Shown: one piece after another, positions 1 through 47,097 of the stretch
Numbering within the stretch: the first letter of the stretch is position 1
Layout: each line of letters begins with the position of its first letter
IMG/VR virus record: IMGVR_UViG_3300036766_000464
Coordinates: 1-47,097 of that record
Source: a virus
Length of the DNA: 47,097 bases
Direction: 5' to 3' (one strand)
Program-made: the position numbers and the translations under genes
Notes under the pieces: generated by a model
Database searches by the model: none
Told to the model about the DNA's origin: nothing
What the model saw: the letters and a program-made list of their open reading frames with translations, nothing else

Positions 1-127
1 GAAACGCTTTGGCATGTTGGTGGTCGTTTCTTTTTCTCACTACAATAATTATCGTGCTGCCATGTGGAATGCTGTTTGTGATTGTGGAAATACTGTCGTT
101 GTCTATGGATATTCAGTGCGAATCGGG
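1..127. repeat. Terminal direct repeat, left copy (contig circularisation)
   Basis: Bases 1-127 are identical to 46971-47097. A 127-base exact overlap equals a common maximum assembly k-mer, so it is best read as the overlap of a circular assembly graph and not as a biological terminal repeat. It means the unique genome is 46,970 bp and is circular or circularly permuted. The overlap lies inside an open reading frame that continues without interruption across the join, which supports correct closure. Confidence 0.95.
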
Positions 128-490
128 TCCACAAGATCCTGTGGTTGTCTTAAAGGAGAAATAACAACTGCTTTGATGACGAAACACGGGGAATCGAAAA
201 AGCATACCAGAGAATATCGTGCATGGAAAGAGGCAAAAACAAGGTGTTTCAATTCGAAAAGGGAAATATGGGCGTACTACGGCGGTCGAGGAATAACGAT
301 GTGCGACCAATGGAGGAACGATTTCCCGTCCTTTCTGAAAGATATGGGGCGATGCCCTTCCGGGCTGACGCTGGATCGAAAAGACAACGATAAGGGCTAC
401 GAGCCGGGAAACTGCCGATGGGCGACAAGGAGAGAACAGAGGATCAACCAACGGAGGATGAACGACAATGGGCCTTCTTCATCTCCATAG
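2..490 (+). CDS. HNH-like endonuclease, 3' part (starts at 46945 across the junction)
   Basis: This is the main part of a 171-residue protein whose ATG is at 46945; the frame runs through the 127-bp overlap. It has two Cys pairs (CDCG and CGCLK) that could bind zinc, and a C-terminal block with LDRKDNDKGYEPGNCRWAT, the hallmark of a phage HNH/AP2-like endonuclease family in which the usual block reads IDRIDNDGxYEPGNCRWAT. Such proteins are usually free-standing mobile endonucleases. The gene is somewhat AT-rich relative to its neighbours, consistent with a mobile origin. It overlaps the next gene by 23 bp. The family call is from motif recognition; activity is inferred. Confidence 0.8.
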   Translation, partial: KRFGMLVVVSFSHYNNYRAAMWNAVCDCGNTVVVYGYSVRIGSTRSCGCLKGEITTALMTKHGESKKHTREYRAWKEAKTRCFNSKREIWAYYGGRGITMCDQWRNDFPSFLKDMGRCPSGLTLDRKDNDKGYEPGNCRWATRREQRINQRRMNDNGPSSSP

Positions 491-776
491 TCGTTGCTGT
501 AAAAAATGCGGCTGTTTTTATTCGGAACGGGATTGTCCGGTCGTTCATGGGAATGAAAGGCCGGGGCCTTGTCGCAAGTGCTTGAGGACAGACATACCGG
601 ATCGTTATGCCTACGAAGCGGCGTTACAGGCGCTTTGGAAACATCGGGAGGGCGAGGAAAAGCTGACGGCCGCGAACAAGGTACTTTGCTCGAAGAATAA
701 AACCCTTCGGAATCAAATTCGCTTGCTCAAGAAACGCGCGGCTGCGGCGAAAAGAATTCAGACGAAACATTTTTAG
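468..776 (+). CDS. Small Cys-rich, basic coiled-coil protein, unknown function
   Basis: The product is 102 residues. The N-terminal half has Cys pairs (RCCKKCGC and PCRKC) with an intervening Cys and His, which looks like a zinc-binding fold; the C-terminal half is a basic helix rich in Lys and Arg (residues about 60-100), suggestive of nucleic-acid binding. It begins inside the end of the HNH-like gene, preceded by GGAGG about 10 bases upstream. It is the first of a run of tightly packed small genes on this strand. I do not recognise the family. Confidence 0.7.
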   Translation: MGLLHLHSRCCKKCGCFYSERDCPVVHGNERPGPCRKCLRTDIPDRYAYEAALQALWKHREGEEKLTAANKVLCSKNKTLRNQIRLLKKRAAAAKRIQTKHF

Positions 777-808
777 CCGCCGCCATCCGTGGGAAATAGG
801 AGGGGAGG

Positions 809-1054
809 ATGATATTACAAGGTGACGCTAAATATTGGGCTGACCAATATAGTCGCGTGTCGGAAGAACTCGCCCACTTCCTCGCCAAGTTGGACCGGGA
901 AAAGATGGCGAAGGTTGTTTATGAGGACATACGACATCGTTGCGGAAAGAAGCATGGTTGGTTAGCTCTTCACGAATGGGACGACTTGGACGAATACCAG
1001 AAAGACCAATATCGCGCCGATTGTGACGCCCTCATCAAATATCTCACCGAGTAG
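809..1054 (+). CDS. Small acidic/helical protein, unknown; shares a C-terminal module with 2143-2598
   Basis: The product is 81 residues and follows a good ribosome binding site (AGGAGGGGAGG). The segment around KLDREKM and the last residues LIKYLTE recur in the protein at 2143-2598 (KLDREKM ... FLIKYLTE), so the two share a module of about 50 residues. The predicted structure is mainly helical. The next gene starts 8 bp after its stop. Function unknown; the duplication suggests local gene amplification in this early cassette. Confidence 0.72.
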   Translation: MILQGDAKYWADQYSRVSEELAHFLAKLDREKMAKVVYEDIRHRCGKKHGWLALHEWDDLDEYQKDQYRADCDALIKYLTE

Positions 1055-1062
1055 GAGGGAAA

Positions 1063-1614
1063 ATGGAAATAATATGCGGTAATTGTGGCCCAATTAACGA
1101 GCATAAGAAATCATGCCCGTTATCCAAGGATGTTCGCATTAAGGAGTTGGAGGAACGCGAAATAGTCACGCTGGACAAGCAGGCCAAAGAGAACATGCGG
1201 GTTGATGGTCTACTTGCCGCCCTCCGCGCTGACCTTGCCGCCGCCAACGCCGCCAAGGAGGAAGCGGAGGGAAAACTGTGCACGGCGAGGGAGGCTTTGG
1301 AAAACGCCGAGAAAGCGATCAATGATTCCATAAGAATGGAACAACCAGGTTTTGATATGCCGCCAGAACCTGCCACGCAGCGGGATCACGAAGCAGCGCA
1401 GATTTGCGGGATGATCCAAGATGTATTCGCCGCCCTTTCCTCTTCCCCCTGCCGCCACGAGGCTGCGCTATCCGCCCTCCGTGCGCGGTGCGGGAATATG
1501 GAGGGGATACTTTCCATGATGCATTCCGAATGGAGTGGGCAAGGCACATTAGATGACGCCGTTATGCGTATGGCGCATAAAGTCCGCGACTACCTTCTGA
1601 AGGAGGGAAAGTGA
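1063..1614 (+). CDS. Zinc-knuckle plus coiled-coil protein, unknown function
   Basis: The product is 183 residues. It opens with a Cys-pair motif (CGNCG...H..SCPL) followed by a coiled coil at about residues 45-85 rich in Ala, Glu and Lys (LAAANAAKEEAEGKL). A second conserved patch, PCRHEAALSALRARC, lies near residue 145. The coiled coil and the PCRH patch both recur in the protein at 3038-3628, so the two are paralogues. Its Shine-Dalgarno is TAGGAGGGAAA. It is coupled by TGATG to the following membrane microprotein. Function unknown. Confidence 0.72.
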   Translation: MEIICGNCGPINEHKKSCPLSKDVRIKELEEREIVTLDKQAKENMRVDGLLAALRADLAAANAAKEEAEGKLCTAREALENAEKAINDSIRMEQPGFDMPPEPATQRDHEAAQICGMIQDVFAALSSSPCRHEAALSALRARCGNMEGILSMMHSEWSGQGTLDDAVMRMAHKVRDYLLKEGK

Positions 1615-1730
1615 TGTATTTTAAGAGGATTCTAACGGTAATAGTCATATTAGGTATTACTCCCTTCGTTACCTTTTTGTGGATTAAATATTTTCAAATT
1701 ATCGCCATATGGTTTGGGCTACTTCCATGA
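1614..1730 (+). CDS. 38-residue membrane microprotein
   Basis: A short reading frame fits exactly between its neighbours: its ATG overlaps the preceding stop (TGATG) and its TGA overlaps the next ATG (ATGA). The product begins MYFKRILTVIVILGITPF and is almost wholly hydrophobic, with one or two membrane segments ending WFGLLP. It is much more AT-rich than the flanking genes. Early phage membrane microproteins often interfere with host functions, but no role can be assigned from the sequence. Confidence 0.6.
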   Translation: MYFKRILTVIVILGITPFVTFLWIKYFQIIAIWFGLLP

Positions 1731-2143
1731 CCCCCGCCGAGCGCGAAGCGTGGGAGGAGTTGGTGGACCACGCGCGGAGAAGTATTGTGCGAGACATGCA
1801 GATGACACGCGCTCCACTGATAGATCATCACGCCATCCTCGCCGCCGACGCCGAATTGACGCGGCTGCAAGGTATTGTGTCGGAACTTCGTGAGGAAATG
1901 GTCGCCAACAATCACACGATAAATCTTCTGCGGGAGGAAGTTGAAACACTTGAAAAAGAGAATGAGAAAGATAGAGATGTCTTAGGCGCGGATATAAAAA
2001 GGCTGAGGGAGGCGGTGGAGTGGGCGATTGACAATGTTGATTGGGATGACACAGCCGTGCTGAAAGAAATGACCGGCATCGGTGAACTCGACGATGACGA
2101 GAAAGCTTACCTTAACCGCCGCCAGGCGGGAGGGGAGGGGTGA
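1727..2143 (+). CDS. Coiled-coil protein, unknown function
   Basis: The product is 138 residues, starting MTPAEREAW at an ATG that overlaps the preceding stop codon. An upstream in-frame ATG at 1709 lies inside the previous gene and is less likely. Residues about 45-105 form a strong heptad-like coiled coil (LTRLQGIVSELREEM ... LREEVETLEKENEK). The C-terminus is acidic. The stop overlaps the next ATG (TGATG). This arrangement suggests translational coupling with its neighbours. Function unknown. Confidence 0.7.
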   Translation: MTPAEREAWEELVDHARRSIVRDMQMTRAPLIDHHAILAADAELTRLQGIVSELREEMVANNHTINLLREEVETLEKENEKDRDVLGADIKRLREAVEWAIDNVDWDDTAVLKEMTGIGELDDDEKAYLNRRQAGGEG

Positions 2144-2598
2144 TGGAAAACTGTGCTCCCAAGTGTGTTCATTGTGGCGGGCAACATCAACCGGAATATA
2201 ATTGCGGGGTAAGTGTGCCCGCACAAAATGTAGGATCACCAAATAAACTACTCCGTCCGACTATCGCGGAATTGGAGGATCTACTTAATAAAGGCGTAAC
2301 GATAGATATCCGCCCAAACGGTGATGTATTCGTTGAGCCTACCGCCTGCCCCCAATGCGCCCGCTTCAAGGCAGAAATAAGCGACGCATGGTGTCTCGCA
2401 TACAACCTTGACCCCGATAGAACAGAGCCGTCGGAGATGGGGTTGTGCGAGCAGATTAATCATTTGGGAGAACACATTACCCGCTTCCGGGAGAAGTTGG
2501 ACCGGGAGAAGATGATCGAAACGGTGCTCGCAGGAACGAAAGGGAAGTGGACATACGATACCCTCACCGACTTCCTCATCAAATATCTCACCGAGTAG
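2143..2598 (+). CDS. Zinc-knuckle protein sharing C-terminal module with 809-1054
   Basis: The product is 151 residues starting MENCAPKCVHCGGQH, so it opens with a CxxC pair followed by His and Cys; a second CPQC pair is near residue 70. The C-terminal portion carries LDREKM and ends FLIKYLTE, as in the protein at 809-1054. The ATG at 2143 sits in TGATG after GGGAGGGGAGGGG; a GTG one codon earlier is less likely. The domain layout suggests shuffling of a Cys-rich head onto a shared tail. Function unknown. Confidence 0.7.
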   Translation: MENCAPKCVHCGGQHQPEYNCGVSVPAQNVGSPNKLLRPTIAELEDLLNKGVTIDIRPNGDVFVEPTACPQCARFKAEISDAWCLAYNLDPDRTEPSEMGLCEQINHLGEHITRFREKLDREKMIETVLAGTKGKWTYDTLTDFLIKYLTE

Positions 2599-2606
2599 GA
2601 GGGAAC

Positions 2607-3029
2607 GTGGAACTTATAAAGGACGCGAAGGATGAGAGACTGAAAGAAATCCCGGATTTATGTCGGTTATTTCGTGAATCCCTCCGTCATGTCCTCGAAC
2701 GTCTGAAAGAACTGGAGGAGACGGACGCAGAATGGAGAATTAAGGCGACCGAATCATTTTGTAATGGAGTATGCCCCATTTGCTTTTGCCCAGATGGAGG
2801 GCCGCATGAAAAGGGCTGTGAATGGTATGAAATGGAATACAGAATACGAATACTGGAAAAATCATCCGACTTAAACGCTAACATTGCGGTTAGCGCCATT
2901 GATCGCGCCGCAGAAAAGGAGTCCCGTATATTTGTGTTAGAAAACGCAATAAGCGAGGTATGCGCAGATGAAATTACCGAACCCAAGTGGGCTAAAGGAA
3001 TACTTCTTTCTGCCCTTCGCGCCAAGTAG
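2607..3029 (+). CDS. Cys-rich helical protein, unknown (GTG start)
   Basis: The product is 140 residues. The start is taken as GTG at 2607, because TAGGAGGGAAC sits just before it, matching the layout before the gene at 1063; the upstream ATG lies within the previous gene. The middle holds a Cys cluster (CNGVCPICFCPDGGPH...GCEW) likely to bind zinc, flanked by helices. The last residues, LLSALRAK, resemble repeated ALRA motifs in the neighbouring paralogues. Function unknown. Confidence 0.68.
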   Translation: MELIKDAKDERLKEIPDLCRLFRESLRHVLERLKELEETDAEWRIKATESFCNGVCPICFCPDGGPHEKGCEWYEMEYRIRILEKSSDLNANIAVSAIDRAAEKESRIFVLENAISEVCADEITEPKWAKGILLSALRAK

Positions 3030-3037
3030 GAGAAACC

Positions 3038-3628
3038 ATGGGAGACCACCAGCACGATTGTCCAAACTGCAACGGGTACACGGTTTGCTACACGAAGGAT
3101 TGTTTTGCCCCCGGCGAGCAGGAGACTCTGTGCCATGATTGCCTGCGCAAGGATAACACCGCCCTCCGCGCCGCCCTTGCCGCCGCTATCGCCGCCAAGG
3201 AGGAGGCGGAGCGGAGATTGTGCCTAATCCGGTCGGAGGTGGATAAGGCAATCCATGTGCTAAAGATTCGCATGGAGTCGGATGGCACTCCGAGGGATTT
3301 CATCGTCGAGGATCTTGAACGTGTCCATTATTCGGATACCCCCTGCCGCCACGCCGCCGAAGCCGACGCGATGAGGAAGGCCAGTTCGGTCGATTACGCT
3401 TGGGTCATCGAGGCCGGGGATATAGGCACTCCGAGATATTGGGATGGCAGAGGAACAGATACCTTTACCTACAAAAACGAGGATGCCATCCGCTTCAGTA
3501 GGCGGGAGGATGCCTTTCGTGCTAAGGAATGGATTCTTAAAAACCACGCATTGCGCATCACAGAACATGGTTGGGATGCCGAACTCCGCCGCCGTGCGGA
3601 CGCCGCACTGAAAGGAGGGAAGGGATGA
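3038..3628 (+). CDS. Zinc-knuckle plus coiled-coil protein, paralogue of 1063-1614
   Basis: The product is 196 residues. It starts with a Cys/His cluster (HDCPNCNGYTVC ... CHDC), followed by a coiled coil (LRAALAAAIAAKEEAERRL) almost the same as that of the protein at 1063-1614, then a PCRHAAEADAMR patch. The C-terminal 85 residues (YAWVIEAGDIGTPRYW ... AFRAKEWILKNH) are extra and resemble a small alpha/beta fold seen in phage proteins of unknown role. Shine-Dalgarno is AGGAGAAACC. Coupled to the next gene by ATGA. Confidence 0.72.
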   Translation: MGDHQHDCPNCNGYTVCYTKDCFAPGEQETLCHDCLRKDNTALRAALAAAIAAKEEAERRLCLIRSEVDKAIHVLKIRMESDGTPRDFIVEDLERVHYSDTPCRHAAEADAMRKASSVDYAWVIEAGDIGTPRYWDGRGTDTFTYKNEDAIRFSRREDAFRAKEWILKNHALRITEHGWDAELRRRADAALKGGKG

Positions 3629-3909
3629 TGACGGAAGAGGAGCGGAAGGACTGTGTGGTATTTGCCGCCCGCGCACAAGATAGAACGGATCTAAAAGAAG
3701 ATGACGATTGGGATAGATTATTCCTCTCCGCCTACCGGGAGTTGAAGGAAAGAAGGGAGGATGAGGAGTTTCTACTGAAGCATACTTACGAAGTGGTGCC
3801 GCATAAGGACGGCAGCGTGGAGTTGTATTTGGATTGTTGCGGGCAAACTGGCCGATTCAAGGGGCTATCACTACACGCCGCCTGCGAAGCGGCGAGAGGT
3901 AGGGGATGA
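3625..3909 (+). CDS. Acidic small protein, unknown function
   Basis: The product is 94 residues starting MMTEEERKDC; the first ATG overlaps the upstream stop, and a second ATG follows directly, either could be used after GGAGGGAAGGG. The N-terminal half is charged and helical, the C-terminal half has a short beta-like stretch (HKDGSVELYLDCCGQTG). It overlaps the next gene by 4 bp. I do not recognise the family. Confidence 0.65.
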   Translation: MMTEEERKDCVVFAARAQDRTDLKEDDDWDRLFLSAYRELKERREDEEFLLKHTYEVVPHKDGSVELYLDCCGQTGRFKGLSLHAACEAARGRG

Positions 3910-4094
3910 AAAGTATCTTTGGATCATTATTCGGCGATGCATGGGATGGGTACGACGATGCCTGCCGAGGGATACAGCCCGATCATGGGTCGGATGATTA
4001 TTGGCGGGGATGGTGGGCGGCACAACAAAACGGGAGATTAGCGGCGGCAAAGAAGCAGCCCCCGCCCCCTCCCGTTGACAATGCGGGGGAATAG
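3906..4094 (+). CDS. 62-residue protein, last gene of the rightward early unit
   Basis: The product is rich in Trp and acidic residues (DDYWRGWWAAQQNGR), with a poly-Pro stretch near the end. Small phage proteins with the pattern YxxGxxA...DYWxGW are common but uncharacterised. ATGA overlap with the preceding gene. Its stop is only 2 bases from the stop of the convergent late-unit gene, so this is the end of both transcription units. Confidence 0.65.
   Translation: MKSIFGSLFGDAWDGYDDACRGIQPDHGSDDYWRGWWAAQQNGRLAAAKKQPPPPPVDNAGE
4059..4089. terminator. Weak GC-rich hairpin at the convergent gene ends
   Basis: CCCCCGC at 4059-4065 can pair with GCGGGGG at 4083-4089 across a 17-base loop. It lies at the end of the rightward unit, just before the convergent stop codons. 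There is no following T-run, so a role as a bidirectional terminator is only a suggestion. Confidence 0.25.
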
Positions 4095-4096
4095 TC

Positions 4097-4378
4097 CTAC
4101 TTCCTCGTCGCCTGTATCGCCATGACTTTCGTGATCGTCTGTTCCACCACGGTAGACGTGGCGAAGATGTTTGCCACCATCGCCCCCGCGACAATGACTA
4201 AAACCATGATGATCGTCTTTATGAACGTACCCTGCCGCTCTTTCCGTTCCTCTCCGAACGCAGTCCATATTTCCGTGATGGATTTATCGTGGGCTTCTTT
4301 ATGGGCGCATCCTTTCGTGGCGATATCCTTCACGTCGCTCCGAAGATCCCTGATGTCCTGCTCGACCCCGTTTGCCAT
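4097..4378 (-). CDS. Coiled coil plus single membrane segment, XhlA-like lysis accessory
   Basis: The product is 93 residues starting MANGVEQDIRDLRSDVKDI. The N-terminal half is a soluble helix/coiled coil, followed near residues 58-80 by one membrane segment (IIMVLVIVAGAMVANIF). This plan matches haemolysin XhlA-type and other phage lysis accessory proteins. A GTG five codons upstream is possible, but the ATG has a purine-rich GGGGGCGGG before it. It is the last gene of the late unit, after a holin-like gene. Function is inferred from topology and place. Confidence 0.55.
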   Translation of the reverse strand: MANGVEQDIRDLRSDVKDIATKGCAHKEAHDKSITEIWTAFGEERKERQGTFIKTIIMVLVIVAGAMVANIFATSTVVEQTITKVMAIQATRK

Positions 4379-4460
4379 TGGACCCGCCCCCACTCAATGA
4401 TATCAACTACTTACGTTCCCCTCGTTCTGCCTCAGTGTCAGGGCATCTCCGTACGCCGCC

Positions 4461-4688
4461 CTATTTTGTCGGCGGCAACGCCAACGTCCCCGGAGGCTTC
4501 GGGGGTGGTGTCGTCTTGATATAGTTCCCGAAGGCGAGAATGCCGAATACGGCCATCACCTTCAGCAACGGTAAGAGTCCCTTGTCGAGATTGAAGGTAT
4601 TCGGTTCAACGATCACGATGGCGATTGCACCGCCCGCCGCACTAAGGACGGCTGACAGGAGACCGTACAACCATATTTGCCAGTTCAT
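4461..4688 (-). CDS. Putative holin (two membrane segments)
   Basis: The product is 75 residues with two hydrophobic segments, about residues 6-28 (LYGLLSAVLSAAGGAIAIVIV) and 41-56 (LPLLKVMAVFGILAFG), joined by a VEPNTFN loop, and a Pro/Lys-rich tail. The size, topology and place in the lysis cluster fit a class II holin, which forms the membrane hole that times lysis. Shine-Dalgarno is GGGAGGG. The 82 bp to the next gene hold nothing I can recognise. Confidence 0.6.
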   Translation of the reverse strand: MNWQIWLYGLLSAVLSAAGGAIAIVIVEPNTFNLDKGLLPLLKVMAVFGILAFGNYIKTTPPPKPPGTLALPPTK

Positions 4689-4697
4689 AATCCCTCC

Positions 4698-5108
4698 CTA
4701 CGGGCTGTCTACCGGCGCGTTGATGCCGGTCTTCGGGGTATCGTCCGCGATGATCTGCGGCGCGAGATCGTTGACCGCCCCAATGGTCCCGTCGATGATC
4801 GCATGGATCATCGGTTCGAGTTTCTTGAACGATCCCGATGCCCCGCCGGTCAGTTGCGTATCGATGAAGGCCAGCAACGCCTCCGCTGAGTTCAGGACCG
4901 CCTGTTTCTTCGCGGGGCCTGATCCGGGGGCGGGCATCGCTTCTTCGACCACCGCCATCAACGCGGGGATCGCCCGAAGAACGGCGACCGCTCCTACAGG
5001 TAGTCCGAGACTTCCCGCGGCGACTGCCGCGATCGGTACGAGGTACTTCACGCCCAATCCGATAATCGCTTCAACTTGATCCCTGAAACGTACCCAACCT
5101 GATGCCAT
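4698..5108 (-). CDS. Membrane-associated protein in the lysis cluster, unknown
   Basis: The product is 136 residues. It has a long hydrophobic, Ala/Val/Gly-rich stretch at about residues 13-50 (LGVKYLVPIAAVAAGSLG) followed by a helical region (KKQAVLNSAEALLAFIDT) recalling LLH-type phage holins, though the match is loose. Shine-Dalgarno is GGAGG. Its position between the putative holin and the signal-peptide protein suggests a lysis role; this is not proven by any motif. Confidence 0.5.
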   Translation of the reverse strand: MASGWVRFRDQVEAIIGLGVKYLVPIAAVAAGSLGLPVGAVAVLRAIPALMAVVEEAMPAPGSGPAKKQAVLNSAEALLAFIDTQLTGGASGSFKKLEPMIHAIIDGTIGAVNDLAPQIIADDTPKTGINAPVDSP

Positions 5109-5135
5109 TTTGTTCCTCCTGCCGGGGCTCCCGGC

Positions 5136-5492
5136 TTAGTTACCGATCGACCATCCGGCACCCGGGACTTTGGGGAGCCGGAGGTCGAAAGGGTTGCTCA
5201 GCGTTGCCACCACATTGTCCGACACGCGCCCGTCTGCAAGCCGCGCCCTTCCCTTGTAGGTGTGCGTCGCCCCGTAAGTGTTGTCGATCAGGTTGATCGG
5301 CGAGGTCGTCGCGCCCACGGAGAGCGGTTGTCCGTCTACCCAGAAGTCGTGCAGCACCGGCAGATTCGCCGGTTCAATCGCCGTGTTGTCCGTGTACGCC
5401 GTGACCGACGTAAAATAAAGCCGAAACGCCATCGCCGCCGTCGTGCTCATTACCACCACCATAACCGCCAGCAGTACGAGAATCTTTTTCAT
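5136..5492 (-). CDS. Exported protein with Sec signal peptide and Ig/FN3-like domain
   Basis: The product is 118 residues. The N-terminus (MKKILVLLAVMVVVMS ... AAMA|F) is a good Sec signal peptide with an AxA cleavage site near residue 22. The mature part looks like one beta-sandwich domain (FTSVTAYTDNTAIEPANL ... HTYKGRARLADGRVS). ATGA overlap with the DUF5675 gene and a strong AAAGGAGA site. It may act in the host envelope during lysis; this is inference. Confidence 0.62.
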   Translation of the reverse strand: MKKILVLLAVMVVVMSTTAAMAFRLYFTSVTAYTDNTAIEPANLPVLHDFWVDGQPLSVGATTSPINLIDNTYGATHTYKGRARLADGRVSDNVVATLSNPFDLRLPKVPGAGWSIGN

Positions 5493-5878
5493 GCGCTCTC
5501 CTTTTTTGTGATTTCCAACGTGAAGTTTTCCCCCTCCATCTGCCGCATGAACTTTCCAAACGCGAGTCGGGAAGAAACGACCGCATCACCCTTCCGGCTG
5601 CATCCGAGCAGGATGCATCCTTTGCTGTCCACCACCGTGTTCCCCACATGGATTTCGATGGCCCCCCGACCCGGCACGTCCTGTAGCCAGTATAGATTTC
5701 GTCCGTGGACCGGGGAGAATTGCAACTTCACTTCGTAGGTCCCTTCGGGGATGCAGGAGACATTGTGCTGATTGCCGCGCCACGGGAGTTCAAGCGTGTC
5801 GCAGAAACGTACTCCGCTGTCGAGGAAGATCGCACCGAGAGTGCGGGCATCGTTTGCGTCATCGCGGATCAGTTTCAT
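5489..5878 (-). CDS. DUF5675 family protein, candidate cell-wall enzyme
   Basis: The product is 129 residues and matches the DUF5675 family in its landmarks: TLELPWRGN, SCIPEGTYEV, and IHVGNTVVDSKGCILLG near residues 75-92. The His...Ser-x-Gly-Cys order recalls the L,D-transpeptidase (YkuD) active site, so a peptidoglycan role is plausible, but this is a resemblance only. It lies upstream of the signal-peptide and holin-like genes. No other lysozyme, amidase or peptidase was found in the window, so this is the best endolysin-like candidate. Confidence 0.65.
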   Translation of the reverse strand: MKLIRDDANDARTLGAIFLDSGVRFCDTLELPWRGNQHNVSCIPEGTYEVKLQFSPVHGRNLYWLQDVPGRGAIEIHVGNTVVDSKGCILLGCSRKGDAVVSSRLAFGKFMRQMEGENFTLEITKKESA

Positions 5879-6021
5879 CTACCCTCCTTTACCTGTGCGA
5901 TCATGTGAGGGAGATTCATGTAACCTCCCTCACCATGTATTGTCATATGGAACGCGCCGCCACAAGTTTGTCCCGTAAGACCAGTCAGGTTGATGATCGC
6001 GCCCCGGAAATTTTCTCTCAT
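5875..6021 (-). CDS. 48-residue protein fitted between coupled genes, unknown
   Basis: This short frame starts at an ATG overlapping the stop of the 1904-residue gene (ATGA) and ends in a TGA overlapping the start of the DUF5675 gene (ATGA). The product begins MRENFRGAIINLTGLTGQ and contains several Gly and His residues and one Cys. It holds AAGGAGGG just before the DUF5675 start. Exact coupling on both sides supports it as a gene; the function is unknown. Confidence 0.55.
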   Translation of the reverse strand: MRENFRGAIINLTGLTGQTCGGAFHMTIHGEGGYMNLPHMIAQVKEGR

Positions 6022-9000
6022 TTTGCGGCCGCCTTTTTTCGTTCCTTATACTTATCGAGGACCTTGTTCCCCTCTCGGGCGATTACCGACATGTTGATGT
6101 ACGTCTGATCGATCATTCGGCGCTTCTCGTCCGGAAGGATCTTCGGGTTTTCGTAGACCAGTTCCACGATCCGATGCGCATTGGTGAGCGCCGTTTTCAC
6201 CATGACCAGCCTTGCAACATCGTCTTTCGTGAGGATATCTTTCGCCTCGCTGATCTCTCCGCGCTTCACAAGGAGCTTTGCAGATTTCAGGTTCGTCTCG
6301 GCTTCCTTGTAGCCGTCAAAGAATCGCTGGATTGATTCGGAATCGGCCGTGGGATATCGGACGGCGAAGGCGCTGATGAGAGGATAATCAGCGAGTTTCT
6401 TGGTCGGTTCCACGCGCGTCGGCACGACCCCGGCGACTCCCAAGCTCGTATTCGCCGCTCTCAAGGCCCACATCCCCAGGCCGCCCGTGTACCCCCGGAT
6501 AAGGTTCTCGAGCTTCGCCGGCGAGACAATCAGGTTTTCGAGGTCGGATCCCTTCATGCCAGGGATTTTCGCCAGGAGGCCGCCGACCTTCTTGGCGGTT
6601 TCTGTCGTGTACGGCGCGTACTGATATTGCGGGAGCACATCCTCACGGGCTTTCGGAACAATCGCACGATCGGTGAAGCGGGACTTGTTCGCCCAATTCT
6701 CGATCACGGGGTTTGCGAAGGTCGGCATCCATCCAGGGGAGGATCCGCGAGAAAGCGAATCGAGCAATCCGTCGAAGGCGTGAGGATCCTTGTCCATGAT
6801 GTTCTTCACGATCCGCTCCGGGAACGATCCGAACAGGATCCCCATGATGAACGGCTTCGGGATCCGCATGACGAACGGGCCTACATCTACCAGCCAGAAA
6901 ATATCTTTCTGCCATTGAGCGATTTCATCGATTTTCTTGTTGCCGTGATTGGCGATCGCCAGGAGTACGGACGGGAGGGTGATCGACGCCATGGTACGTA
7001 TCGAAGTTTGCAGGGGGTATTCCTTGAACTGCCGGTGGATCTTGTCGAGGTCTGCCATGTTTGCGTTCCAGAAGGCGACGATCATGTTGACCGATTTGGT
7101 TTTGGCGCCCATCCTGGCAAACGGAAGAGTTACTTCCCTCGAGGCGTACGCGGCGTTCTGGATCGCAGCCTTCCCCGGGATCTCCCCTTTCCCCTCCACC
7201 TTAAGCCCCTTGCGAAATTCTCCCAGGCGGGTCGCTTCCTCGGTGTACTCTGACAGAGCCCGGAGAACGTCGATCGGATGCGTGACCACGTGGATCGCCT
7301 CGGCCTTGACGCCGCGATCGCGCATTACTTCCTTCCATGTTTTGTCGAAATACTCCCGGTCCATGGACACCATCGCGGAATGCTCCCCGCCGCCGACCTT
7401 CCAGCGCCAGTAATCCTCGTTTTTCTTGACGGCCGTGAAGAGCCCCCTGGCGAGATCCACTCCCGGTACGTATCCGTACTTCGAGTTGATGAAAGCCGTC
7501 CATTGGTCGCGGATCGGGTTCTTCCCCAGGGCGAATTCAGGCGTGAGGGTGGCGCCAGCGCGGAGAAGCCTTGCGGGAACCGCCAGGATTCGGATGAGGG
7601 TATTCGCGCCCTCCTTGTCGAGAGCATGGAAGGCGTTGTAGATCCTCTCGTCTACTTCGTAGAAGGTCGGCTTCCCGCGCTCCATGACAGTGATCACGTT
7701 CCCCTTCGGGGTGTTCGGAGATTTCCGGTAGATGTACGCCAGCCCTTCGGGGATATCGATCCCGAATTCCCGGACGGTGTTCCGAACCGTGGCGCGTTCC
7801 GTAACGCGCTCGATGATCCGGCTCCTGGCCGTCTCGTTCTTCGCGCTGGCGATCCGGGAGACGATCGTGTTCGCCTCGGCTTCCGAATACCCGCGGGACT
7901 TGAGGGCTTCGACCGCGTGCTCTTTCATCAATTTCGTCCCGCGTTCCCCCGCGGGGATCTCGGCGCCGGTTTCGTCCCTGATCGATTCCCGGATCGTTCG
8001 CTCCGTGGTCTGGAATTGCGTCGTTTCGGTCCACTTCCCATATTTCCGGAGCATTTCCTCGAGCTCCGTGTCCTTCACGGCGATCCGCTGGGTATCGGCC
8101 GGGATCTTCTCGATGAACTTCCCCATGCCTTCTTTCTGCTTGGAAAGATCAACAAGCGCCTGTCCGACAGCGTTTTTCTCTACTGCCTGGATAAAGGTAT
8201 ATGTATTTTTTATGATCGATTCTGTGGGGCTGACGATATCTCGCCAAGATCCCTTGAATCCATGAATGGGAGATCCCTTGACTTCGTAGCTTGTGCCGCT
8301 TCCCGCGCCTTTCCCGGCGCGCTCGTAATCCATGACGCGGTAAAACGGAACAAAATCCTCGTTCATCGCCCTCATGCGAAGGAACTGTTCTCCGTTGATG
8401 ATCCCACCGTCATACAGATAGCGAAGCAAGTAATTCTGGAAATGCTTGAAATCTATCTTGGCTTGCTTGAATTCCGGGTGGTCCCGATCCATATCCTTGA
8501 TCACCTTTCGCGCGTCGGCGTCGAGAATCCCCGTTTTCATTTCACCTTTTTCAAGCGATCTCGCTGAAACAACATAGGCATCGAATTTGTCTCGATTTTC
8601 CTTGATTGGTTTCATTATTTCCCGGTACGACTTCACTGTTTCCGAAAACTTGTACGTCTTGAAACTGTACGGTTTGTATTCCAGCCATGCATCAGGCTTT
8701 CCCTTCCATCCCGCCAGAAGATGCATGAGCTTATAGGGGTTCAGGTTCGCCGGCACCTGGTCGATGTTCTTGACCTTCGCCATTTCCTTCGTAATCTCTT
8801 CGATCGGATAGAAAGCGTCGATGACGTTTGCGTATAGCTTCTTGAAGGACAGCGCGGCGCCCGTGGCCGGTGTCTGATTGATCGATCCCATGACCCGGGC
8901 AAGCGCTGGCTGTTCCAGCCAGCGCTTGTAATCCGCGCGGGCCTTGAGCAAGATCGCCTTCGCGTCGGGAGATTTCGCGTCGAGTTCAGCCTCGAAGAAT

Positions 9001-11732
9001 TTGAAGAATTTCGGCGCAACCCGTTTCGCTTCGTCCGGGTTGACCACGTAGCGCCGGATGAATTCCGCGAATCCCTCGGCGTTCTTCGATCCTCCCGCGC
9101 GCGGTTTCGTGGCGATCGGGATCAGCTCGTCTTGGAATTGACGGAGAGGCCCCGCTGCAAGGCCACCGCTGCCCGTGCGCGCTCCCGGCCACAAGAATTT
9201 ATGCAAGGCGTGGCCGATTTCGTGAGAAATCACTTCGATATCGTGGGCGAATCGCGTTCGGATGACTTCCGGGCCCACTTTGAAGATCCCCAGGGCGCTC
9301 CTGAATCGGCCGATCCGGAGGGGAATATCGAATTTCTCGGACAGGAATTTGGCGATCGAGGACCGGCTCATCGGCGCGCCCTCGTCGACGGGCTCCGCTG
9401 GCTTCGTCCGGAAATCCTTCTCGGGGGCGAAACCCTCTTCGCCGCCACCTTTGGCGAACAGCCCCCCCTCCGGGGGCGGCGCCGGGGGGCCCTTCTCGGG
9501 CGCCTTGTATTTCGCACGCTCTCCCGGGAAGAGCTCATCTTGTTCGCCGGCTGCCTCGGGGATGAGGGGCTTTTCAGCTTCGGGGGCTTCCTCTGTGGCG
9601 AGCTTGAAGGGCTCACCTTTCGGAGTTTTTGCCTCCTTCGGGGGTTTCGGTATCTCTCCGGGGGTGATTTCTTCTTTCCCGCCGTCGACTCGAAGGCCGG
9701 TGTTCGCCTCCACGGTGATTTCGCGGCCGTCCTTGACGATCAGGTTTCCTCGCTCGTCGTAGCGAACTGCCTTGAATTTCTCCCCGTCGATCCTGAAAGA
9801 ATCTCCCAGGGCGATCTCGTTCTCCGGAACGGTTTCCCAGGCGGCCTTCACAGCCGACTCTGCGGCGCTCTTCGCCAATTCCTCGTCGGTGATGCCGGTC
9901 CCAGGTCGCTTGTTTTTCTTGATCGCCTCGAACAAATCGGATATTCCCGCGCCCTTTGGTAGTGTTCCGTCCTCGATCAGCGTCTCTACCCATTGGTCCC
10001 AGCCCATCGCCTTCTTGTATCCGGGATGTTTCTCGCTCCGGTACAATCGCGCAAGGGCTCCCTCTCCCTGCCGAAGCCCGTACTGAGCGAATTCTCCCCT
10101 CATTGCCGGATCGATCTTTATCCCACCAGCGCGCAAGATTCGCTGTTGAAGGGTCGGCTCGGCTGCCTCCTTTTTCTGCCTTGACTTGATATCTCGGACA
10201 TTTGCAAACTTCTGACCAGGCGTTTGCACCGGAGGTTCTGCCTGTGGGATTTCTGTGGATAACTTTTCGGCCCCCTTTGGTAAATTTACCAAATCAACCT
10301 TCCGCGTCTCGAGCTTGTTCAAGGATTCCCGGTAAACCTTGATCCGGTCGGAAAGCGCCAAAGTATCCATGGAAGAAGGGTCTTTTTCTCTCTTGATGGC
10401 GTAATCCTTCTCCATTTGCCCCAGGGACGTTTTGACGGCCGCCATGTCGGATTCGACGGTGACGAGGTCCGGGACTTGGTTTTCCGGGTATCCTGACCGC
10501 ACGGGGCGTTCTTCTGCGCGCTGTCCTGTTGGGTTATTTTTAAGATATTCCCTATACTTAGCAAGGACCTCTGGCCCCGCGTTTGCGTAATGTCCAGGGC
10601 TAAAGACTTCAAACCCAGGAATATCGTCGTTAATTCCTGGCATTGTTGGCTCGCCGGGTAAAAAATCGGGCTCCGGCACGGGTGGCACAGGTGGCACGGG
10701 TTCGGCCGGCTTGTATTCTGCGGCGAGGCCCTTGGCCCGAAGTCTGGCGATCGCGGCGTCCAGCGACTCCCCGGGCTTGAGATTGATGTTTCCCAGCCCA
10801 GGACCGCCCTCGAACGTGGCGAAAGGGGGTATCCCCCCTCCCATGTCCCACATGCCCTTGAACGTGACACCCAACCTTTCGGCCTCGGCTTTGTAAAATT
10901 CAGGGCTCCCGGGGGCTGTTTCCAGGGCCGGTGTGACGATCGGCTCTTTCGGAGGGGTAGGGGCCGCCTCCGGGGGCGCGGTCGATCCTGGGGGCTCAAC
11001 CGAGGGTCTGGCGGCCTCCGGCGAGGGTGTTTCGACCGTGATCGGCTTCTTGGACCGCACCAGACGATCGATCCCCTCCCGAATGATCTTTCCCCCGGAA
11101 TGGCCAGCCTTGAAGGTTCCGATCAGGGTGGCGTATTCTGCCGCCTTTTCAAGCAAAGGATCGCCTGTCTTTTCGAGAACGTACTCTCCGACTTTCCTTG
11201 GAACATATCCCAGCGCCTCAAAGGGGATCCCCAGCCCTTCCTCGAAGGCCGCTGTGCCCTCGGTAGGGGCCCCGAAAGCGAATCCCTTGCCGCTCTCGAT
11301 CGCATCGTTGACGGACTTCGATATCTTTTCGTGAAGGACCGGATCCGTGATCCCTGTCGGCGTGGTAGCGGTGCCGGTGGCTCCCTCCATGGAAAAGGCT
11401 CTGCCAGCCGATGCCGCTCCCAACTCCGCGCCGGCCCGGACAGGGAACAAGGCGAGTTCTGCGGCCGATCGCCCACCGGCCTTGGCAAGATCCAACGGAT
11501 TGATCGGGGGTTCTTCGCCTGTCGGCGTGCCTTCGATTCCTGAAAATGGAATGGCGGGAATTCGAGAAGCCGCCCCTCTCGCCACATCCCAAACGCTCGT
11601 CGCTATCGTCCCGGCTCGGGAAAGGATCCCGGGTTCTTCCACCGGGACCCCACCTTGTTTCAGGGCCGTCTCGTACGGGGTTTCAGATACCGCGACTCCC
11701 CCGGCTTTCAGGGCATCATCGTAGGCGCTCAT
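6018..11732 (-). CDS. Giant internal virion / polyvalent protein with HEIGH metallopeptidase motif
   Basis: The product is 1904 residues. The first 35 residues carry two copies of a YxxALKxGGV motif. Pro/Glu-rich linkers separate domains up to about residue 800. At residues 837-841 there is HEIGH in AHDIEVISHEIGHALHKFL, a zincin metallopeptidase signature. At about 1385-1560 is a region like the large polyvalent protein LPD38 domain (TPEFALGKNPIRDQWTAFI ... EYTEEATRLGEF). The C-terminus is helical. Such very large proteins at the end of podovirus structural modules are ejected with the DNA. It overlaps the upstream gene by ATGA. Specific roles are inferred. Confidence 0.75.
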   Translation of the reverse strand: MSAYDDALKAGGVAVSETPYETALKQGGVPVEEPGILSRAGTIATSVWDVARGAASRIPAIPFSGIEGTPTGEEPPINPLDLAKAGGRSAAELALFPVRAGAELGAASAGRAFSMEGATGTATTPTGITDPVLHEKISKSVNDAIESGKGFAFGAPTEGTAAFEEGLGIPFEALGYVPRKVGEYVLEKTGDPLLEKAAEYATLIGTFKAGHSGGKIIREGIDRLVRSKKPITVETPSPEAARPSVEPPGSTAPPEAAPTPPKEPIVTPALETAPGSPEFYKAEAERLGVTFKGMWDMGGGIPPFATFEGGPGLGNINLKPGESLDAAIARLRAKGLAAEYKPAEPVPPVPPVPEPDFLPGEPTMPGINDDIPGFEVFSPGHYANAGPEVLAKYREYLKNNPTGQRAEERPVRSGYPENQVPDLVTVESDMAAVKTSLGQMEKDYAIKREKDPSSMDTLALSDRIKVYRESLNKLETRKVDLVNLPKGAEKLSTEIPQAEPPVQTPGQKFANVRDIKSRQKKEAAEPTLQQRILRAGGIKIDPAMRGEFAQYGLRQGEGALARLYRSEKHPGYKKAMGWDQWVETLIEDGTLPKGAGISDLFEAIKKNKRPGTGITDEELAKSAAESAVKAAWETVPENEIALGDSFRIDGEKFKAVRYDERGNLIVKDGREITVEANTGLRVDGGKEEITPGEIPKPPKEAKTPKGEPFKLATEEAPEAEKPLIPEAAGEQDELFPGERAKYKAPEKGPPAPPPEGGLFAKGGGEEGFAPEKDFRTKPAEPVDEGAPMSRSSIAKFLSEKFDIPLRIGRFRSALGIFKVGPEVIRTRFAHDIEVISHEIGHALHKFLWPGARTGSGGLAAGPLRQFQDELIPIATKPRAGGSKNAEGFAEFIRRYVVNPDEAKRVAPKFFKFFEAELDAKSPDAKAILLKARADYKRWLEQPALARVMGSINQTPATGAALSFKKLYANVIDAFYPIEEITKEMAKVKNIDQVPANLNPYKLMHLLAGWKGKPDAWLEYKPYSFKTYKFSETVKSYREIMKPIKENRDKFDAYVVSARSLEKGEMKTGILDADARKVIKDMDRDHPEFKQAKIDFKHFQNYLLRYLYDGGIINGEQFLRMRAMNEDFVPFYRVMDYERAGKGAGSGTSYEVKGSPIHGFKGSWRDIVSPTESIIKNTYTFIQAVEKNAVGQALVDLSKQKEGMGKFIEKIPADTQRIAVKDTELEEMLRKYGKWTETTQFQTTERTIRESIRDETGAEIPAGERGTKLMKEHAVEALKSRGYSEAEANTIVSRIASAKNETARSRIIERVTERATVRNTVREFGIDIPEGLAYIYRKSPNTPKGNVITVMERGKPTFYEVDERIYNAFHALDKEGANTLIRILAVPARLLRAGATLTPEFALGKNPIRDQWTAFINSKYGYVPGVDLARGLFTAVKKNEDYWRWKVGGGEHSAMVSMDREYFDKTWKEVMRDRGVKAEAIHVVTHPIDVLRALSEYTEEATRLGEFRKGLKVEGKGEIPGKAAIQNAAYASREVTLPFARMGAKTKSVNMIVAFWNANMADLDKIHRQFKEYPLQTSIRTMASITLPSVLLAIANHGNKKIDEIAQWQKDIFWLVDVGPFVMRIPKPFIMGILFGSFPERIVKNIMDKDPHAFDGLLDSLSRGSSPGWMPTFANPVIENWANKSRFTDRAIVPKAREDVLPQYQYAPYTTETAKKVGGLLAKIPGMKGSDLENLIVSPAKLENLIRGYTGGLGMWALRAANTSLGVAGVVPTRVEPTKKLADYPLISAFAVRYPTADSESIQRFFDGYKEAETNLKSAKLLVKRGEISEAKDILTKDDVARLVMVKTALTNAHRIVELVYENPKILPDEKRRMIDQTYINMSVIAREGNKVLDKYKERKKAAAK

Positions 11733-13072
11733 TTCACCCTGTTCCCCGCGGCGTCGAATTCCTGAATCGAACCGTCAGGCATCTTGACCTTTTTCGCTGT
11801 CACTCCCGGCTTCACGGGCACGGCCACGGGAGGTTTCGCCGGAGCTCCCGGATTCTTGGCCTTCCAGTCCTCTTGCGCCTTCGCAACCGCGTTCGCCGGC
11901 GTCATCGTCCTGGAATAGTCCTGCGCCTTCCGTTTCACGAAATCGTATTCTTTCCGCTGATCGACCGACAACGATTCGCGGAGCCTCGCATCATTCACGG
12001 TGCCGCCGTACTGATCGGTGTTGCCGAGCATCACCATCATGCCTTTCAGCTCTTCCATGCCGGCCGGACCCTTCGCCGTCAGGTTCTCCCGGCCAGAGGG
12101 AAGGTACGCCGCCACCAATTCCCGGTTCACCTGGCCGATCGCGCCGACCTTTCCCGGGCCGCTGTCGGATCCTCCACCGGATCCCGGACCCCGATGCCAG
12201 TTTTCGAGATCCTTGCGCGTGGGCCCTGCATCGCCGAAAGACTCGTACCATTTCGTGAAAGCGTCCGTCTTGGTTTCTTTCTCCGGCTTCGCCGAAGCGA
12301 TCAATCCCGGTTCCATCTGCTTGTAATCCCGGATCGTCGTTCCAACCGGGAGGTTGTAGGTTTTCGCCAGGGAATCTGGAATCGGCTTGTCCAGAGAAAT
12401 TTTCGCGTCTGCGTTCACCTTTCGCAGATCCTCGAGAGTGCTTGCATTCAACGCTCGGGTGTCAGCGGTGGATCTATAGTATTCAGCGCGATCTTGATTC
12501 GCCTGACGGCGATCCTCGCGCGTTAGTGTGTGCTCTTCGGCCGTCTGCTTCATCAATTCGTCTTTCCTCTTTGCTTCGAGAGCTTGCTCGTAAAACTTGA
12601 CGCCTGTGAGTCCGGCATTACCGAGGATTTCCGTGTTGCTGTACGGCACTTGGCGGGGGGGAGTCGCCATCATCGAGAGTCCCGCCGTCAGAAGTCCCAT
12701 CCTTGCGGGATCTTTCAATCCTTCTCCGACCCTGCTGATGCCAGTATTGAATCGGTCGGTCAGGGACAGCGCCGATTCTGCCGGTGGAGCAACCTCCATC
12801 GGAGTTGCTGCGACGGGGGCAGCTACGGATGCAGAGGGGACCGGAGTCGGAGACGCCGGCAGGGAAAGCGAGGGGTCGGCCGAGAAGGTAGTCGGCGTAG
12901 AAAGCGTCGGTGCCGGCCTTGATACGGGAACAGCGCCAGGGGTCCAAGGGGTATTCGCCTCGATTCTCGGGGGCGTGTATGATGGAGGAGAACCCAACCC
13001 CGGCTTCCTGACGTATCGATCATACCAGTCTTGAAAAAGATTAGAACCTTGAGACGTTCCGAGTTCGGCCAT
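11729..13072 (-). CDS. Internal virion / ejection protein with low-complexity head and helical core
   Basis: The product is 447 residues. Residues about 25-105 are rich in Pro, Ser, Thr and Ala; 160-240 are strongly helical and charged (EEHTLTREDRRQANQDRAEYY), consistent with a coiled coil. The C-terminus ends MPDGSIQEFDAAGNRVK, a short beta motif common at the ends of phage internal virion proteins. It lies between the paralogous ejection proteins and the giant polyvalent protein. Shine-Dalgarno is AAGGAGG. The role is inferred from place and composition. Confidence 0.6.
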   Translation of the reverse strand: MAELGTSQGSNLFQDWYDRYVRKPGLGSPPSYTPPRIEANTPWTPGAVPVSRPAPTLSTPTTFSADPSLSLPASPTPVPSASVAAPVAATPMEVAPPAESALSLTDRFNTGISRVGEGLKDPARMGLLTAGLSMMATPPRQVPYSNTEILGNAGLTGVKFYEQALEAKRKDELMKQTAEEHTLTREDRRQANQDRAEYYRSTADTRALNASTLEDLRKVNADAKISLDKPIPDSLAKTYNLPVGTTIRDYKQMEPGLIASAKPEKETKTDAFTKWYESFGDAGPTRKDLENWHRGPGSGGGSDSGPGKVGAIGQVNRELVAAYLPSGRENLTAKGPAGMEELKGMMVMLGNTDQYGGTVNDARLRESLSVDQRKEYDFVKRKAQDYSRTMTPANAVAKAQEDWKAKNPGAPAKPPVAVPVKPGVTAKKVKMPDGSIQEFDAAGNRVK

Positions 13073-13082
13073 GATCGCCTCC

Positions 13083-13913
13083 TTATGAACCTAAGAACCC
13101 GATGACTCCACCGACAAAAGCCCCGATTATCATCCCTGGCGGTCCAAAGAACGATCCCACCATAGCGCCCGCCATTGCCCCACCGACCGCGCCCATCAAC
13201 TTGTTCCCCTTCGGGTCGGTGGAGGTCGTTGTCTGCTGGCTGCCCGTCAGGGCCCGGAGCATATTCCCGAAAATCTCGAGGTTCGCCACGGCCATTTCCT
13301 GCCCCTCGATAAAATACTTATGGTTCAAGACATACGAGTTTTGCAGATAATCCCGGTTCGCCAGCCCCGCCTTCCGAAGCGTCTCTGCGTCGATGACGGG
13401 GTGTTTTCCCATTTCCACGCCGTACGCGAGAGCGTGATCGCGGAACACCCGTTCCTTCGCGTAATTGTCTGCGTAAATCGCTGCGCTAATCCGGGTGTTG
13501 AACGTAGCTGGATATCCCGCCGCGAGATTCTTCGCAAGGAAGGTTGAATCCGGATCCCCGACGAACATCGCTTTCTTGCCGATCCTTGAATTGACCGATG
13601 CGAAATCAGTCGTCGAGTTGCCCGTGACGAGGGCGAGCGCCGCCAGGAATTCCGCTTTCGTACCGGCGAGGCGGTTCCCGTCAATCACGTCTTTGATAAA
13701 CGCGGTCGCCTTGGAGATCACCGCATCGCCGCCCGAACCACGAGTCGCCAGCGCTCCGATACCATCGGCTTCGTTCTGCGTCTGAGAGGCTACGATCTGC
13801 CCTGGGTAGGCCACGAAAGCGGGTAGATTCCAGAGATCGTAAGCCCGTTGGCCGTACTGTCTCACATAGTCCTGAGCCCACGACGGAACGGTGACGACGG
13901 TGTTGGTGGACAT
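13083..13913 (-). CDS. Internal virion protein with C-terminal glycine zipper
   Basis: The product is 276 residues. It is a paralogue of the next protein upstream (13915-14943): both carry YPxxxxxxQxxNExxGIxALAxRGS near residues 35-60 and a collinear helical second half ending in SQ(T)TT. The last 45 residues form a membrane-active glycine zipper (GAVGGAMAGAMVGSFFGPPG then IIGAFVGGVIGFLGS). That suits a protein inserted in the host membrane as part of an ejection channel, as known for podovirus ejection proteins. The channel role is inference. Confidence 0.62.
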   Translation of the reverse strand: MSTNTVVTVPSWAQDYVRQYGQRAYDLWNLPAFVAYPGQIVASQTQNEADGIGALATRGSGGDAVISKATAFIKDVIDGNRLAGTKAEFLAALALVTGNSTTDFASVNSRIGKKAMFVGDPDSTFLAKNLAAGYPATFNTRISAAIYADNYAKERVFRDHALAYGVEMGKHPVIDAETLRKAGLANRDYLQNSYVLNHKYFIEGQEMAVANLEIFGNMLRALTGSQQTTTSTDPKGNKLMGAVGGAMAGAMVGSFFGPPGMIIGAFVGGVIGFLGS

Positions 13914-13914
13914 T

Positions 13915-14943
13915 TTATTGTCCTATCATTTCGGGATTGGACCGATCGAATCCCATGTTGTTTTCCGAGTAGGCCCTGGCCCCCGCTTCGGCTCCCGCCG
14001 CCGTCACACCAGCGCCCTTTGTATACGGGTTCAATGAGGTTCCGGAGAACATCGAGTAGATGCTCAGCCCAGCGATCGCCACGCCGGCGATCTGAGAAAG
14101 GTTCGACGGCTTGTGGTACTGCGTGGTCTGACTCCTCGAGGTCGACAGGATGGTGCGAACCGCGTTGCCGGCAATATCGAGGTTGCGGATCGGAAGCATC
14201 TGAACTTCGTTGTAATGATCCCAAGCATCTTGAAGCGAACCCTGTGCGTACTCCCGCGCGTACGCGCCGGCCTGTCGCAACATTTCGCCGTCCCGGATGC
14301 ATTGAAGCCCGTACGGGGTCGCGTGAGCCATGCCCTGATGCTGCAACTGCCGCTCCACAATATAATCGTCGTAGAACATTTTGGCGATCTCGTTGATCTT
14401 CGCCATCATCATCTTCGAAGCCAGCGCCTCCGCAACGTTATGGTCGCTGCCGCCGAAGGAAAAAATGTGCTGATGCTGGATGATCGGCATGACAGAATCA
14501 TCGAATTCCTCGAGAAGCGCCTCGATCTTCTTCGCGTAGAAAGCGGCGATCTTGGTGTTCGTGTTCAGTTTCAATCCGTCGTAGAGGTCCTGCAGAAACG
14601 TCTTTCCATCGGCTTCGATGTCAGCCCCGGCGCTTCCGCGAAGAGCCAGCGCCGCAATCCCTGCCAGCTCGTTCGCGTTCTGTGCCGCATAGGTGAGGTC
14701 GGGATACGCCGTGAAGTTCCCGGGGGAGATCATCATTCCCATCGCTGCCGACAGGTACTCGGTCGCCCAGGTCTGAATCCCCGTGATGTACGTCGGCAGG
14801 AGATTGGTGTAGCTGACCATATCCTGCGAACCGCCGCCGCCGCCGCCGCCCTCGCACTCGAAACGGTCATCGAAACGATCACGCTTCGCGGGGCCTTCCT
14901 CGAGGAAAGCGAACATCTTCCGGTGTGATTCGTTCAGGAACAT
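13915..14943 (-). CDS. Internal virion protein, paralogue of 13083-13913, with polyglycine linker
   Basis: The product is 342 residues. Residues 1-40 are an extra charged head (FLEEGPAKRDRFDDRF) ending in seven Gly, encoded by a CCG repeat (14831-14850 on the + strand). From residue 42 (MVSYTNL) it aligns along its length with the 276-residue neighbour. A hydrophobic segment near 285-300 (IAGVAIAGLSIYSMFSG) corresponds to the start of the neighbour's glycine zipper. A start at M42 is possible, but AAGGAG precedes the first ATG. Likely an ejection protein. Confidence 0.62.
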   Translation of the reverse strand: MFLNESHRKMFAFLEEGPAKRDRFDDRFECEGGGGGGGSQDMVSYTNLLPTYITGIQTWATEYLSAAMGMMISPGNFTAYPDLTYAAQNANELAGIAALALRGSAGADIEADGKTFLQDLYDGLKLNTNTKIAAFYAKKIEALLEEFDDSVMPIIQHQHIFSFGGSDHNVAEALASKMMMAKINEIAKMFYDDYIVERQLQHQGMAHATPYGLQCIRDGEMLRQAGAYAREYAQGSLQDAWDHYNEVQMLPIRNLDIAGNAVRTILSTSRSQTTQYHKPSNLSQIAGVAIAGLSIYSMFSGTSLNPYTKGAGVTAAGAEAGARAYSENNMGFDRSNPEMIGQ

Positions 14944-14946
14944 GGC

Positions 14947-15495
14947 TTACTCCTTGTCGAGCTTCTTCCGGTAATTCGAAGTCGTTTCGATGAATCCAAG
15001 ACGCGCGAGGCCCCCGGACGCATCGTGCCGCGTGGACACGGAGATGTACGGTGATCCCATTTTTTTAGCCTCGCCCTCGAGATAGGCAAGTCCGAGAGCC
15101 AACATATTTGACTCCCGGAATTCCGGAGCAATATAAACGATGTAGATATGGAATCCGGCGTTACGGAGCGGTTCGATGATGGAGAAGCCCACGAAATCCT
15201 TCGCCGGCTCCTGCAGCTTTTTGGCGAATGTCTCCTGGAACTGTTCCGGGCGAATTCCCTCCCGATCGGCATACCCCAGGTGGAGCTGTTTCGCCCCATA
15301 GAGAATATCGTTCATCACCTGGTAGGCCGTGAATTCCTCGAGGGAGTGCTCCGCGATCTCCTTGAGCCCTGGCAGAATGACGGGCGCCACGGCGTTCAGC
15401 AGGAACTGATTCAGGCACGGCAGTAGCCCCATGAGCAATTGCGCCCTTGCCGGTTCGGCTTTCGGCATGATCTCGATCACGTTGGATCCGTTCAT
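14947..15495 (-). CDS. GNAT-family acetyltransferase in the virion gene cluster
   Basis: The product is 182 residues starting MNGSNVIEIMPKAEP; the ATG overlaps the upstream stop (ATGA). The C-terminal half has the GNAT core: a beta strand (HIYIVYIAPEFRESNML, residues 116-132) leading to an acetyl-CoA-binding loop in reduced form, then GEAKKMGSPYISVST and LARLGFIETTSNYRKKL at 163-179. GNAT-like proteins of this type sit beside tail or ejection genes in several environmental podoviruses. The acceptor is unknown; it could modify virion or host proteins. Confidence 0.65.
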   Translation of the reverse strand: MNGSNVIEIMPKAEPARAQLLMGLLPCLNQFLLNAVAPVILPGLKEIAEHSLEEFTAYQVMNDILYGAKQLHLGYADREGIRPEQFQETFAKKLQEPAKDFVGFSIIEPLRNAGFHIYIVYIAPEFRESNMLALGLAYLEGEAKKMGSPYISVSTRHDASGGLARLGFIETTSNYRKKLDKE

Positions 15496-16961
15496 CGTGT
15501 GCCTCCCGTTTCGTATTTCACCGCGAATCCCGCAAGGGACCACGGTGCGTCTTTTATGTTGGAATAAAAGCGGATCCGGATCCATTTCCCTTCTTTCCGA
15601 AATCCGTCGAAATCGCACTTCTCCGAAACCCCGATCGTGAACGGGGCAGGATCCGACCACTTGATGTCCTCGCCCAAGCGGTTCCGGACGCCGACCCGGA
15701 TCATCATTTCAGAAACCTCAGTCTGCACTTTCAGATCCGGGATCACTTCGGCGATCCGCTTCATGTAGTCCGGAAGATCAAAATTCAGGTCGCCCGTCTC
15801 AATATAGCCGTCGATCGCGTTGTAGATCGTGGCTGAGTATCCGTTGTTCCCGCTGTCGAGCTGCAGGAGATCCCCCGCGGCCGTCCCAACAATCTCCCTT
15901 GTGATCCCCGTGAGAGTTTTTTCCCCGTGGCAGGAGAAGGAGATATCTTGGATCGTCCATACTTTCAGCTCGTCGTTGTAGATAAATGCCGTGTCCGGGA
16001 CCGTGTTCGCGCCCGTCGTCACGCAGAACCACACTTCGGACGCGGCCCGGACGGGGAAACAGAAGGCCGTGTCGAGGGCGTCCTCGTTGAGGTTGTCGAA
16101 CAGCTCGTCGCGGATCGGGAGCCCGATCGCGTCCGGCATCACCCCCGCTGTTTTGAAAACGTCCTTCTTCCCAAGGTAGAAAATATAGTTCCCAAGCCGG
16201 CAGACGCATCTCGAGGAAAGGATCTCAGCGTCGGGATCCGTCTCCACAAACTGCTTCGTCGCCTGGGCGAAGTCCGAAGTCCACATCCCGCGTTCCGCGA
16301 AGAAGAACATCTTCTGGCCGTTGGCGATCTGCGCCTTGATGTTCGCCAGCGACTCAATCCCGGTGTTGTAATCCAAGATATCAAACCGGCCGGCCTTCCC
16401 CGTCGTGTCGATCGTCCAATTCTCCGGGTTCCCGGGCTCCGTCCACCGTACCCGGCCCGGATAGGTAAATCCCCCCTCGAGGATGTTCGACGCGACGAGC
16501 CGGTGCATACAGGTTGAAATTCGCTTCGCCCAAGTGGGGACCCCCGAGAGAGCCGTCAACGCCGAGGCGTAGACCGGCCACTTCCAGATCGCGTCCTTCC
16601 CATTCGACAGGATTGGCAACCCGGAGACGAGAGCAAACTGCCAGATATCCGAGGCCCCGCTCGTAGGCGCCGGCGAAGGAGTGATCGTGGAGGGGTTCGC
16701 CATGTTCGAGTCGTATGCGTAGACGGCCGAATCGCAGCACGCGATGGTCCGTACGGCGCCATCCGTCCCAACGAAGGTGAAGGTCGCGCGAACGGGAAGG
16801 GACCCGGCCACGGTCGCCAGGAGTGTTTTCCCGAGGGTCTTGGAGACGTAGCCCGGGGTGAACCGGACGTTCCGGCCGGTAGCCCACGTCACCATTGACC
16901 CGGGGAGTTGGGTGTTGATGCCCTGAGCCATATCTTTGACGGTGAACGCCTTCACGGACAT
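15492..16961 (-). CDS. Tail hub / nozzle-like beta-propeller protein
   Basis: The product is 489 residues, starting MSVKAFTVKDMAQGINTQLP at an ATG overlapping the upstream stop (TGATG). It is rich in beta strands with repeated aromatic motifs (GAVRTIACCDSAVYAY, DIWQFALVSGLPIL, KMFFFAERGMW, NYIFYLGKKDVFKTAG), as in the P22 gp10-type and related tail hub proteins that close the head after packaging. Length fits that class. The C-terminal 90 residues resemble a beta-sandwich. Its place between an Ig-like protein and the ejection genes supports a tail structural role. Confidence 0.6.
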   Translation of the reverse strand: MSVKAFTVKDMAQGINTQLPGSMVTWATGRNVRFTPGYVSKTLGKTLLATVAGSLPVRATFTFVGTDGAVRTIACCDSAVYAYDSNMANPSTITPSPAPTSGASDIWQFALVSGLPILSNGKDAIWKWPVYASALTALSGVPTWAKRISTCMHRLVASNILEGGFTYPGRVRWTEPGNPENWTIDTTGKAGRFDILDYNTGIESLANIKAQIANGQKMFFFAERGMWTSDFAQATKQFVETDPDAEILSSRCVCRLGNYIFYLGKKDVFKTAGVMPDAIGLPIRDELFDNLNEDALDTAFCFPVRAASEVWFCVTTGANTVPDTAFIYNDELKVWTIQDISFSCHGEKTLTGITREIVGTAAGDLLQLDSGNNGYSATIYNAIDGYIETGDLNFDLPDYMKRIAEVIPDLKVQTEVSEMMIRVGVRNRLGEDIKWSDPAPFTIGVSEKCDFDGFRKEGKWIRIRFYSNIKDAPWSLAGFAVKYETGGTR

Positions 16962-17551
16962 CAGGGCACCTCTTGAACTGACATTCGGATGTTCTTCTCG
17001 TAGACGTACCCGGCAACCGTTGTTCCCCGAACCCCGAGCAGATACGTCTTGCCGTCCGTTCCCGCGGCGACGTGGACGCCAATCTTCGGGGTGATGACTT
17101 CGACGGTAGGCGCCACCGTTGCGGAAACATCCGTGCCGTCGGATTCCTTCGTAGCGAGACAGGCTCCGGTCGATACCGTATCGCCCGTCTCGAGGCGTCT
17201 GGAATAGTCCACATCGAAGAGGATCTTGTCGGACGGCTGCTTGCTGAAGGCGTCTGTCACAACCGACTGCACCATCAGGAGCAAGTCCCGGTCGTAGGTG
17301 TTCCCGAGGTTCGTCGTTGCGACGCACTGGATCGAGTGCTCGTCGCCTTCTGTCCCGGCCTTCAGCACCACGTTCACGTCCGGGGAAACGATCGCCTCGC
17401 TATCAACAATCGTGGTCTTGCTGGAAACACCCGTTGCGGAGTTCACGCAGGTCAAGATTTGGGAGACGATGGTCTCCGCGGGCAACAGGTCGACCGAGAA
17501 ATTGAAGTGGATCGGGAATTTCTCGATCGGGGATTTGGTTATGGTGTCCAT
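16961..17551 (-). CDS. Structural protein with two Ig-like repeats
   Basis: The product is 196 residues starting MDTITKSPIEKF, after GAGGAT; a TTG one codon upstream is unlikely. It contains two similar halves of about 85 residues, each beginning FxVDxxxxxE and ending in a pattern of the type VLKAGTEGDEHSIQCVAT..G..YDRDLLLMVQSV and VHVAAGTDGKTYLLGVRG..YEKNIRMSVQEV. This is a beta-sandwich duplication common in small phage tail or virion proteins. Coupled to the hub gene by TGATG. Confidence 0.62.
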   Translation of the reverse strand: MDTITKSPIEKFPIHFNFSVDLLPAETIVSQILTCVNSATGVSSKTTIVDSEAIVSPDVNVVLKAGTEGDEHSIQCVATTNLGNTYDRDLLLMVQSVVTDAFSKQPSDKILFDVDYSRRLETGDTVSTGACLATKESDGTDVSATVAPTVEVITPKIGVHVAAGTDGKTYLLGVRGTTVAGYVYEKNIRMSVQEVP

Positions 17552-17562
17552 CAATTATATCC

Positions 17563-18696
17563 TCAAATAATTGTAAAATCGTTTGGCATACTAGCTGCTG
17601 TATATAATATAGTTGCAAGGGTGCTTTTGTTTTTTTTATATATTATATTTGCAGCACAATAATATAAACAATTACCGCTGGTTTTCATCCCAAGCATTTC
17701 ACTGTAGGCAAGATATACACTTGCGTTAGAGATGGTATAAGATGACACGCCGACTTGATCTACATAAGACAATGTTGACAATAAATATCTTGATAATTTT
17801 TGTGCCTTTTGGTCTCCAATGTATAAATATGTTCCATCAACATGACAACTTTGCACATAAGCAATTCCCCCGACAACTCCGCTATAACTTAAATCCGACG
17901 TATTCCAAATAAGTATTCTATGATTGTATGTATCTGCTATATATATTTTACCCCCATAATAAGCGGCATAAGATGGATAATACAATTGAAGGTTGCCAGA
18001 GCCATTTGTACCTTGTTTAGACACATACGATAAGTCCGAAAGGAGTCTTTTTACTATCCTGTTATTGTCCGTATCCACCACATACATATAGGTCCCATCA
18101 GAACATAAACCACCGAGTCTATTTCCAAATTGATCGTTTCCCGCTCCAAGTGATCCCACCTTTGCCACATAACTAAAATCAGAAATAAGTCTTTTAACTA
18201 CCCTTTGGTTTCCAGCGTCGGTGATATAAATATAGGTTCCATCATTTACTATTCCGGCGGGACCATTAAATTGGTCATTACCGGAACCAAATGAACCAAA
18301 ACTCTGTACCGTTGATAAATCCGAAAGACTAATCTTCCTTAATTGAGCATCGTTCCTTATGGTTGCTATCATGGTAAATACACCCGCCGGAGGACTCGGC
18401 GGTGGACTCGATTCAAGTATCACTCCTGTCCCGCACGACACAAACAACTCCACCACGTTGCTGTAGAAATAGGTCGCTCCGACGTTTGCCCGGACGTAGA
18501 AATCGTACGTCATAGACGGATTGAGATCCGGCGTGGTATAGGTGAAGGCGTTCGTCGTCGCCAGCAGAACATACTCCTGTCCGGGTGGGCTGCTTGATTT
18601 CCAGAACACCTGGAAGTCGGCGTTACTCCCATAGGTCCACGACAGGGCGATTGCCCTCTGCCCGGACAGGGTTGCTGTCAGGACTGGATCAGCCAC
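17563..18696 (-). CDS. FN3 domain plus NHL-type beta-propeller, likely receptor-binding protein
   Basis: The product is 377 residues, starting at a GTG that overlaps the upstream gene by 8 bp. Residues 5-88 are a fibronectin type III domain (LSWTYGSNADFQVFWK ... TYDFYVRANV). After a PPPSPPAG linker come NHL repeats at about 110-330: GSGNDQF..P.GI, DGTYIYITDAGNQRVVKRL, DGTYMYVVDTDNNRIVKRL, GGKIYIADTYNHRILIW. The propeller part (17563-18400) is clearly more AT-rich than the FN3 part and neighbours, so it looks acquired separately. NHL propellers bind proteins or glycans; adhesion to the host surface is inferred. Confidence 0.72.
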   Translation of the reverse strand: MADPVLTATLSGQRAIALSWTYGSNADFQVFWKSSSPPGQEYVLLATTNAFTYTTPDLNPSMTYDFYVRANVGATYFYSNVVELFVSCGTGVILESSPPPSPPAGVFTMIATIRNDAQLRKISLSDLSTVQSFGSFGSGNDQFNGPAGIVNDGTYIYITDAGNQRVVKRLISDFSYVAKVGSLGAGNDQFGNRLGGLCSDGTYMYVVDTDNNRIVKRLLSDLSYVSKQGTNGSGNLQLYYPSYAAYYGGKIYIADTYNHRILIWNTSDLSYSGVVGGIAYVQSCHVDGTYLYIGDQKAQKLSRYLLSTLSYVDQVGVSSYTISNASVYLAYSEMLGMKTSGNCLYYCAANIIYKKNKSTLATILYTAASMPNDFTII

Positions 18697-19009
18697 GGCG
18701 CTCTCGCCTGAAGAACCTATTTACCATCGCAGACTTCCTGAAGGAGTATTTTACTTTTGCGCTGTAATCCATCGCCATCCGGTATAGGAACGTAAACTCC
18801 CGCGAAATATAAATCCAGATATCCCACAGATAGGTGAACTCCTTGGAGACGTAGAAAAGGATATTCCAAGTGAAGGTGAACGTATTGCTGACCCCTCCAT
18901 AGATGCTCTCAAGGAAGATGAATTCCTTGGAGACGCCCGCCCAAAGGCTCCACTTCGCCGTTTTCTCGGTCGAGATGGAGTACTCGTCGCGCAGAAGATA
19001 AAAAGACAT
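18689..19009 (-). CDS. Protein of 14-residue aromatic repeats
   Basis: The product is 106 residues starting MSFYLLRDEY at an ATG overlapping the upstream stop (TGATG). Residues about 12-95 form six tandem units of 14 residues, for example VSKEFIFLESIYGG, VSNTFTFTWNILFY, VSKEFTYLWDIWIY and ISREFTFLYRMAMD. The pattern is V/I-S-x-E-F-x-F-x-W-x-I, alternating as in beta strands, so a beta-solenoid or repeat-hairpin is likely. The tail is basic (FFRRERRG). It lies among fibre genes. I do not know a named family. Confidence 0.6.
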   Translation of the reverse strand: MSFYLLRDEYSISTEKTAKWSLWAGVSKEFIFLESIYGGVSNTFTFTWNILFYVSKEFTYLWDIWIYISREFTFLYRMAMDYSAKVKYSFRKSAMVNRFFRRERRG

Positions 19010-19500
19010 CAGGGCGCCGATCCAACCGTGCAAGTAAATTTACCCTGATCTGCGGCGGCAGCAGCGCCAGGAGAGACCGTCCGTCTGAACCACACCCGCT
19101 TCACCCCGGACGCCGCTGCGTCTCCCAGGGCGATCCCTGCCGCCAGGGAGAGAGGGGTTGAGAAGGAGAGGCCGGTCGGCGCTGTATTCTCGTTCACGAT
19201 GCTCTGCGTTCCGGTAGAGTCGAAGGCGATCGCCACAGTAGTATCGGCCGAGCTCGTTTCCTGGGAGAGATAGAGCACCGCCCCGTACGCCGTCTCCGCG
19301 GCGAGGTTCTTGAACGATAGGGCCCGGTACTTCACGCTGCCGGCAAGAGCTTCGGCCGGCGTGACGTTGGCGAACAGGTTTTGGAGGGAGTTGTCGGTGA
19401 AGGCCGTGCTCGAGATCACCCCTCCAAGAGACGCGGCCGGGAGCGCGTTCCCTACCCCTCCGGTCAAGTAGAATGCCAGGTTCGCCGCTATGATCGCCAT
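19009..19500 (-). CDS. Beta-rich structural protein, unknown
   Basis: The product is 163 residues. The first part (FYLTGGVGNALPAASLGGVISST) is a motif I recognise from structural proteins of several phages with no assigned role; the rest looks like a beta-sandwich (KYRALSFKNLAAETAYGAVLYL ... VKRVWFRRTVSPGAAA). Shine-Dalgarno GGAGGCG. Placed in the fibre cluster; likely a minor tail or baseplate-like component. Confidence 0.58.
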   Translation of the reverse strand: MAIIAANLAFYLTGGVGNALPAASLGGVISSTAFTDNSLQNLFANVTPAEALAGSVKYRALSFKNLAAETAYGAVLYLSQETSSADTTVAIAFDSTGTQSIVNENTAPTGLSFSTPLSLAAGIALGDAAASGVKRVWFRRTVSPGAAAAADQGKFTCTVGSAP

Positions 19501-19524
19501 TTCGCCTCCTGCGGAGCGCAGCTC

Positions 19525-20346
19525 CTACTGATTGATAATTACAAACGAAGCCCCGGTATCGGGAATTGCCGTGAACCCGGACGTTACAAGCATCAACTTC
19601 GACGTTCCCCCGTACCCGCTGATTTTCTTCACTTGGTTGATGACGTTCCCGCTGGTGAATTTCACGAACGATCCGATGCAATAACTATCGACGGCCGAGG
19701 CGAGATCCGTCTTAAAGCTGATGATCGAATTCAAGCCGTCGGCCACAACAAGGCCGGTCTCCAGATTCCCCATAGAGGCCACCAAGGTTGCTTCCTTCGC
19801 CACTGTGGCGTCCAGAGCCATCGCTTCAGGGATCGTGGTCCCGGTGTCAACGAGGATCGCAGCTATGCTCGTGTTGTCCGGTGCTTCGGGGAGGTCAGAG
19901 ACTATCGTGTAGTCCTCGGCCGCGAGTGTCCTCGCTTCGAACTCGGTTACGGTAGGAACAGCCCCTATGAGGACAGCCAACGCATCTGTCGCAGCGATGA
20001 TGAGGCTCTCGTCCGCAGGATCGCTGGGGAGGTTGTCTGTCTTGGCTTTCACCGCATCTACTGCGGTGTCAATCACCGCAACAGGGGCATCGAGATAGAT
20101 GTCCTCGACGTTGAGGTCGATAGGGATGTAGCGGTCAGCAGCGTCGAGCGTTGCCGTGCCGTCCACATACCCGACCTGAGCCTGAGCCGGTTCGTGTTCA
20201 AAGGTGTACCAGCCGCCCCCCACTTCATATACCGTTGGGGGAGTAATGTCATCCTGCGTGTCCACCCGCTTGAGAACAGGGATAGTCGGAGAGAGGCCGG
20301 TTGCAGGAACGCCGGCGTCCGTGAAGAATACTTTGTAGGTTGCCAT
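19525..20346 (-). CDS. Fibre-like protein with beta head and elongated helical centre
   Basis: The product is 273 residues. The N-terminal 80 residues form a beta domain (YKVFFTDAGVPATGLSPTIP ... GGGWYTFEHE) typical of phage tail proteins that attach extended fibres. The centre (residues 85-200) is rich in Ala, Thr, Asp and Val with VAVIDTAVDAVKAKTDN, probably a trimeric helical stalk. The C-terminus has a beta motif (GSFVKFTSGNVINQVKKISGY) found in phage surface proteins. Shine-Dalgarno AAGGAGG. A role in fibre assembly is likely. Confidence 0.6.
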   Translation of the reverse strand: MATYKVFFTDAGVPATGLSPTIPVLKRVDTQDDITPPTVYEVGGGWYTFEHEPAQAQVGYVDGTATLDAADRYIPIDLNVEDIYLDAPVAVIDTAVDAVKAKTDNLPSDPADESLIIAATDALAVLIGAVPTVTEFEARTLAAEDYTIVSDLPEAPDNTSIAAILVDTGTTIPEAMALDATVAKEATLVASMGNLETGLVVADGLNSIISFKTDLASAVDSYCIGSFVKFTSGNVINQVKKISGYGGTSKLMLVTSGFTAIPDTGASFVIINQ

Positions 20347-20358
20347 CCGGCATCCTCC

Positions 20359-21495
20359 TTATGAAGTTATAGCGATCATTTCTGCGTCGGAAAGTGCGCG
20401 GTTCCAGATGCGGAGGTTCTTGATGTGGCCATAGATCTCGTAGTTCCCAGGCAAAACAACTTGATTTCCGCCAATATGTAAATCCCCACCTCCAAAAGAT
20501 CCATCATATACAGAGGTTTCTACCCCAGCTCCATCAACAGAGATCCCAAGCCCTACCGCCGCCCATCTGCTTGCTATTTTGTACGTCGTTCTTGCCGCAT
20601 AAACAACGGTTCCCAGCCCAGTGGTTCCATCGTTAATCTGTATCGTTGCTGATTGTCCAAACCAGATAAACATGTTTGCGTTAGGCACTGTAGAAGCAAC
20701 CACTCTTCCATTATTCGAGGAATCCCCCGTATCGGCTTCTACATACGTAGAACCATTTGTCTCAGAATAATTAAGAGAAGATGTACTGAGCCGATCCGCA
20801 TTCCTCGTCACCGCCGCCGTGGTCGTGGGGATGTAGGAGGAAGAAAAAGCGGCGGCTTCTACCTGACCGCCCCAAGCCCACACTGCGTCTCCGCTTGTGA
20901 CTACACGAATGCCCACATCAGGATCGGCAAGGGTCGCCGTGATCTGGTACCGTGCCCACGAGGCAGTGACGGCAACGGTGGTCCAACCCGTGCCTCCGTT
21001 CAACGTCAAGTCAATATTCCCCGTCCCAGTCTTGCGCTTGAGATAGATGGAGAACACCTTCGCTGCGGAAGCGATGACTCCCAAGTCCTGTATCAGTGTC
21101 CCGTTGCCGGCCGAGGCCGTTAGCAGTTCCGCGTTCGTTCCTCCGTCCGGGGAAGCGGCATCGTTGTCGCCTACTGTGATACCTGTCGGAGACCAGGTGG
21201 TTCCGAGCGCCGCCGACTGCAAACAGAGGTTCGTCCTCTGCCCCTCGATCAGTGCTCCCTGCGCTTCAATGCGGAGCTGCCCTGCGTCTGCTACTTCGAT
21301 CAACCCGGTGTCAGGATTGAGGAAGGTTGCTTCTGTGGCTCGTGTAAAACTAAGAGCCCCTACCCCTCGGTGCAGCTTGAGGGGGTCGTCCACTCGATCA
21401 AAAGGCGCCCAGAAGGTGAGACCCTTGGACCACCAGTACGGATTGAGTCCGCCGCTAAACCTGTCTTTCTTGTTGAATGAGCAGAGACCTCTCAT
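20359..21495 (-). CDS. Lectin-like tail fibre / head-spike protein
   Basis: The product is 378 residues starting MRGLCSFNKKDRFSGG, preceded by GGGGGAG; the longer frame upstream overlaps the previous gene and is rejected. It contains LIEGQRTNLCLQS near residue 85, a hallmark of phage spike/fibre proteins with a carbohydrate-binding-type fold, then a beta-sandwich (FSIYLKRKTGTGNIDLTLNG), and a C-terminal LamG/concanavalin-like domain ending GHIKNLRIWNRALSDAEM. It is a strong candidate for binding surface sugars. Confidence 0.7.
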   Translation of the reverse strand: MRGLCSFNKKDRFSGGLNPYWWSKGLTFWAPFDRVDDPLKLHRGVGALSFTRATEATFLNPDTGLIEVADAGQLRIEAQGALIEGQRTNLCLQSAALGTTWSPTGITVGDNDAASPDGGTNAELLTASAGNGTLIQDLGVIASAAKVFSIYLKRKTGTGNIDLTLNGGTGWTTVAVTASWARYQITATLADPDVGIRVVTSGDAVWAWGGQVEAAAFSSSYIPTTTAAVTRNADRLSTSSLNYSETNGSTYVEADTGDSSNNGRVVASTVPNANMFIWFGQSATIQINDGTTGLGTVVYAARTTYKIASRWAAVGLGISVDGAGVETSVYDGSFGGGDLHIGGNQVVLPGNYEIYGHIKNLRIWNRALSDAEMIAITS

Positions 21496-21506
21496 TTCCG
21501 CTCCCC

Positions 21507-21977
21507 CTAAAAATGCGTTCTTGTTTTCTCCATGATGAACGTCAGCGCCGCATTCCCGTCGTACCAGGGCTTTTCCAAGTGCGCCCCTTGTGGCATGATC
21601 GCCGCCGTCAGGTATGCTTTTTCGTAACGCCTTGCCGGAAGGATAGGCCCCCACTTGTCGATTGATTGCATCCACGACATCAGCGGAGCCACGGTAAAAT
21701 ACGGCTGATTCGGGGCTGAAAGATATTCCCTTTCATAACGCCTCGCCGGAAGGCAGGGACCCCACTTGTCCGGAGTCATCCTTTCGAGCCAACCGATCAT
21801 CCTGGGTTCCGTAGAAATATCAGGCATGATCGCTTTCGAGAGATATCTCAGCCGGAACTGAATATCGGGAAGCCTGGGAGCCCACTTCCCGATATCTATC
21901 CTTTCGTCCCAACCTCCGGTGGAATTGTTCGCCGGAGGAAGTTCCGCGAGGACCTGATATTGCCACATGAACGCCAT
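21507..21977 (-). CDS. Protein with three about 40-residue Trp/Arg repeats
   Basis: The product is 156 residues. Three tandem units share KWxPxLPxRRYExxYLSxxxxP: KWAPRLPDIQFRLRYLSKAI, KWGPCLPARRYEREYLSAPN and KWGPILPARRYEKAYLTAAI, each preceded by a W-x-(E/Q)-xx(I/T)D segment. The start ATG overlaps the upstream stop (TAATG). The repeats could pack in trimeric virion parts or bind partner proteins; no family was recognised. Confidence 0.6.
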   Translation of the reverse strand: MAFMWQYQVLAELPPANNSTGGWDERIDIGKWAPRLPDIQFRLRYLSKAIMPDISTEPRMIGWLERMTPDKWGPCLPARRYEREYLSAPNQPYFTVAPLMSWMQSIDKWGPILPARRYEKAYLTAAIMPQGAHLEKPWYDGNAALTFIMEKTRTHF

Positions 21978-22228
21978 TACAGTCGTTTCACTCCCTGGCG
22001 CTCCATCTGCTCAAGCCACTTCTCATGGGGTAGGCAAGTCGAGCATTGAGGCCCACAAAAGGGCCCGTGGCATCGAGGACAGAATCCTCGAAGGATCCCC
22101 GAGCCGGGGATGACCTGCCATTGACCGCCGCAATGGACGCAAGAGAGCGTGTCGAATTCTTGGGCCGGCATCCCCGGTTCGGTGATGAGGACGTTGCCGG
22201 CCGGCCGCCTCGCAGTCGCATTGAACAT
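21977..22228 (-). CDS. Small zinc-finger protein in the structural cluster
   Basis: The product is 83 residues starting MFNATARRPAGNVLITEPG, with six Cys and several His: SCVHCGGQW ... GFCPRCHGPFCGPQCSTCLPH, likely two zinc sites. The much longer frame upstream is out of frame with a real gene and is rejected. Small Cys-rich proteins with this N-terminus occur beside capsid and fibre genes in other phages; role unknown. Confidence 0.6.
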   Translation of the reverse strand: MFNATARRPAGNVLITEPGMPAQEFDTLSCVHCGGQWQVIPGSGILRGFCPRCHGPFCGPQCSTCLPHEKWLEQMERQGVKRL

Positions 22229-22233
22229 CGGTC

Positions 22234-22689
22234 TTACTCTTCCCAATAGAGGGCGGTGTCGATGTTGTACGCGGCCGTCTGCGCCGCCGATTGGATCCCG
22301 GCGCCGGCGTACTGTGTGTTCGGGATGACGAATTCCTTGGTCGGCGCGGCCACCCACCGGAAGGTTGCCCGGAGGTTGACTGCTACGATCATCAGAACCG
22401 TCGAGAGGGTAAGCCCGCCCGTGGCTGACAGGTACGACGTGGCCAGAGCTGCCGGGTCCGCGAATTCCAGCGGAGCAATCGCGGGATTCGACCCGCCCGT
22501 AGGCGCCGCGGTCGTGGTCCGGACGATCTGGAACCGCGAGGCGTTGTCGGCCGGCGTTGCAGACGAGCTCAACAGGAACTCGTAAATCTTTGCCCGAATC
22601 CCCGCGGCCGTCGCCATGTAGATCATCAACTGCGGGTACGAGGCACTTCCGATTGCCGCACTTCCACCGATTCCATAACTTCTGGCCAT
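22234..22689 (-). CDS. Structural protein, unknown
   Basis: The product is 151 residues, hydrophobic-rich and with few charges, starting MARSYGIGGSAAIGSASYPQ. The middle (YEFLLSSSATPADNASRFQIVRTT) and the end (PNTQYAGAGIQSAAQTAAYN) resemble phage virion proteins of unknown function seen beside fibre genes. Shine-Dalgarno GGGAGGG. It has no signal peptide. Confidence 0.55.
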   Translation of the reverse strand: MARSYGIGGSAAIGSASYPQLMIYMATAAGIRAKIYEFLLSSSATPADNASRFQIVRTTTAAPTGGSNPAIAPLEFADPAALATSYLSATGGLTLSTVLMIVAVNLRATFRWVAAPTKEFVIPNTQYAGAGIQSAAQTAAYNIDTALYWEE

Positions 22690-22707
22690 GGTCTTTCCCT
22701 CCCGGGT

Positions 22708-23751
22708 TTAGTAGCCCACGATTTCGTTTTTGCGCAAATGCGCCGAGGGCTGTTCTGTTGGACGGAACCACTTGTCGAGCATGAATGTCGTTTCAGAAAT
22801 ATTTTCTACCGATCCCCATGATCCCCATGCAGGTTCCGTGGCAAGGTACTGACCAATCATGATCTGATCGATAAATGCATTCCCAGCGGCAACATAGTGT
22901 TCCAATCTGATCTTATTGATTGTGGAGGAAATCGTTATCAGGTTCGAGTTGTGCGCCGGCGCCAAGAGGGTGTCGTTCAGCCAAAGTTTATGCGTCGTTT
23001 TTGCGTCGAAGGCGACACGGAACTTGTACCAGGTATCGGCCGAAGCCGCTCCCCCACCGGCATCCTCCCAAGCAGAGGCGTATAAATTTGAGAATTTCGA
23101 GCCGGCTGCGCCGCCAAACCCAAAACCCGAATTCTGCGCGGTCGTTTCCATCAGATAAAACTGAAACACGTTCAATGTAGAAGGGCTTGAAACCCTCGCC
23201 CTTATTTGCGCCCAAATGTTCCAGGTCGTTGGCGCCGCGAGCGCGTGGTCTGCCTGGACCGTGCTGCCTCCCGCCACAGACGTTGCAGCCTTAGCTCCTT
23301 CATATTTTGTCGTAGAGGCTACATCCCAAGCCACATGAGCCGTCCAGGAATTTTGACCATTGAGATCGGCATTGTTGAGTGCGTTGAAGTCCTCGAATAA
23401 TTGAAAGGTGTTCGGGCCGCTGCTGACGGCGGTGGCCGAGGAATATCCGTAATACATATAAAAGGTTGTGGCGCCGGTTCCGATGGAATCGAATTCGATC
23501 CAGATCGTCGCAACCTGGGTCGGCGTGGTTCCCGTAACGTCCTCAATGTAGTAATCGAGAAGCGTAGTGCCGTCAGCGGCCGTGAATCGAAGGTCGGAAA
23601 AATCGGTCTTGCATCCGGTAGCAAGAACGTCATTCGCACCGGATCCGGCGCTCTCCCCCACCTTGAGCTTCATCTGGTAATTGGTGACGGCTCCGCTGGC
23701 CCTGCTCAGGGTGACGGGCTTGCGATATGTCCAACCGGTCGGAAATGCCAC
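22708..23751 (-). CDS. DUF2341 / concanavalin-like lectin, likely adhesin
   Basis: The product is 347 residues with a GTG start (GTGGCATTTCC) after GGGGAATAG. The first 110 residues fit DUF2341 (WTYRKPVTLSRASGAVTNYQ ... GCKTDFSDLRFTAADGTTLL ... IWIEFDS ... YYGYSSA). Residues 120-310 look like a lectin beta-sandwich (WTAHVAWDVASTTKYEGAKA ... HKLWLNDTL). Such proteins bind surface glycans. The short C-tail (MLDKWFRPTEQPSAHLRK) could anchor it to the virion. Confidence 0.65.
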   Translation of the reverse strand: MAFPTGWTYRKPVTLSRASGAVTNYQMKLKVGESAGSGANDVLATGCKTDFSDLRFTAADGTTLLDYYIEDVTGTTPTQVATIWIEFDSIGTGATTFYMYYGYSSATAVSSGPNTFQLFEDFNALNNADLNGQNSWTAHVAWDVASTTKYEGAKAATSVAGGSTVQADHALAAPTTWNIWAQIRARVSSPSTLNVFQFYLMETTAQNSGFGFGGAAGSKFSNLYASAWEDAGGGAASADTWYKFRVAFDAKTTHKLWLNDTLLAPAHNSNLITISSTINKIRLEHYVAAGNAFIDQIMIGQYLATEPAWGSWGSVENISETTFMLDKWFRPTEQPSAHLRKNEIVGY

Positions 23752-23780
23752 CTATTCCCCCATCGCCGCTGCTGGTGGGG

Positions 23781-24179
23781 TTAGTTCCCGAAAACGACAA
23801 AGACCCGATCAGCCGCTTGTGCGGCCCCGGATGTGATTTTCAGTTTTCGGCATGGGCTGATATCCGGGAGCTGCAAGACCTTCCCGCCCGTGGTCGCCGC
23901 GTAGGTGAAATCAATGAGCGCCGTCGCACTGTAATTCGTGGCCATCGTCCCGAAGTTGGTCCCGTCGACGCTGCAGGAGAGCGCGATCGCGGCGCTGTCG
24001 ATCGTCGGGACATACAGGTACGAATTGTGCCCCACCCCCTGCCGTAAAGTGAAAGTGACCGTGGTGTTGTCGGTCACAACCCCGCCGGTCAGAGTTGCGG
24101 ATTGCTGATATGTCTCCCAAGCGAAAGCCGGGAAAGCAAGGACCGCCAAGGCCAGAACGGCGAAAAGAACCTTTTTCAT
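23781..24179 (-). CDS. Protein with Sec signal peptide inside the structural module
   Basis: The product is 132 residues starting MKKVLFAVLALAVLAFPAFA with likely cleavage after FAFA-type AxA near residue 20, then a beta-rich domain (QQSATLTGGVVTDNTTVTFT ... CSVDGTNFGTMA). ATG at 24179 is chosen since GGGGGGAT lies before it; a longer start gives an unlikely signal. An export signal is unusual for a virion protein and may instead act in the envelope of the infected cell. Confidence 0.65.
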   Translation of the reverse strand: MKKVLFAVLALAVLAFPAFAWETYQQSATLTGGVVTDNTTVTFTLRQGVGHNSYLYVPTIDSAAIALSCSVDGTNFGTMATNYSATALIDFTYAATTGGKVLQLPDISPCRKLKITSGAAQAADRVFVVFGN

Positions 24180-24190
24180 CGTGATCCCCC

Positions 24191-24835
24191 CTATTTCCAA
24201 TTTGCCGAGCGAATGACGTTCCCCCCGGTTGTTTCACGGGCTTCCCTTGTTCTCAGCCGGTCAAGATTCAAGGCGTACGCTTCGGCCCATTTCTTCTTGT
24301 CGCCTTCGGTGATACCTGTAACGTACAGACTCGCTTTGTTCAGGCAACTCATCAGGAAGGCTTCTTCCGCGGATTCACTCCACCAGTTTGAGTTCCCGGC
24401 CGGAGTACCGGCTGCAGACGCCACCAGCACCGGAAGGCGCCGGTAGTAGCACCAGTCCCGGGTGTAGGCCACGTCCGTCAGAACGTCGAATACCAGATCA
24501 TCGGAGACGCGCGTTACCTTGCGAGGAATGCCCGTCTCCGTGACGGAGGGCCGCTCCGTGTACATCCCGAGAGGCGATTCACGTCCATCGACCGGATAGC
24601 GCACGTTGTCTTTGATGAGGATCAGATAGATCAACTCAAGATAATCCGAGGGAAGCGCCAAGGCGTCCTCTGCCGCCGAGACGCTTGCCGTTGCCGGATG
24701 GTACTCCATCGGCCGGATCCTCAGATTATCCTCGAGATCGCGCTGGCCGAATCGGATGATCGTGGGAATCACTTTGTCGATCGAATCCTTGTTCAGCCAG
24801 TCGGAAATCGCCTGGGACAGTTCTGCGTAGTTCAT
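24191..24835 (-). CDS. SU10-type head-tail adaptor protein
   Basis: The product is 214 residues. The layout is that of the SU10 adaptor family (gp4-like): an N-terminal helix pair (YAELSQAISDWLNKDSIDKV ... IIRFGQRDLEDNLRI), a central beta part (LALPSDYLELIYLILIKDN), and a C-terminal helix (ESAEEAFLMSCLNKASLYV...KWAEAYALNLDRLR). It would form the ring under the portal. ATGA overlap with the small gene upstream. Confidence 0.72.
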   Translation of the reverse strand: MNYAELSQAISDWLNKDSIDKVIPTIIRFGQRDLEDNLRIRPMEYHPATASVSAAEDALALPSDYLELIYLILIKDNVRYPVDGRESPLGMYTERPSVTETGIPRKVTRVSDDLVFDVLTDVAYTRDWCYYRRLPVLVASAAGTPAGNSNWWSESAEEAFLMSCLNKASLYVTGITEGDKKKWAEAYALNLDRLRTREARETTGGNVIRSANWK

Positions 24836-24993
24836 TCGGTTTTCTCCACGTCAGGCATTTTCTCAAGATGCTCAAGCAAGGCAAAACAGGCGTCTCTCAT
24901 CCCCGCCGTATGATTCATCAGGCCCTCGAGCCGCGTGATCTCCGCGTTGAAATTCTTGATCCGGTCTTCGAGAAATTCCTTCGTGATCTCCAT
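24832..24993 (-). CDS. 53-residue helical protein
   Basis: The product starts MEITKEFLEDRIKNFNAEIT after GAAAGGGG and is one amphipathic helix plus a short tail. Small proteins of this kind (MEIT..FLE.R) lie near adaptor genes in many phages; function unknown. ATGA coupling with the adaptor. Eighty bases upstream of its start hold no gene. Confidence 0.6.
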   Translation of the reverse strand: MEITKEFLEDRIKNFNAEITRLEGLMNHTAGMRDACFALLEHLEKMPDVEKTE

Positions 24994-25074
24994 GGGCCCC
25001 TTTCGTGGTGGGGAGGGGCCGCGACCGCCCCTCCCCTGCATTGTTCAGACGGAATCTTCCCCCGCCTGGGTTAT

Positions 25075-25755
25075 TTACGCCGCCGCCGAATACAGCGGGA
25101 GGTAATAGGTCACAGCTCCGATCTTGCAACGCAGCGAAGCCGCCAGGGTTCCCGGAGCCGATGCCCGGAAGAGCTTGTCGGTGTTCGCCGTCAAGCCGGC
25201 GATCTCGAAGAAGTACCCCGAGGTATCGACCGCGGCTTTACCCGTTCCGTCGGCCACGCACCGGATGAAGGAGCAGGTTCCACCGAGCGCTGCGCTGCTT
25301 TCGAGCCACAGTTCGGCCTGGATCGCCGCTGTGGTGCCACCCAGGGACCGCCCCGGGACCATGAGGGTGAATCGGCCGGCCGTGCCAAGGCCGGTGATGT
25401 TCCCCGCGCTGGCCCCGAATTCGAGGCCGCAATGGACCCCGTTGACGGTATCCGCGGGGGTGTTGCTGGAAACGACCGTCTTGAACCGGCCAGCCTCCCC
25501 GCCAGCCCCGGCTGTCAGGGCCAGGTAAAAATAGAGCCCCCGAGCCGTTCCACCGGCGAAGGAGCTTTTGACGTAGAACGACATGAACTTGGGATCGGTC
25601 GATGCATCCGTGACGGGAGACGCTTCCGTGCCTCCCCCCGCGAGAACAACGTCCGTCCCAAGCGCCGCGTTGAGTCCGAATCGGCCGCAGCCGATTTTCA
25701 GTTCCGATGTGGCAAACCGGGAGTCCCGGTTTTTCGGATAGCCGCCTTGTCCCAT
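25075..25755 (-). CDS. Beta-rich virion protein next to decoration genes
   Basis: The product is 226 residues, rich in Gly, Ala and Thr with many beta motifs (KFMSFYVKSSFAGGTARGLY ... RFTLMVPGRSLGGTTAAIQA ... FEIAGLTANTDKLFRASAPG), and ends in LPLYSAAA. It probably forms a capsid-surface or fibre-like structure, since it follows the two decoration-like genes. Shine-Dalgarno GGAGGGATC. No family is recognised with confidence. Confidence 0.58.
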   Translation of the reverse strand: MGQGGYPKNRDSRFATSELKIGCGRFGLNAALGTDVVLAGGGTEASPVTDASTDPKFMSFYVKSSFAGGTARGLYFYLALTAGAGGEAGRFKTVVSSNTPADTVNGVHCGLEFGASAGNITGLGTAGRFTLMVPGRSLGGTTAAIQAELWLESSAALGGTCSFIRCVADGTGKAAVDTSGYFFEIAGLTANTDKLFRASAPGTLAASLRCKIGAVTYYLPLYSAAA

Positions 25756-25765
25756 GAGATCCCTC

Positions 25766-26215
25766 CTACGGATCCATCGTGTAGAGCACGGTCAAGGTGA
25801 TCGTTCCGGAAGTGACCGCCGTGGCCCCCGGAACGGTGGTGATGTGGAAGATGATGTTCGCGTCCACGGTGTATTTGTACCCGTGGCCGGAAGGGACGTT
25901 GAGCCGATCGACGCCCCCCGCGCTTGACCGACCCTTTGTGGCGCCGGTGATGAACCGCTCGTTCGCCGCATCGGTAGCCGCCTGATCGTCGCCGACCGCC
26001 CAAACAACGTCTGCTTGGTCGGTCAGCGCAGGAACGGCCATGATGACGTCGATGATCGTCGCGCCTTTCGGGATTTTGACGAGTTTGACGATATCCTCGT
26101 CCACGAAAGCCGCGGTGAAATCGTACGACCCGGTGACGGAGCACAGCGCGATTCCAGCTCGAGGCTGCACTCCGCTTCCGTCCTTGCAGGATGCCGAGTA
26201 GAAAGGAGTTGTCAT
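25766..26215 (-). CDS. Putative head decoration protein, copy 2
   Basis: The product is 149 residues. It is a tandem paralogue of the protein at 26228-26677: both start MTT, share GSGxQPRAGI(A/G)(L/I)CSVTG, KIPKGATIxDVI, GGVxRxN...GxGYKxxxD, and end with TxTxxYTMD. The family is beta-rich and follows the major capsid gene, so a capsid decoration role is likely. Shine-Dalgarno GGAGGGGGCG. Confidence 0.65.
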   Translation of the reverse strand: MTTPFYSASCKDGSGVQPRAGIALCSVTGSYDFTAAFVDEDIVKLVKIPKGATIIDVIMAVPALTDQADVVWAVGDDQAATDAANERFITGATKGRSSAGGVDRLNVPSGHGYKYTVDANIIFHITTVPGATAVTSGTITLTVLYTMDP

Positions 26216-26227
26216 GGTCGCCCCCTC

Positions 26228-26677
26228 CTACGCATCCATCGTGTAGATCGCCGTCACCGTGACAACGCCCGTCGCCACGTTGGTTCCCGCTCCCGTGGCG
26301 ATCGTCAGGTCGATCGTGCCGTCGGCGGCGAACTTGTAGCCGGCGCCGGCCTGATTGTTCATCCGGACCACGCCGCCGCCGCTGGACTGTCCGATCGAGC
26401 TGCTGGTGATGTAGCGATCGGTGTCATCGGTGGCGTCCGTATCCCCGAGGGTCCAAAGAATCGTCGCCCCGGTGTCAAGCCCCGCGGCGGCGACAGCCAC
26501 GATCACATCGAGGATCGTCGCCCCCTTGGGGATCTTGACCATCTGGATCACATCGGCCGTGTTGAGATCCGAGTTCGCGTCGTTCGTGAGGATGCCGGTG
26601 ACGGAACAGATCCCGATTCCCGCCCGGGGTTGGATTCCGCTACCGACCAAGCAGGAGGTCCCATATTTTGTCGTCAT
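26228..26677 (-). CDS. Putative head decoration protein, copy 1
   Basis: The product is 149 residues, the first of two tandem paralogues after the capsid gene. It has TSCLVGSGIQPRAGIGICSV at the start, VKIPKGATILDVIVAVA in the middle and VVTVTAIYTMDA at the end. The two copies are the same length but differ at many positions, so the duplication is old or under diversifying change. Shine-Dalgarno AAGGAGAAG. Confidence 0.65.
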   Translation of the reverse strand: MTTKYGTSCLVGSGIQPRAGIGICSVTGILTNDANSDLNTADVIQMVKIPKGATILDVIVAVAAAGLDTGATILWTLGDTDATDDTDRYITSSSIGQSSGGGVVRMNNQAGAGYKFAADGTIDLTIATGAGTNVATGVVTVTAIYTMDA

Positions 26678-26688
26678 GGGGCTTCTCC

Positions 26689-27756
26689 TTAATGCGCGGT
26701 CGCGTAGGTGTCACACGCGATCACGCCGAAGTCCTTGGAGTTGAAAACGGACTTCTTGACGCCGAAGATCGACCCGGCCGCCACGCCGAGCTGATTCCCG
26801 TAGTCGAACAGCTCTTCCTTCCAGGAGTACCGCGCGACGGTTTCCCCGCCGCCGTTCCCGAAGGCCAACGCCGCGGCCTGGGCGCCGAGGAACAGCGCGC
26901 GCGCCGCGGGGAGGTTCGTGCCGGAACCGTAATCCGAGAACCGGACCACGTTCCGGTGGGAGTGCATGACGACGCCGCGATACTCGCCCAGCGCGTTCGT
27001 GAACAGGGGATTCCCCTGCCCTTGCGCTGCGGCCGCGGCCTTCTGGATGTCGGCCCATTGGCCGGTGGAGACGTTCGTGCGCATGTCCGTCACCTGGTAG
27101 GGGTGAAGGAGCATGATGTACTTCTTCTCGCCGCCGACCATGATCGGTTGAATCATGGGATCGACGGTTTCGGCCTTCTCCACCAGTTTGTCGATCTCCG
27201 ACAGGGTGAAAATGTCGGAGGTCGTGATCGTCGCCTTGGCCAGCCCGTTCGCGTACTGGATGTGCGCCGCGTCCGGGGCGTTCAGGGAGTTGCCGGCGAA
27301 CGACGTGAAGCCGATCGGAAGCGTGAGGGTTGTGTCCACACCCCGCGCGCCGGACAGGTAGACGAACAGGAGCTCGTCGAACCGCTCCCCCCACCAGGCC
27401 GCCAGAGCCTCGCGCGCGGTCTTGCGCATGTCGTACGGGACGCGCTGCTCCGACGCCTTCCCCTTCGACCGCACCGCATGACGGAGTTGATCGATCAGAA
27501 GGGCATCGTCGTAGTACGTCAGGTTTTCCTCGTTCCCCTCGAGGGTCGCATCGCCCGTGACGCCAGCCCCGCGGAGCTTCATGCGCAGCCCGTGGGTGAT
27601 CTTGTCGCCGGCGTTCTTCTCGAGGTCGGTGAGTTTGGTGATGATGGATCCGATGAACTTCCCGAAGTACATCTTCTTGACGGCTTCCGTCGCAAGCGAC
27701 AGACTCCATCGTTTGACCGCAAGGGCGTGGTTTACGCCGAATTCCGTTTGTGCCAT
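26689..27756 (-). CDS. Major capsid protein, N4-gp56 family
   Basis: The product is 355 residues. It matches the N4-gp56 capsid family: MAQTEFGVNHALAVKRWS at the start, YFGKFIGS, ITHGLRMKLRGAGVTGDATL, GNEENLTYYDDALLIDQLRH, KKYIMLLHPYQVTDMRT, and a C-terminal EELFDYGNQLGVAAGSIFGV. HK97 fold by family. It lies after a scaffold gene, as expected. Shine-Dalgarno GGAGTAGG. High confidence. Confidence 0.9.
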   Translation of the reverse strand: MAQTEFGVNHALAVKRWSLSLATEAVKKMYFGKFIGSIITKLTDLEKNAGDKITHGLRMKLRGAGVTGDATLEGNEENLTYYDDALLIDQLRHAVRSKGKASEQRVPYDMRKTAREALAAWWGERFDELLFVYLSGARGVDTTLTLPIGFTSFAGNSLNAPDAAHIQYANGLAKATITTSDIFTLSEIDKLVEKAETVDPMIQPIMVGGEKKYIMLLHPYQVTDMRTNVSTGQWADIQKAAAAAQGQGNPLFTNALGEYRGVVMHSHRNVVRFSDYGSGTNLPAARALFLGAQAAALAFGNGGGETVARYSWKEELFDYGNQLGVAAGSIFGVKKSVFNSKDFGVIACDTYATAH

Positions 27757-27778
27757 GGGTTCCTACTCCTTGGTTTTT

Positions 27779-28594
27779 TTATCCCCCGGACAGCCATGCT
27801 TGCTGTTGATCGGGGGTGAGTTTTGCGAATTCCTCTTCGGTGTTCACGTTCAACTTCCCGTCCGGAGGCGATCCCGGCAGCTTTTCCAGGTTCACCCCCC
27901 CGTCCACGATCTTGAATTTCGCCATGAGATCCTTCGTCACCGCGGCCGTAATCGCCGGGGTGAGCTCCGCGGCCAACTTCGTCCGAAGAACCGTCTCGTT
28001 CGGCGCGCTCGTCAACTTGGCCAGCACCTTGAAGAATTTCGGCGCTTCCTTGCCGCTCGAGCCGATCAGGTTCCGGATGGTTTCCTCGGACAAGCCTTCG
28101 CCCAGGAGCAATTCCTCCATCTGCGGGGCCAGTTCGAGGAAATTCGGAACGGCCGTGTTGATATCCCGCTCCATGTTGGTTCGTGTGATCTCCCCACGGA
28201 GATCCGTGATCTCCTGCATGAGAACATTCATGGCGTTTTCAGGATCATCGAGGATCAGCTCCGCGGGAGTCTTGCGGGGCTCGGCGGTAAACCTGGCCTG
28301 CAGTTCCTCGAGTTTCCTGGTGAGCTCCTGCCGTGCGCGGCGCTCTTCGTGCAGCGCGGCCAACGGCACGGTCCGATCGTCCTTCGTCAGCGCCGGCGGG
28401 GTCGGGGGGGCCGATTCTTTCCCCGGAACGACTTCGGCCTCTTTTGCCGGCACGGGCGGGACGACAGGCGGGACCACGGGCGGGACGACCGGATCCGGGA
28501 CCACAACCGGAGGAACAACCGGAGGGGTCGGATCGAGCTCGCCCGTCAACTCTGCTTCTGTGAATTCCTTTTCTTCTGCTGCTTCGCCTGACAT
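27779..28594 (-). CDS. Capsid scaffolding protein
   Basis: The product is 271 residues, acidic, with a Pro-Val repeat stretch at residues 23-48 (PPVVPPVV repeats), a coiled coil at 80-100 (LHEERRARQELTRKLEELQA), and a helical C-terminal part. Location between portal and capsid genes, size and composition are typical of a scaffold that leaves the head before packaging. Shine-Dalgarno AAGGGGGA. The Pro-rich stretch comes from a GC-rich repeat and may vary in length. Confidence 0.75.
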   Translation of the reverse strand: MSGEAAEEKEFTEAELTGELDPTPPVVPPVVVPDPVVPPVVPPVVPPVPAKEAEVVPGKESAPPTPPALTKDDRTVPLAALHEERRARQELTRKLEELQARFTAEPRKTPAELILDDPENAMNVLMQEITDLRGEITRTNMERDINTAVPNFLELAPQMEELLLGEGLSEETIRNLIGSSGKEAPKFFKVLAKLTSAPNETVLRTKLAAELTPAITAAVTKDLMAKFKIVDGGVNLEKLPGSPPDGKLNVNTEEEFAKLTPDQQQAWLSGG

Positions 28595-28606
28595 GAATCC
28601 CCCTTT

Positions 28607-30652
28607 TTACGCCTTGGTAGGCGAGGCCGGTTTCTTTACGCCCCCGGCGGGCGGTTTTGGAGCAAGCAAAAACTGCGCGGCCTTTTCGACCGTTCCATCC
28701 TTGATTTCCGTGACGGCTCCCCATGTTTTTCCGGCGAGGATCATTTCAAGGGCCTCCCTGGGGCTCTTCGGCCCTGCGGCTTCCATCGCCTGTGGCTCCG
28801 TGGGAGGGGCTGCGGCCGACGCCTGGGGAGGCTTCTCGCTCTTGATCTGATCGGACATGATCTTTTGCTGCGTCAGCGCGTCCTGCTTGGCGACGGCTTC
28901 GGACAGCTTCGCCATGACCTTTTCCTTGTTCGGAATATCAGTCATCTCAAAAGCCGTCTGCATCACCGGCAAAGCGATATCCGGGCTCATCTTCGAGGCG
29001 AAGTCCATGAGTGACCGGCTCATCCATTGGCGGGTGGTTTCCGTTTCGGGATGGTCGGCGACGACGATATCGTACCGGCCCTGGGAAATGACGTTCTTGC
29101 CGCCCTGGTTGAACGTCACGAACTTGTCCGCGCCGGTCTGATCGTCCGTGATCCGGATGACCTTCTCGTACGTCCAATACTGCCGCATCATGGAGAGCAT
29201 CAGCTCGCCCATGCGGCGCCTCGTCAGCCGGAGGTTATCGAAGGGCTCCGTGTTGACCGTCGCTCCTTGCCGCTGCCGCGCCTCGATCGCCACGCCCGAT
29301 CGCGCGTTCGTCTGCTGGCCCATCTGCTCTTCGACGGCGCCGGAAACCTCCTGTAGCTCCTGCTTCGCCTCGCGCATGATCTCGAAATGCTCACGGGCCA
29401 GCGCGATATCCTGCTGCAATTCAAATTTCTTGTTGGTCAAGGCGCCCATGTTGAATTCGATCCAGCAATCCGGCCGGCTGATTTCCTTCTTCGCGCCCAG
29501 TGGATCCTTAAATGCCCCCGTCTCGAAGAAAACCCTCCGGGTCGTGAGAATATGAGTAAATTGACTCCGGTTTTTGTTGATCTCCTGCTGCGGGTCCTTC
29601 ATGTTCCGGACCATCCCGTACGGGTTGCCGTCCTCGTCCATGTAGCAAATGAACGGAATCAACGGGAAAAAGTCGTGCTGGTAGATCGTCGGCTTCTCTT
29701 CCTCCAGAATCATGTCTCCCGAGAAAATGACGCACCACATCTTCTGCACGGGAACCTTGCTGATCCGGATAACGTTCGAATTCGAAACGAGCAACGGATC
29801 CGCTTGCAATTCTTTCGCGGAGATTTCCTCTACGCGCCCGTCCTTGAATTTAAGGAAGATCCCAAGCTGCATTTTCTTGAAGTACATCTTCACCAACTTC
29901 ACACGCTCGCGCGTGGTGTCGCAAAACTGGACCGGGCTTCCGGACTTGTATTGATCCGGCAGCTCCCGGCTGTGCTGAGACGCTTCGCCCTTCTCTCCCC
30001 GGGCGTCCTCCATCATGGCCGTCAATTCGTCCTTCTTCTCCGGCCAGGTCTGCTGCGCGATATCAAGGTCAACCCATCGATCCTCGAACATGTACCTTGC
30101 ATCGTCGAAAAGGACTCCGCGTGCGTACGGATCCCAGCCGATCTTGCGCCAGTCCTTGTGGGCGATCTCGATCTCTTCTTCCCGGGGATCGTCGTTCAGG
30201 CAAATCTCGATCCAGCCGATGCCGGCCTTTAACCCGTCGAAAAAAACATCCGAAACCTTGTGGTCGGAGTTGTTCTGATCCTGGATATACTTGAAGCCAG
30301 AAGTAATTGCATCAGCCGTGCCACCGTCGTCCTGTCCTCGAGGCTTCGCGTCGATATCCGTGCGGCTGCGGATCTCAATGCCCTTCTGTAAATCAATCGT
30401 CGGCTTGATCCGGTTGATGGAAAAATGCGGGCGGCCCTCATTCTCAAGCGCGTCAATATCCTTCTGCTTCCACTGGCCTTTGCCGCCGTGGTAGAACCGC
30501 GAATCCTCCGAAGAATCGTCGCGCCAATCGCTCGATACCGCCCTCGCCTCGTTGTACCAGCGCTTGTATGTCGAAATCGCCGCTACCGGCGCGGCTGATT
30601 CGGCTTTCGGGGCGGATGCGACAACCGCCGGAGTTTCTTCGTAAGTAGCCAT
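28607..30652 (-). CDS. Portal protein, P22-like
   Basis: The product is 681 residues. It has landmarks of P22-like portals: FYHGGKGQWKQKDIDALENE (residues near 50), GRPHFSINRIKPTIDLQKGI, GIGWIEICLN, DPYARGVLFDDARYMF, PLIPFICYMDEDGNPYGMVR and an Ala/Gln-rich C-terminal helix. The portal ring is the gate for DNA packaging and ejection. The ATG at 30652 overlaps the terminase stop (TGATG); a start 15 bases upstream would overlap more and is less likely. Confidence 0.88.
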   Translation of the reverse strand: MATYEETPAVVASAPKAESAAPVAAISTYKRWYNEARAVSSDWRDDSSEDSRFYHGGKGQWKQKDIDALENEGRPHFSINRIKPTIDLQKGIEIRSRTDIDAKPRGQDDGGTADAITSGFKYIQDQNNSDHKVSDVFFDGLKAGIGWIEICLNDDPREEEIEIAHKDWRKIGWDPYARGVLFDDARYMFEDRWVDLDIAQQTWPEKKDELTAMMEDARGEKGEASQHSRELPDQYKSGSPVQFCDTTRERVKLVKMYFKKMQLGIFLKFKDGRVEEISAKELQADPLLVSNSNVIRISKVPVQKMWCVIFSGDMILEEEKPTIYQHDFFPLIPFICYMDEDGNPYGMVRNMKDPQQEINKNRSQFTHILTTRRVFFETGAFKDPLGAKKEISRPDCWIEFNMGALTNKKFELQQDIALAREHFEIMREAKQELQEVSGAVEEQMGQQTNARSGVAIEARQRQGATVNTEPFDNLRLTRRRMGELMLSMMRQYWTYEKVIRITDDQTGADKFVTFNQGGKNVISQGRYDIVVADHPETETTRQWMSRSLMDFASKMSPDIALPVMQTAFEMTDIPNKEKVMAKLSEAVAKQDALTQQKIMSDQIKSEKPPQASAAAPPTEPQAMEAAGPKSPREALEMILAGKTWGAVTEIKDGTVEKAAQFLLAPKPPAGGVKKPASPTKA

Positions 30653-32280
30653 CACACCCCCATCCAACTACGACGTTCAGGCTTGTCGGCGTATCGGCCC
30701 CGGGCTTTCTTCGCCTCTGCATCTTCCTCGGCCAGTCCAAACGTCATGTCTTTCAGGACTTGGGAATATAAATAGGCGATCACGTTCAGGCCGTCATCGT
30801 GCCATACAGGGAAATTGCGCATCTCCATCTTCAACCGCTCGATATAATTCATCGGGACGGCCGAAGAATAGAAAATCTTGCTGTTGTTCAACGGCCACGC
30901 CCATGCAGACTCGATCATCTTCTTCTTCCAGCCGCCTCCTTTTGATCCCTGGCCCAATGGATGAAGCAAAATGCCGTTCCCGCCTTTGTCGAAGCTCACG
31001 TACCGCCCGATCGCCTGCAACGCCTTCGCTACATTCGAATGCGTGGTCGAAAGGCCGACCTTTTCCACACCGACACCCATGATCATCCCCGCGCGGAGGT
31101 ACATCCGGACGATCTGCTCCGTCGCCTCGCTCTCGCTGGCGGGAGTAATCCAAAGATCCTCGATGAAAACCCTGCTCTGCCCGATATCGTCGGTGAACGG
31201 CTCCACGCCCAACACGGCAACCGCCCATGAATCCAACCCCGCGCCGGATCGAACCTTCGCCGTGGCAAGATCGCCAGCCTGATCCACCAGGAGAAATCGG
31301 TACAACCCCTTGGGAATCATGCGGCGCTCGATCGGCAGGAGGAAATCCGGGTTGAGCTTCATGTCTGCCAGCGGCGACGGGTCGCACAACTGCTGACATG
31401 CAAATGTCCGGGTCGCCTTTAAATCATCCCAGCGCCGTTGAGAAACAAATACCGGGTTGCCGCTGGCACTGCCGTCGTCGGACCCAGCCCTCAATCTGTA
31501 AAAATACTTGGGGTTGCCTTCAAGATCCTTCAACCCCCGGATATAGGTCAGCGGATCCGCATGGTGATAATACGTGCCGATCACGCGGTGATGGCCGGCG
31601 TCTGTGCCAATATTCTGCGAAGAATCGAACTTCGTCTTAACCTTCTCCATCATGTCTACGGAATCCGCCATGTCCTCAGTCGAGATGTCGTCGTATACCC
31701 GCCGCTCGAAATGCCTGCCGGTGGGCATGCCCTCCGTCAAACCCCATGCGCTTATCGTGGCGTCAGGACGCTTCGTGTCACGCCTTAAAATCAACCCCTC
31801 GTCCAACGACCACAACGGAGCTTCCTTCTCGCAGTCATTCCAAACAATATCCGGGAAACATTCATGCAAAATCCTTTCGTGCTGAAATAGTTCCTTGATG
31901 GAAAATAAAAACTTCTTCGCCACCGGACGAACATACGAAAAAATCCCCACGGCGTGGTCGGGGTGGGCTAAGACATACTGAATCGTCTCGGCAATCGTGA
32001 TGATCGAGCTCTTGAAATGCTCCCTCGCCCAAACGTCCAACGTGTAGTCCTTCGGGCCGTCCTCAACCTCACGGCACATCCTCACGACGAAAGGGTGATT
32101 GGCAATCGGAATCTTCAAAACAAACTGAACGACGAAAAAAAGATCGTTCAAAATAAGGTCCCGCAAGGTGTTGATCTCGTCGATCTCCTTCGTGGCGATC
32201 ATCGACGCGACCTTGCGGTAATCGTATTTGTACGGGCAATCGTCTCTGTATTCGAATTTCTGCCCGTTGATCTCGATCAC
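30652..32280 (-). CDS. Terminase large subunit
   Basis: The product is 542 residues, starting with a GTG overlapping the upstream stop (GTGA). The ATPase half has a Walker A-like AREHFKSS at residues 85-92 and a Walker B VYDD at 195-198. The nuclease half has a first acidic site in FLLVDQAGD near 333 and a late one in HDDGLNVIAYLYS near 500. It pumps DNA through the portal and cuts it. It is followed directly by the portal gene. Confidence 0.88.
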   Translation of the reverse strand: MIEINGQKFEYRDDCPYKYDYRKVASMIATKEIDEINTLRDLILNDLFFVVQFVLKIPIANHPFVVRMCREVEDGPKDYTLDVWAREHFKSSIITIAETIQYVLAHPDHAVGIFSYVRPVAKKFLFSIKELFQHERILHECFPDIVWNDCEKEAPLWSLDEGLILRRDTKRPDATISAWGLTEGMPTGRHFERRVYDDISTEDMADSVDMMEKVKTKFDSSQNIGTDAGHHRVIGTYYHHADPLTYIRGLKDLEGNPKYFYRLRAGSDDGSASGNPVFVSQRRWDDLKATRTFACQQLCDPSPLADMKLNPDFLLPIERRMIPKGLYRFLLVDQAGDLATAKVRSGAGLDSWAVAVLGVEPFTDDIGQSRVFIEDLWITPASESEATEQIVRMYLRAGMIMGVGVEKVGLSTTHSNVAKALQAIGRYVSFDKGGNGILLHPLGQGSKGGGWKKKMIESAWAWPLNNSKIFYSSAVPMNYIERLKMEMRNFPVWHDDGLNVIAYLYSQVLKDMTFGLAEEDAEAKKARGRYADKPERRSWMGV

Positions 32281-32483
32281 GCCTTTGGCATCTCCATCGA
32301 CATCGACATTGATTTCTTAATCCGCCTGGATCCCTTGCCGGTTGGGGTCCATCCGTGGTCTAAAGCGTTCAACAGCCGCTTCTGAGCCATCGCCTTCTGA
32401 AAGGTCGTGTGCTTCGCCTTCACGCCCCCGGGAGTGCTCACCCGAACCTCATCCCCCGGCAACTTCTCGATCTTCACCGGCAT
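32277..32483 (-). CDS. 68-residue protein coupled to terminase
   Basis: The product starts MPVKIEKLPGDEVRVSTPGG and includes GVKAKHTTFQKAMAQKRLLN. Small proteins with this VRVSTPGGVKAKxTT...AxxQxRLLNAxxHGW pattern are common just before terminase genes in phages, with no known role. The longer frame lacks a good start. GGAGG lies just before the ATG; the stop overlaps the terminase start. Confidence 0.68.
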   Translation of the reverse strand: MPVKIEKLPGDEVRVSTPGGVKAKHTTFQKAMAQKRLLNALDHGWTPTGKGSRRIKKSMSMSMEMPKA

Positions 32484-32484
32484 G

Positions 32485-32661
32485 TCATTCCTCCGGAACG
32501 TCTTTCCATAAAATTTTCTGCGTCTCCGGATCCCGGTACGGCACCCGCTTCGTGCCCTTCGCCTTCGACGGCGCAACAAGAGAAGGCGCAGGCTCCGTGC
32601 CGACCGCCTCAAGCATCTTGTTTCGCGCGCGAATCTTCTCGAATATCGAGAAGTCGCCCAT
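32485..32661 (-). CDS. 58-residue protein upstream of terminase
   Basis: This frame starts at an ATG overlapping the previous stop (TGATG) and ends just before the next gene. The product starts MGDFSIFEKIRARNKMLEAV and contains KRVPYRDPETQKILWKDVPE. Its own end carries the GGAGG for the next gene. Coupling on both sides supports it; the function is unknown. Confidence 0.58.
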   Translation of the reverse strand: MGDFSIFEKIRARNKMLEAVGTEPAPSLVAPSKAKGTKRVPYRDPETQKILWKDVPEE

Positions 32662-32918
32662 CAATGCGTCTCCTGGTCGGGTAGCGAGAAGTACGAGAAT
32701 ACGGCGATGTGAAATGAAATTTTTTCCAGAATGAACCGCTGCAGGACGAGATCGCCTTCGTCCGGAATTTTAAAAATTTGCGCCGACAGCGGGAGGGGTC
32801 TTATTTGAGATGAGGCCGATCGAGCCGGGGGCCTACCCCCCCCCGTCTCGCCCTGGTCGGGGATCTCGCTGGAAGGTCTAAGGTCGGTGGGGAGAGAGGT
32901 ATTTGACATAATACTCAT
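32661..32918 (-). CDS. 85-residue protein, tentative, between terminase-region genes
   Basis: The start ATG at 32918 overlaps the previous stop (ATGA) and the stop overlaps the next ATG (TGATG). The product starts MSIMSNTSLPTDL; the first half is Pro/Ser/Gly-rich and looks disordered, the second half (FKIPDEGDLVLQRFILEKIS) looks folded. No Shine-Dalgarno is seen, so it would rely on coupling. The C-terminal part is more convincing than the N-terminal part. Confidence 0.45.
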   Translation of the reverse strand: MSIMSNTSLPTDLRPSSEIPDQGETGGGRPPARSASSQIRPLPLSAQIFKIPDEGDLVLQRFILEKISFHIAVFSYFSLPDQETH

Positions 32919-33493
32919 AACCGGACGTTGCAAGTGTTGAATTGATTGAGGTTTTTCTCTCTTGTCTCTTTCCCATCCTCTAAAACACTATAGGTTGTGT
33001 CTATGGGAGCGTCCTGGGGCGCCGGCTGAGAGTCGGGTAGGAAGATGTTGAGATTGGTCACAACGAAGGTACGCGAGGGGGGCGCTGCCTCCGTGCGGAC
33101 GGGCCAGCGGCGGTCGGCGTACATCTTCACCGCGCCCAGGGCGTCCGAACCCTTGACGGTCCGCATCTTTAGGCCCTTGCCGATGAAATGGTCGATCAGT
33201 TTCCCGGCGTTCTCGTCCCGGACGGGAGACATGAGGCCGGATTTCAGATCCTCGGCGGGTAGCAGGGCTTTCATATCGTTCCGCACACGCTGGACGGTGT
33301 TCGGGCTGATGTTCAAGGCGGCGGCTATCTTCCGGATCGAAGATCCCTGTTGAACCATTGCCCTGATGGTATTCTCGACGGCTTGCCTGATCGGGTTGAC
33401 CTTCCGAGGGCCTTTCATTGACCGGTGTACCTTTTCGGTGACACTCCCTGCCGGTGTGCCAATATGGCGTTCTTGTGTGCCATTTTGTCCCAT
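32915..33493 (-). CDS. HTH protein, probable terminase small subunit or late regulator
   Basis: The product is 192 residues. A helix-turn-helix lies at about residues 50-75 (GSSIRKIAAALNISPNTVQR). The rest includes a helical section and a Pro-rich beta tail. The place upstream of the large terminase suits a small terminase that recognises packaging DNA; a transcription role is also possible, as it is the first gene of the late unit. The ATG at 33493 has no Shine-Dalgarno but lies 2 bases after the predicted transcription start, so a leaderless transcript would fit; this favours it over a TTG six codons upstream. Confidence 0.6.
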   Translation of the reverse strand: MGQNGTQERHIGTPAGSVTEKVHRSMKGPRKVNPIRQAVENTIRAMVQQGSSIRKIAAALNISPNTVQRVRNDMKALLPAEDLKSGLMSPVRDENAGKLIDHFIGKGLKMRTVKGSDALGAVKMYADRRWPVRTEAAPPSRTFVVTNLNIFLPDSQPAPQDAPIDTTYSVLEDGKETREKNLNQFNTCNVRL

Positions 33494-33501
33494 GTTTTGA
33501 T

Positions 33502-33530
33502 GGTGTACCAAATTAGTTATACCCTGTCAA
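33502..33530 (-). promoter_or_regulatory. Late-unit promoter, TTGACA-17-TACACC
   Basis: On the minus strand TTGACA (33530-33525) is followed after 17 bases by TACACC (33507-33502). The -35 is perfect, the -10 weak. It is preceded by CGC, giving CGCTTGACA as at the 43.3-kb promoters. The predicted start at 33495 is two bases before the ATG at 33493. A weak -10 could mean it needs activation late in infection. Confidence 0.5.
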
Positions 33531-33542
33531 GCGATATTTTAG

Positions 33543-33620
33543 CCTGTGGATTTCCTGTGGAAACATATTTATTTTCATTCCTATCACCTTGGAAGTGATG
33601 GATATATTTTTATCCACAGG
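33543..33620. promoter_or_regulatory. DnaA-box-like cluster and palindrome in the divergent region
   Basis: The 206-bp region between the divergent units holds two direct CCTGTGGA copies (33543, 33554) and an inverted one (33613-33620) that is part of TTATCCACA (33610-33618), a consensus DnaA box. An imperfect palindrome at 33583-33599 (ATCACCTTGGAAGTGAT) lies between. These could bind DnaA or a regulator. It is a possible second origin-like site or a control site. Confidence 0.45.
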
Positions 33621-33634
33621 TTTATCCCCGTTTT

Positions 33635-33663
33635 TTGGCACGATTCTCTTACCTTAATAGGGT
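33635..33663 (+). promoter_or_regulatory. Possible rightward promoter, TTGGCA-17-TAGGGT
   Basis: TTGGCA at 33635-33640 is spaced 17 bases from TAGGGT at 33658-33663. The predicted start near 33670 would give a 30-base leader containing a purine-rich ribosome site before the ATG at 33700. Both boxes are imperfect. Confidence 0.35.
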
Positions 33664-33699
33664 ATAGGGTGCATATTTCCGAGGAAGGGAGAAGAGGGC

Positions 33700-33930
33700 A
33701 TGCCGACGATCACCGAAGAGCAGCGAGAGAAGAGTAGAGAGTACAAGGAACGCCATCCGGCTTCTATTTGTGCCTGTGGGCATACGGGAGACGGGGTAGG
33801 TTCGATGCATAGCGACAGCGGGCTACTCTCACCCGGACATGGGGCCTGTATCGCGCAGGGGTGCGCTTGCTTGCGATTCCGCTGGGACCGGTTCCGGGTG
33901 CCGTACATGCAAGCGGCGGGGGTGAAGTGA
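33700..33930 (+). CDS. Small Cys/His protein, unknown, first gene of rightward unit
   Basis: The product is 76 residues with a putative zinc site: CACGHTGDG ... MHSDSG ... GHGACIAQGCACLRFRW. This pattern (CxCGHxGDG...GHGxCxxxGCxC..F.W) is shared by many phage and prophage small proteins of unknown function. GGAGAAGAGG precedes the ATG. TGATG coupling to the next gene. Confidence 0.65.
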   Translation: MPTITEEQREKSREYKERHPASICACGHTGDGVGSMHSDSGLLSPGHGACIAQGCACLRFRWDRFRVPYMQAAGVK

Positions 33931-34184
33931 TGACTGATTTCCGGGTTTCTCCGAACGCTGACCGTTCGCAGGACGTTGAGACGTTCTACGCTGATTCTGT
34001 TTTGCGCCGGGCGTCGAGGATGCCGCGCTTGCCCGTGCATTGCCTCTACTGTGGCCGTCTGACGAGTTCTTGGACCGCCTGTGACGCCTGTAGCGGGGTG
34101 TATTGCCGAGACTGTGCGGACAAGCCGGACGCGCAGGGATTCGATTGCCCTGATACGGGGTGCAATCTCCATCCTATGGAGTAG
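33930..34184 (+). CDS. Zinc-finger-like small protein
   Basis: The product is 84 residues starting MTDFRVSPNADRSQD at the TGATG. The second half has CLYCGRLTSSWTACDACSGV then YCRDCADKPDAQGFDCPDTGC, four Cys pairs in a ring- or ribbon-like order. The first part is helical. Function unknown; could bind DNA or protein. Confidence 0.62.
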   Translation: MTDFRVSPNADRSQDVETFYADSVLRRASRMPRLPVHCLYCGRLTSSWTACDACSGVYCRDCADKPDAQGFDCPDTGCNLHPME

Positions 34185-34234
34185 CCGCAAACCACCGGGG
34201 CGCGCCGCTGACACGCGCAGGAAGGGGAACTTTG

Positions 34235-34642
34235 ATGAGAGTCCATTACGTGCTGAATCACAGTGGGACGCCGCAAAGCAAGTTGGCAGACGTGGAGATT
34301 TATTTCGAAGAGGGTCTTCTCGCGGGGATGAAGTTGGTCGGCTGCTCCATCTGGAAATCGAAGAAAGGCGAGGCTCCGACCGTGCTGGTGCCGTCCCGCT
34401 CGTATGCCACAGCGGGAGGTATCCGGTATTACGAACTATTGAGGGGGGCCACGCATGACGGCGTGGATTCCGAGGGAGTCAACAGGGTAGCCACCAGGCG
34501 ATTCAAGGATTACATCCGGGACGAATACAAGAAGATCGCCACGCTGCCGGTCGATGAACCGGCCCCGGGTTTTGTAGAGAAGCATATGCGCACCAAGAAG
34601 GGCGCGCCGACACTCGCCGAGAAGGAAGCCGCGCAGGGATAG
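34235..34642 (+). CDS. Conserved-looking protein of unknown function
   Basis: The product is 135 residues, starting MRVHYVLNHSGTPQSKLADV after GGAAGGGGAA. It has a beta-rich first half (VEIYFEEGLLAGMKLVGCSI ... VLVPSRSYATAGGIRYYELL), a helix (RFKDYIRDEYKKIA) and a basic Pro tail. The start chosen is in frame with a longer one that lacks a ribosome site. I do not recognise its family. Confidence 0.65.
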   Translation: MRVHYVLNHSGTPQSKLADVEIYFEEGLLAGMKLVGCSIWKSKKGEAPTVLVPSRSYATAGGIRYYELLRGATHDGVDSEGVNRVATRRFKDYIRDEYKKIATLPVDEPAPGFVEKHMRTKKGAPTLAEKEAAQG

Positions 34643-34736
34643 GCGCAGCCTACGGCGAAACGGGGCGCGCTGGTGCGTGCTCCGTCCACCGGCCACCGCG
34701 CCCGGTGCTGATGAGCCAGCGGGAGAGGAGATGGTG

Positions 34737-35018
34737 ATGACCGTTCGATTCGACGTGAGCAAGAAGGACTTGAAGATCATCGAGAGGATAGCCGTCCGAG
34801 CCGTCAGGATAGCGGACGGTGCGGGCTACCAATACATGGAGAGGGACGTGCAGATGGACCTTGCGGCTTGCCATTGTAATGGCTGCCCATTGCAGTTGAC
34901 CGAGTTGCTGGATGCCGACGATTTCAACTTCAGCCATGACATTTTCGGGATTCGGCGACACCTTAACCGTACGACCGGGAAATTGGATGATCGTTTTTTG
35001 CCAAGGTTTGCTCGATGA
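34737..35018 (+). CDS. Small protein of unknown function
   Basis: The product is 93 residues starting MTVRFDVSKKDLKIIERIAV, preceded by GGAGAGGAG at good spacing; an ATG six bases upstream is closer to it and less likely. It contains CHCNGCPLQLTELLDADDFN and FSHDIFGIRRHLNRTTGKL, a motif pair I recognise from other phages with no assigned function. ATGA overlap with the next gene. Confidence 0.65.
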   Translation: MTVRFDVSKKDLKIIERIAVRAVRIADGAGYQYMERDVQMDLAACHCNGCPLQLTELLDADDFNFSHDIFGIRRHLNRTTGKLDDRFLPRFAR

Positions 35019-35221
35019 TTTGGGTGCGCTGGATCCTTCGGGCTACGCTGGTGATGCTGTTCTGGTCGTGCGTAGTGGTTTGGTTCTGTGTTTCTTCCGG
35101 GTGTACGCCGCTTCGCGGTTCGCCTTCGGTGGGGTGCCATCCCGGACAGCACCGATGCCAGACGGACGCCGAGTGTGAGGACGAGGAAGCCTATTTTCTG
35201 GACGCTGAGGAAGGGAGGTAA
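35015..35221 (+). CDS. Small membrane or lipoprotein-like protein
   Basis: The product is 68 residues. The first 27 residues (RWILRATLVMLFWSCVVVWF) are a membrane or signal segment followed by VSSGC, an imperfect lipobox. The rest is Cys-rich (GCHPGQHRCQTDAECEDEE) and acidic. It could be anchored to the outer or inner membrane facing outwards. ATGA coupling to the gene before; 2 bases separate it from RadC. Confidence 0.5.
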   Translation: MIWVRWILRATLVMLFWSCVVVWFCVSSGCTPLRGSPSVGCHPGQHRCQTDAECEDEEAYFLDAEEGR

Positions 35222-35223
35222 TT

Positions 35224-35655
35224 ATGAGCCGGATACGCTGGCAGATGGTACGCGAGGATGGGCCGGAGGCGTTTCCGTTCAAGGACGCCGGGGATGTAGC
35301 GACCTACCTAATCCGACAGGGGTACGCCGATCGGGACCGGGAAGCATTCATCGTGCTGCTGCTGGACGTGAAGCATCGGGTGATCGCCGAGGAAGTTGTG
35401 ACCATCGGGATCCTTGACGGCGCGCTGATTCACCCGAGGGAGGTATTCAAGGCAGCCATAGCGGGATCCGCTGCCGGGATCATCATCGCGCACAATCACC
35501 CGAGCGGGGATCCGAAGCCAAGCGGCCAGGACGCCGAGGTAACGGAGCGGCTACGCAAGGCTGGCGAGGTCCTGGGGATTCCCGTGGTGGATCATGTGAT
35601 CGTGGGATCGACGGGTGCGCATTTCTCATTTCGAGAACAAAGAGACTGGACATGA
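35224..35655 (+). CDS. radC-like: RadC-like JAB domain protein
   Basis: The product is 143 residues and is almost only the RadC/JAB (MPN+) domain. The metal motif HNHPSGDPKPSGQD is at residues 90-103, with an upstream acidic site near EEVV and the helix ALIHPREVFKAAI. It lacks the N-terminal HhH domain of bacterial RadC. Phage and plasmid forms are often called anti-restriction or DNA repair proteins, but biochemical role is uncertain. ATGA overlap with the next gene. Confidence 0.85.
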   Translation: MSRIRWQMVREDGPEAFPFKDAGDVATYLIRQGYADRDREAFIVLLLDVKHRVIAEEVVTIGILDGALIHPREVFKAAIAGSAAGIIIAHNHPSGDPKPSGQDAEVTERLRKAGEVLGIPVVDHVIVGSTGAHFSFREQRDWT

Positions 35656-35978
35656 AACACACGCCGGGACCGTGGACGCTTGGGAACGTCGGTGGATATG
35701 GCGAGGGAGGGGTTTTCTCGCCACAATTTGAGGACGGGAAAAAACCGTTGGCAACGGTGCGCTTCCCCGCAAAGTATAAGCGCGGAACACTCTCCGAAGA
35801 AGCATTCAAGGAAACCGACGCCAACGCCCGCCTGATCGCCGCCGCGCCGGAACTGTTGGAGGCGCTGAAATTAGTTCGCCATCGCCTGTGGACTCGCAGA
35901 ACCAAGTTTACAGACGACGACCACGCAGCGATGAACGCCGCGAGTTCCACAATCGCCAAGGCCGAGGGGAGGGATTAG
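35652..35978 (+). CDS. HTPGPW-family phage protein, unknown function
   Basis: The product is 108 residues. It opens KHTPGPWTLGNVGG and has DANARLIAAAPELLEALKLV near residues 57-76, the hallmark of a widespread phage family of unknown function that is nearly always in early or accessory regions. The C-terminal helix (HAAMNAASSTIAKAEGRD) fits too. Coupled by ATGA to the RadC-like gene. Confidence 0.8.
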   Translation: MKHTPGPWTLGNVGGYGEGGVFSPQFEDGKKPLATVRFPAKYKRGTLSEEAFKETDANARLIAAAPELLEALKLVRHRLWTRRTKFTDDDHAAMNAASSTIAKAEGRD

Positions 35979-35981
35979 CCC

Positions 35982-36215
35982 ATGAATCAAGAACGGGAGA
36001 TCCCGAAGTTTCAGGGGATCGCCGATTCGAAGTGTCGGTGCACTCCGGACCGGCTGTGTCGACGGTGCGACCCGGAAGCGCCGGGGGCGTTCGCCAGATT
36101 CTTCGACCCCAGAATCGCGGGAGTATATTTCCGGGGGAAGTTCCGGGAGCCGTGGAACGCCGCCGTAGCGAAGAATAACACCGAAGTCAAAAACGAGAGG
36201 AGGGGTGATCGATGA
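35982..36215 (+). CDS. Small Cys-containing basic protein
   Basis: The product is 77 residues with KCRCTPDRLCRRCDP near residue 18, possibly a zinc site, and a basic/aromatic C-terminus. No family is recognised. It overlaps the next gene by ATGA. Likely DNA- or RNA-associated by charge, but this is weak evidence. Confidence 0.55.
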   Translation: MNQEREIPKFQGIADSKCRCTPDRLCRRCDPEAPGAFARFFDPRIAGVYFRGKFREPWNAAVAKNNTEVKNERRGDR

Positions 36216-36412
36216 TGGGGAACAAGGAGCGTCCACACGTAGTCGGCGTATCTCTGAACGACGAGGAAATGGCCAAGCTCCGAGGCAGGGCAAATTTCGA
36301 GGGAATGACAATGGCGGGATACATCCGGCATTTGCTTCGTCATGGCCGATTGCCGTTGTCGACGCCCCCGGAGAATCTGGTTAAAGATTCCCCGAGGGCC
36401 GAATCGAGTTAG
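36212..36412 (+). CDS. Ribbon-helix-helix DNA-binding protein
   Basis: The product is 66 residues. The pattern VVGVSLNDEEMAKLRGRANF then GMTMAGYIRHLLRHG is that of a MobC/CopG-like ribbon-helix-helix protein: a beta strand (VVGVSLN) and two helices. It ends in an overlapping convergent stop with the gene on the other strand (TTAG). It may regulate transcription or act at the origin 0.8 kb away; this is inference. Confidence 0.62.
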   Translation: MMGNKERPHVVGVSLNDEEMAKLRGRANFEGMTMAGYIRHLLRHGRLPLSTPPENLVKDSPRAESS

Positions 36413-36615
36413 CCAAGAACGTGGTCGGGGCCCTTTGGGGCCCCTTCCTTTTTCGTCGCTTCGCGGTTCGCCGCTTCGCGGTTCGCCTCGCTGATTCGCT
36501 TGGCGATTCGCATGACCAACGCCATCTCGTCCGAGTGTTTCCTTTCCTTGAGCCCGTACCCCAGGGCGAAGCCCAGGAGCGCACCGGCCATCGTCGCCAG
36601 CACCATGCACAGCAT
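36409..36615 (-). CDS. Small single-span membrane protein, last gene of the replication unit
   Basis: The product is 68 residues starting MLCMVLATMAGALLGFALGY, one membrane segment and a basic tail with the repeat NREAANREATK, encoded by GC-rich repeats. GAAGAGACG precedes the ATG. The stop overlaps the stop of the rightward unit. Function unknown. Confidence 0.5.
   Translation of the reverse strand: MLCMVLATMAGALLGFALGYGLKERKHSDEMALVMRIAKRISEANREAANREATKKEGAPKGPDHVLG
36427..36453 (+). terminator. Intrinsic terminator of the 33.7-36.4 kb unit
   Basis: GGGGCCC (36427-36433) pairs with GGGCCCC (36438-36444) over a TTTG loop, followed by TTCCTTTTT. The stem is 7 bp of pure GC with a T-rich tail, a typical rho-independent terminator for rightward transcription, 15 bp after the last stop. 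It lies inside the tail of the opposite-strand gene. Confidence 0.75.
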
Positions 36616-36644
36616 CAACGTCTCTTCACTGATTGGCGGTAGAT

Positions 36645-37010
36645 TCAAGAACGTCTCCCTTCCTGTTCGATTTGGATTCTCACCGCGTATTGTTTCGGCG
36701 GGCCTTTCTCCTGCGCGTAATTCCACGTGAGTCGCTTCGAGCCGTCGTCTATTCCGAGGGCGTCGGCGATACCGTCTCGAATTGCCTTGAAGCTCCGGGC
36801 CAGGTTGTCGGAATCGAGCGGTCGGGGTGCGATCCGGGTGAGGGTGATCACATAGCCGACGCCAGGGGAGTCATCTCGCCAGTCTTTCTGGTGTTGCCCG
36901 ACCATGACCCGGGTGATCTGCCGCTGGGTTTGAACACGCTTCGCCTTGACGTGCCAATTTTCGCGGAGGTTCGCTTCGGACTCCGTTCGGATGGCCAGGA
37001 GGATCCTCAT
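36645..37010 (-). CDS. RusA-like Holliday junction resolvase
   Basis: The product is 121 residues starting MRILLAIRTES; the ATG overlaps the previous stop (ATGA). The motif ITLTRIAPRPLDSDNLARSF followed by KAIRDGIADALGIDDGS is that of RusA-like endonucleases (the D of DxDN and later DD are the metal residues). RusA cuts four-way junctions; in phages it resolves replication or recombination intermediates before packaging. The length suits the family. Placed with the replication genes. Confidence 0.72.
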   Translation of the reverse strand: MRILLAIRTESEANLRENWHVKAKRVQTQRQITRVMVGQHQKDWRDDSPGVGYVITLTRIAPRPLDSDNLARSFKAIRDGIADALGIDDGSKRLTWNYAQEKGPPKQYAVRIQIEQEGRRS

Positions 37011-37213
37011 CGCTCGACCGCCTTTCTCAACCTGGCGAGGGCCAGTCCTTCGGATCGCACTCCTCGGCTGGTGTAGCCGTCGAGGTAGGCGAGGACTTCG
37101 GCGCGGAGATGTTTGAGCCGATCGGTGTTTCCCTCGGCGATCAGAAGACACACCGGACAGACACCGTTGATTGGTTTATCGACGTGTCCACGCGAGCAGG
37201 TTCGTGGGGTCAT
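37007..37213 (-). CDS. Small zinc-knuckle protein beside the origin
   Basis: The product is 68 residues starting MTPRTCSRGHVDKPINGVCP, giving C-x3-H...C-P-V-C, a likely zinc site, then a helical part (EGNTDRLKHLRAEVLAYLDG). GGGAGG precedes the ATG. It is the first gene after the origin-like region, so it could be an accessory or initiator protein; evidence is only its place. Confidence 0.55.
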   Translation of the reverse strand: MTPRTCSRGHVDKPINGVCPVCLLIAEGNTDRLKHLRAEVLAYLDGYTSRGVRSEGLALARLRKAVER

Positions 37214-37235
37214 GGTTTTAGCCTCCCGGGGCAGG

Positions 37236-37547
37236 CGTGACATGACAGCCCCCTAAAGGGGGGGCTGTCACGTTTGTCACGCTGCTGTCCAAATTTAATT
37301 TGTCACGCTTGTCACGCTTTGTCACGCTTGTCACGCTTGGCACACAAGGCGCTGTTTTCATTACCGTTTCCACCATAATTTCCCTCTCTATTCTTTTGTC
37401 ACGCTTTGTCACGCCCCGTCACATTGAAAAGTTATCCACATGTGGATAGATTGACGATTATGGATAAGGATTTTACTATTAAGCCATAAGTTATTGTGTT
37501 GTTGGGGTTTAGATGCGTGACAAGATTTTCTTGTCACGCTTGTCACG
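37236..37547. other. Putative replication origin: iterons plus DnaA boxes
   Basis: The 410-bp gap (37214-37623) holds at least ten GTCACG cores: forward at 37267, 37276, 37302, 37311, 37321, 37330, 37398, 37408, 37533 and 37542, with a degenerate one at 37418 and inverted ones at 37236 and 37516. Neighbours within clusters are 9 or 10 bp apart, as GTCACGCTT/GTCACGCTTT units. A consensus DnaA box TTATCCACA (37432-37440) directly abuts TGTGGATAG (37441-37449) in inverted order, followed by an AT-rich stretch to 37500. Iterons, DnaA boxes and an AT-rich segment next to a RepA-like gene are classic parts of a plasmid-type origin. Confidence 0.75.
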
Positions 37548-37623
37548 CTTTGTAAGTATCTGGATTTATTGTGTTCTATTTCTCTATTCCTATTAGTTGG
37601 CATCGACGATGATGGATATAGAT

Positions 37624-38796
37624 TCATGGTTTTTCGCCATTCAGGAGATGGGAAAACATTGCCTGTTCGATTGCGTCGTCCTGGATTTCTACGGCCTTGA
37701 CGTGGATGGTGTTTCCCTTGATCTTGATGTATTTGATTTTCTCAAGGTCGTTTTTTGCGCGTCCAAATGCCTGTCTTTTGGCGGCGGCGTTTCCTCCGTA
37801 TTCCGAGAAAAATTCCTCTCGCCATACCTCTTCCGGGATTTGCGTTGTGCCTAATTTATGGCAGAGGGTAGAGAGGATCACCGCTCCCACCTTGGCCGGC
37901 TTTGTCATCTGCTCCATGGTGGGGTCGTAGCCGATATCGTACTTCAGGACGCACGAATTATCCCGGGGGCCATTACCATAGGAGACCTTGACGAGTTCAT
38001 ATTTTACCGGCATATGCGGTTCGGTGTCCTTGGTTTTTTCCCACCGTATAACATCTCCGGTCAGCAGGATCTCGAGGTCCATGGCGCCCTTGAGCGCGCT
38101 GGATCCCCTGGCGCGGTTCTTGGATTGTTCCGCGTGGCCGGTGTGATGGATGATGATCACCGCGCAGTTGTATTGCGTCTGCAGCCGGTCGCACATATCG
38201 ACGAAAGCCATGGTGTCTTTCGCGCTGTTTTCGTCGCAATCCCCCGGCAGGGCCCGGGCCATGGTGTCGATGACGATCAGGACGGGTAATTCGCTCATCG
38301 CGGCCAGCTTATTGATTTCGCACAGCATTTCATTGATGGTGTCGGGATCGAATTGAACACGGCGGTTTGACATGAGGAATCGGCCGTTGGGGATGGCTCC
38401 GTGCTTTGATTTCCAGGCTGCAACGCGCCGTGGGACCGCGTGCCGGCCTTCCCCGCAAAGATATATGACCGGCCCTTCCTTCACCGTTTTCCCCAGCCAG
38501 GGCACTCCTGCAGCGCAACGGAGGGCGATATCGAGGATGAAGAAGCTCTTCCCGGATCCCGAGGCGCCGAACACCATGCCGGTGCAAGGGGTTTCAATGG
38601 CGTCTTCGACCAGGAACGTCGGCTCGATGAGCTTGAGCTCGTTGACGTCCACCAGCATCGGTTCTGTCGGTTTTGGGGGCGCCTTCTTGGGCTGGGCCCA
38701 TACCGGGGGCGGCACCTCGAGCACTTCCTCGAGCCTGGGGTCGTCGTCCGGGGGTGGCGGGGGTGGCGCGCCGGTGGTGTTGAAATCGATGGTCAC
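37624..38796 (-). CDS. repA-like: RepA-like AAA_25 ATPase / replicative helicase
   Basis: The product is 390 residues, starting at a GTG overlapping the upstream HNH stop (GTGA); an ATG 72 bases upstream would overlap the HNH gene heavily. Residues 10-45 are Pro-rich. The RecA-like core has Walker A GASGSGKS at 77-84, Walker B LIVID at 173-177, and VIIIHHTGH at 213-221. The C-terminus (VILSTLCHKL ... KNDLEKIKYIKIKGNTIHV) looks like a winged helix. This is the AAA_25 family of plasmid RepA (RSF1010 type) helicases. The origin-like iterons lie directly downstream. Confidence 0.82.
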   Translation of the reverse strand: MTIDFNTTGAPPPPPPDDDPRLEEVLEVPPPVWAQPKKAPPKPTEPMLVDVNELKLIEPTFLVEDAIETPCTGMVFGASGSGKSFFILDIALRCAAGVPWLGKTVKEGPVIYLCGEGRHAVPRRVAAWKSKHGAIPNGRFLMSNRRVQFDPDTINEMLCEINKLAAMSELPVLIVIDTMARALPGDCDENSAKDTMAFVDMCDRLQTQYNCAVIIIHHTGHAEQSKNRARGSSALKGAMDLEILLTGDVIRWEKTKDTEPHMPVKYELVKVSYGNGPRDNSCVLKYDIGYDPTMEQMTKPAKVGAVILSTLCHKLGTTQIPEEVWREEFFSEYGGNAAAKRQAFGRAKNDLEKIKYIKIKGNTIHVKAVEIQDDAIEQAMFSHLLNGEKP

Positions 38797-39380
38797 AGGA
38801 GAAAGCCTTGGGACCGCATATACCGCATCGGATCCTTGTGGCTTTTCCCCAGGTTGCACTTTGGACAAGTGGCTTGCATATTCGCGTCCTCGTTTTTCCC
38901 ACCACGAGCGAGGGGGATGATGTGATCAAGGTGGTAGCCGGTTTTTTTTAGGCTTTTTCTGCAAAGAGCGCAGCGATTTTTCTGAAAAGCGAGAAGGCGA
39001 AGGGCAAGGTCGGGAGACAGTTTCCCCTCTCCGGACATTTTCCTCGCTCTTCGGTTGCTGGAATAGATGGCCTCTCTTTCAGGATGCGCGGCCTTCCATT
39101 TTGCTGTACGTCTTTTCTCTTTTTCCGGGTTGACTTTCTTCCATTTGTTGTTACGAATCTTTGCTTTTTCCGGGTTGTTTTTTCTCCAAAGGTTATAATT
39201 TTCTTTTTTCTTCCCCGGGTTTTCTTTTGCCCACTTAACGGCGAGCGCCTTTATCTTTTCTGGATTTTCTTTCCTGTATTTCTTGCCTCGCTCTTTTTCG
39301 TGTTCCTTGTTTTTCTTTCTCCATCGGGCGCAGTATTCCCTATATTTTGCCTTTCGTTCTTCCTCTGTCATTTTGCCCAT
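38793..39380 (-). CDS. HNH homing-type endonuclease 1
   Basis: The product is 195 residues. The N-terminal two thirds is a Lys-rich repeat region (KKNPEKxK..KWxxxNP). The HNH motif is CALCRKSLKKTGYHLDHIIP then LARGGKNEDANMQATCPKCN with four zinc Cys. It is AT-rich compared with neighbours. It starts just after the nuclease stop and its own stop overlaps the RepA-like GTG. It is a paralogue of the second HNH at 40699-41358 (same ending, RERGFLL/RSQGFLL). Likely a mobile element. Confidence 0.88.
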   Translation of the reverse strand: MGKMTEEERKAKYREYCARWRKKNKEHEKERGKKYRKENPEKIKALAVKWAKENPGKKKENYNLWRKNNPEKAKIRNNKWKKVNPEKEKRRTAKWKAAHPEREAIYSSNRRARKMSGEGKLSPDLALRLLAFQKNRCALCRKSLKKTGYHLDHIIPLARGGKNEDANMQATCPKCNLGKSHKDPMRYMRSQGFLL

Positions 39381-40103
39381 CTATGGTTTCCAGCAAGTTT
39401 CGCGAAAGGGGCAATACACACATAAGTAAAAGGCCGGATCCGTGGTGCACCGTGGCAGGAGCTCCCCGAGGGAGGTCGCCGTGAACACCCGGGAAACCTT
39501 GGATTTCATCATTTCGAATTCCTTCGCGTCGAATTCAATCAGGAAGTGCTGCAGCTCCATGGTGTCGGCGTTGACGGCCGTGAACAGGCAGCGAGGAAGG
39601 CCCAGGTATCCCATATAGGTCTGCATCTGGCCGAAATAAGTGGGCGAGTATTTTTTCAGCCCGTCTTTCTCGAGGGCCTTCCAGCCCTTCGCGCCCAAAC
39701 ATTTACATTCCCAGAGCGCCGGCAGCGCGATCGGCGAGACGCCCGGGTAGAAGCCGGCGATGATGCCGTCCACGTGGCCGCCGAATTTGCCGTCGAAATC
39801 CTTTATGTCCGGGTGATTCGGCGCGAACAGAAAGCCGGACGCTTGCAGCCAGCGCCGCGCGCGGTCCTCGTAGATGTTCCCGCGGTCGAAGATTCGCAGG
39901 GTCCGCGGCGGGAACCCCTCGCTGGGGATCTCCTGCAAGACGGCCAGCCATTGATATTGCACGTACCGATCACAGGCATGGCTGGCGATCGACGCTCCGA
40001 GATATCCCCGCGGAACGTCCTTGGTCTGCGCTGCAGCGATCGCCTCGTCGATGAGGAAATTGATCCGGTCGGAGAGCATGGTCTTAGAGTTTAGGTCGAT
40101 CAT
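39381..40103 (-). CDS. PD-(D/E)XK nuclease, Cas4/RecB-like
   Basis: The product is 240 residues. Nuclease motif: GHVDGIIAG (D112), WECKCLG (E132-x-K134), then Q159 in QMQTYMGYLG. Cys44 and a C-terminal CVYCPFRETC (228, 231, 237) could hold an iron-sulfur cluster as in Cas4 and AddB. This is a 5'-3' exonuclease type that could feed the Sak4-like recombinase on the other operon. ATGA overlap with the gene before. Confidence 0.78.
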   Translation of the reverse strand: MIDLNSKTMLSDRINFLIDEAIAAAQTKDVPRGYLGASIASHACDRYVQYQWLAVLQEIPSEGFPPRTLRIFDRGNIYEDRARRWLQASGFLFAPNHPDIKDFDGKFGGHVDGIIAGFYPGVSPIALPALWECKCLGAKGWKALEKDGLKKYSPTYFGQMQTYMGYLGLPRCLFTAVNADTMELQHFLIEFDAKEFEMMKSKVSRVFTATSLGELLPRCTTDPAFYLCVYCPFRETCWKP

Positions 40104-40270
40104 GGTTTCTCTTTTTCTTTGGGGATACAGGCATAGTGGACGTAGCCCTGTGCGGAGACTTGCTTGAATCCAAAAATTAGCGCGGGGTGGCCTTTTTCTA
40201 TCACCCTTTTACATACACGGCACTTCTTCTTTCCGTTCCCCACTCCGGTTTGAAGATATAATTCAAGCAT
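40100..40270 (-). CDS. 56-residue zinc-ribbon-like protein
   Basis: A short frame whose TGA overlaps the nuclease ATG (ATGA). The product starts MLELYLQTGVGNGKKKCRVC and has CRVCKRVIEKGHPAL ... VHYACIP, a C-C-H-C set like PARP-type zinc fingers. A 3-bp gap separates it from the previous stop. Coupled to the nuclease and maybe a partner of it. Confidence 0.55.
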   Translation of the reverse strand: MLELYLQTGVGNGKKKCRVCKRVIEKGHPALIFGFKQVSAQGYVHYACIPKEKEKP

Positions 40271-40273
40271 CGT

Positions 40274-40459
40274 TCATCGATCCTCCACCGCGCGCTTGAT
40301 GTTGGCGATCGCCGTGAGCTGCTTGTCCGTAATGTGTTTCTTTTCTTCGACCCACTCCGCGATGCCCGACAGGGTATCGTTGGCGAAATCGTAGTCGGAA
40401 TCCTCACAGAGATCGTTCAGCTCTTCGAGGGCTTCGAACCATTCGCAGGAGTCGCACAT
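40274..40459 (-). CDS. Small acidic protein, unknown
   Basis: The product is 61 residues starting MCDSCEWFEALEELNDLCED, with a CxxC pair and acidic helices, ending ITDKQLTAIANIKRAVEDR. The KxITDKQLxAIxNI motif is known from phage replication-region small proteins without a firm role. It lies 3 bp after the previous gene. Confidence 0.58.
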   Translation of the reverse strand: MCDSCEWFEALEELNDLCEDSDYDFANDTLSGIAEWVEEKKHITDKQLTAIANIKRAVEDR

Positions 40460-40462
40460 AGG

Positions 40463-40702
40463 CTATTCTTTCGCCGCGTCCGGATCGATCACGTTCACGC
40501 CCATCAGCTCTTTCGTGATCACCTGATCGAGCATTTTCAGGAGCACGACATTCCGCTCGATGCTCCCCGCCATTGAGATATTCCGGATCCCCTGGGCGGG
40601 GCTGTCGGCCATGAGGATGTAGTTGTCATCCTTGCGCCTGTACGTCCGTTCGCTGCCGTCCTCGAATTTCAGCGTGATCGCTATGCATCTTCCTTGGCTC
40701 AT
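40463..40702 (-). CDS. Small protein between HNH 2 and the acidic protein
   Basis: The product is 79 residues starting MSQGRCIAITLKFEDGSERT at an ATG overlapping the HNH stop (ATGA). It looks like a small beta fold (KFEDGSERTYRRKDDNYILM) then a helix (NVVLLKMLDQVITKELMG). No family is recognised. Confidence 0.55.
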   Translation of the reverse strand: MSQGRCIAITLKFEDGSERTYRRKDDNYILMADSPAQGIRNISMAGSIERNVVLLKMLDQVITKELMGVNVIDPDAAKE

Positions 40703-41358
40703 AAAAGAAATCCCCTTTCGCGCATGAACTGAATTGGGTCTTTGGAGCCTTTGGATAGATTGCATTTTGGGCAGGTTAACTGGATGTTCGAATTGGTGTT
40801 TTTCCCGCCGAGGGCGAGGGGAATTACGTGGTCAAGATGGTAGGCCCTTCGAAGGCTACCCCGGCAAACAGCGCATCTGTTCTTCTGGAGGGAAAGGAGA
40901 CGGACGGCAAGACCGGGAGATAACTTTCCTTCCAGTTTCGATATTTTGGATCGCCGGTTTGCACAGCGTATTTTCTTCGCCCCGGGGTTTTTTATTTCCC
41001 ACTTCAATTTCGATAACGCAACTCGCTCTTTATTGTTTTCTGCATATTTTCGCTTATAGGAATTAGACTTCTTTCTATTTTTTGCGCTCCAATCTTTTAC
41101 TTGTTTCTTGTACTTTTCTTTGTCTGCAAGATATCTATGTTTTCCATATTCTGATGCCTTTTCTTTGTTTTTTTTATAATACTCCCGACCACCCTCTATT
41201 TTTGCCTTCTTGTTCTTATCTGGCATTACATATTTTGCACGATATTCCTTTATTTTTTCGCAATGCTTTTTTTGATATTCTTTGACTTTTTGAGAAATTC
41301 TTTCTTTATTATCTATGCGATACTTTTTCATGTATTCTTTTTTTTCTTCTTTTGTCAT
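40699..41358 (-). CDS. HNH homing-type endonuclease 2
   Basis: The product is 219 residues, a paralogue of the HNH at 38793-39380: Lys-rich head with repeats (YKKNKEKASEYGKHRYLADK), then CAVCRGSLRRAYHLDHVIPL and ALGGKNTNSNIQLTCPKCNL, ending MRERGFLL. It is the most AT-rich gene of this unit (41000-41350 especially). It starts in ATGA with the helicase stop and ends in ATGA with the next start. Confidence 0.88.
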   Translation of the reverse strand: MTKEEKKEYMKKYRIDNKERISQKVKEYQKKHCEKIKEYRAKYVMPDKNKKAKIEGGREYYKKNKEKASEYGKHRYLADKEKYKKQVKDWSAKNRKKSNSYKRKYAENNKERVALSKLKWEIKNPGAKKIRCANRRSKISKLEGKLSPGLAVRLLSLQKNRCAVCRGSLRRAYHLDHVIPLALGGKNTNSNIQLTCPKCNLSKGSKDPIQFMRERGFLL

Positions 41359-43073
41359 GGCCGTCCCGCAATCCCTATCGCTTTCTCAATGGCGCAACGG
41401 TTTAGTGAGAAATTTATATAACATGCCGCGCTGTATTTTGAGTATTCAGAGTTTCCAAGTGGATCGGTTTTGACGTTATAGCCCAATTGGCGCAGGAAGG
41501 TGATTTGCTTTGGGCTTGCAGAATCATTTAGCCAGGTCTTGCTTTTCTTGGCAGCATCGTTAGTCTCATTTTGGCGAAGGAAATCCGAGGCGGCTGCAAG
41601 GGCCTGGATACGCCCACCGGCAGCGAGTTTGTGAATTTGCTTGTCCAACACCAGTTTTCCCAAGGCATACCATGTATCTTCGCCGTTGGGAGAAAACACG
41701 CCGGCCATCGCCGCAAAACCAGAGGCGAACAAAACGCTTTCACTATTAAATAAATTTATCCACCGGAACGGAGATTGCCCAAGAATGTCTATTTCCATCA
41801 TGTTCACTTCTTCGGGCGCCAGCTCCTTTTCCTTTTCAAAGCGGAAAGAGCACAGCGGACACGTCCTGAACCCCGCGGGGATCTTGGCCCCACAGCCGAT
41901 ATTTCCGTCCCGGTCGGGCCAGATATAGACGTCGGAGGGTTCCGATGGGCAGGTCTTTTCGACGGCCTCGCCTTCGATCTTTGCGCGCTCCTTGTGCATG
42001 CCGTCGCCGGCGTCGAGATCCCCATGGATCAGCAACGAGGTTCCGAAGTCCATGATAACACAGTCCTTTTTAACTACTCCGGGGTACAGCTCCGGGTCGA
42101 CCGTGCGCAGCCCCCGCCCGGCCATCTGAATGAGAGGGCTTTTGCTCGAGCATTGGCGAAGGAGGATGATGCAGGAGCACACCTGATTGTCGTACCCTTC
42201 CGTGAGCACGGCGACATTCAGGACGACCCGGGTGATCCGGCGATCAAACCGCGCCAGGAGCGCCCTTCGCTCGTCGTCCGGTGTCTCGCCCGTCACCACT
42301 TCGGCGCTGATGTTCTTCTCTCCGAATGCCTTGCAAACGTCACGCGCGTGTTTCACCGTGGCGCAGAACACGATCGTCTGCCGGCCTTCGGCTTTCTCCG
42401 TCCAATGCCGGACGATCTCCTGATTGATCGGCACGGTGTTCAGCACGTCGGCGACTTCGGATTGATCGCCGAACGCGGAAGGGACCTTGATGGCGTCGAG
42501 CTGTTCCCGAACGCCGATATCCACGATGAACGCCTTCGGCGGGACGAGGAACCCCAGGGAAACGAGCTCCCCGATGGTGATCCGGTCTGCCACGTTGTTG
42601 AAGTAGGCGCGCAGCGTTTTCTTGTCCGCGCGCTCCGGGGTAGCCGTGAACCCGGACAGCATCATCCCGGGGTTTCGTTCCTTGGCCACGTCGATGATGC
42701 GCCGGTACGTCGGCGAAACGATATGGTGAACCTCGTCGGTGATCACATGGTCGAACGCCGGCATGGTGTCGGTGTGTCGGCAAAGCGTCTGTTGCATCGC
42801 AAAAACCGCATCGCCAGCCCATGATTTCGTGGAGGCGTCGAACAGCGACAAACGCCACTTTGGATTGATCCGCTGAAACTTGCCGAGATTCTGCTGGATG
42901 AGCTCTTGACGATGCTGGATAATGAGAGTCCTTCCACCGACCTTCCCGGCCAGGGCCGAAAGCATGATCGTTTTCCCGGCGCCCGTCGCAGCCATGCAGA
43001 GCGTATTCCCGTATTTTTTGAGGGCTTTCTCAGCCTTATCGACGAGGCCGGCCTGGTAGCCGCGGAGAATCAT
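41355..43073 (-). CDS. SF2 DEAD/DEAH helicase with zinc ribbon
   Basis: The product is 572 residues. Walker A AATGAGKT at 28-35, DEVHH at 113-117, SGFTATP at 140-146, and QMAGRGLR (motif VI) at 316-323 define a superfamily 2 helicase of the UvrB/RecQ-like phage type. A Cys set near 398-422 (IGCGAKIPAGFRTCPLCSF) adds a zinc ribbon. It may unwind origin or recombination DNA. ATGA-coupled to the HTH gene before and HNH 2 after. Confidence 0.87.
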   Translation of the reverse strand: MILRGYQAGLVDKAEKALKKYGNTLCMAATGAGKTIMLSALAGKVGGRTLIIQHRQELIQQNLGKFQRINPKWRLSLFDASTKSWAGDAVFAMQQTLCRHTDTMPAFDHVITDEVHHIVSPTYRRIIDVAKERNPGMMLSGFTATPERADKKTLRAYFNNVADRITIGELVSLGFLVPPKAFIVDIGVREQLDAIKVPSAFGDQSEVADVLNTVPINQEIVRHWTEKAEGRQTIVFCATVKHARDVCKAFGEKNISAEVVTGETPDDERRALLARFDRRITRVVLNVAVLTEGYDNQVCSCIILLRQCSSKSPLIQMAGRGLRTVDPELYPGVVKKDCVIMDFGTSLLIHGDLDAGDGMHKERAKIEGEAVEKTCPSEPSDVYIWPDRDGNIGCGAKIPAGFRTCPLCSFRFEKEKELAPEEVNMMEIDILGQSPFRWINLFNSESVLFASGFAAMAGVFSPNGEDTWYALGKLVLDKQIHKLAAGGRIQALAAASDFLRQNETNDAAKKSKTWLNDSASPKQITFLRQLGYNVKTDPLGNSEYSKYSAACYINFSLNRCAIEKAIGIAGRP

Positions 43074-43237
43074 TCGGCGATCTTCTTCCGAGAATTTTCT
43101 TCCATTACCCTCACAATTATTTGCCTTGCAAGGCGTGAGGGCTTGTACCTTCCGGATTGCCAGTTTTGGACGCTTTGACGAGGGAAACCCGCGTCAATCA
43201 AGGCTTGGCGGGTTTTGCGGGAGATGTATAATTTCAT
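43070..43237 (-). CDS. Cro-like HTH regulator, predicted leaderless
   Basis: The product is 55 residues starting MKLYISRKTRQALIDAGFPR, with an HTH-like run (RQALIDAGFPRQSVQNWQSG then RYKPSR) as in small Cro/YdaS-type proteins. The ATG at 43237 has no strong Shine-Dalgarno and lies one base after the predicted transcription start at 43238. It is the first gene of the replication unit, under a promoter that overlaps a 25-bp palindrome, so self-control is likely. ATGA overlap with the helicase. Confidence 0.6.
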   Translation of the reverse strand: MKLYISRKTRQALIDAGFPRQSVQNWQSGRYKPSRLARQIIVRVMEENSRKKIAE

Positions 43238-43244
43238 GGGCGGT

Positions 43245-43273
43245 ATCCTATAGAAAAGACATCTTCGTGTCAA
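43245..43273 (-). promoter_or_regulatory. Leftward promoter TTGACA-17-TAGGAT
   Basis: On the minus strand TTGACA (43273-43268), 17 bases, TAGGAT (43250-43245). The start should be near 43238, next to the ATG at 43237. It is the mirror of the rightward promoter and shares its operator. Confidence 0.7.
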
Positions 43274-43292
43274 GCGACTTTTCCGCTTGACA
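43268..43292. promoter_or_regulatory. 25-bp palindromic operator over both -35 boxes
   Basis: TGTCAAGCG (43268-43276), a 7-base spacer, and CGCTTGACA (43284-43292) form a perfect 9+9 inverted repeat. Each arm contains one -35 box, so one dimeric repressor here would silence both promoters. The late promoter at 33525-33533 has one copy of the arm. Confidence 0.6.
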
Positions 43293-43315
43293 AATATTTT
43301 CCCATAAAATAGGAT
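43287..43315 (+). promoter_or_regulatory. Rightward promoter TTGACA-17-TAGGAT
   Basis: TTGACA at 43287-43292, 17 bases, TAGGAT at 43310-43315. The start should be near 43322, two bases before an ATG at 43324. It drives the early recombination unit and, across the junction, the small-gene cassette. Confidence 0.7.
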
Positions 43316-43323
43316 AGCCCACC

Positions 43324-43380
43324 ATGATCCTCAAAGGCGTAAAACCTATAAACGCCACGGGGAACGGAGGAAAGGAATGA
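43324..43380 (+). CDS. 18-residue leader peptide, predicted leaderless and coupled
   Basis: The frame encodes MILKGVKPINATGNGGKE and ends in a TGA that overlaps the next ATG (ATGA). Its ATG lies at about +3 of the predicted transcript, so it would be translated without a leader. Its last codons contain GGAGGAAAGGA, the ribosome site for the next gene. It may be a coupling leader; no family is known. Confidence 0.4.
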   Translation: MILKGVKPINATGNGGKE

Positions 43381-43832
43381 GCCTCAAAGTGCTGTTGGAA
43401 TTGAAAGCGAAGTTGCAACAGGAGGCGCAGGAAATTCAGGCATCTATCGAACCGGCCCTCGCCATCGTGAGGGAGCAAGTGGCGAACGCGGATAAGGCCA
43501 TCACGGATCTGCTCACCGCGGATCTTACGGCCATCCGGAAGTTGCAGGAAAAGGAATTTGGAGCGGTACACATTACCAAGGATGGGTACAAGGTCACAGA
43601 AACAATCTCGAAAAAAATTCGCTGGGACCAGGAAAAGCTCTTTGGGGTGTTTCACGTGATTCAATCCACAGGTGACAACCCATTCGAATGGATGAAGGCC
43701 GAATTCAAGGTCGGCGAGAAGGAATTCAGCGCCTACCCGAAGAACATCCAGGCGGTCTTTGCGCCGGCGCGCACCGTCACCCCCGGCGACCCGAAGCTCG
43801 AATTCAAACTGGTGGAGGCGCCCGATGCTTGA
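43377..43832 (+). CDS. Conserved phage protein upstream of Sak4-like gene
   Basis: The product is 151 residues. An N-terminal coiled coil (LLELKAKLQQEAQEIQASIE) is followed by RKLQEKEFGAVHITKDGYKV, KIRWDQEKLFGVFH and MKAEFKVGEKEFSAYPKNIQ, a block I recognise from phage proteins placed before AAA_24 ATPases. It may aid recombination. GGAGGAAAGGA before the ATG; 8-bp overlap with the next gene. Confidence 0.7.
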   Translation: MSLKVLLELKAKLQQEAQEIQASIEPALAIVREQVANADKAITDLLTADLTAIRKLQEKEFGAVHITKDGYKVTETISKKIRWDQEKLFGVFHVIQSTGDNPFEWMKAEFKVGEKEFSAYPKNIQAVFAPARTVTPGDPKLEFKLVEAPDA

Positions 43833-44610
43833 GCTCATCAAGAAGGCGAATTCCTTCGTGCCTCCACAAAAGATCGTCGTCATCGGCGTCCAGGGCATCG
43901 GCAAAACAACCTTCGGCGCCACGTTCCCAGGGGCGGTCCTGTTGCCGGTCGAGGACGGAGCTCACGCCATCGACGTGAACGCACTCCCGCTGGCAACCTC
44001 CTACCAGGCGATCATCGACGCCATCACCGCGCTTCACGGAGAGCACCCGTACAAGACCCTTGTGGTCGATTCGCTGGACTGGCTTGAGCCGCTGGTATGG
44101 GAGGCCACCTGCCAGGCGAACGAGAAGCCGTCCATCGAGTCATTCGGCTACGGCAAGGGGTACACCGAGGCGGATAAATACTGGCGAGTTATCATGGGGG
44201 GATTCGATTCCCTGCGCGCCAACAAGGGCATGCACGTTGTCCTCCTGGCGCACTCCGAGATCAAAACGATCACCCCCCCGGACAGCGATATGTACGATCG
44301 CTACCAGATGCGCCTTCACAAACGCGCGCTGGGCCTGTGGTCCGAGTGGGCTGACGTTGTGGTTTTCCTGACGTACAAAATTGCCATCAAGAAAGAGGAC
44401 AAGGGGTTTGGATCCGACCGCACCCGAGCTATGGGATCCGGCGACCGGGTGATCTACGCTTCCGAACGGCCGGCGTGGAACGCAAAAAATCGCTGGGGTT
44501 TGTCGGACGAGATTTTCATCGGGAAGGATACGACCTACGGAGCATTTCACAAGGAACTCGAGGTCGCCACAAAAGGCAGTTATAAAAACGAGAAACCGGA
44601 GGGCAAGTAG
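43825..44610 (+). CDS. Sak4-like RecA-type ATPase (AAA_24)
   Basis: The product is 261 residues starting MLELIKKANSF. Walker A GVQGIGKTT at 21-29, Walker B TLVVDS at 78-83, a Gly/Tyr-rich GYGKGYTEADKYW and HVVLLAHSEIKTI motifs follow: the AAA_24/Sak4 family. Sak4 acts with a phage SSB in single-strand annealing. The longer frame upstream is rejected as it lies inside the previous gene. The SSB-like gene follows directly. Confidence 0.82.
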   Translation: MLELIKKANSFVPPQKIVVIGVQGIGKTTFGATFPGAVLLPVEDGAHAIDVNALPLATSYQAIIDAITALHGEHPYKTLVVDSLDWLEPLVWEATCQANEKPSIESFGYGKGYTEADKYWRVIMGGFDSLRANKGMHVVLLAHSEIKTITPPDSDMYDRYQMRLHKRALGLWSEWADVVVFLTYKIAIKKEDKGFGSDRTRAMGSGDRVIYASERPAWNAKNRWGLSDEIFIGKDTTYGAFHKELEVATKGSYKNEKPEGK

Positions 44611-45306
44611 ATGAGCGTAGATTTCAACGAGGCACCCCAGCAAGGCAGCGGCGCCGGACCGATTCCGGAGGATAGCGTGGTCGTGGTCGTCGCGGAGATC
44701 CGGGAGCCGAAAGCCGCCAAACAAGGAACAGTAAACCCTCTGTTCTGTCGAGCGAGTTCAGGGTACGAATATCTGGACTTTGAGTTTACGGTTATTTCGC
44801 CGAAGTTCAAAGAGCGAAAGATTTGGGTCAACTACATGCTGGCGTACACCAAAGCGCCGACCGAGAAGAGCAACCAGGCAATCTCAATTTCCATGCGGAC
44901 TTTGCGCGCCATAGTCGAGGCCGCGCGGCACATCAGCCCGAAAGACACCAGCCCCGAAGCGACGAAGGCGCGCATCATCAGCGGCTTCGCCGATCTCAAC
45001 TCCATGCTTTTCCCGGTCGTTGTCGGATGCGAGTGGGGAAATCCAAACGACAGCGGCAAGCGGTATCTCAACAACACGATCAAGCGGATCGTCACGATGG
45101 ATGATGAGCGGTTCGACAAGGTGTTTGATGACCCGGAGGGCTGTCTCCTGTCCAACAAGCCCCTTCCTCCGGAGCCGGACGCCGGCACCGCGGGGGGCCC
45201 GAAACCGGCATGGGTGGCGCCGAAGGAAGAGGCGAAGCCAGCCGAGGCCGCGCAAGGGACGATCCCCGGGGTGAAACAGGCGACGAAACCCGCCTGGGTG
45301 AAATAA
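44611..45306 (+). CDS. Phage SSB-like protein (DUF669 type)
   Basis: The product is 231 residues. The first 160 residues look like an OB fold of the phage SSB/DUF669 kind (VVVVVAEIREPKAAKQGTVN ... YLDFEFTVISPKFKERKIWV). The acidic/Pro-rich tail with repeated KPAWV (PKPAWVAPKEE ... KPAWVK) resembles SSB tails that bind partner proteins. It follows the Sak4-like gene with no gap; they likely act together. Confidence 0.75.
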   Translation: MSVDFNEAPQQGSGAGPIPEDSVVVVVAEIREPKAAKQGTVNPLFCRASSGYEYLDFEFTVISPKFKERKIWVNYMLAYTKAPTEKSNQAISISMRTLRAIVEAARHISPKDTSPEATKARIISGFADLNSMLFPVVVGCEWGNPNDSGKRYLNNTIKRIVTMDDERFDKVFDDPEGCLLSNKPLPPEPDAGTAGGPKPAWVAPKEEAKPAEAAQGTIPGVKQATKPAWVK

Positions 45307-45352
45307 AAAAAACAGGAAGATGTTTAATTCTCGAAAAAAAAAGGAGGCGAAA

Positions 45353-45496
45353 ATGTTGCAGGGCCGAGTAGTCGGAAGGCTATCGGACGCCGATTTCAAG
45401 AGCTTCGATCCGAAAGCCCAAGCGCGCCGGTGGATCTTCGGAGCGCTGATCATCGTAGGGATATTGGCGCTTCTGATCGTGAAGGCGATGTGGTGA
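45353..45496 (+). CDS. 47-residue membrane protein
   Basis: After AAGGAGGCGAAA this frame starts MLQGRVVGRLSDADFKSFDP and has one membrane segment (WIFGALIIVGILALLIVKAM) at the end. It overlaps the next frame by TGATG. Role unknown, likely an early host-directed membrane protein. Confidence 0.6.
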   Translation: MLQGRVVGRLSDADFKSFDPKAQARRWIFGALIIVGILALLIVKAMW

Positions 45497-45558
45497 TGAG
45501 CCTTCTCGCGCGGGAAAGGCTGGACAGAATTATAAAAATACAACAGGAGGAAAGGATC

Positions 45559-45903
45559 ATGAATGTAGAAAAAACCGCACGGGAAATGGCACCCATGGAA
45601 AAGCTTCTGAAAGCCTCTGGGTTGCTTCGGGATGTACATTACAACGTGATCCAGCGGCTTCGCATGATCCGGGAGAACATGATGGGCCCTATCCCGGAAA
45701 ACCCCACAGAGAAGATCAAGACCGAAGGAAACGGAGCCTTTGGGGTACTGCAAGATCGCTTGGCCGAAATGGGCGATCTTCTCAATGGCATCCTGAATGA
45801 GATCATCCGGATCGAGAACGCTATGGGAGTCTACCCGGATGGAGTCTACCCGGATGCGGAGACGCCCACTCCCACGGCCACAGCCTTCCGGATCGGGAGG
45901 TAG
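45559..45903 (+). CDS. Helical protein, unknown
   Basis: The product is 114 residues starting MNVEKTAREM after a strong AGGAGGAAAGG; an ATG at 45496 coupled to the gene before (TGATG) would add 21 residues and cannot be excluded. Two helical blocks (LLRDVHYNVIQRLRMIRENM and VLQDRLAEMGDLLNGILNEI) suggest a coiled coil. Near the end a 15-bp tandem repeat gives GVYPDGVYPD. Confidence 0.65.
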   Translation: MNVEKTAREMAPMEKLLKASGLLRDVHYNVIQRLRMIRENMMGPIPENPTEKIKTEGNGAFGVLQDRLAEMGDLLNGILNEIIRIENAMGVYPDGVYPDAETPTPTATAFRIGR

Positions 45904-45906
45904 GCC

Positions 45907-46266
45907 ATGACCGCCAAGGTCACACGATCGCTGATGGTGTCGTTGACAGAGAACGAGATTCGGTCTTGCGCCACGGAGTTGGCGCGCGTGACGGCCGCAC
46001 AAGCGGAGCTCGAGGACGAGAAGAAGGCCGTCACGTCCGGTTTCAAGAACCGGATCGACCGCTGCGTGGCCGATTGCCGAGCCCTCGCGCAGAAGGTCAC
46101 AACCAGGCGAGAGCTTCGGGACATTGATTGCGAATGGAGCCCCACCGATGGAGGGAAGATGATCCTCACGCGCACGGACACCGGCGAGATCATCGACACC
46201 CGGAAGATGACGGAGGAAGAGCACCAACAAAGCCTTCCGCTGGCAGGAGGGGGAAAGAAGAAATAA
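45907..46266 (+). CDS. Helical protein, unknown; common phage type
   Basis: The product is 119 residues with a long helix (ELARVTAAQAELEDEKKAVT), a Cys-containing region (RIDRCVADCRALAQKV) and a beta hairpin (RDIDCEWSPTDGGKMILTRT). Small phage proteins with this VTxxRELRxxxC.W..D...M.L.RxDTGE pattern are widespread and uncharacterised. The stop overlaps the next ATG (TAATG). Confidence 0.7.
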   Translation: MTAKVTRSLMVSLTENEIRSCATELARVTAAQAELEDEKKAVTSGFKNRIDRCVADCRALAQKVTTRRELRDIDCEWSPTDGGKMILTRTDTGEIIDTRKMTEEEHQQSLPLAGGGKKK

Positions 46267-46487
46267 TGGGATCCTGCAAGCGGCGCCAAGGGGTCAACGG
46301 AGTTCGGATCGGGATCGGCGATAGCATCGTCAATCCCAAGAAGCGCCATTATCGGACGGGGAATTCATTCTCGTTCGACAGCCTGATGGCGATGCCGGCC
46401 GGCATAAAAAATCGGCTGGTGAAATTTTTCCTGGGGCCATCCCGGGTTTGCCGTGAAACATCACAACAACAGAAAAGGGGAGGATGA
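46266..46487 (+). CDS. 73-residue basic protein, tentative
   Basis: The product starts MGSCKRRQGVNGVRIGIGDS at an ATG overlapping the stop before it (TAATG), with GGAGGGGGAAAG upstream. It is basic and lacks a known motif. The stop overlaps the next ATG. Support is mainly coupling. Confidence 0.5.
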   Translation: MGSCKRRQGVNGVRIGIGDSIVNPKKRHYRTGNSFSFDSLMAMPAGIKNRLVKFFLGPSRVCRETSQQQKRGG

Positions 46488-46657
46488 TGCCGAGAGTTTT
46501 CGTGGTAGAGAAAGAAAACGGATTTCTGGTGGAGGGATCCGAAAACGATAAGGTCAAAGAGATTGTCATCGAAGGAAAAGACGCCAAGAAAATAGGCGTT
46601 GCGATTCTGTCTATGTTTGCCAAGCCCAGGAAGCTCCGGGTGAAGAAGGAGACGTAG
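46484..46657 (+). CDS. 57-residue protein, unknown
   Basis: The frame starts ATGATG, the first overlapping the stop before it, after GGGGAGG. The product is MMPRVFVVEKENGFLVEGSE followed by a small charged alpha/beta part (VKEIVIEGKDAKKIGVAILS). It looks like a compact folded domain. Function unknown. Confidence 0.58.
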   Translation: MMPRVFVVEKENGFLVEGSENDKVKEIVIEGKDAKKIGVAILSMFAKPRKLRVKKET

Positions 46658-46658
46658 G

Positions 46659-46850
46659 ATGCCCCTGCCCCCGGAGGAATTCACTTATAGGAGGTTTGGG
46701 TCGGACAATAGCCTTGTGGTGAGGCGCGACACTACCTTCGGGGGCGTTTCAGTTTCGAGGGGGAAGGCTACCGCTAATAAACCGGCAGAGGAACCGCAGA
46801 ACAAAAACGCGGGAAATCGGTTGGCCGGCCAAGCGACGGGAATCGCTTAG
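46659..46850 (+). CDS. 63-residue basic protein, unknown
   Basis: The ATG lies 2 bases after the previous stop with AAGGAGACG upstream. The product starts MPLPPEEFTYRRFGSDNSLV and has a basic, Asn-rich C-terminus. No family is recognised. The 94 bases to the next gene hold no clear promoter or RNA gene. Confidence 0.52.
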   Translation: MPLPPEEFTYRRFGSDNSLVVRRDTTFGGVSVSRGKATANKPAEEPQNKNAGNRLAGQATGIA

Positions 46851-46944
46851 CGGTATGCGCGGTAGAAGAAATCCGCATCAACATGGCCCCCAGCAGTACC
46901 GGCCCTGCTGAAACAGACCGGCGCACTTTCAAAAGGAGATCCCC

Positions 46945-47097
46945 ATGGCAAAAAGAATTGAGATGAAGGGGAAACGCTTTGGCATGTTGGTGGTCGTTTC
47001 TTTTTCTCACTACAATAATTATCGTGCTGCCATGTGGAATGCTGTTTGTGATTGTGGAAATACTGTCGTTGTCTATGGATATTCAGTGCGAATCGGG
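46945..47097 (+). CDS. HNH-like endonuclease, 5' part (continues at position 1)
   Basis: The start ATG follows AAAAGGAGAT. The first residues MAKRIEMKGKRFGMLVVVSF continue in frame through the terminal overlap and end at 490. The full protein is 171 residues. A start at position 14 alone, seen in a linear reading, misses 13 residues, including the basic KRIEMKGKRFG block. Confidence 0.85.
   Translation, partial: MAKRIEMKGKRFGMLVVVSFSHYNNYRAAMWNAVCDCGNTVVVYGYSVRIG
46971..47097. repeat. Terminal direct repeat, right copy
   Basis: Identical to bases 1-127. See the left copy for interpretation. Confidence 0.95.

Follow-up and report, generated by a model that had tools for sequence, protein, structure and literature searches.

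How a phage balances two opposing operons that are driven from a single place is the question raised by the junction at 43.24–43.38 kb of IMG/VR record IMGVR_UViG_3300036766_000464, where two divergent gene blocks meet. The window, that is, the whole stretch of DNA analyzed, is a 47,097 bp virus record bearing a 127-bp perfect direct repeat at its two ends (1–127 and 46971–47097), and because of these repeats it is probably a complete phage genome, with either terminal redundancy or assembly from a circle behind them. The phage is apparently of the podovirus type, and among its genes are those for a major head protein, a P22-like portal and the terminase large subunit. Leftward from the junction run a gene for a 55-residue HTH-like protein (43070–43237, minus strand) and one for a superfamily-2 helicase (ResIII/DEAD, Helicase_C; 41355–43073, minus strand). 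Rightward, the plus operon comprises genes for a 151-residue protein (phrog_2480, 43377–43832), a Sak4-like AAA_24 single-strand annealing ATPase (43825–44610) and a 231-residue protein (phrog_2300, 44611–45306) with weak DUF669/single-strand-binding resemblance. The preliminary description of this DNA had read the junction as a doubly leaderless switch governed by a shared operator. We consider it likely that the region is the main bidirectional early control region of the phage and that it is built otherwise, from back-to-back promoters, a leaderless minus-strand message and a plus-strand message led by a hairpin and a Shine-Dalgarno (SD) sequence.

Direct scanning of the sequence confirmed that TTGACA-17-TAGGAT is present on both strands, with the minus-strand −35 and −10 boxes at 43268–43273 and 43245–43250 and their plus-strand counterparts at 43287–43292 and 43310–43315. 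The −35 boxes stand head to head, 13 bp apart, and the −10 boxes are separate, 59 bp apart. An ATG follows the −10 box after 7 nt on the minus strand (43237) and after 8 nt on the plus strand (43324), that is, at +2 and +3 if +1 is placed 7 nt after the −10 box. Under a strict definition (−35 box with at most one mismatch to TTGACA, a 16–18 nt spacer, TANNNT and at least 10 of 12 matches), these two promoters were the sole sites in the whole 47 kb; a looser scan added one plus-strand site, at 43205–43232, inside the small HTH-like gene. Both members of the divergent pair are predicted to be strong promoters of the sigma-70 type.

Scanning IMG/VR with the Sak4, helicase, 151-residue and HTH proteins yielded nine contigs besides the window that include part of the control region. 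Seven relatives carry the 55-residue HTH gene (L015/L027, L014/L030, L013/L033, L016/L028, L017/L031, L029 and L032), and all counts out of eight on the HTH side refer to the window plus these seven, contigs that are few and not independent. L018 starts inside the plus leader, and L035/L011 has a different regulator module; the plus-leader set comprises eight copies, from the window, L013, L014, L015, L016, L017, L018 and L035. A search for HTH relatives across 84,980 species of bacteria and archaea (one genome each) came back empty, which provides no link to a host or prophage, and deposited phages likewise contained no relative of the protein. The Manatee Spring phages, which have the nearest deposited helicases, were discarded as relatives of the locus, the neighbors of the helicase there being other genes. 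When viral contigs were searched with one DNA pattern for the leader, the matches were unrelated stretches and a single relative that was known before, L024, to which L013 belongs.

Comparison of these contigs showed that the head-to-head −35 boxes are kept in all eight despite diverged sequence. The minus-strand TTGACA is present throughout, and the corresponding −10 box reads TAGGAT in six contigs, TACCGT in L013 and GAGCAT in L014, the last of these being weak and thus counting to some extent against the explanation we prefer. Given its placement between two divergent operons and its conservation in the eight contigs, the promoter pair exceeds what chance would be expected to produce.

The same comparison bears on the perfect 9+9 bp inverted repeat over both −35 boxes, which is indeed present at 43268–43292 (TGTCAAGCG-ACTTTTC-CGCTTGACA, 9+7+9 bp) and consists of the two −35 boxes, each extended by 3 bp. 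The −35 hexamer thus makes up six of the nine bases of each arm, and a 7+7 version of the repeat with at most three mismatches is expected about once per window (mean 1.1), this site being the only one found; for these two reasons, the palindrome carries little information that the promoters do not already give. In the eight contigs, the −35 hexamers are separated by 13, 13, 10, 8, 10, 10, 22 and 10 bp, and the matching arm bases beyond the hexamer number 3, 1, 2, 0, 2, 0, 2 and 0. One arm is already broken in L015, the nearest relative. The recognition helix (FPRQSVQNWQSGRYKPSR) is identical in the window, L015 and L029, for which the gaps are 13, 13 and 22 bp, respectively, and since the L029 gap is 9 bp longer with the same helix, a single dimer acting on a fixed palindrome is unlikely. 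No fixed-spacing palindrome or repeat was conserved among the eight control regions compared, and in the alignment of the relatives nothing of the palindrome is kept save the −35 hexamers. As neither arm sequence nor half-site spacing is maintained, the proposed shared single-dimer operator does not hold up, and the inverted repeat is mainly a by-product of two head-to-head −35 boxes. A striking palindrome, in other words, can be merely that.

On the minus strand, the idea of a leaderless message fared much better. The ATG of the HTH gene lies 29–31 nt after the −35 box, equivalent to 7–8 nt after the −10 box, in 8/8 contigs, and the intervening stretches have diverged (ACCGCCC, CGTACACC, GATTTTCC, AGATCCC, GGTTCCC, GCCCGACC and TTCGGGCC), so it is the distance rather than the sequence between −10 box and ATG that is kept. 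No usable SD was present upstream of the ATG inside the predicted minus transcript in any of the eight contigs. Little structure is predicted for the first 45 coding nucleotides (minimum free energy, 0 to −4.5 kcal/mol), as suits leaderless initiation. The 55-codon ORF is a real gene, judging from 11 residues that are invariant among the eight homologs, at identities down to 37%, and from the concentration of substitutions at third codon positions. The transcription start is predicted at about 43237–43238, and that the minus-strand message is leaderless has good computational support.

The 55-residue protein itself is predicted to form a three-helix structure (pLDDT 86), for which the top Foldseek matches are mostly HTH regulators (HigA2, P2 C, C.Kpn2I and Aca2), all at E 0.85 or worse. 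No Pfam or NCBIfam match above the cut-off was obtained, the best being HTH_3 at E 0.05 for one member, and a PDB sequence search with the HTH protein returned nothing meaningful. In the contigs inspected for this, the next gene, a helicase gene or another depending on the contig, either shares bases with the HTH stop codon or begins right beside it (ATGA, TTGA, GTGA or TAATG), and this start on or beside the stop suggests that the two genes may be translationally coupled.

The rightward message appears to be organized differently. The preliminary description had taken the 18-codon ORF at 43324–43380 (plus strand) for a leaderless gene encoding an 18-residue leader; comparison with the relatives, however, revealed that neither its length, nor its frame, nor its start codon is conserved. 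It has 18 codons in the window and L014, 20 in L013, 33 in L015 and 8 in both L017 and L018, in L035 it runs on in frame into the following gene, and in L016 AGA replaces the ATG. What occupies this stretch is a covarying RNA structure, followed by an SD. Hence, of the doubly leaderless reading, the minus half stands as a prediction, on the strength of the −10-to-ATG distance kept in 8/8 contigs and the missing SD, and the plus half is not supported. Taken as a whole, the preliminary description was partly supported: its observations were right and its interpretation half right, with a solid prediction for the minus-strand leaderless start and no support for the operator or the plus leader peptide.

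The RNA structure spans 43328–43363 on the plus strand and consists of two stacked helices, P1 (43328–43332 with 43359–43363) and P2 (43336–43340 with 43352–43356), closed by an 11-nt loop. P1 occurs as TCCTC/GGGGA, TCCTC/GAGGA, TCGCC/GGCGA and TCGTC/GGCGA, and P2 as GGCGT/ACGCC, GGCCC/GGGCC, GGCTC/GGGCC and GACCT/GGGTC. In an alignment of seven leaders, 98.6% of the cells pair, double-sided changes are found in five of the ten pairs, and the covariation score is 0.48, compared to at most 0.09 for slid controls, with the same result when eight members are used. RNAalifold finds both helices unaided, and a covariance model built from the seven leaders recovered the untrained eighth copy, that of L035, at E 1.5e-10 with all ten pairs kept. 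The element occurs once per genome, directly after the −10 box wherever the contig includes the upstream DNA. Single-sequence folds of the plus leader beat shuffled sequences only moderately (z −0.9 to −3.0), which weakens our explanation somewhat. A search of Rfam 15 gave no match up to E 10 over 43200–43450, and a covariance-model search of 51 further loci, reached via more distant Sak4 and 151-residue relatives, gave none either. The conserved 5′ RNA hairpin predicted on the rightward message is a new element.

From the spacing to the −10 box, the plus transcript is predicted to start at 43322–43324, with a 5′ end of AUGA or CCAUGA. If it starts at the A of the ATG, there are exactly four unpaired nucleotides ahead of P1 in each of the eight leaders. 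Just 3′ of the hairpin lies the SD, GGAGG at 43366–43370 (plus strand; duplex energy −9.5 kcal/mol), which serves the gene at 43377 and is mostly accessible in seven of the eight leaders. The exception is the window itself, where most of the SD is predicted to pair within the coding sequence that follows it, a further point against the explanation as a whole. RNAalifold also pairs the SD with a 5′ CCACC/CCUCC, bases that lie mostly upstream of the predicted start; sequestration of the SD by this means was not adopted because the SD is largely free in 7/8 leaders when the RNA begins at the A. In its anatomy, the plus leader is similar to stem-loops that stabilize mRNAs from a position at the 5′ terminus.

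Several other accounts of the two arms deserve consideration. The original model, in which each strand yields a leaderless coding message and a single dimer of the 55-residue protein, bound to the 25-bp palindrome, silences the two together, accommodates the ATGs at +2/+3 on both strands, the 9+9 palindrome covering both −35 boxes, the HTH-like predicted fold and, from L029, a zinc-ribbon-like ORF whose 5′ end is unstructured and lies 10 nt from the plus −10 box. We nonetheless judge it very improbable, considering half-site gaps of 8–22 bp even where the recognition helix is identical, the broken arm of L015 and the failure of the 18-codon ORF to persist in length, frame or start. It is somewhat less doubtful, although still on the unlikely side, that the protein autoregulates via other local sites, such as TTTTCC elements in the spacer, rather than the palindrome. 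TTTTCC/GGAAAA occurs in 11 copies in the eight control regions compared to 1.4 in shuffles (0 of 500 reach 11), but the motif was chosen with the sequences already in view, the count is raised by their relatedness, the copies show no established regular spacing, and L016 and L017 lack it. In the window, such elements lie at 43279–43302 and are a candidate binding site for the small HTH protein.

For the plus leader, the alternatives concern what the RNA does. The hairpin could serve specific regulation, as a processing site or as the target of an RNA-binding protein from phage or host, with the loop AAAACCNATAA as the recognition element, and not be a general stabilizer. The loop sequence is largely kept in most copies while the stems covary, as this reading would predict, but L035 lacks part of it (its loop is 8 nt) and the L018 leader precedes a gene of the Acb2 family, so that the site is not tied to one product; we regard such a role as rather unlikely. 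It is slightly more doubtful still that the 5′-terminal AUG, with no role for a peptide, loads 70S ribosomes and thereby affects the SD-led gene 53 nt downstream. An ATG is present at the predicted 5′ end in 7/8 leaders, and E. coli mRNAs of the same layout bind 70S ribosomes, with an effect on the downstream cistron in some cases (PMC4965119); against this, the ATG is lost in L016 and is conserved no better than its flanks, and, with the stem only 4 nt away from the A of the AUG, little single-stranded mRNA is left for 70S binding. Because the L018 leader stands before a different first gene, the element belongs to the promoter and not to one gene.

According to the explanation that we favor, RNA polymerase transcribing leftward would start at, or 1–2 nt before, the AUG of the 55-residue HTH-like gene, producing a leaderless message with an unstructured 5′ end, and the downstream gene, the helicase gene in the window, would begin on the ATGA overlap and probably be translationally coupled. 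The rightward message would start 4–6 nt before the conserved two-helix hairpin at its 5′ terminus, and its first gene would be translated normally from the SD after the hairpin; the hairpin most likely shields the 5′ end of the mRNA and leaves the ribosome site accessible. A further step, which seems to us a doubtful one, is that one bidirectional promoter feeds two initiation modes: the regulator arm would be translated by leaderless 70S initiation, and the recombination/anti-defense arm from a hairpin-capped, SD-led message, such that changes in the host ribosome pool in the course of infection might shift the balance between the arms without a DNA-binding switch. Were this true, the 5′ hairpin would represent a new family of phage RNA elements. 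In any case, a guess from a single genome has become a small comparative set, with a predicted leaderless start maintained on one arm and a covarying hairpin absent from Rfam on the other, and short, concrete constructs follow from it for studying how phages balance opposing operons at a single control region.

Set beside known systems, the arrangement recalls lambda PRM/PR, with back-to-back promoters, a regulator side that is leaderless (predicted here) and an SD-led first gene on the other side. The lambda cI message is leaderless. The −35 hexamers of lambda PR and PRM are 12 bp apart, compared with 13 bp in the window and 8–22 bp in its relatives. Unlike in lambda, there is no opposing repressor in the window, the HTH-like gene being on the minus side only, no set of ~17-bp operators was recognized, and no match to a tyrosine integrase (PF00589) or serine recombinase (PF00239) was found in the whole window genome, which bears only on lysogeny of the integrase type. 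Moreover, both promoters of the window have a perfect TTGACA, and the rightward leader carries the conserved hairpin. Without an opposing repressor, a conserved operator set or a detected integrase or serine recombinase, the control region is not a member of the lambda-type OR switches.

A doubly leaderless switch would in any event not have been novel, having been published for the telomere phage PY54, in which RACE placed the starts of the cI and cro messages at the AUG, both leaderless (PMC4488713). The window shares with PY54 the divergent promoters and a (predicted) leaderless message for a small regulator, but only one of its sides is predicted to be a leaderless gene, and the layout of L029 is closer to that of PY54. 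Another parallel is with the E. coli 5′-uAUG mRNAs, which combine a 5′-terminal AUG with an SD leader and of which some influence the downstream gene (PMC4965119). Seven of the eight plus leaders likewise have an AUG at the predicted 5′ end, a short leader and an SD-led gene, but here the leader is a covarying hairpin only 4 nt away from the 5′ A, and L016 does without the ATG. Finally, in bacterial bidirectional promoters (Warman et al. 2021), as described in PMC12825309, one symmetric −10 element is used both ways. The window resembles them in its sequence symmetry and in divergent transcription from a compact region, and differs in having two complete promoters with separate −10 boxes and adjoining −35 boxes.

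A better candidate for leaderless messages in both directions than the window is, on the evidence of one contig, L029. There, the plus leader is absent and a 50-residue CxxC...CxxC zinc-ribbon-like ORF (2749–2901) lies directly upstream of the Sak4 gene. Its start, A-rich and unstructured, is 10 nt from the plus −10 box, and its message is likely leaderless. This ORF gave a weak NinG match, below the cut-off.

Variation among the relatives extends to the genes around the control region. In L035, the module of HTH gene and mirror promoters is swapped for two genes at 1683–2371, encoding an HTH_3 protein with an SD and an unclassified one, and this contig keeps the plus promoter and the RNA leader despite the swap, which shows that the control region undergoes modular exchange. 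Genes of the Acb2/Tad1 family (PF24729), an anti-defense type of protein, are found in L018 (61–291, E 3e-19), where the gene takes the first slot after the plus leader, and in L032 (2350–2640, E 4e-22), downstream of the same control cassette. In L002, an HNH-type gene directly follows the HTH gene, in the slot of the window's helicase gene; related HNH-type genes with lysine-rich N-terminal repeats are located at 38793–39380 and 40699–41358 of the window and at 2674–3252 of L002.

Elsewhere in the window, TTGTCACGC repeats in five 23-nt copies form an iteron-like cluster at 37265–37553, near a gene for an AAA_25/RepA-like helicase, and this cluster is a possible replication origin. In the plus block, two 50-bp repeats that are 88% identical (1025–1074 and 2569–2618) each contain the end of a gene together with an SD (GAGTAGGAGGGAA), and duplication of a gene is the suggested origin.
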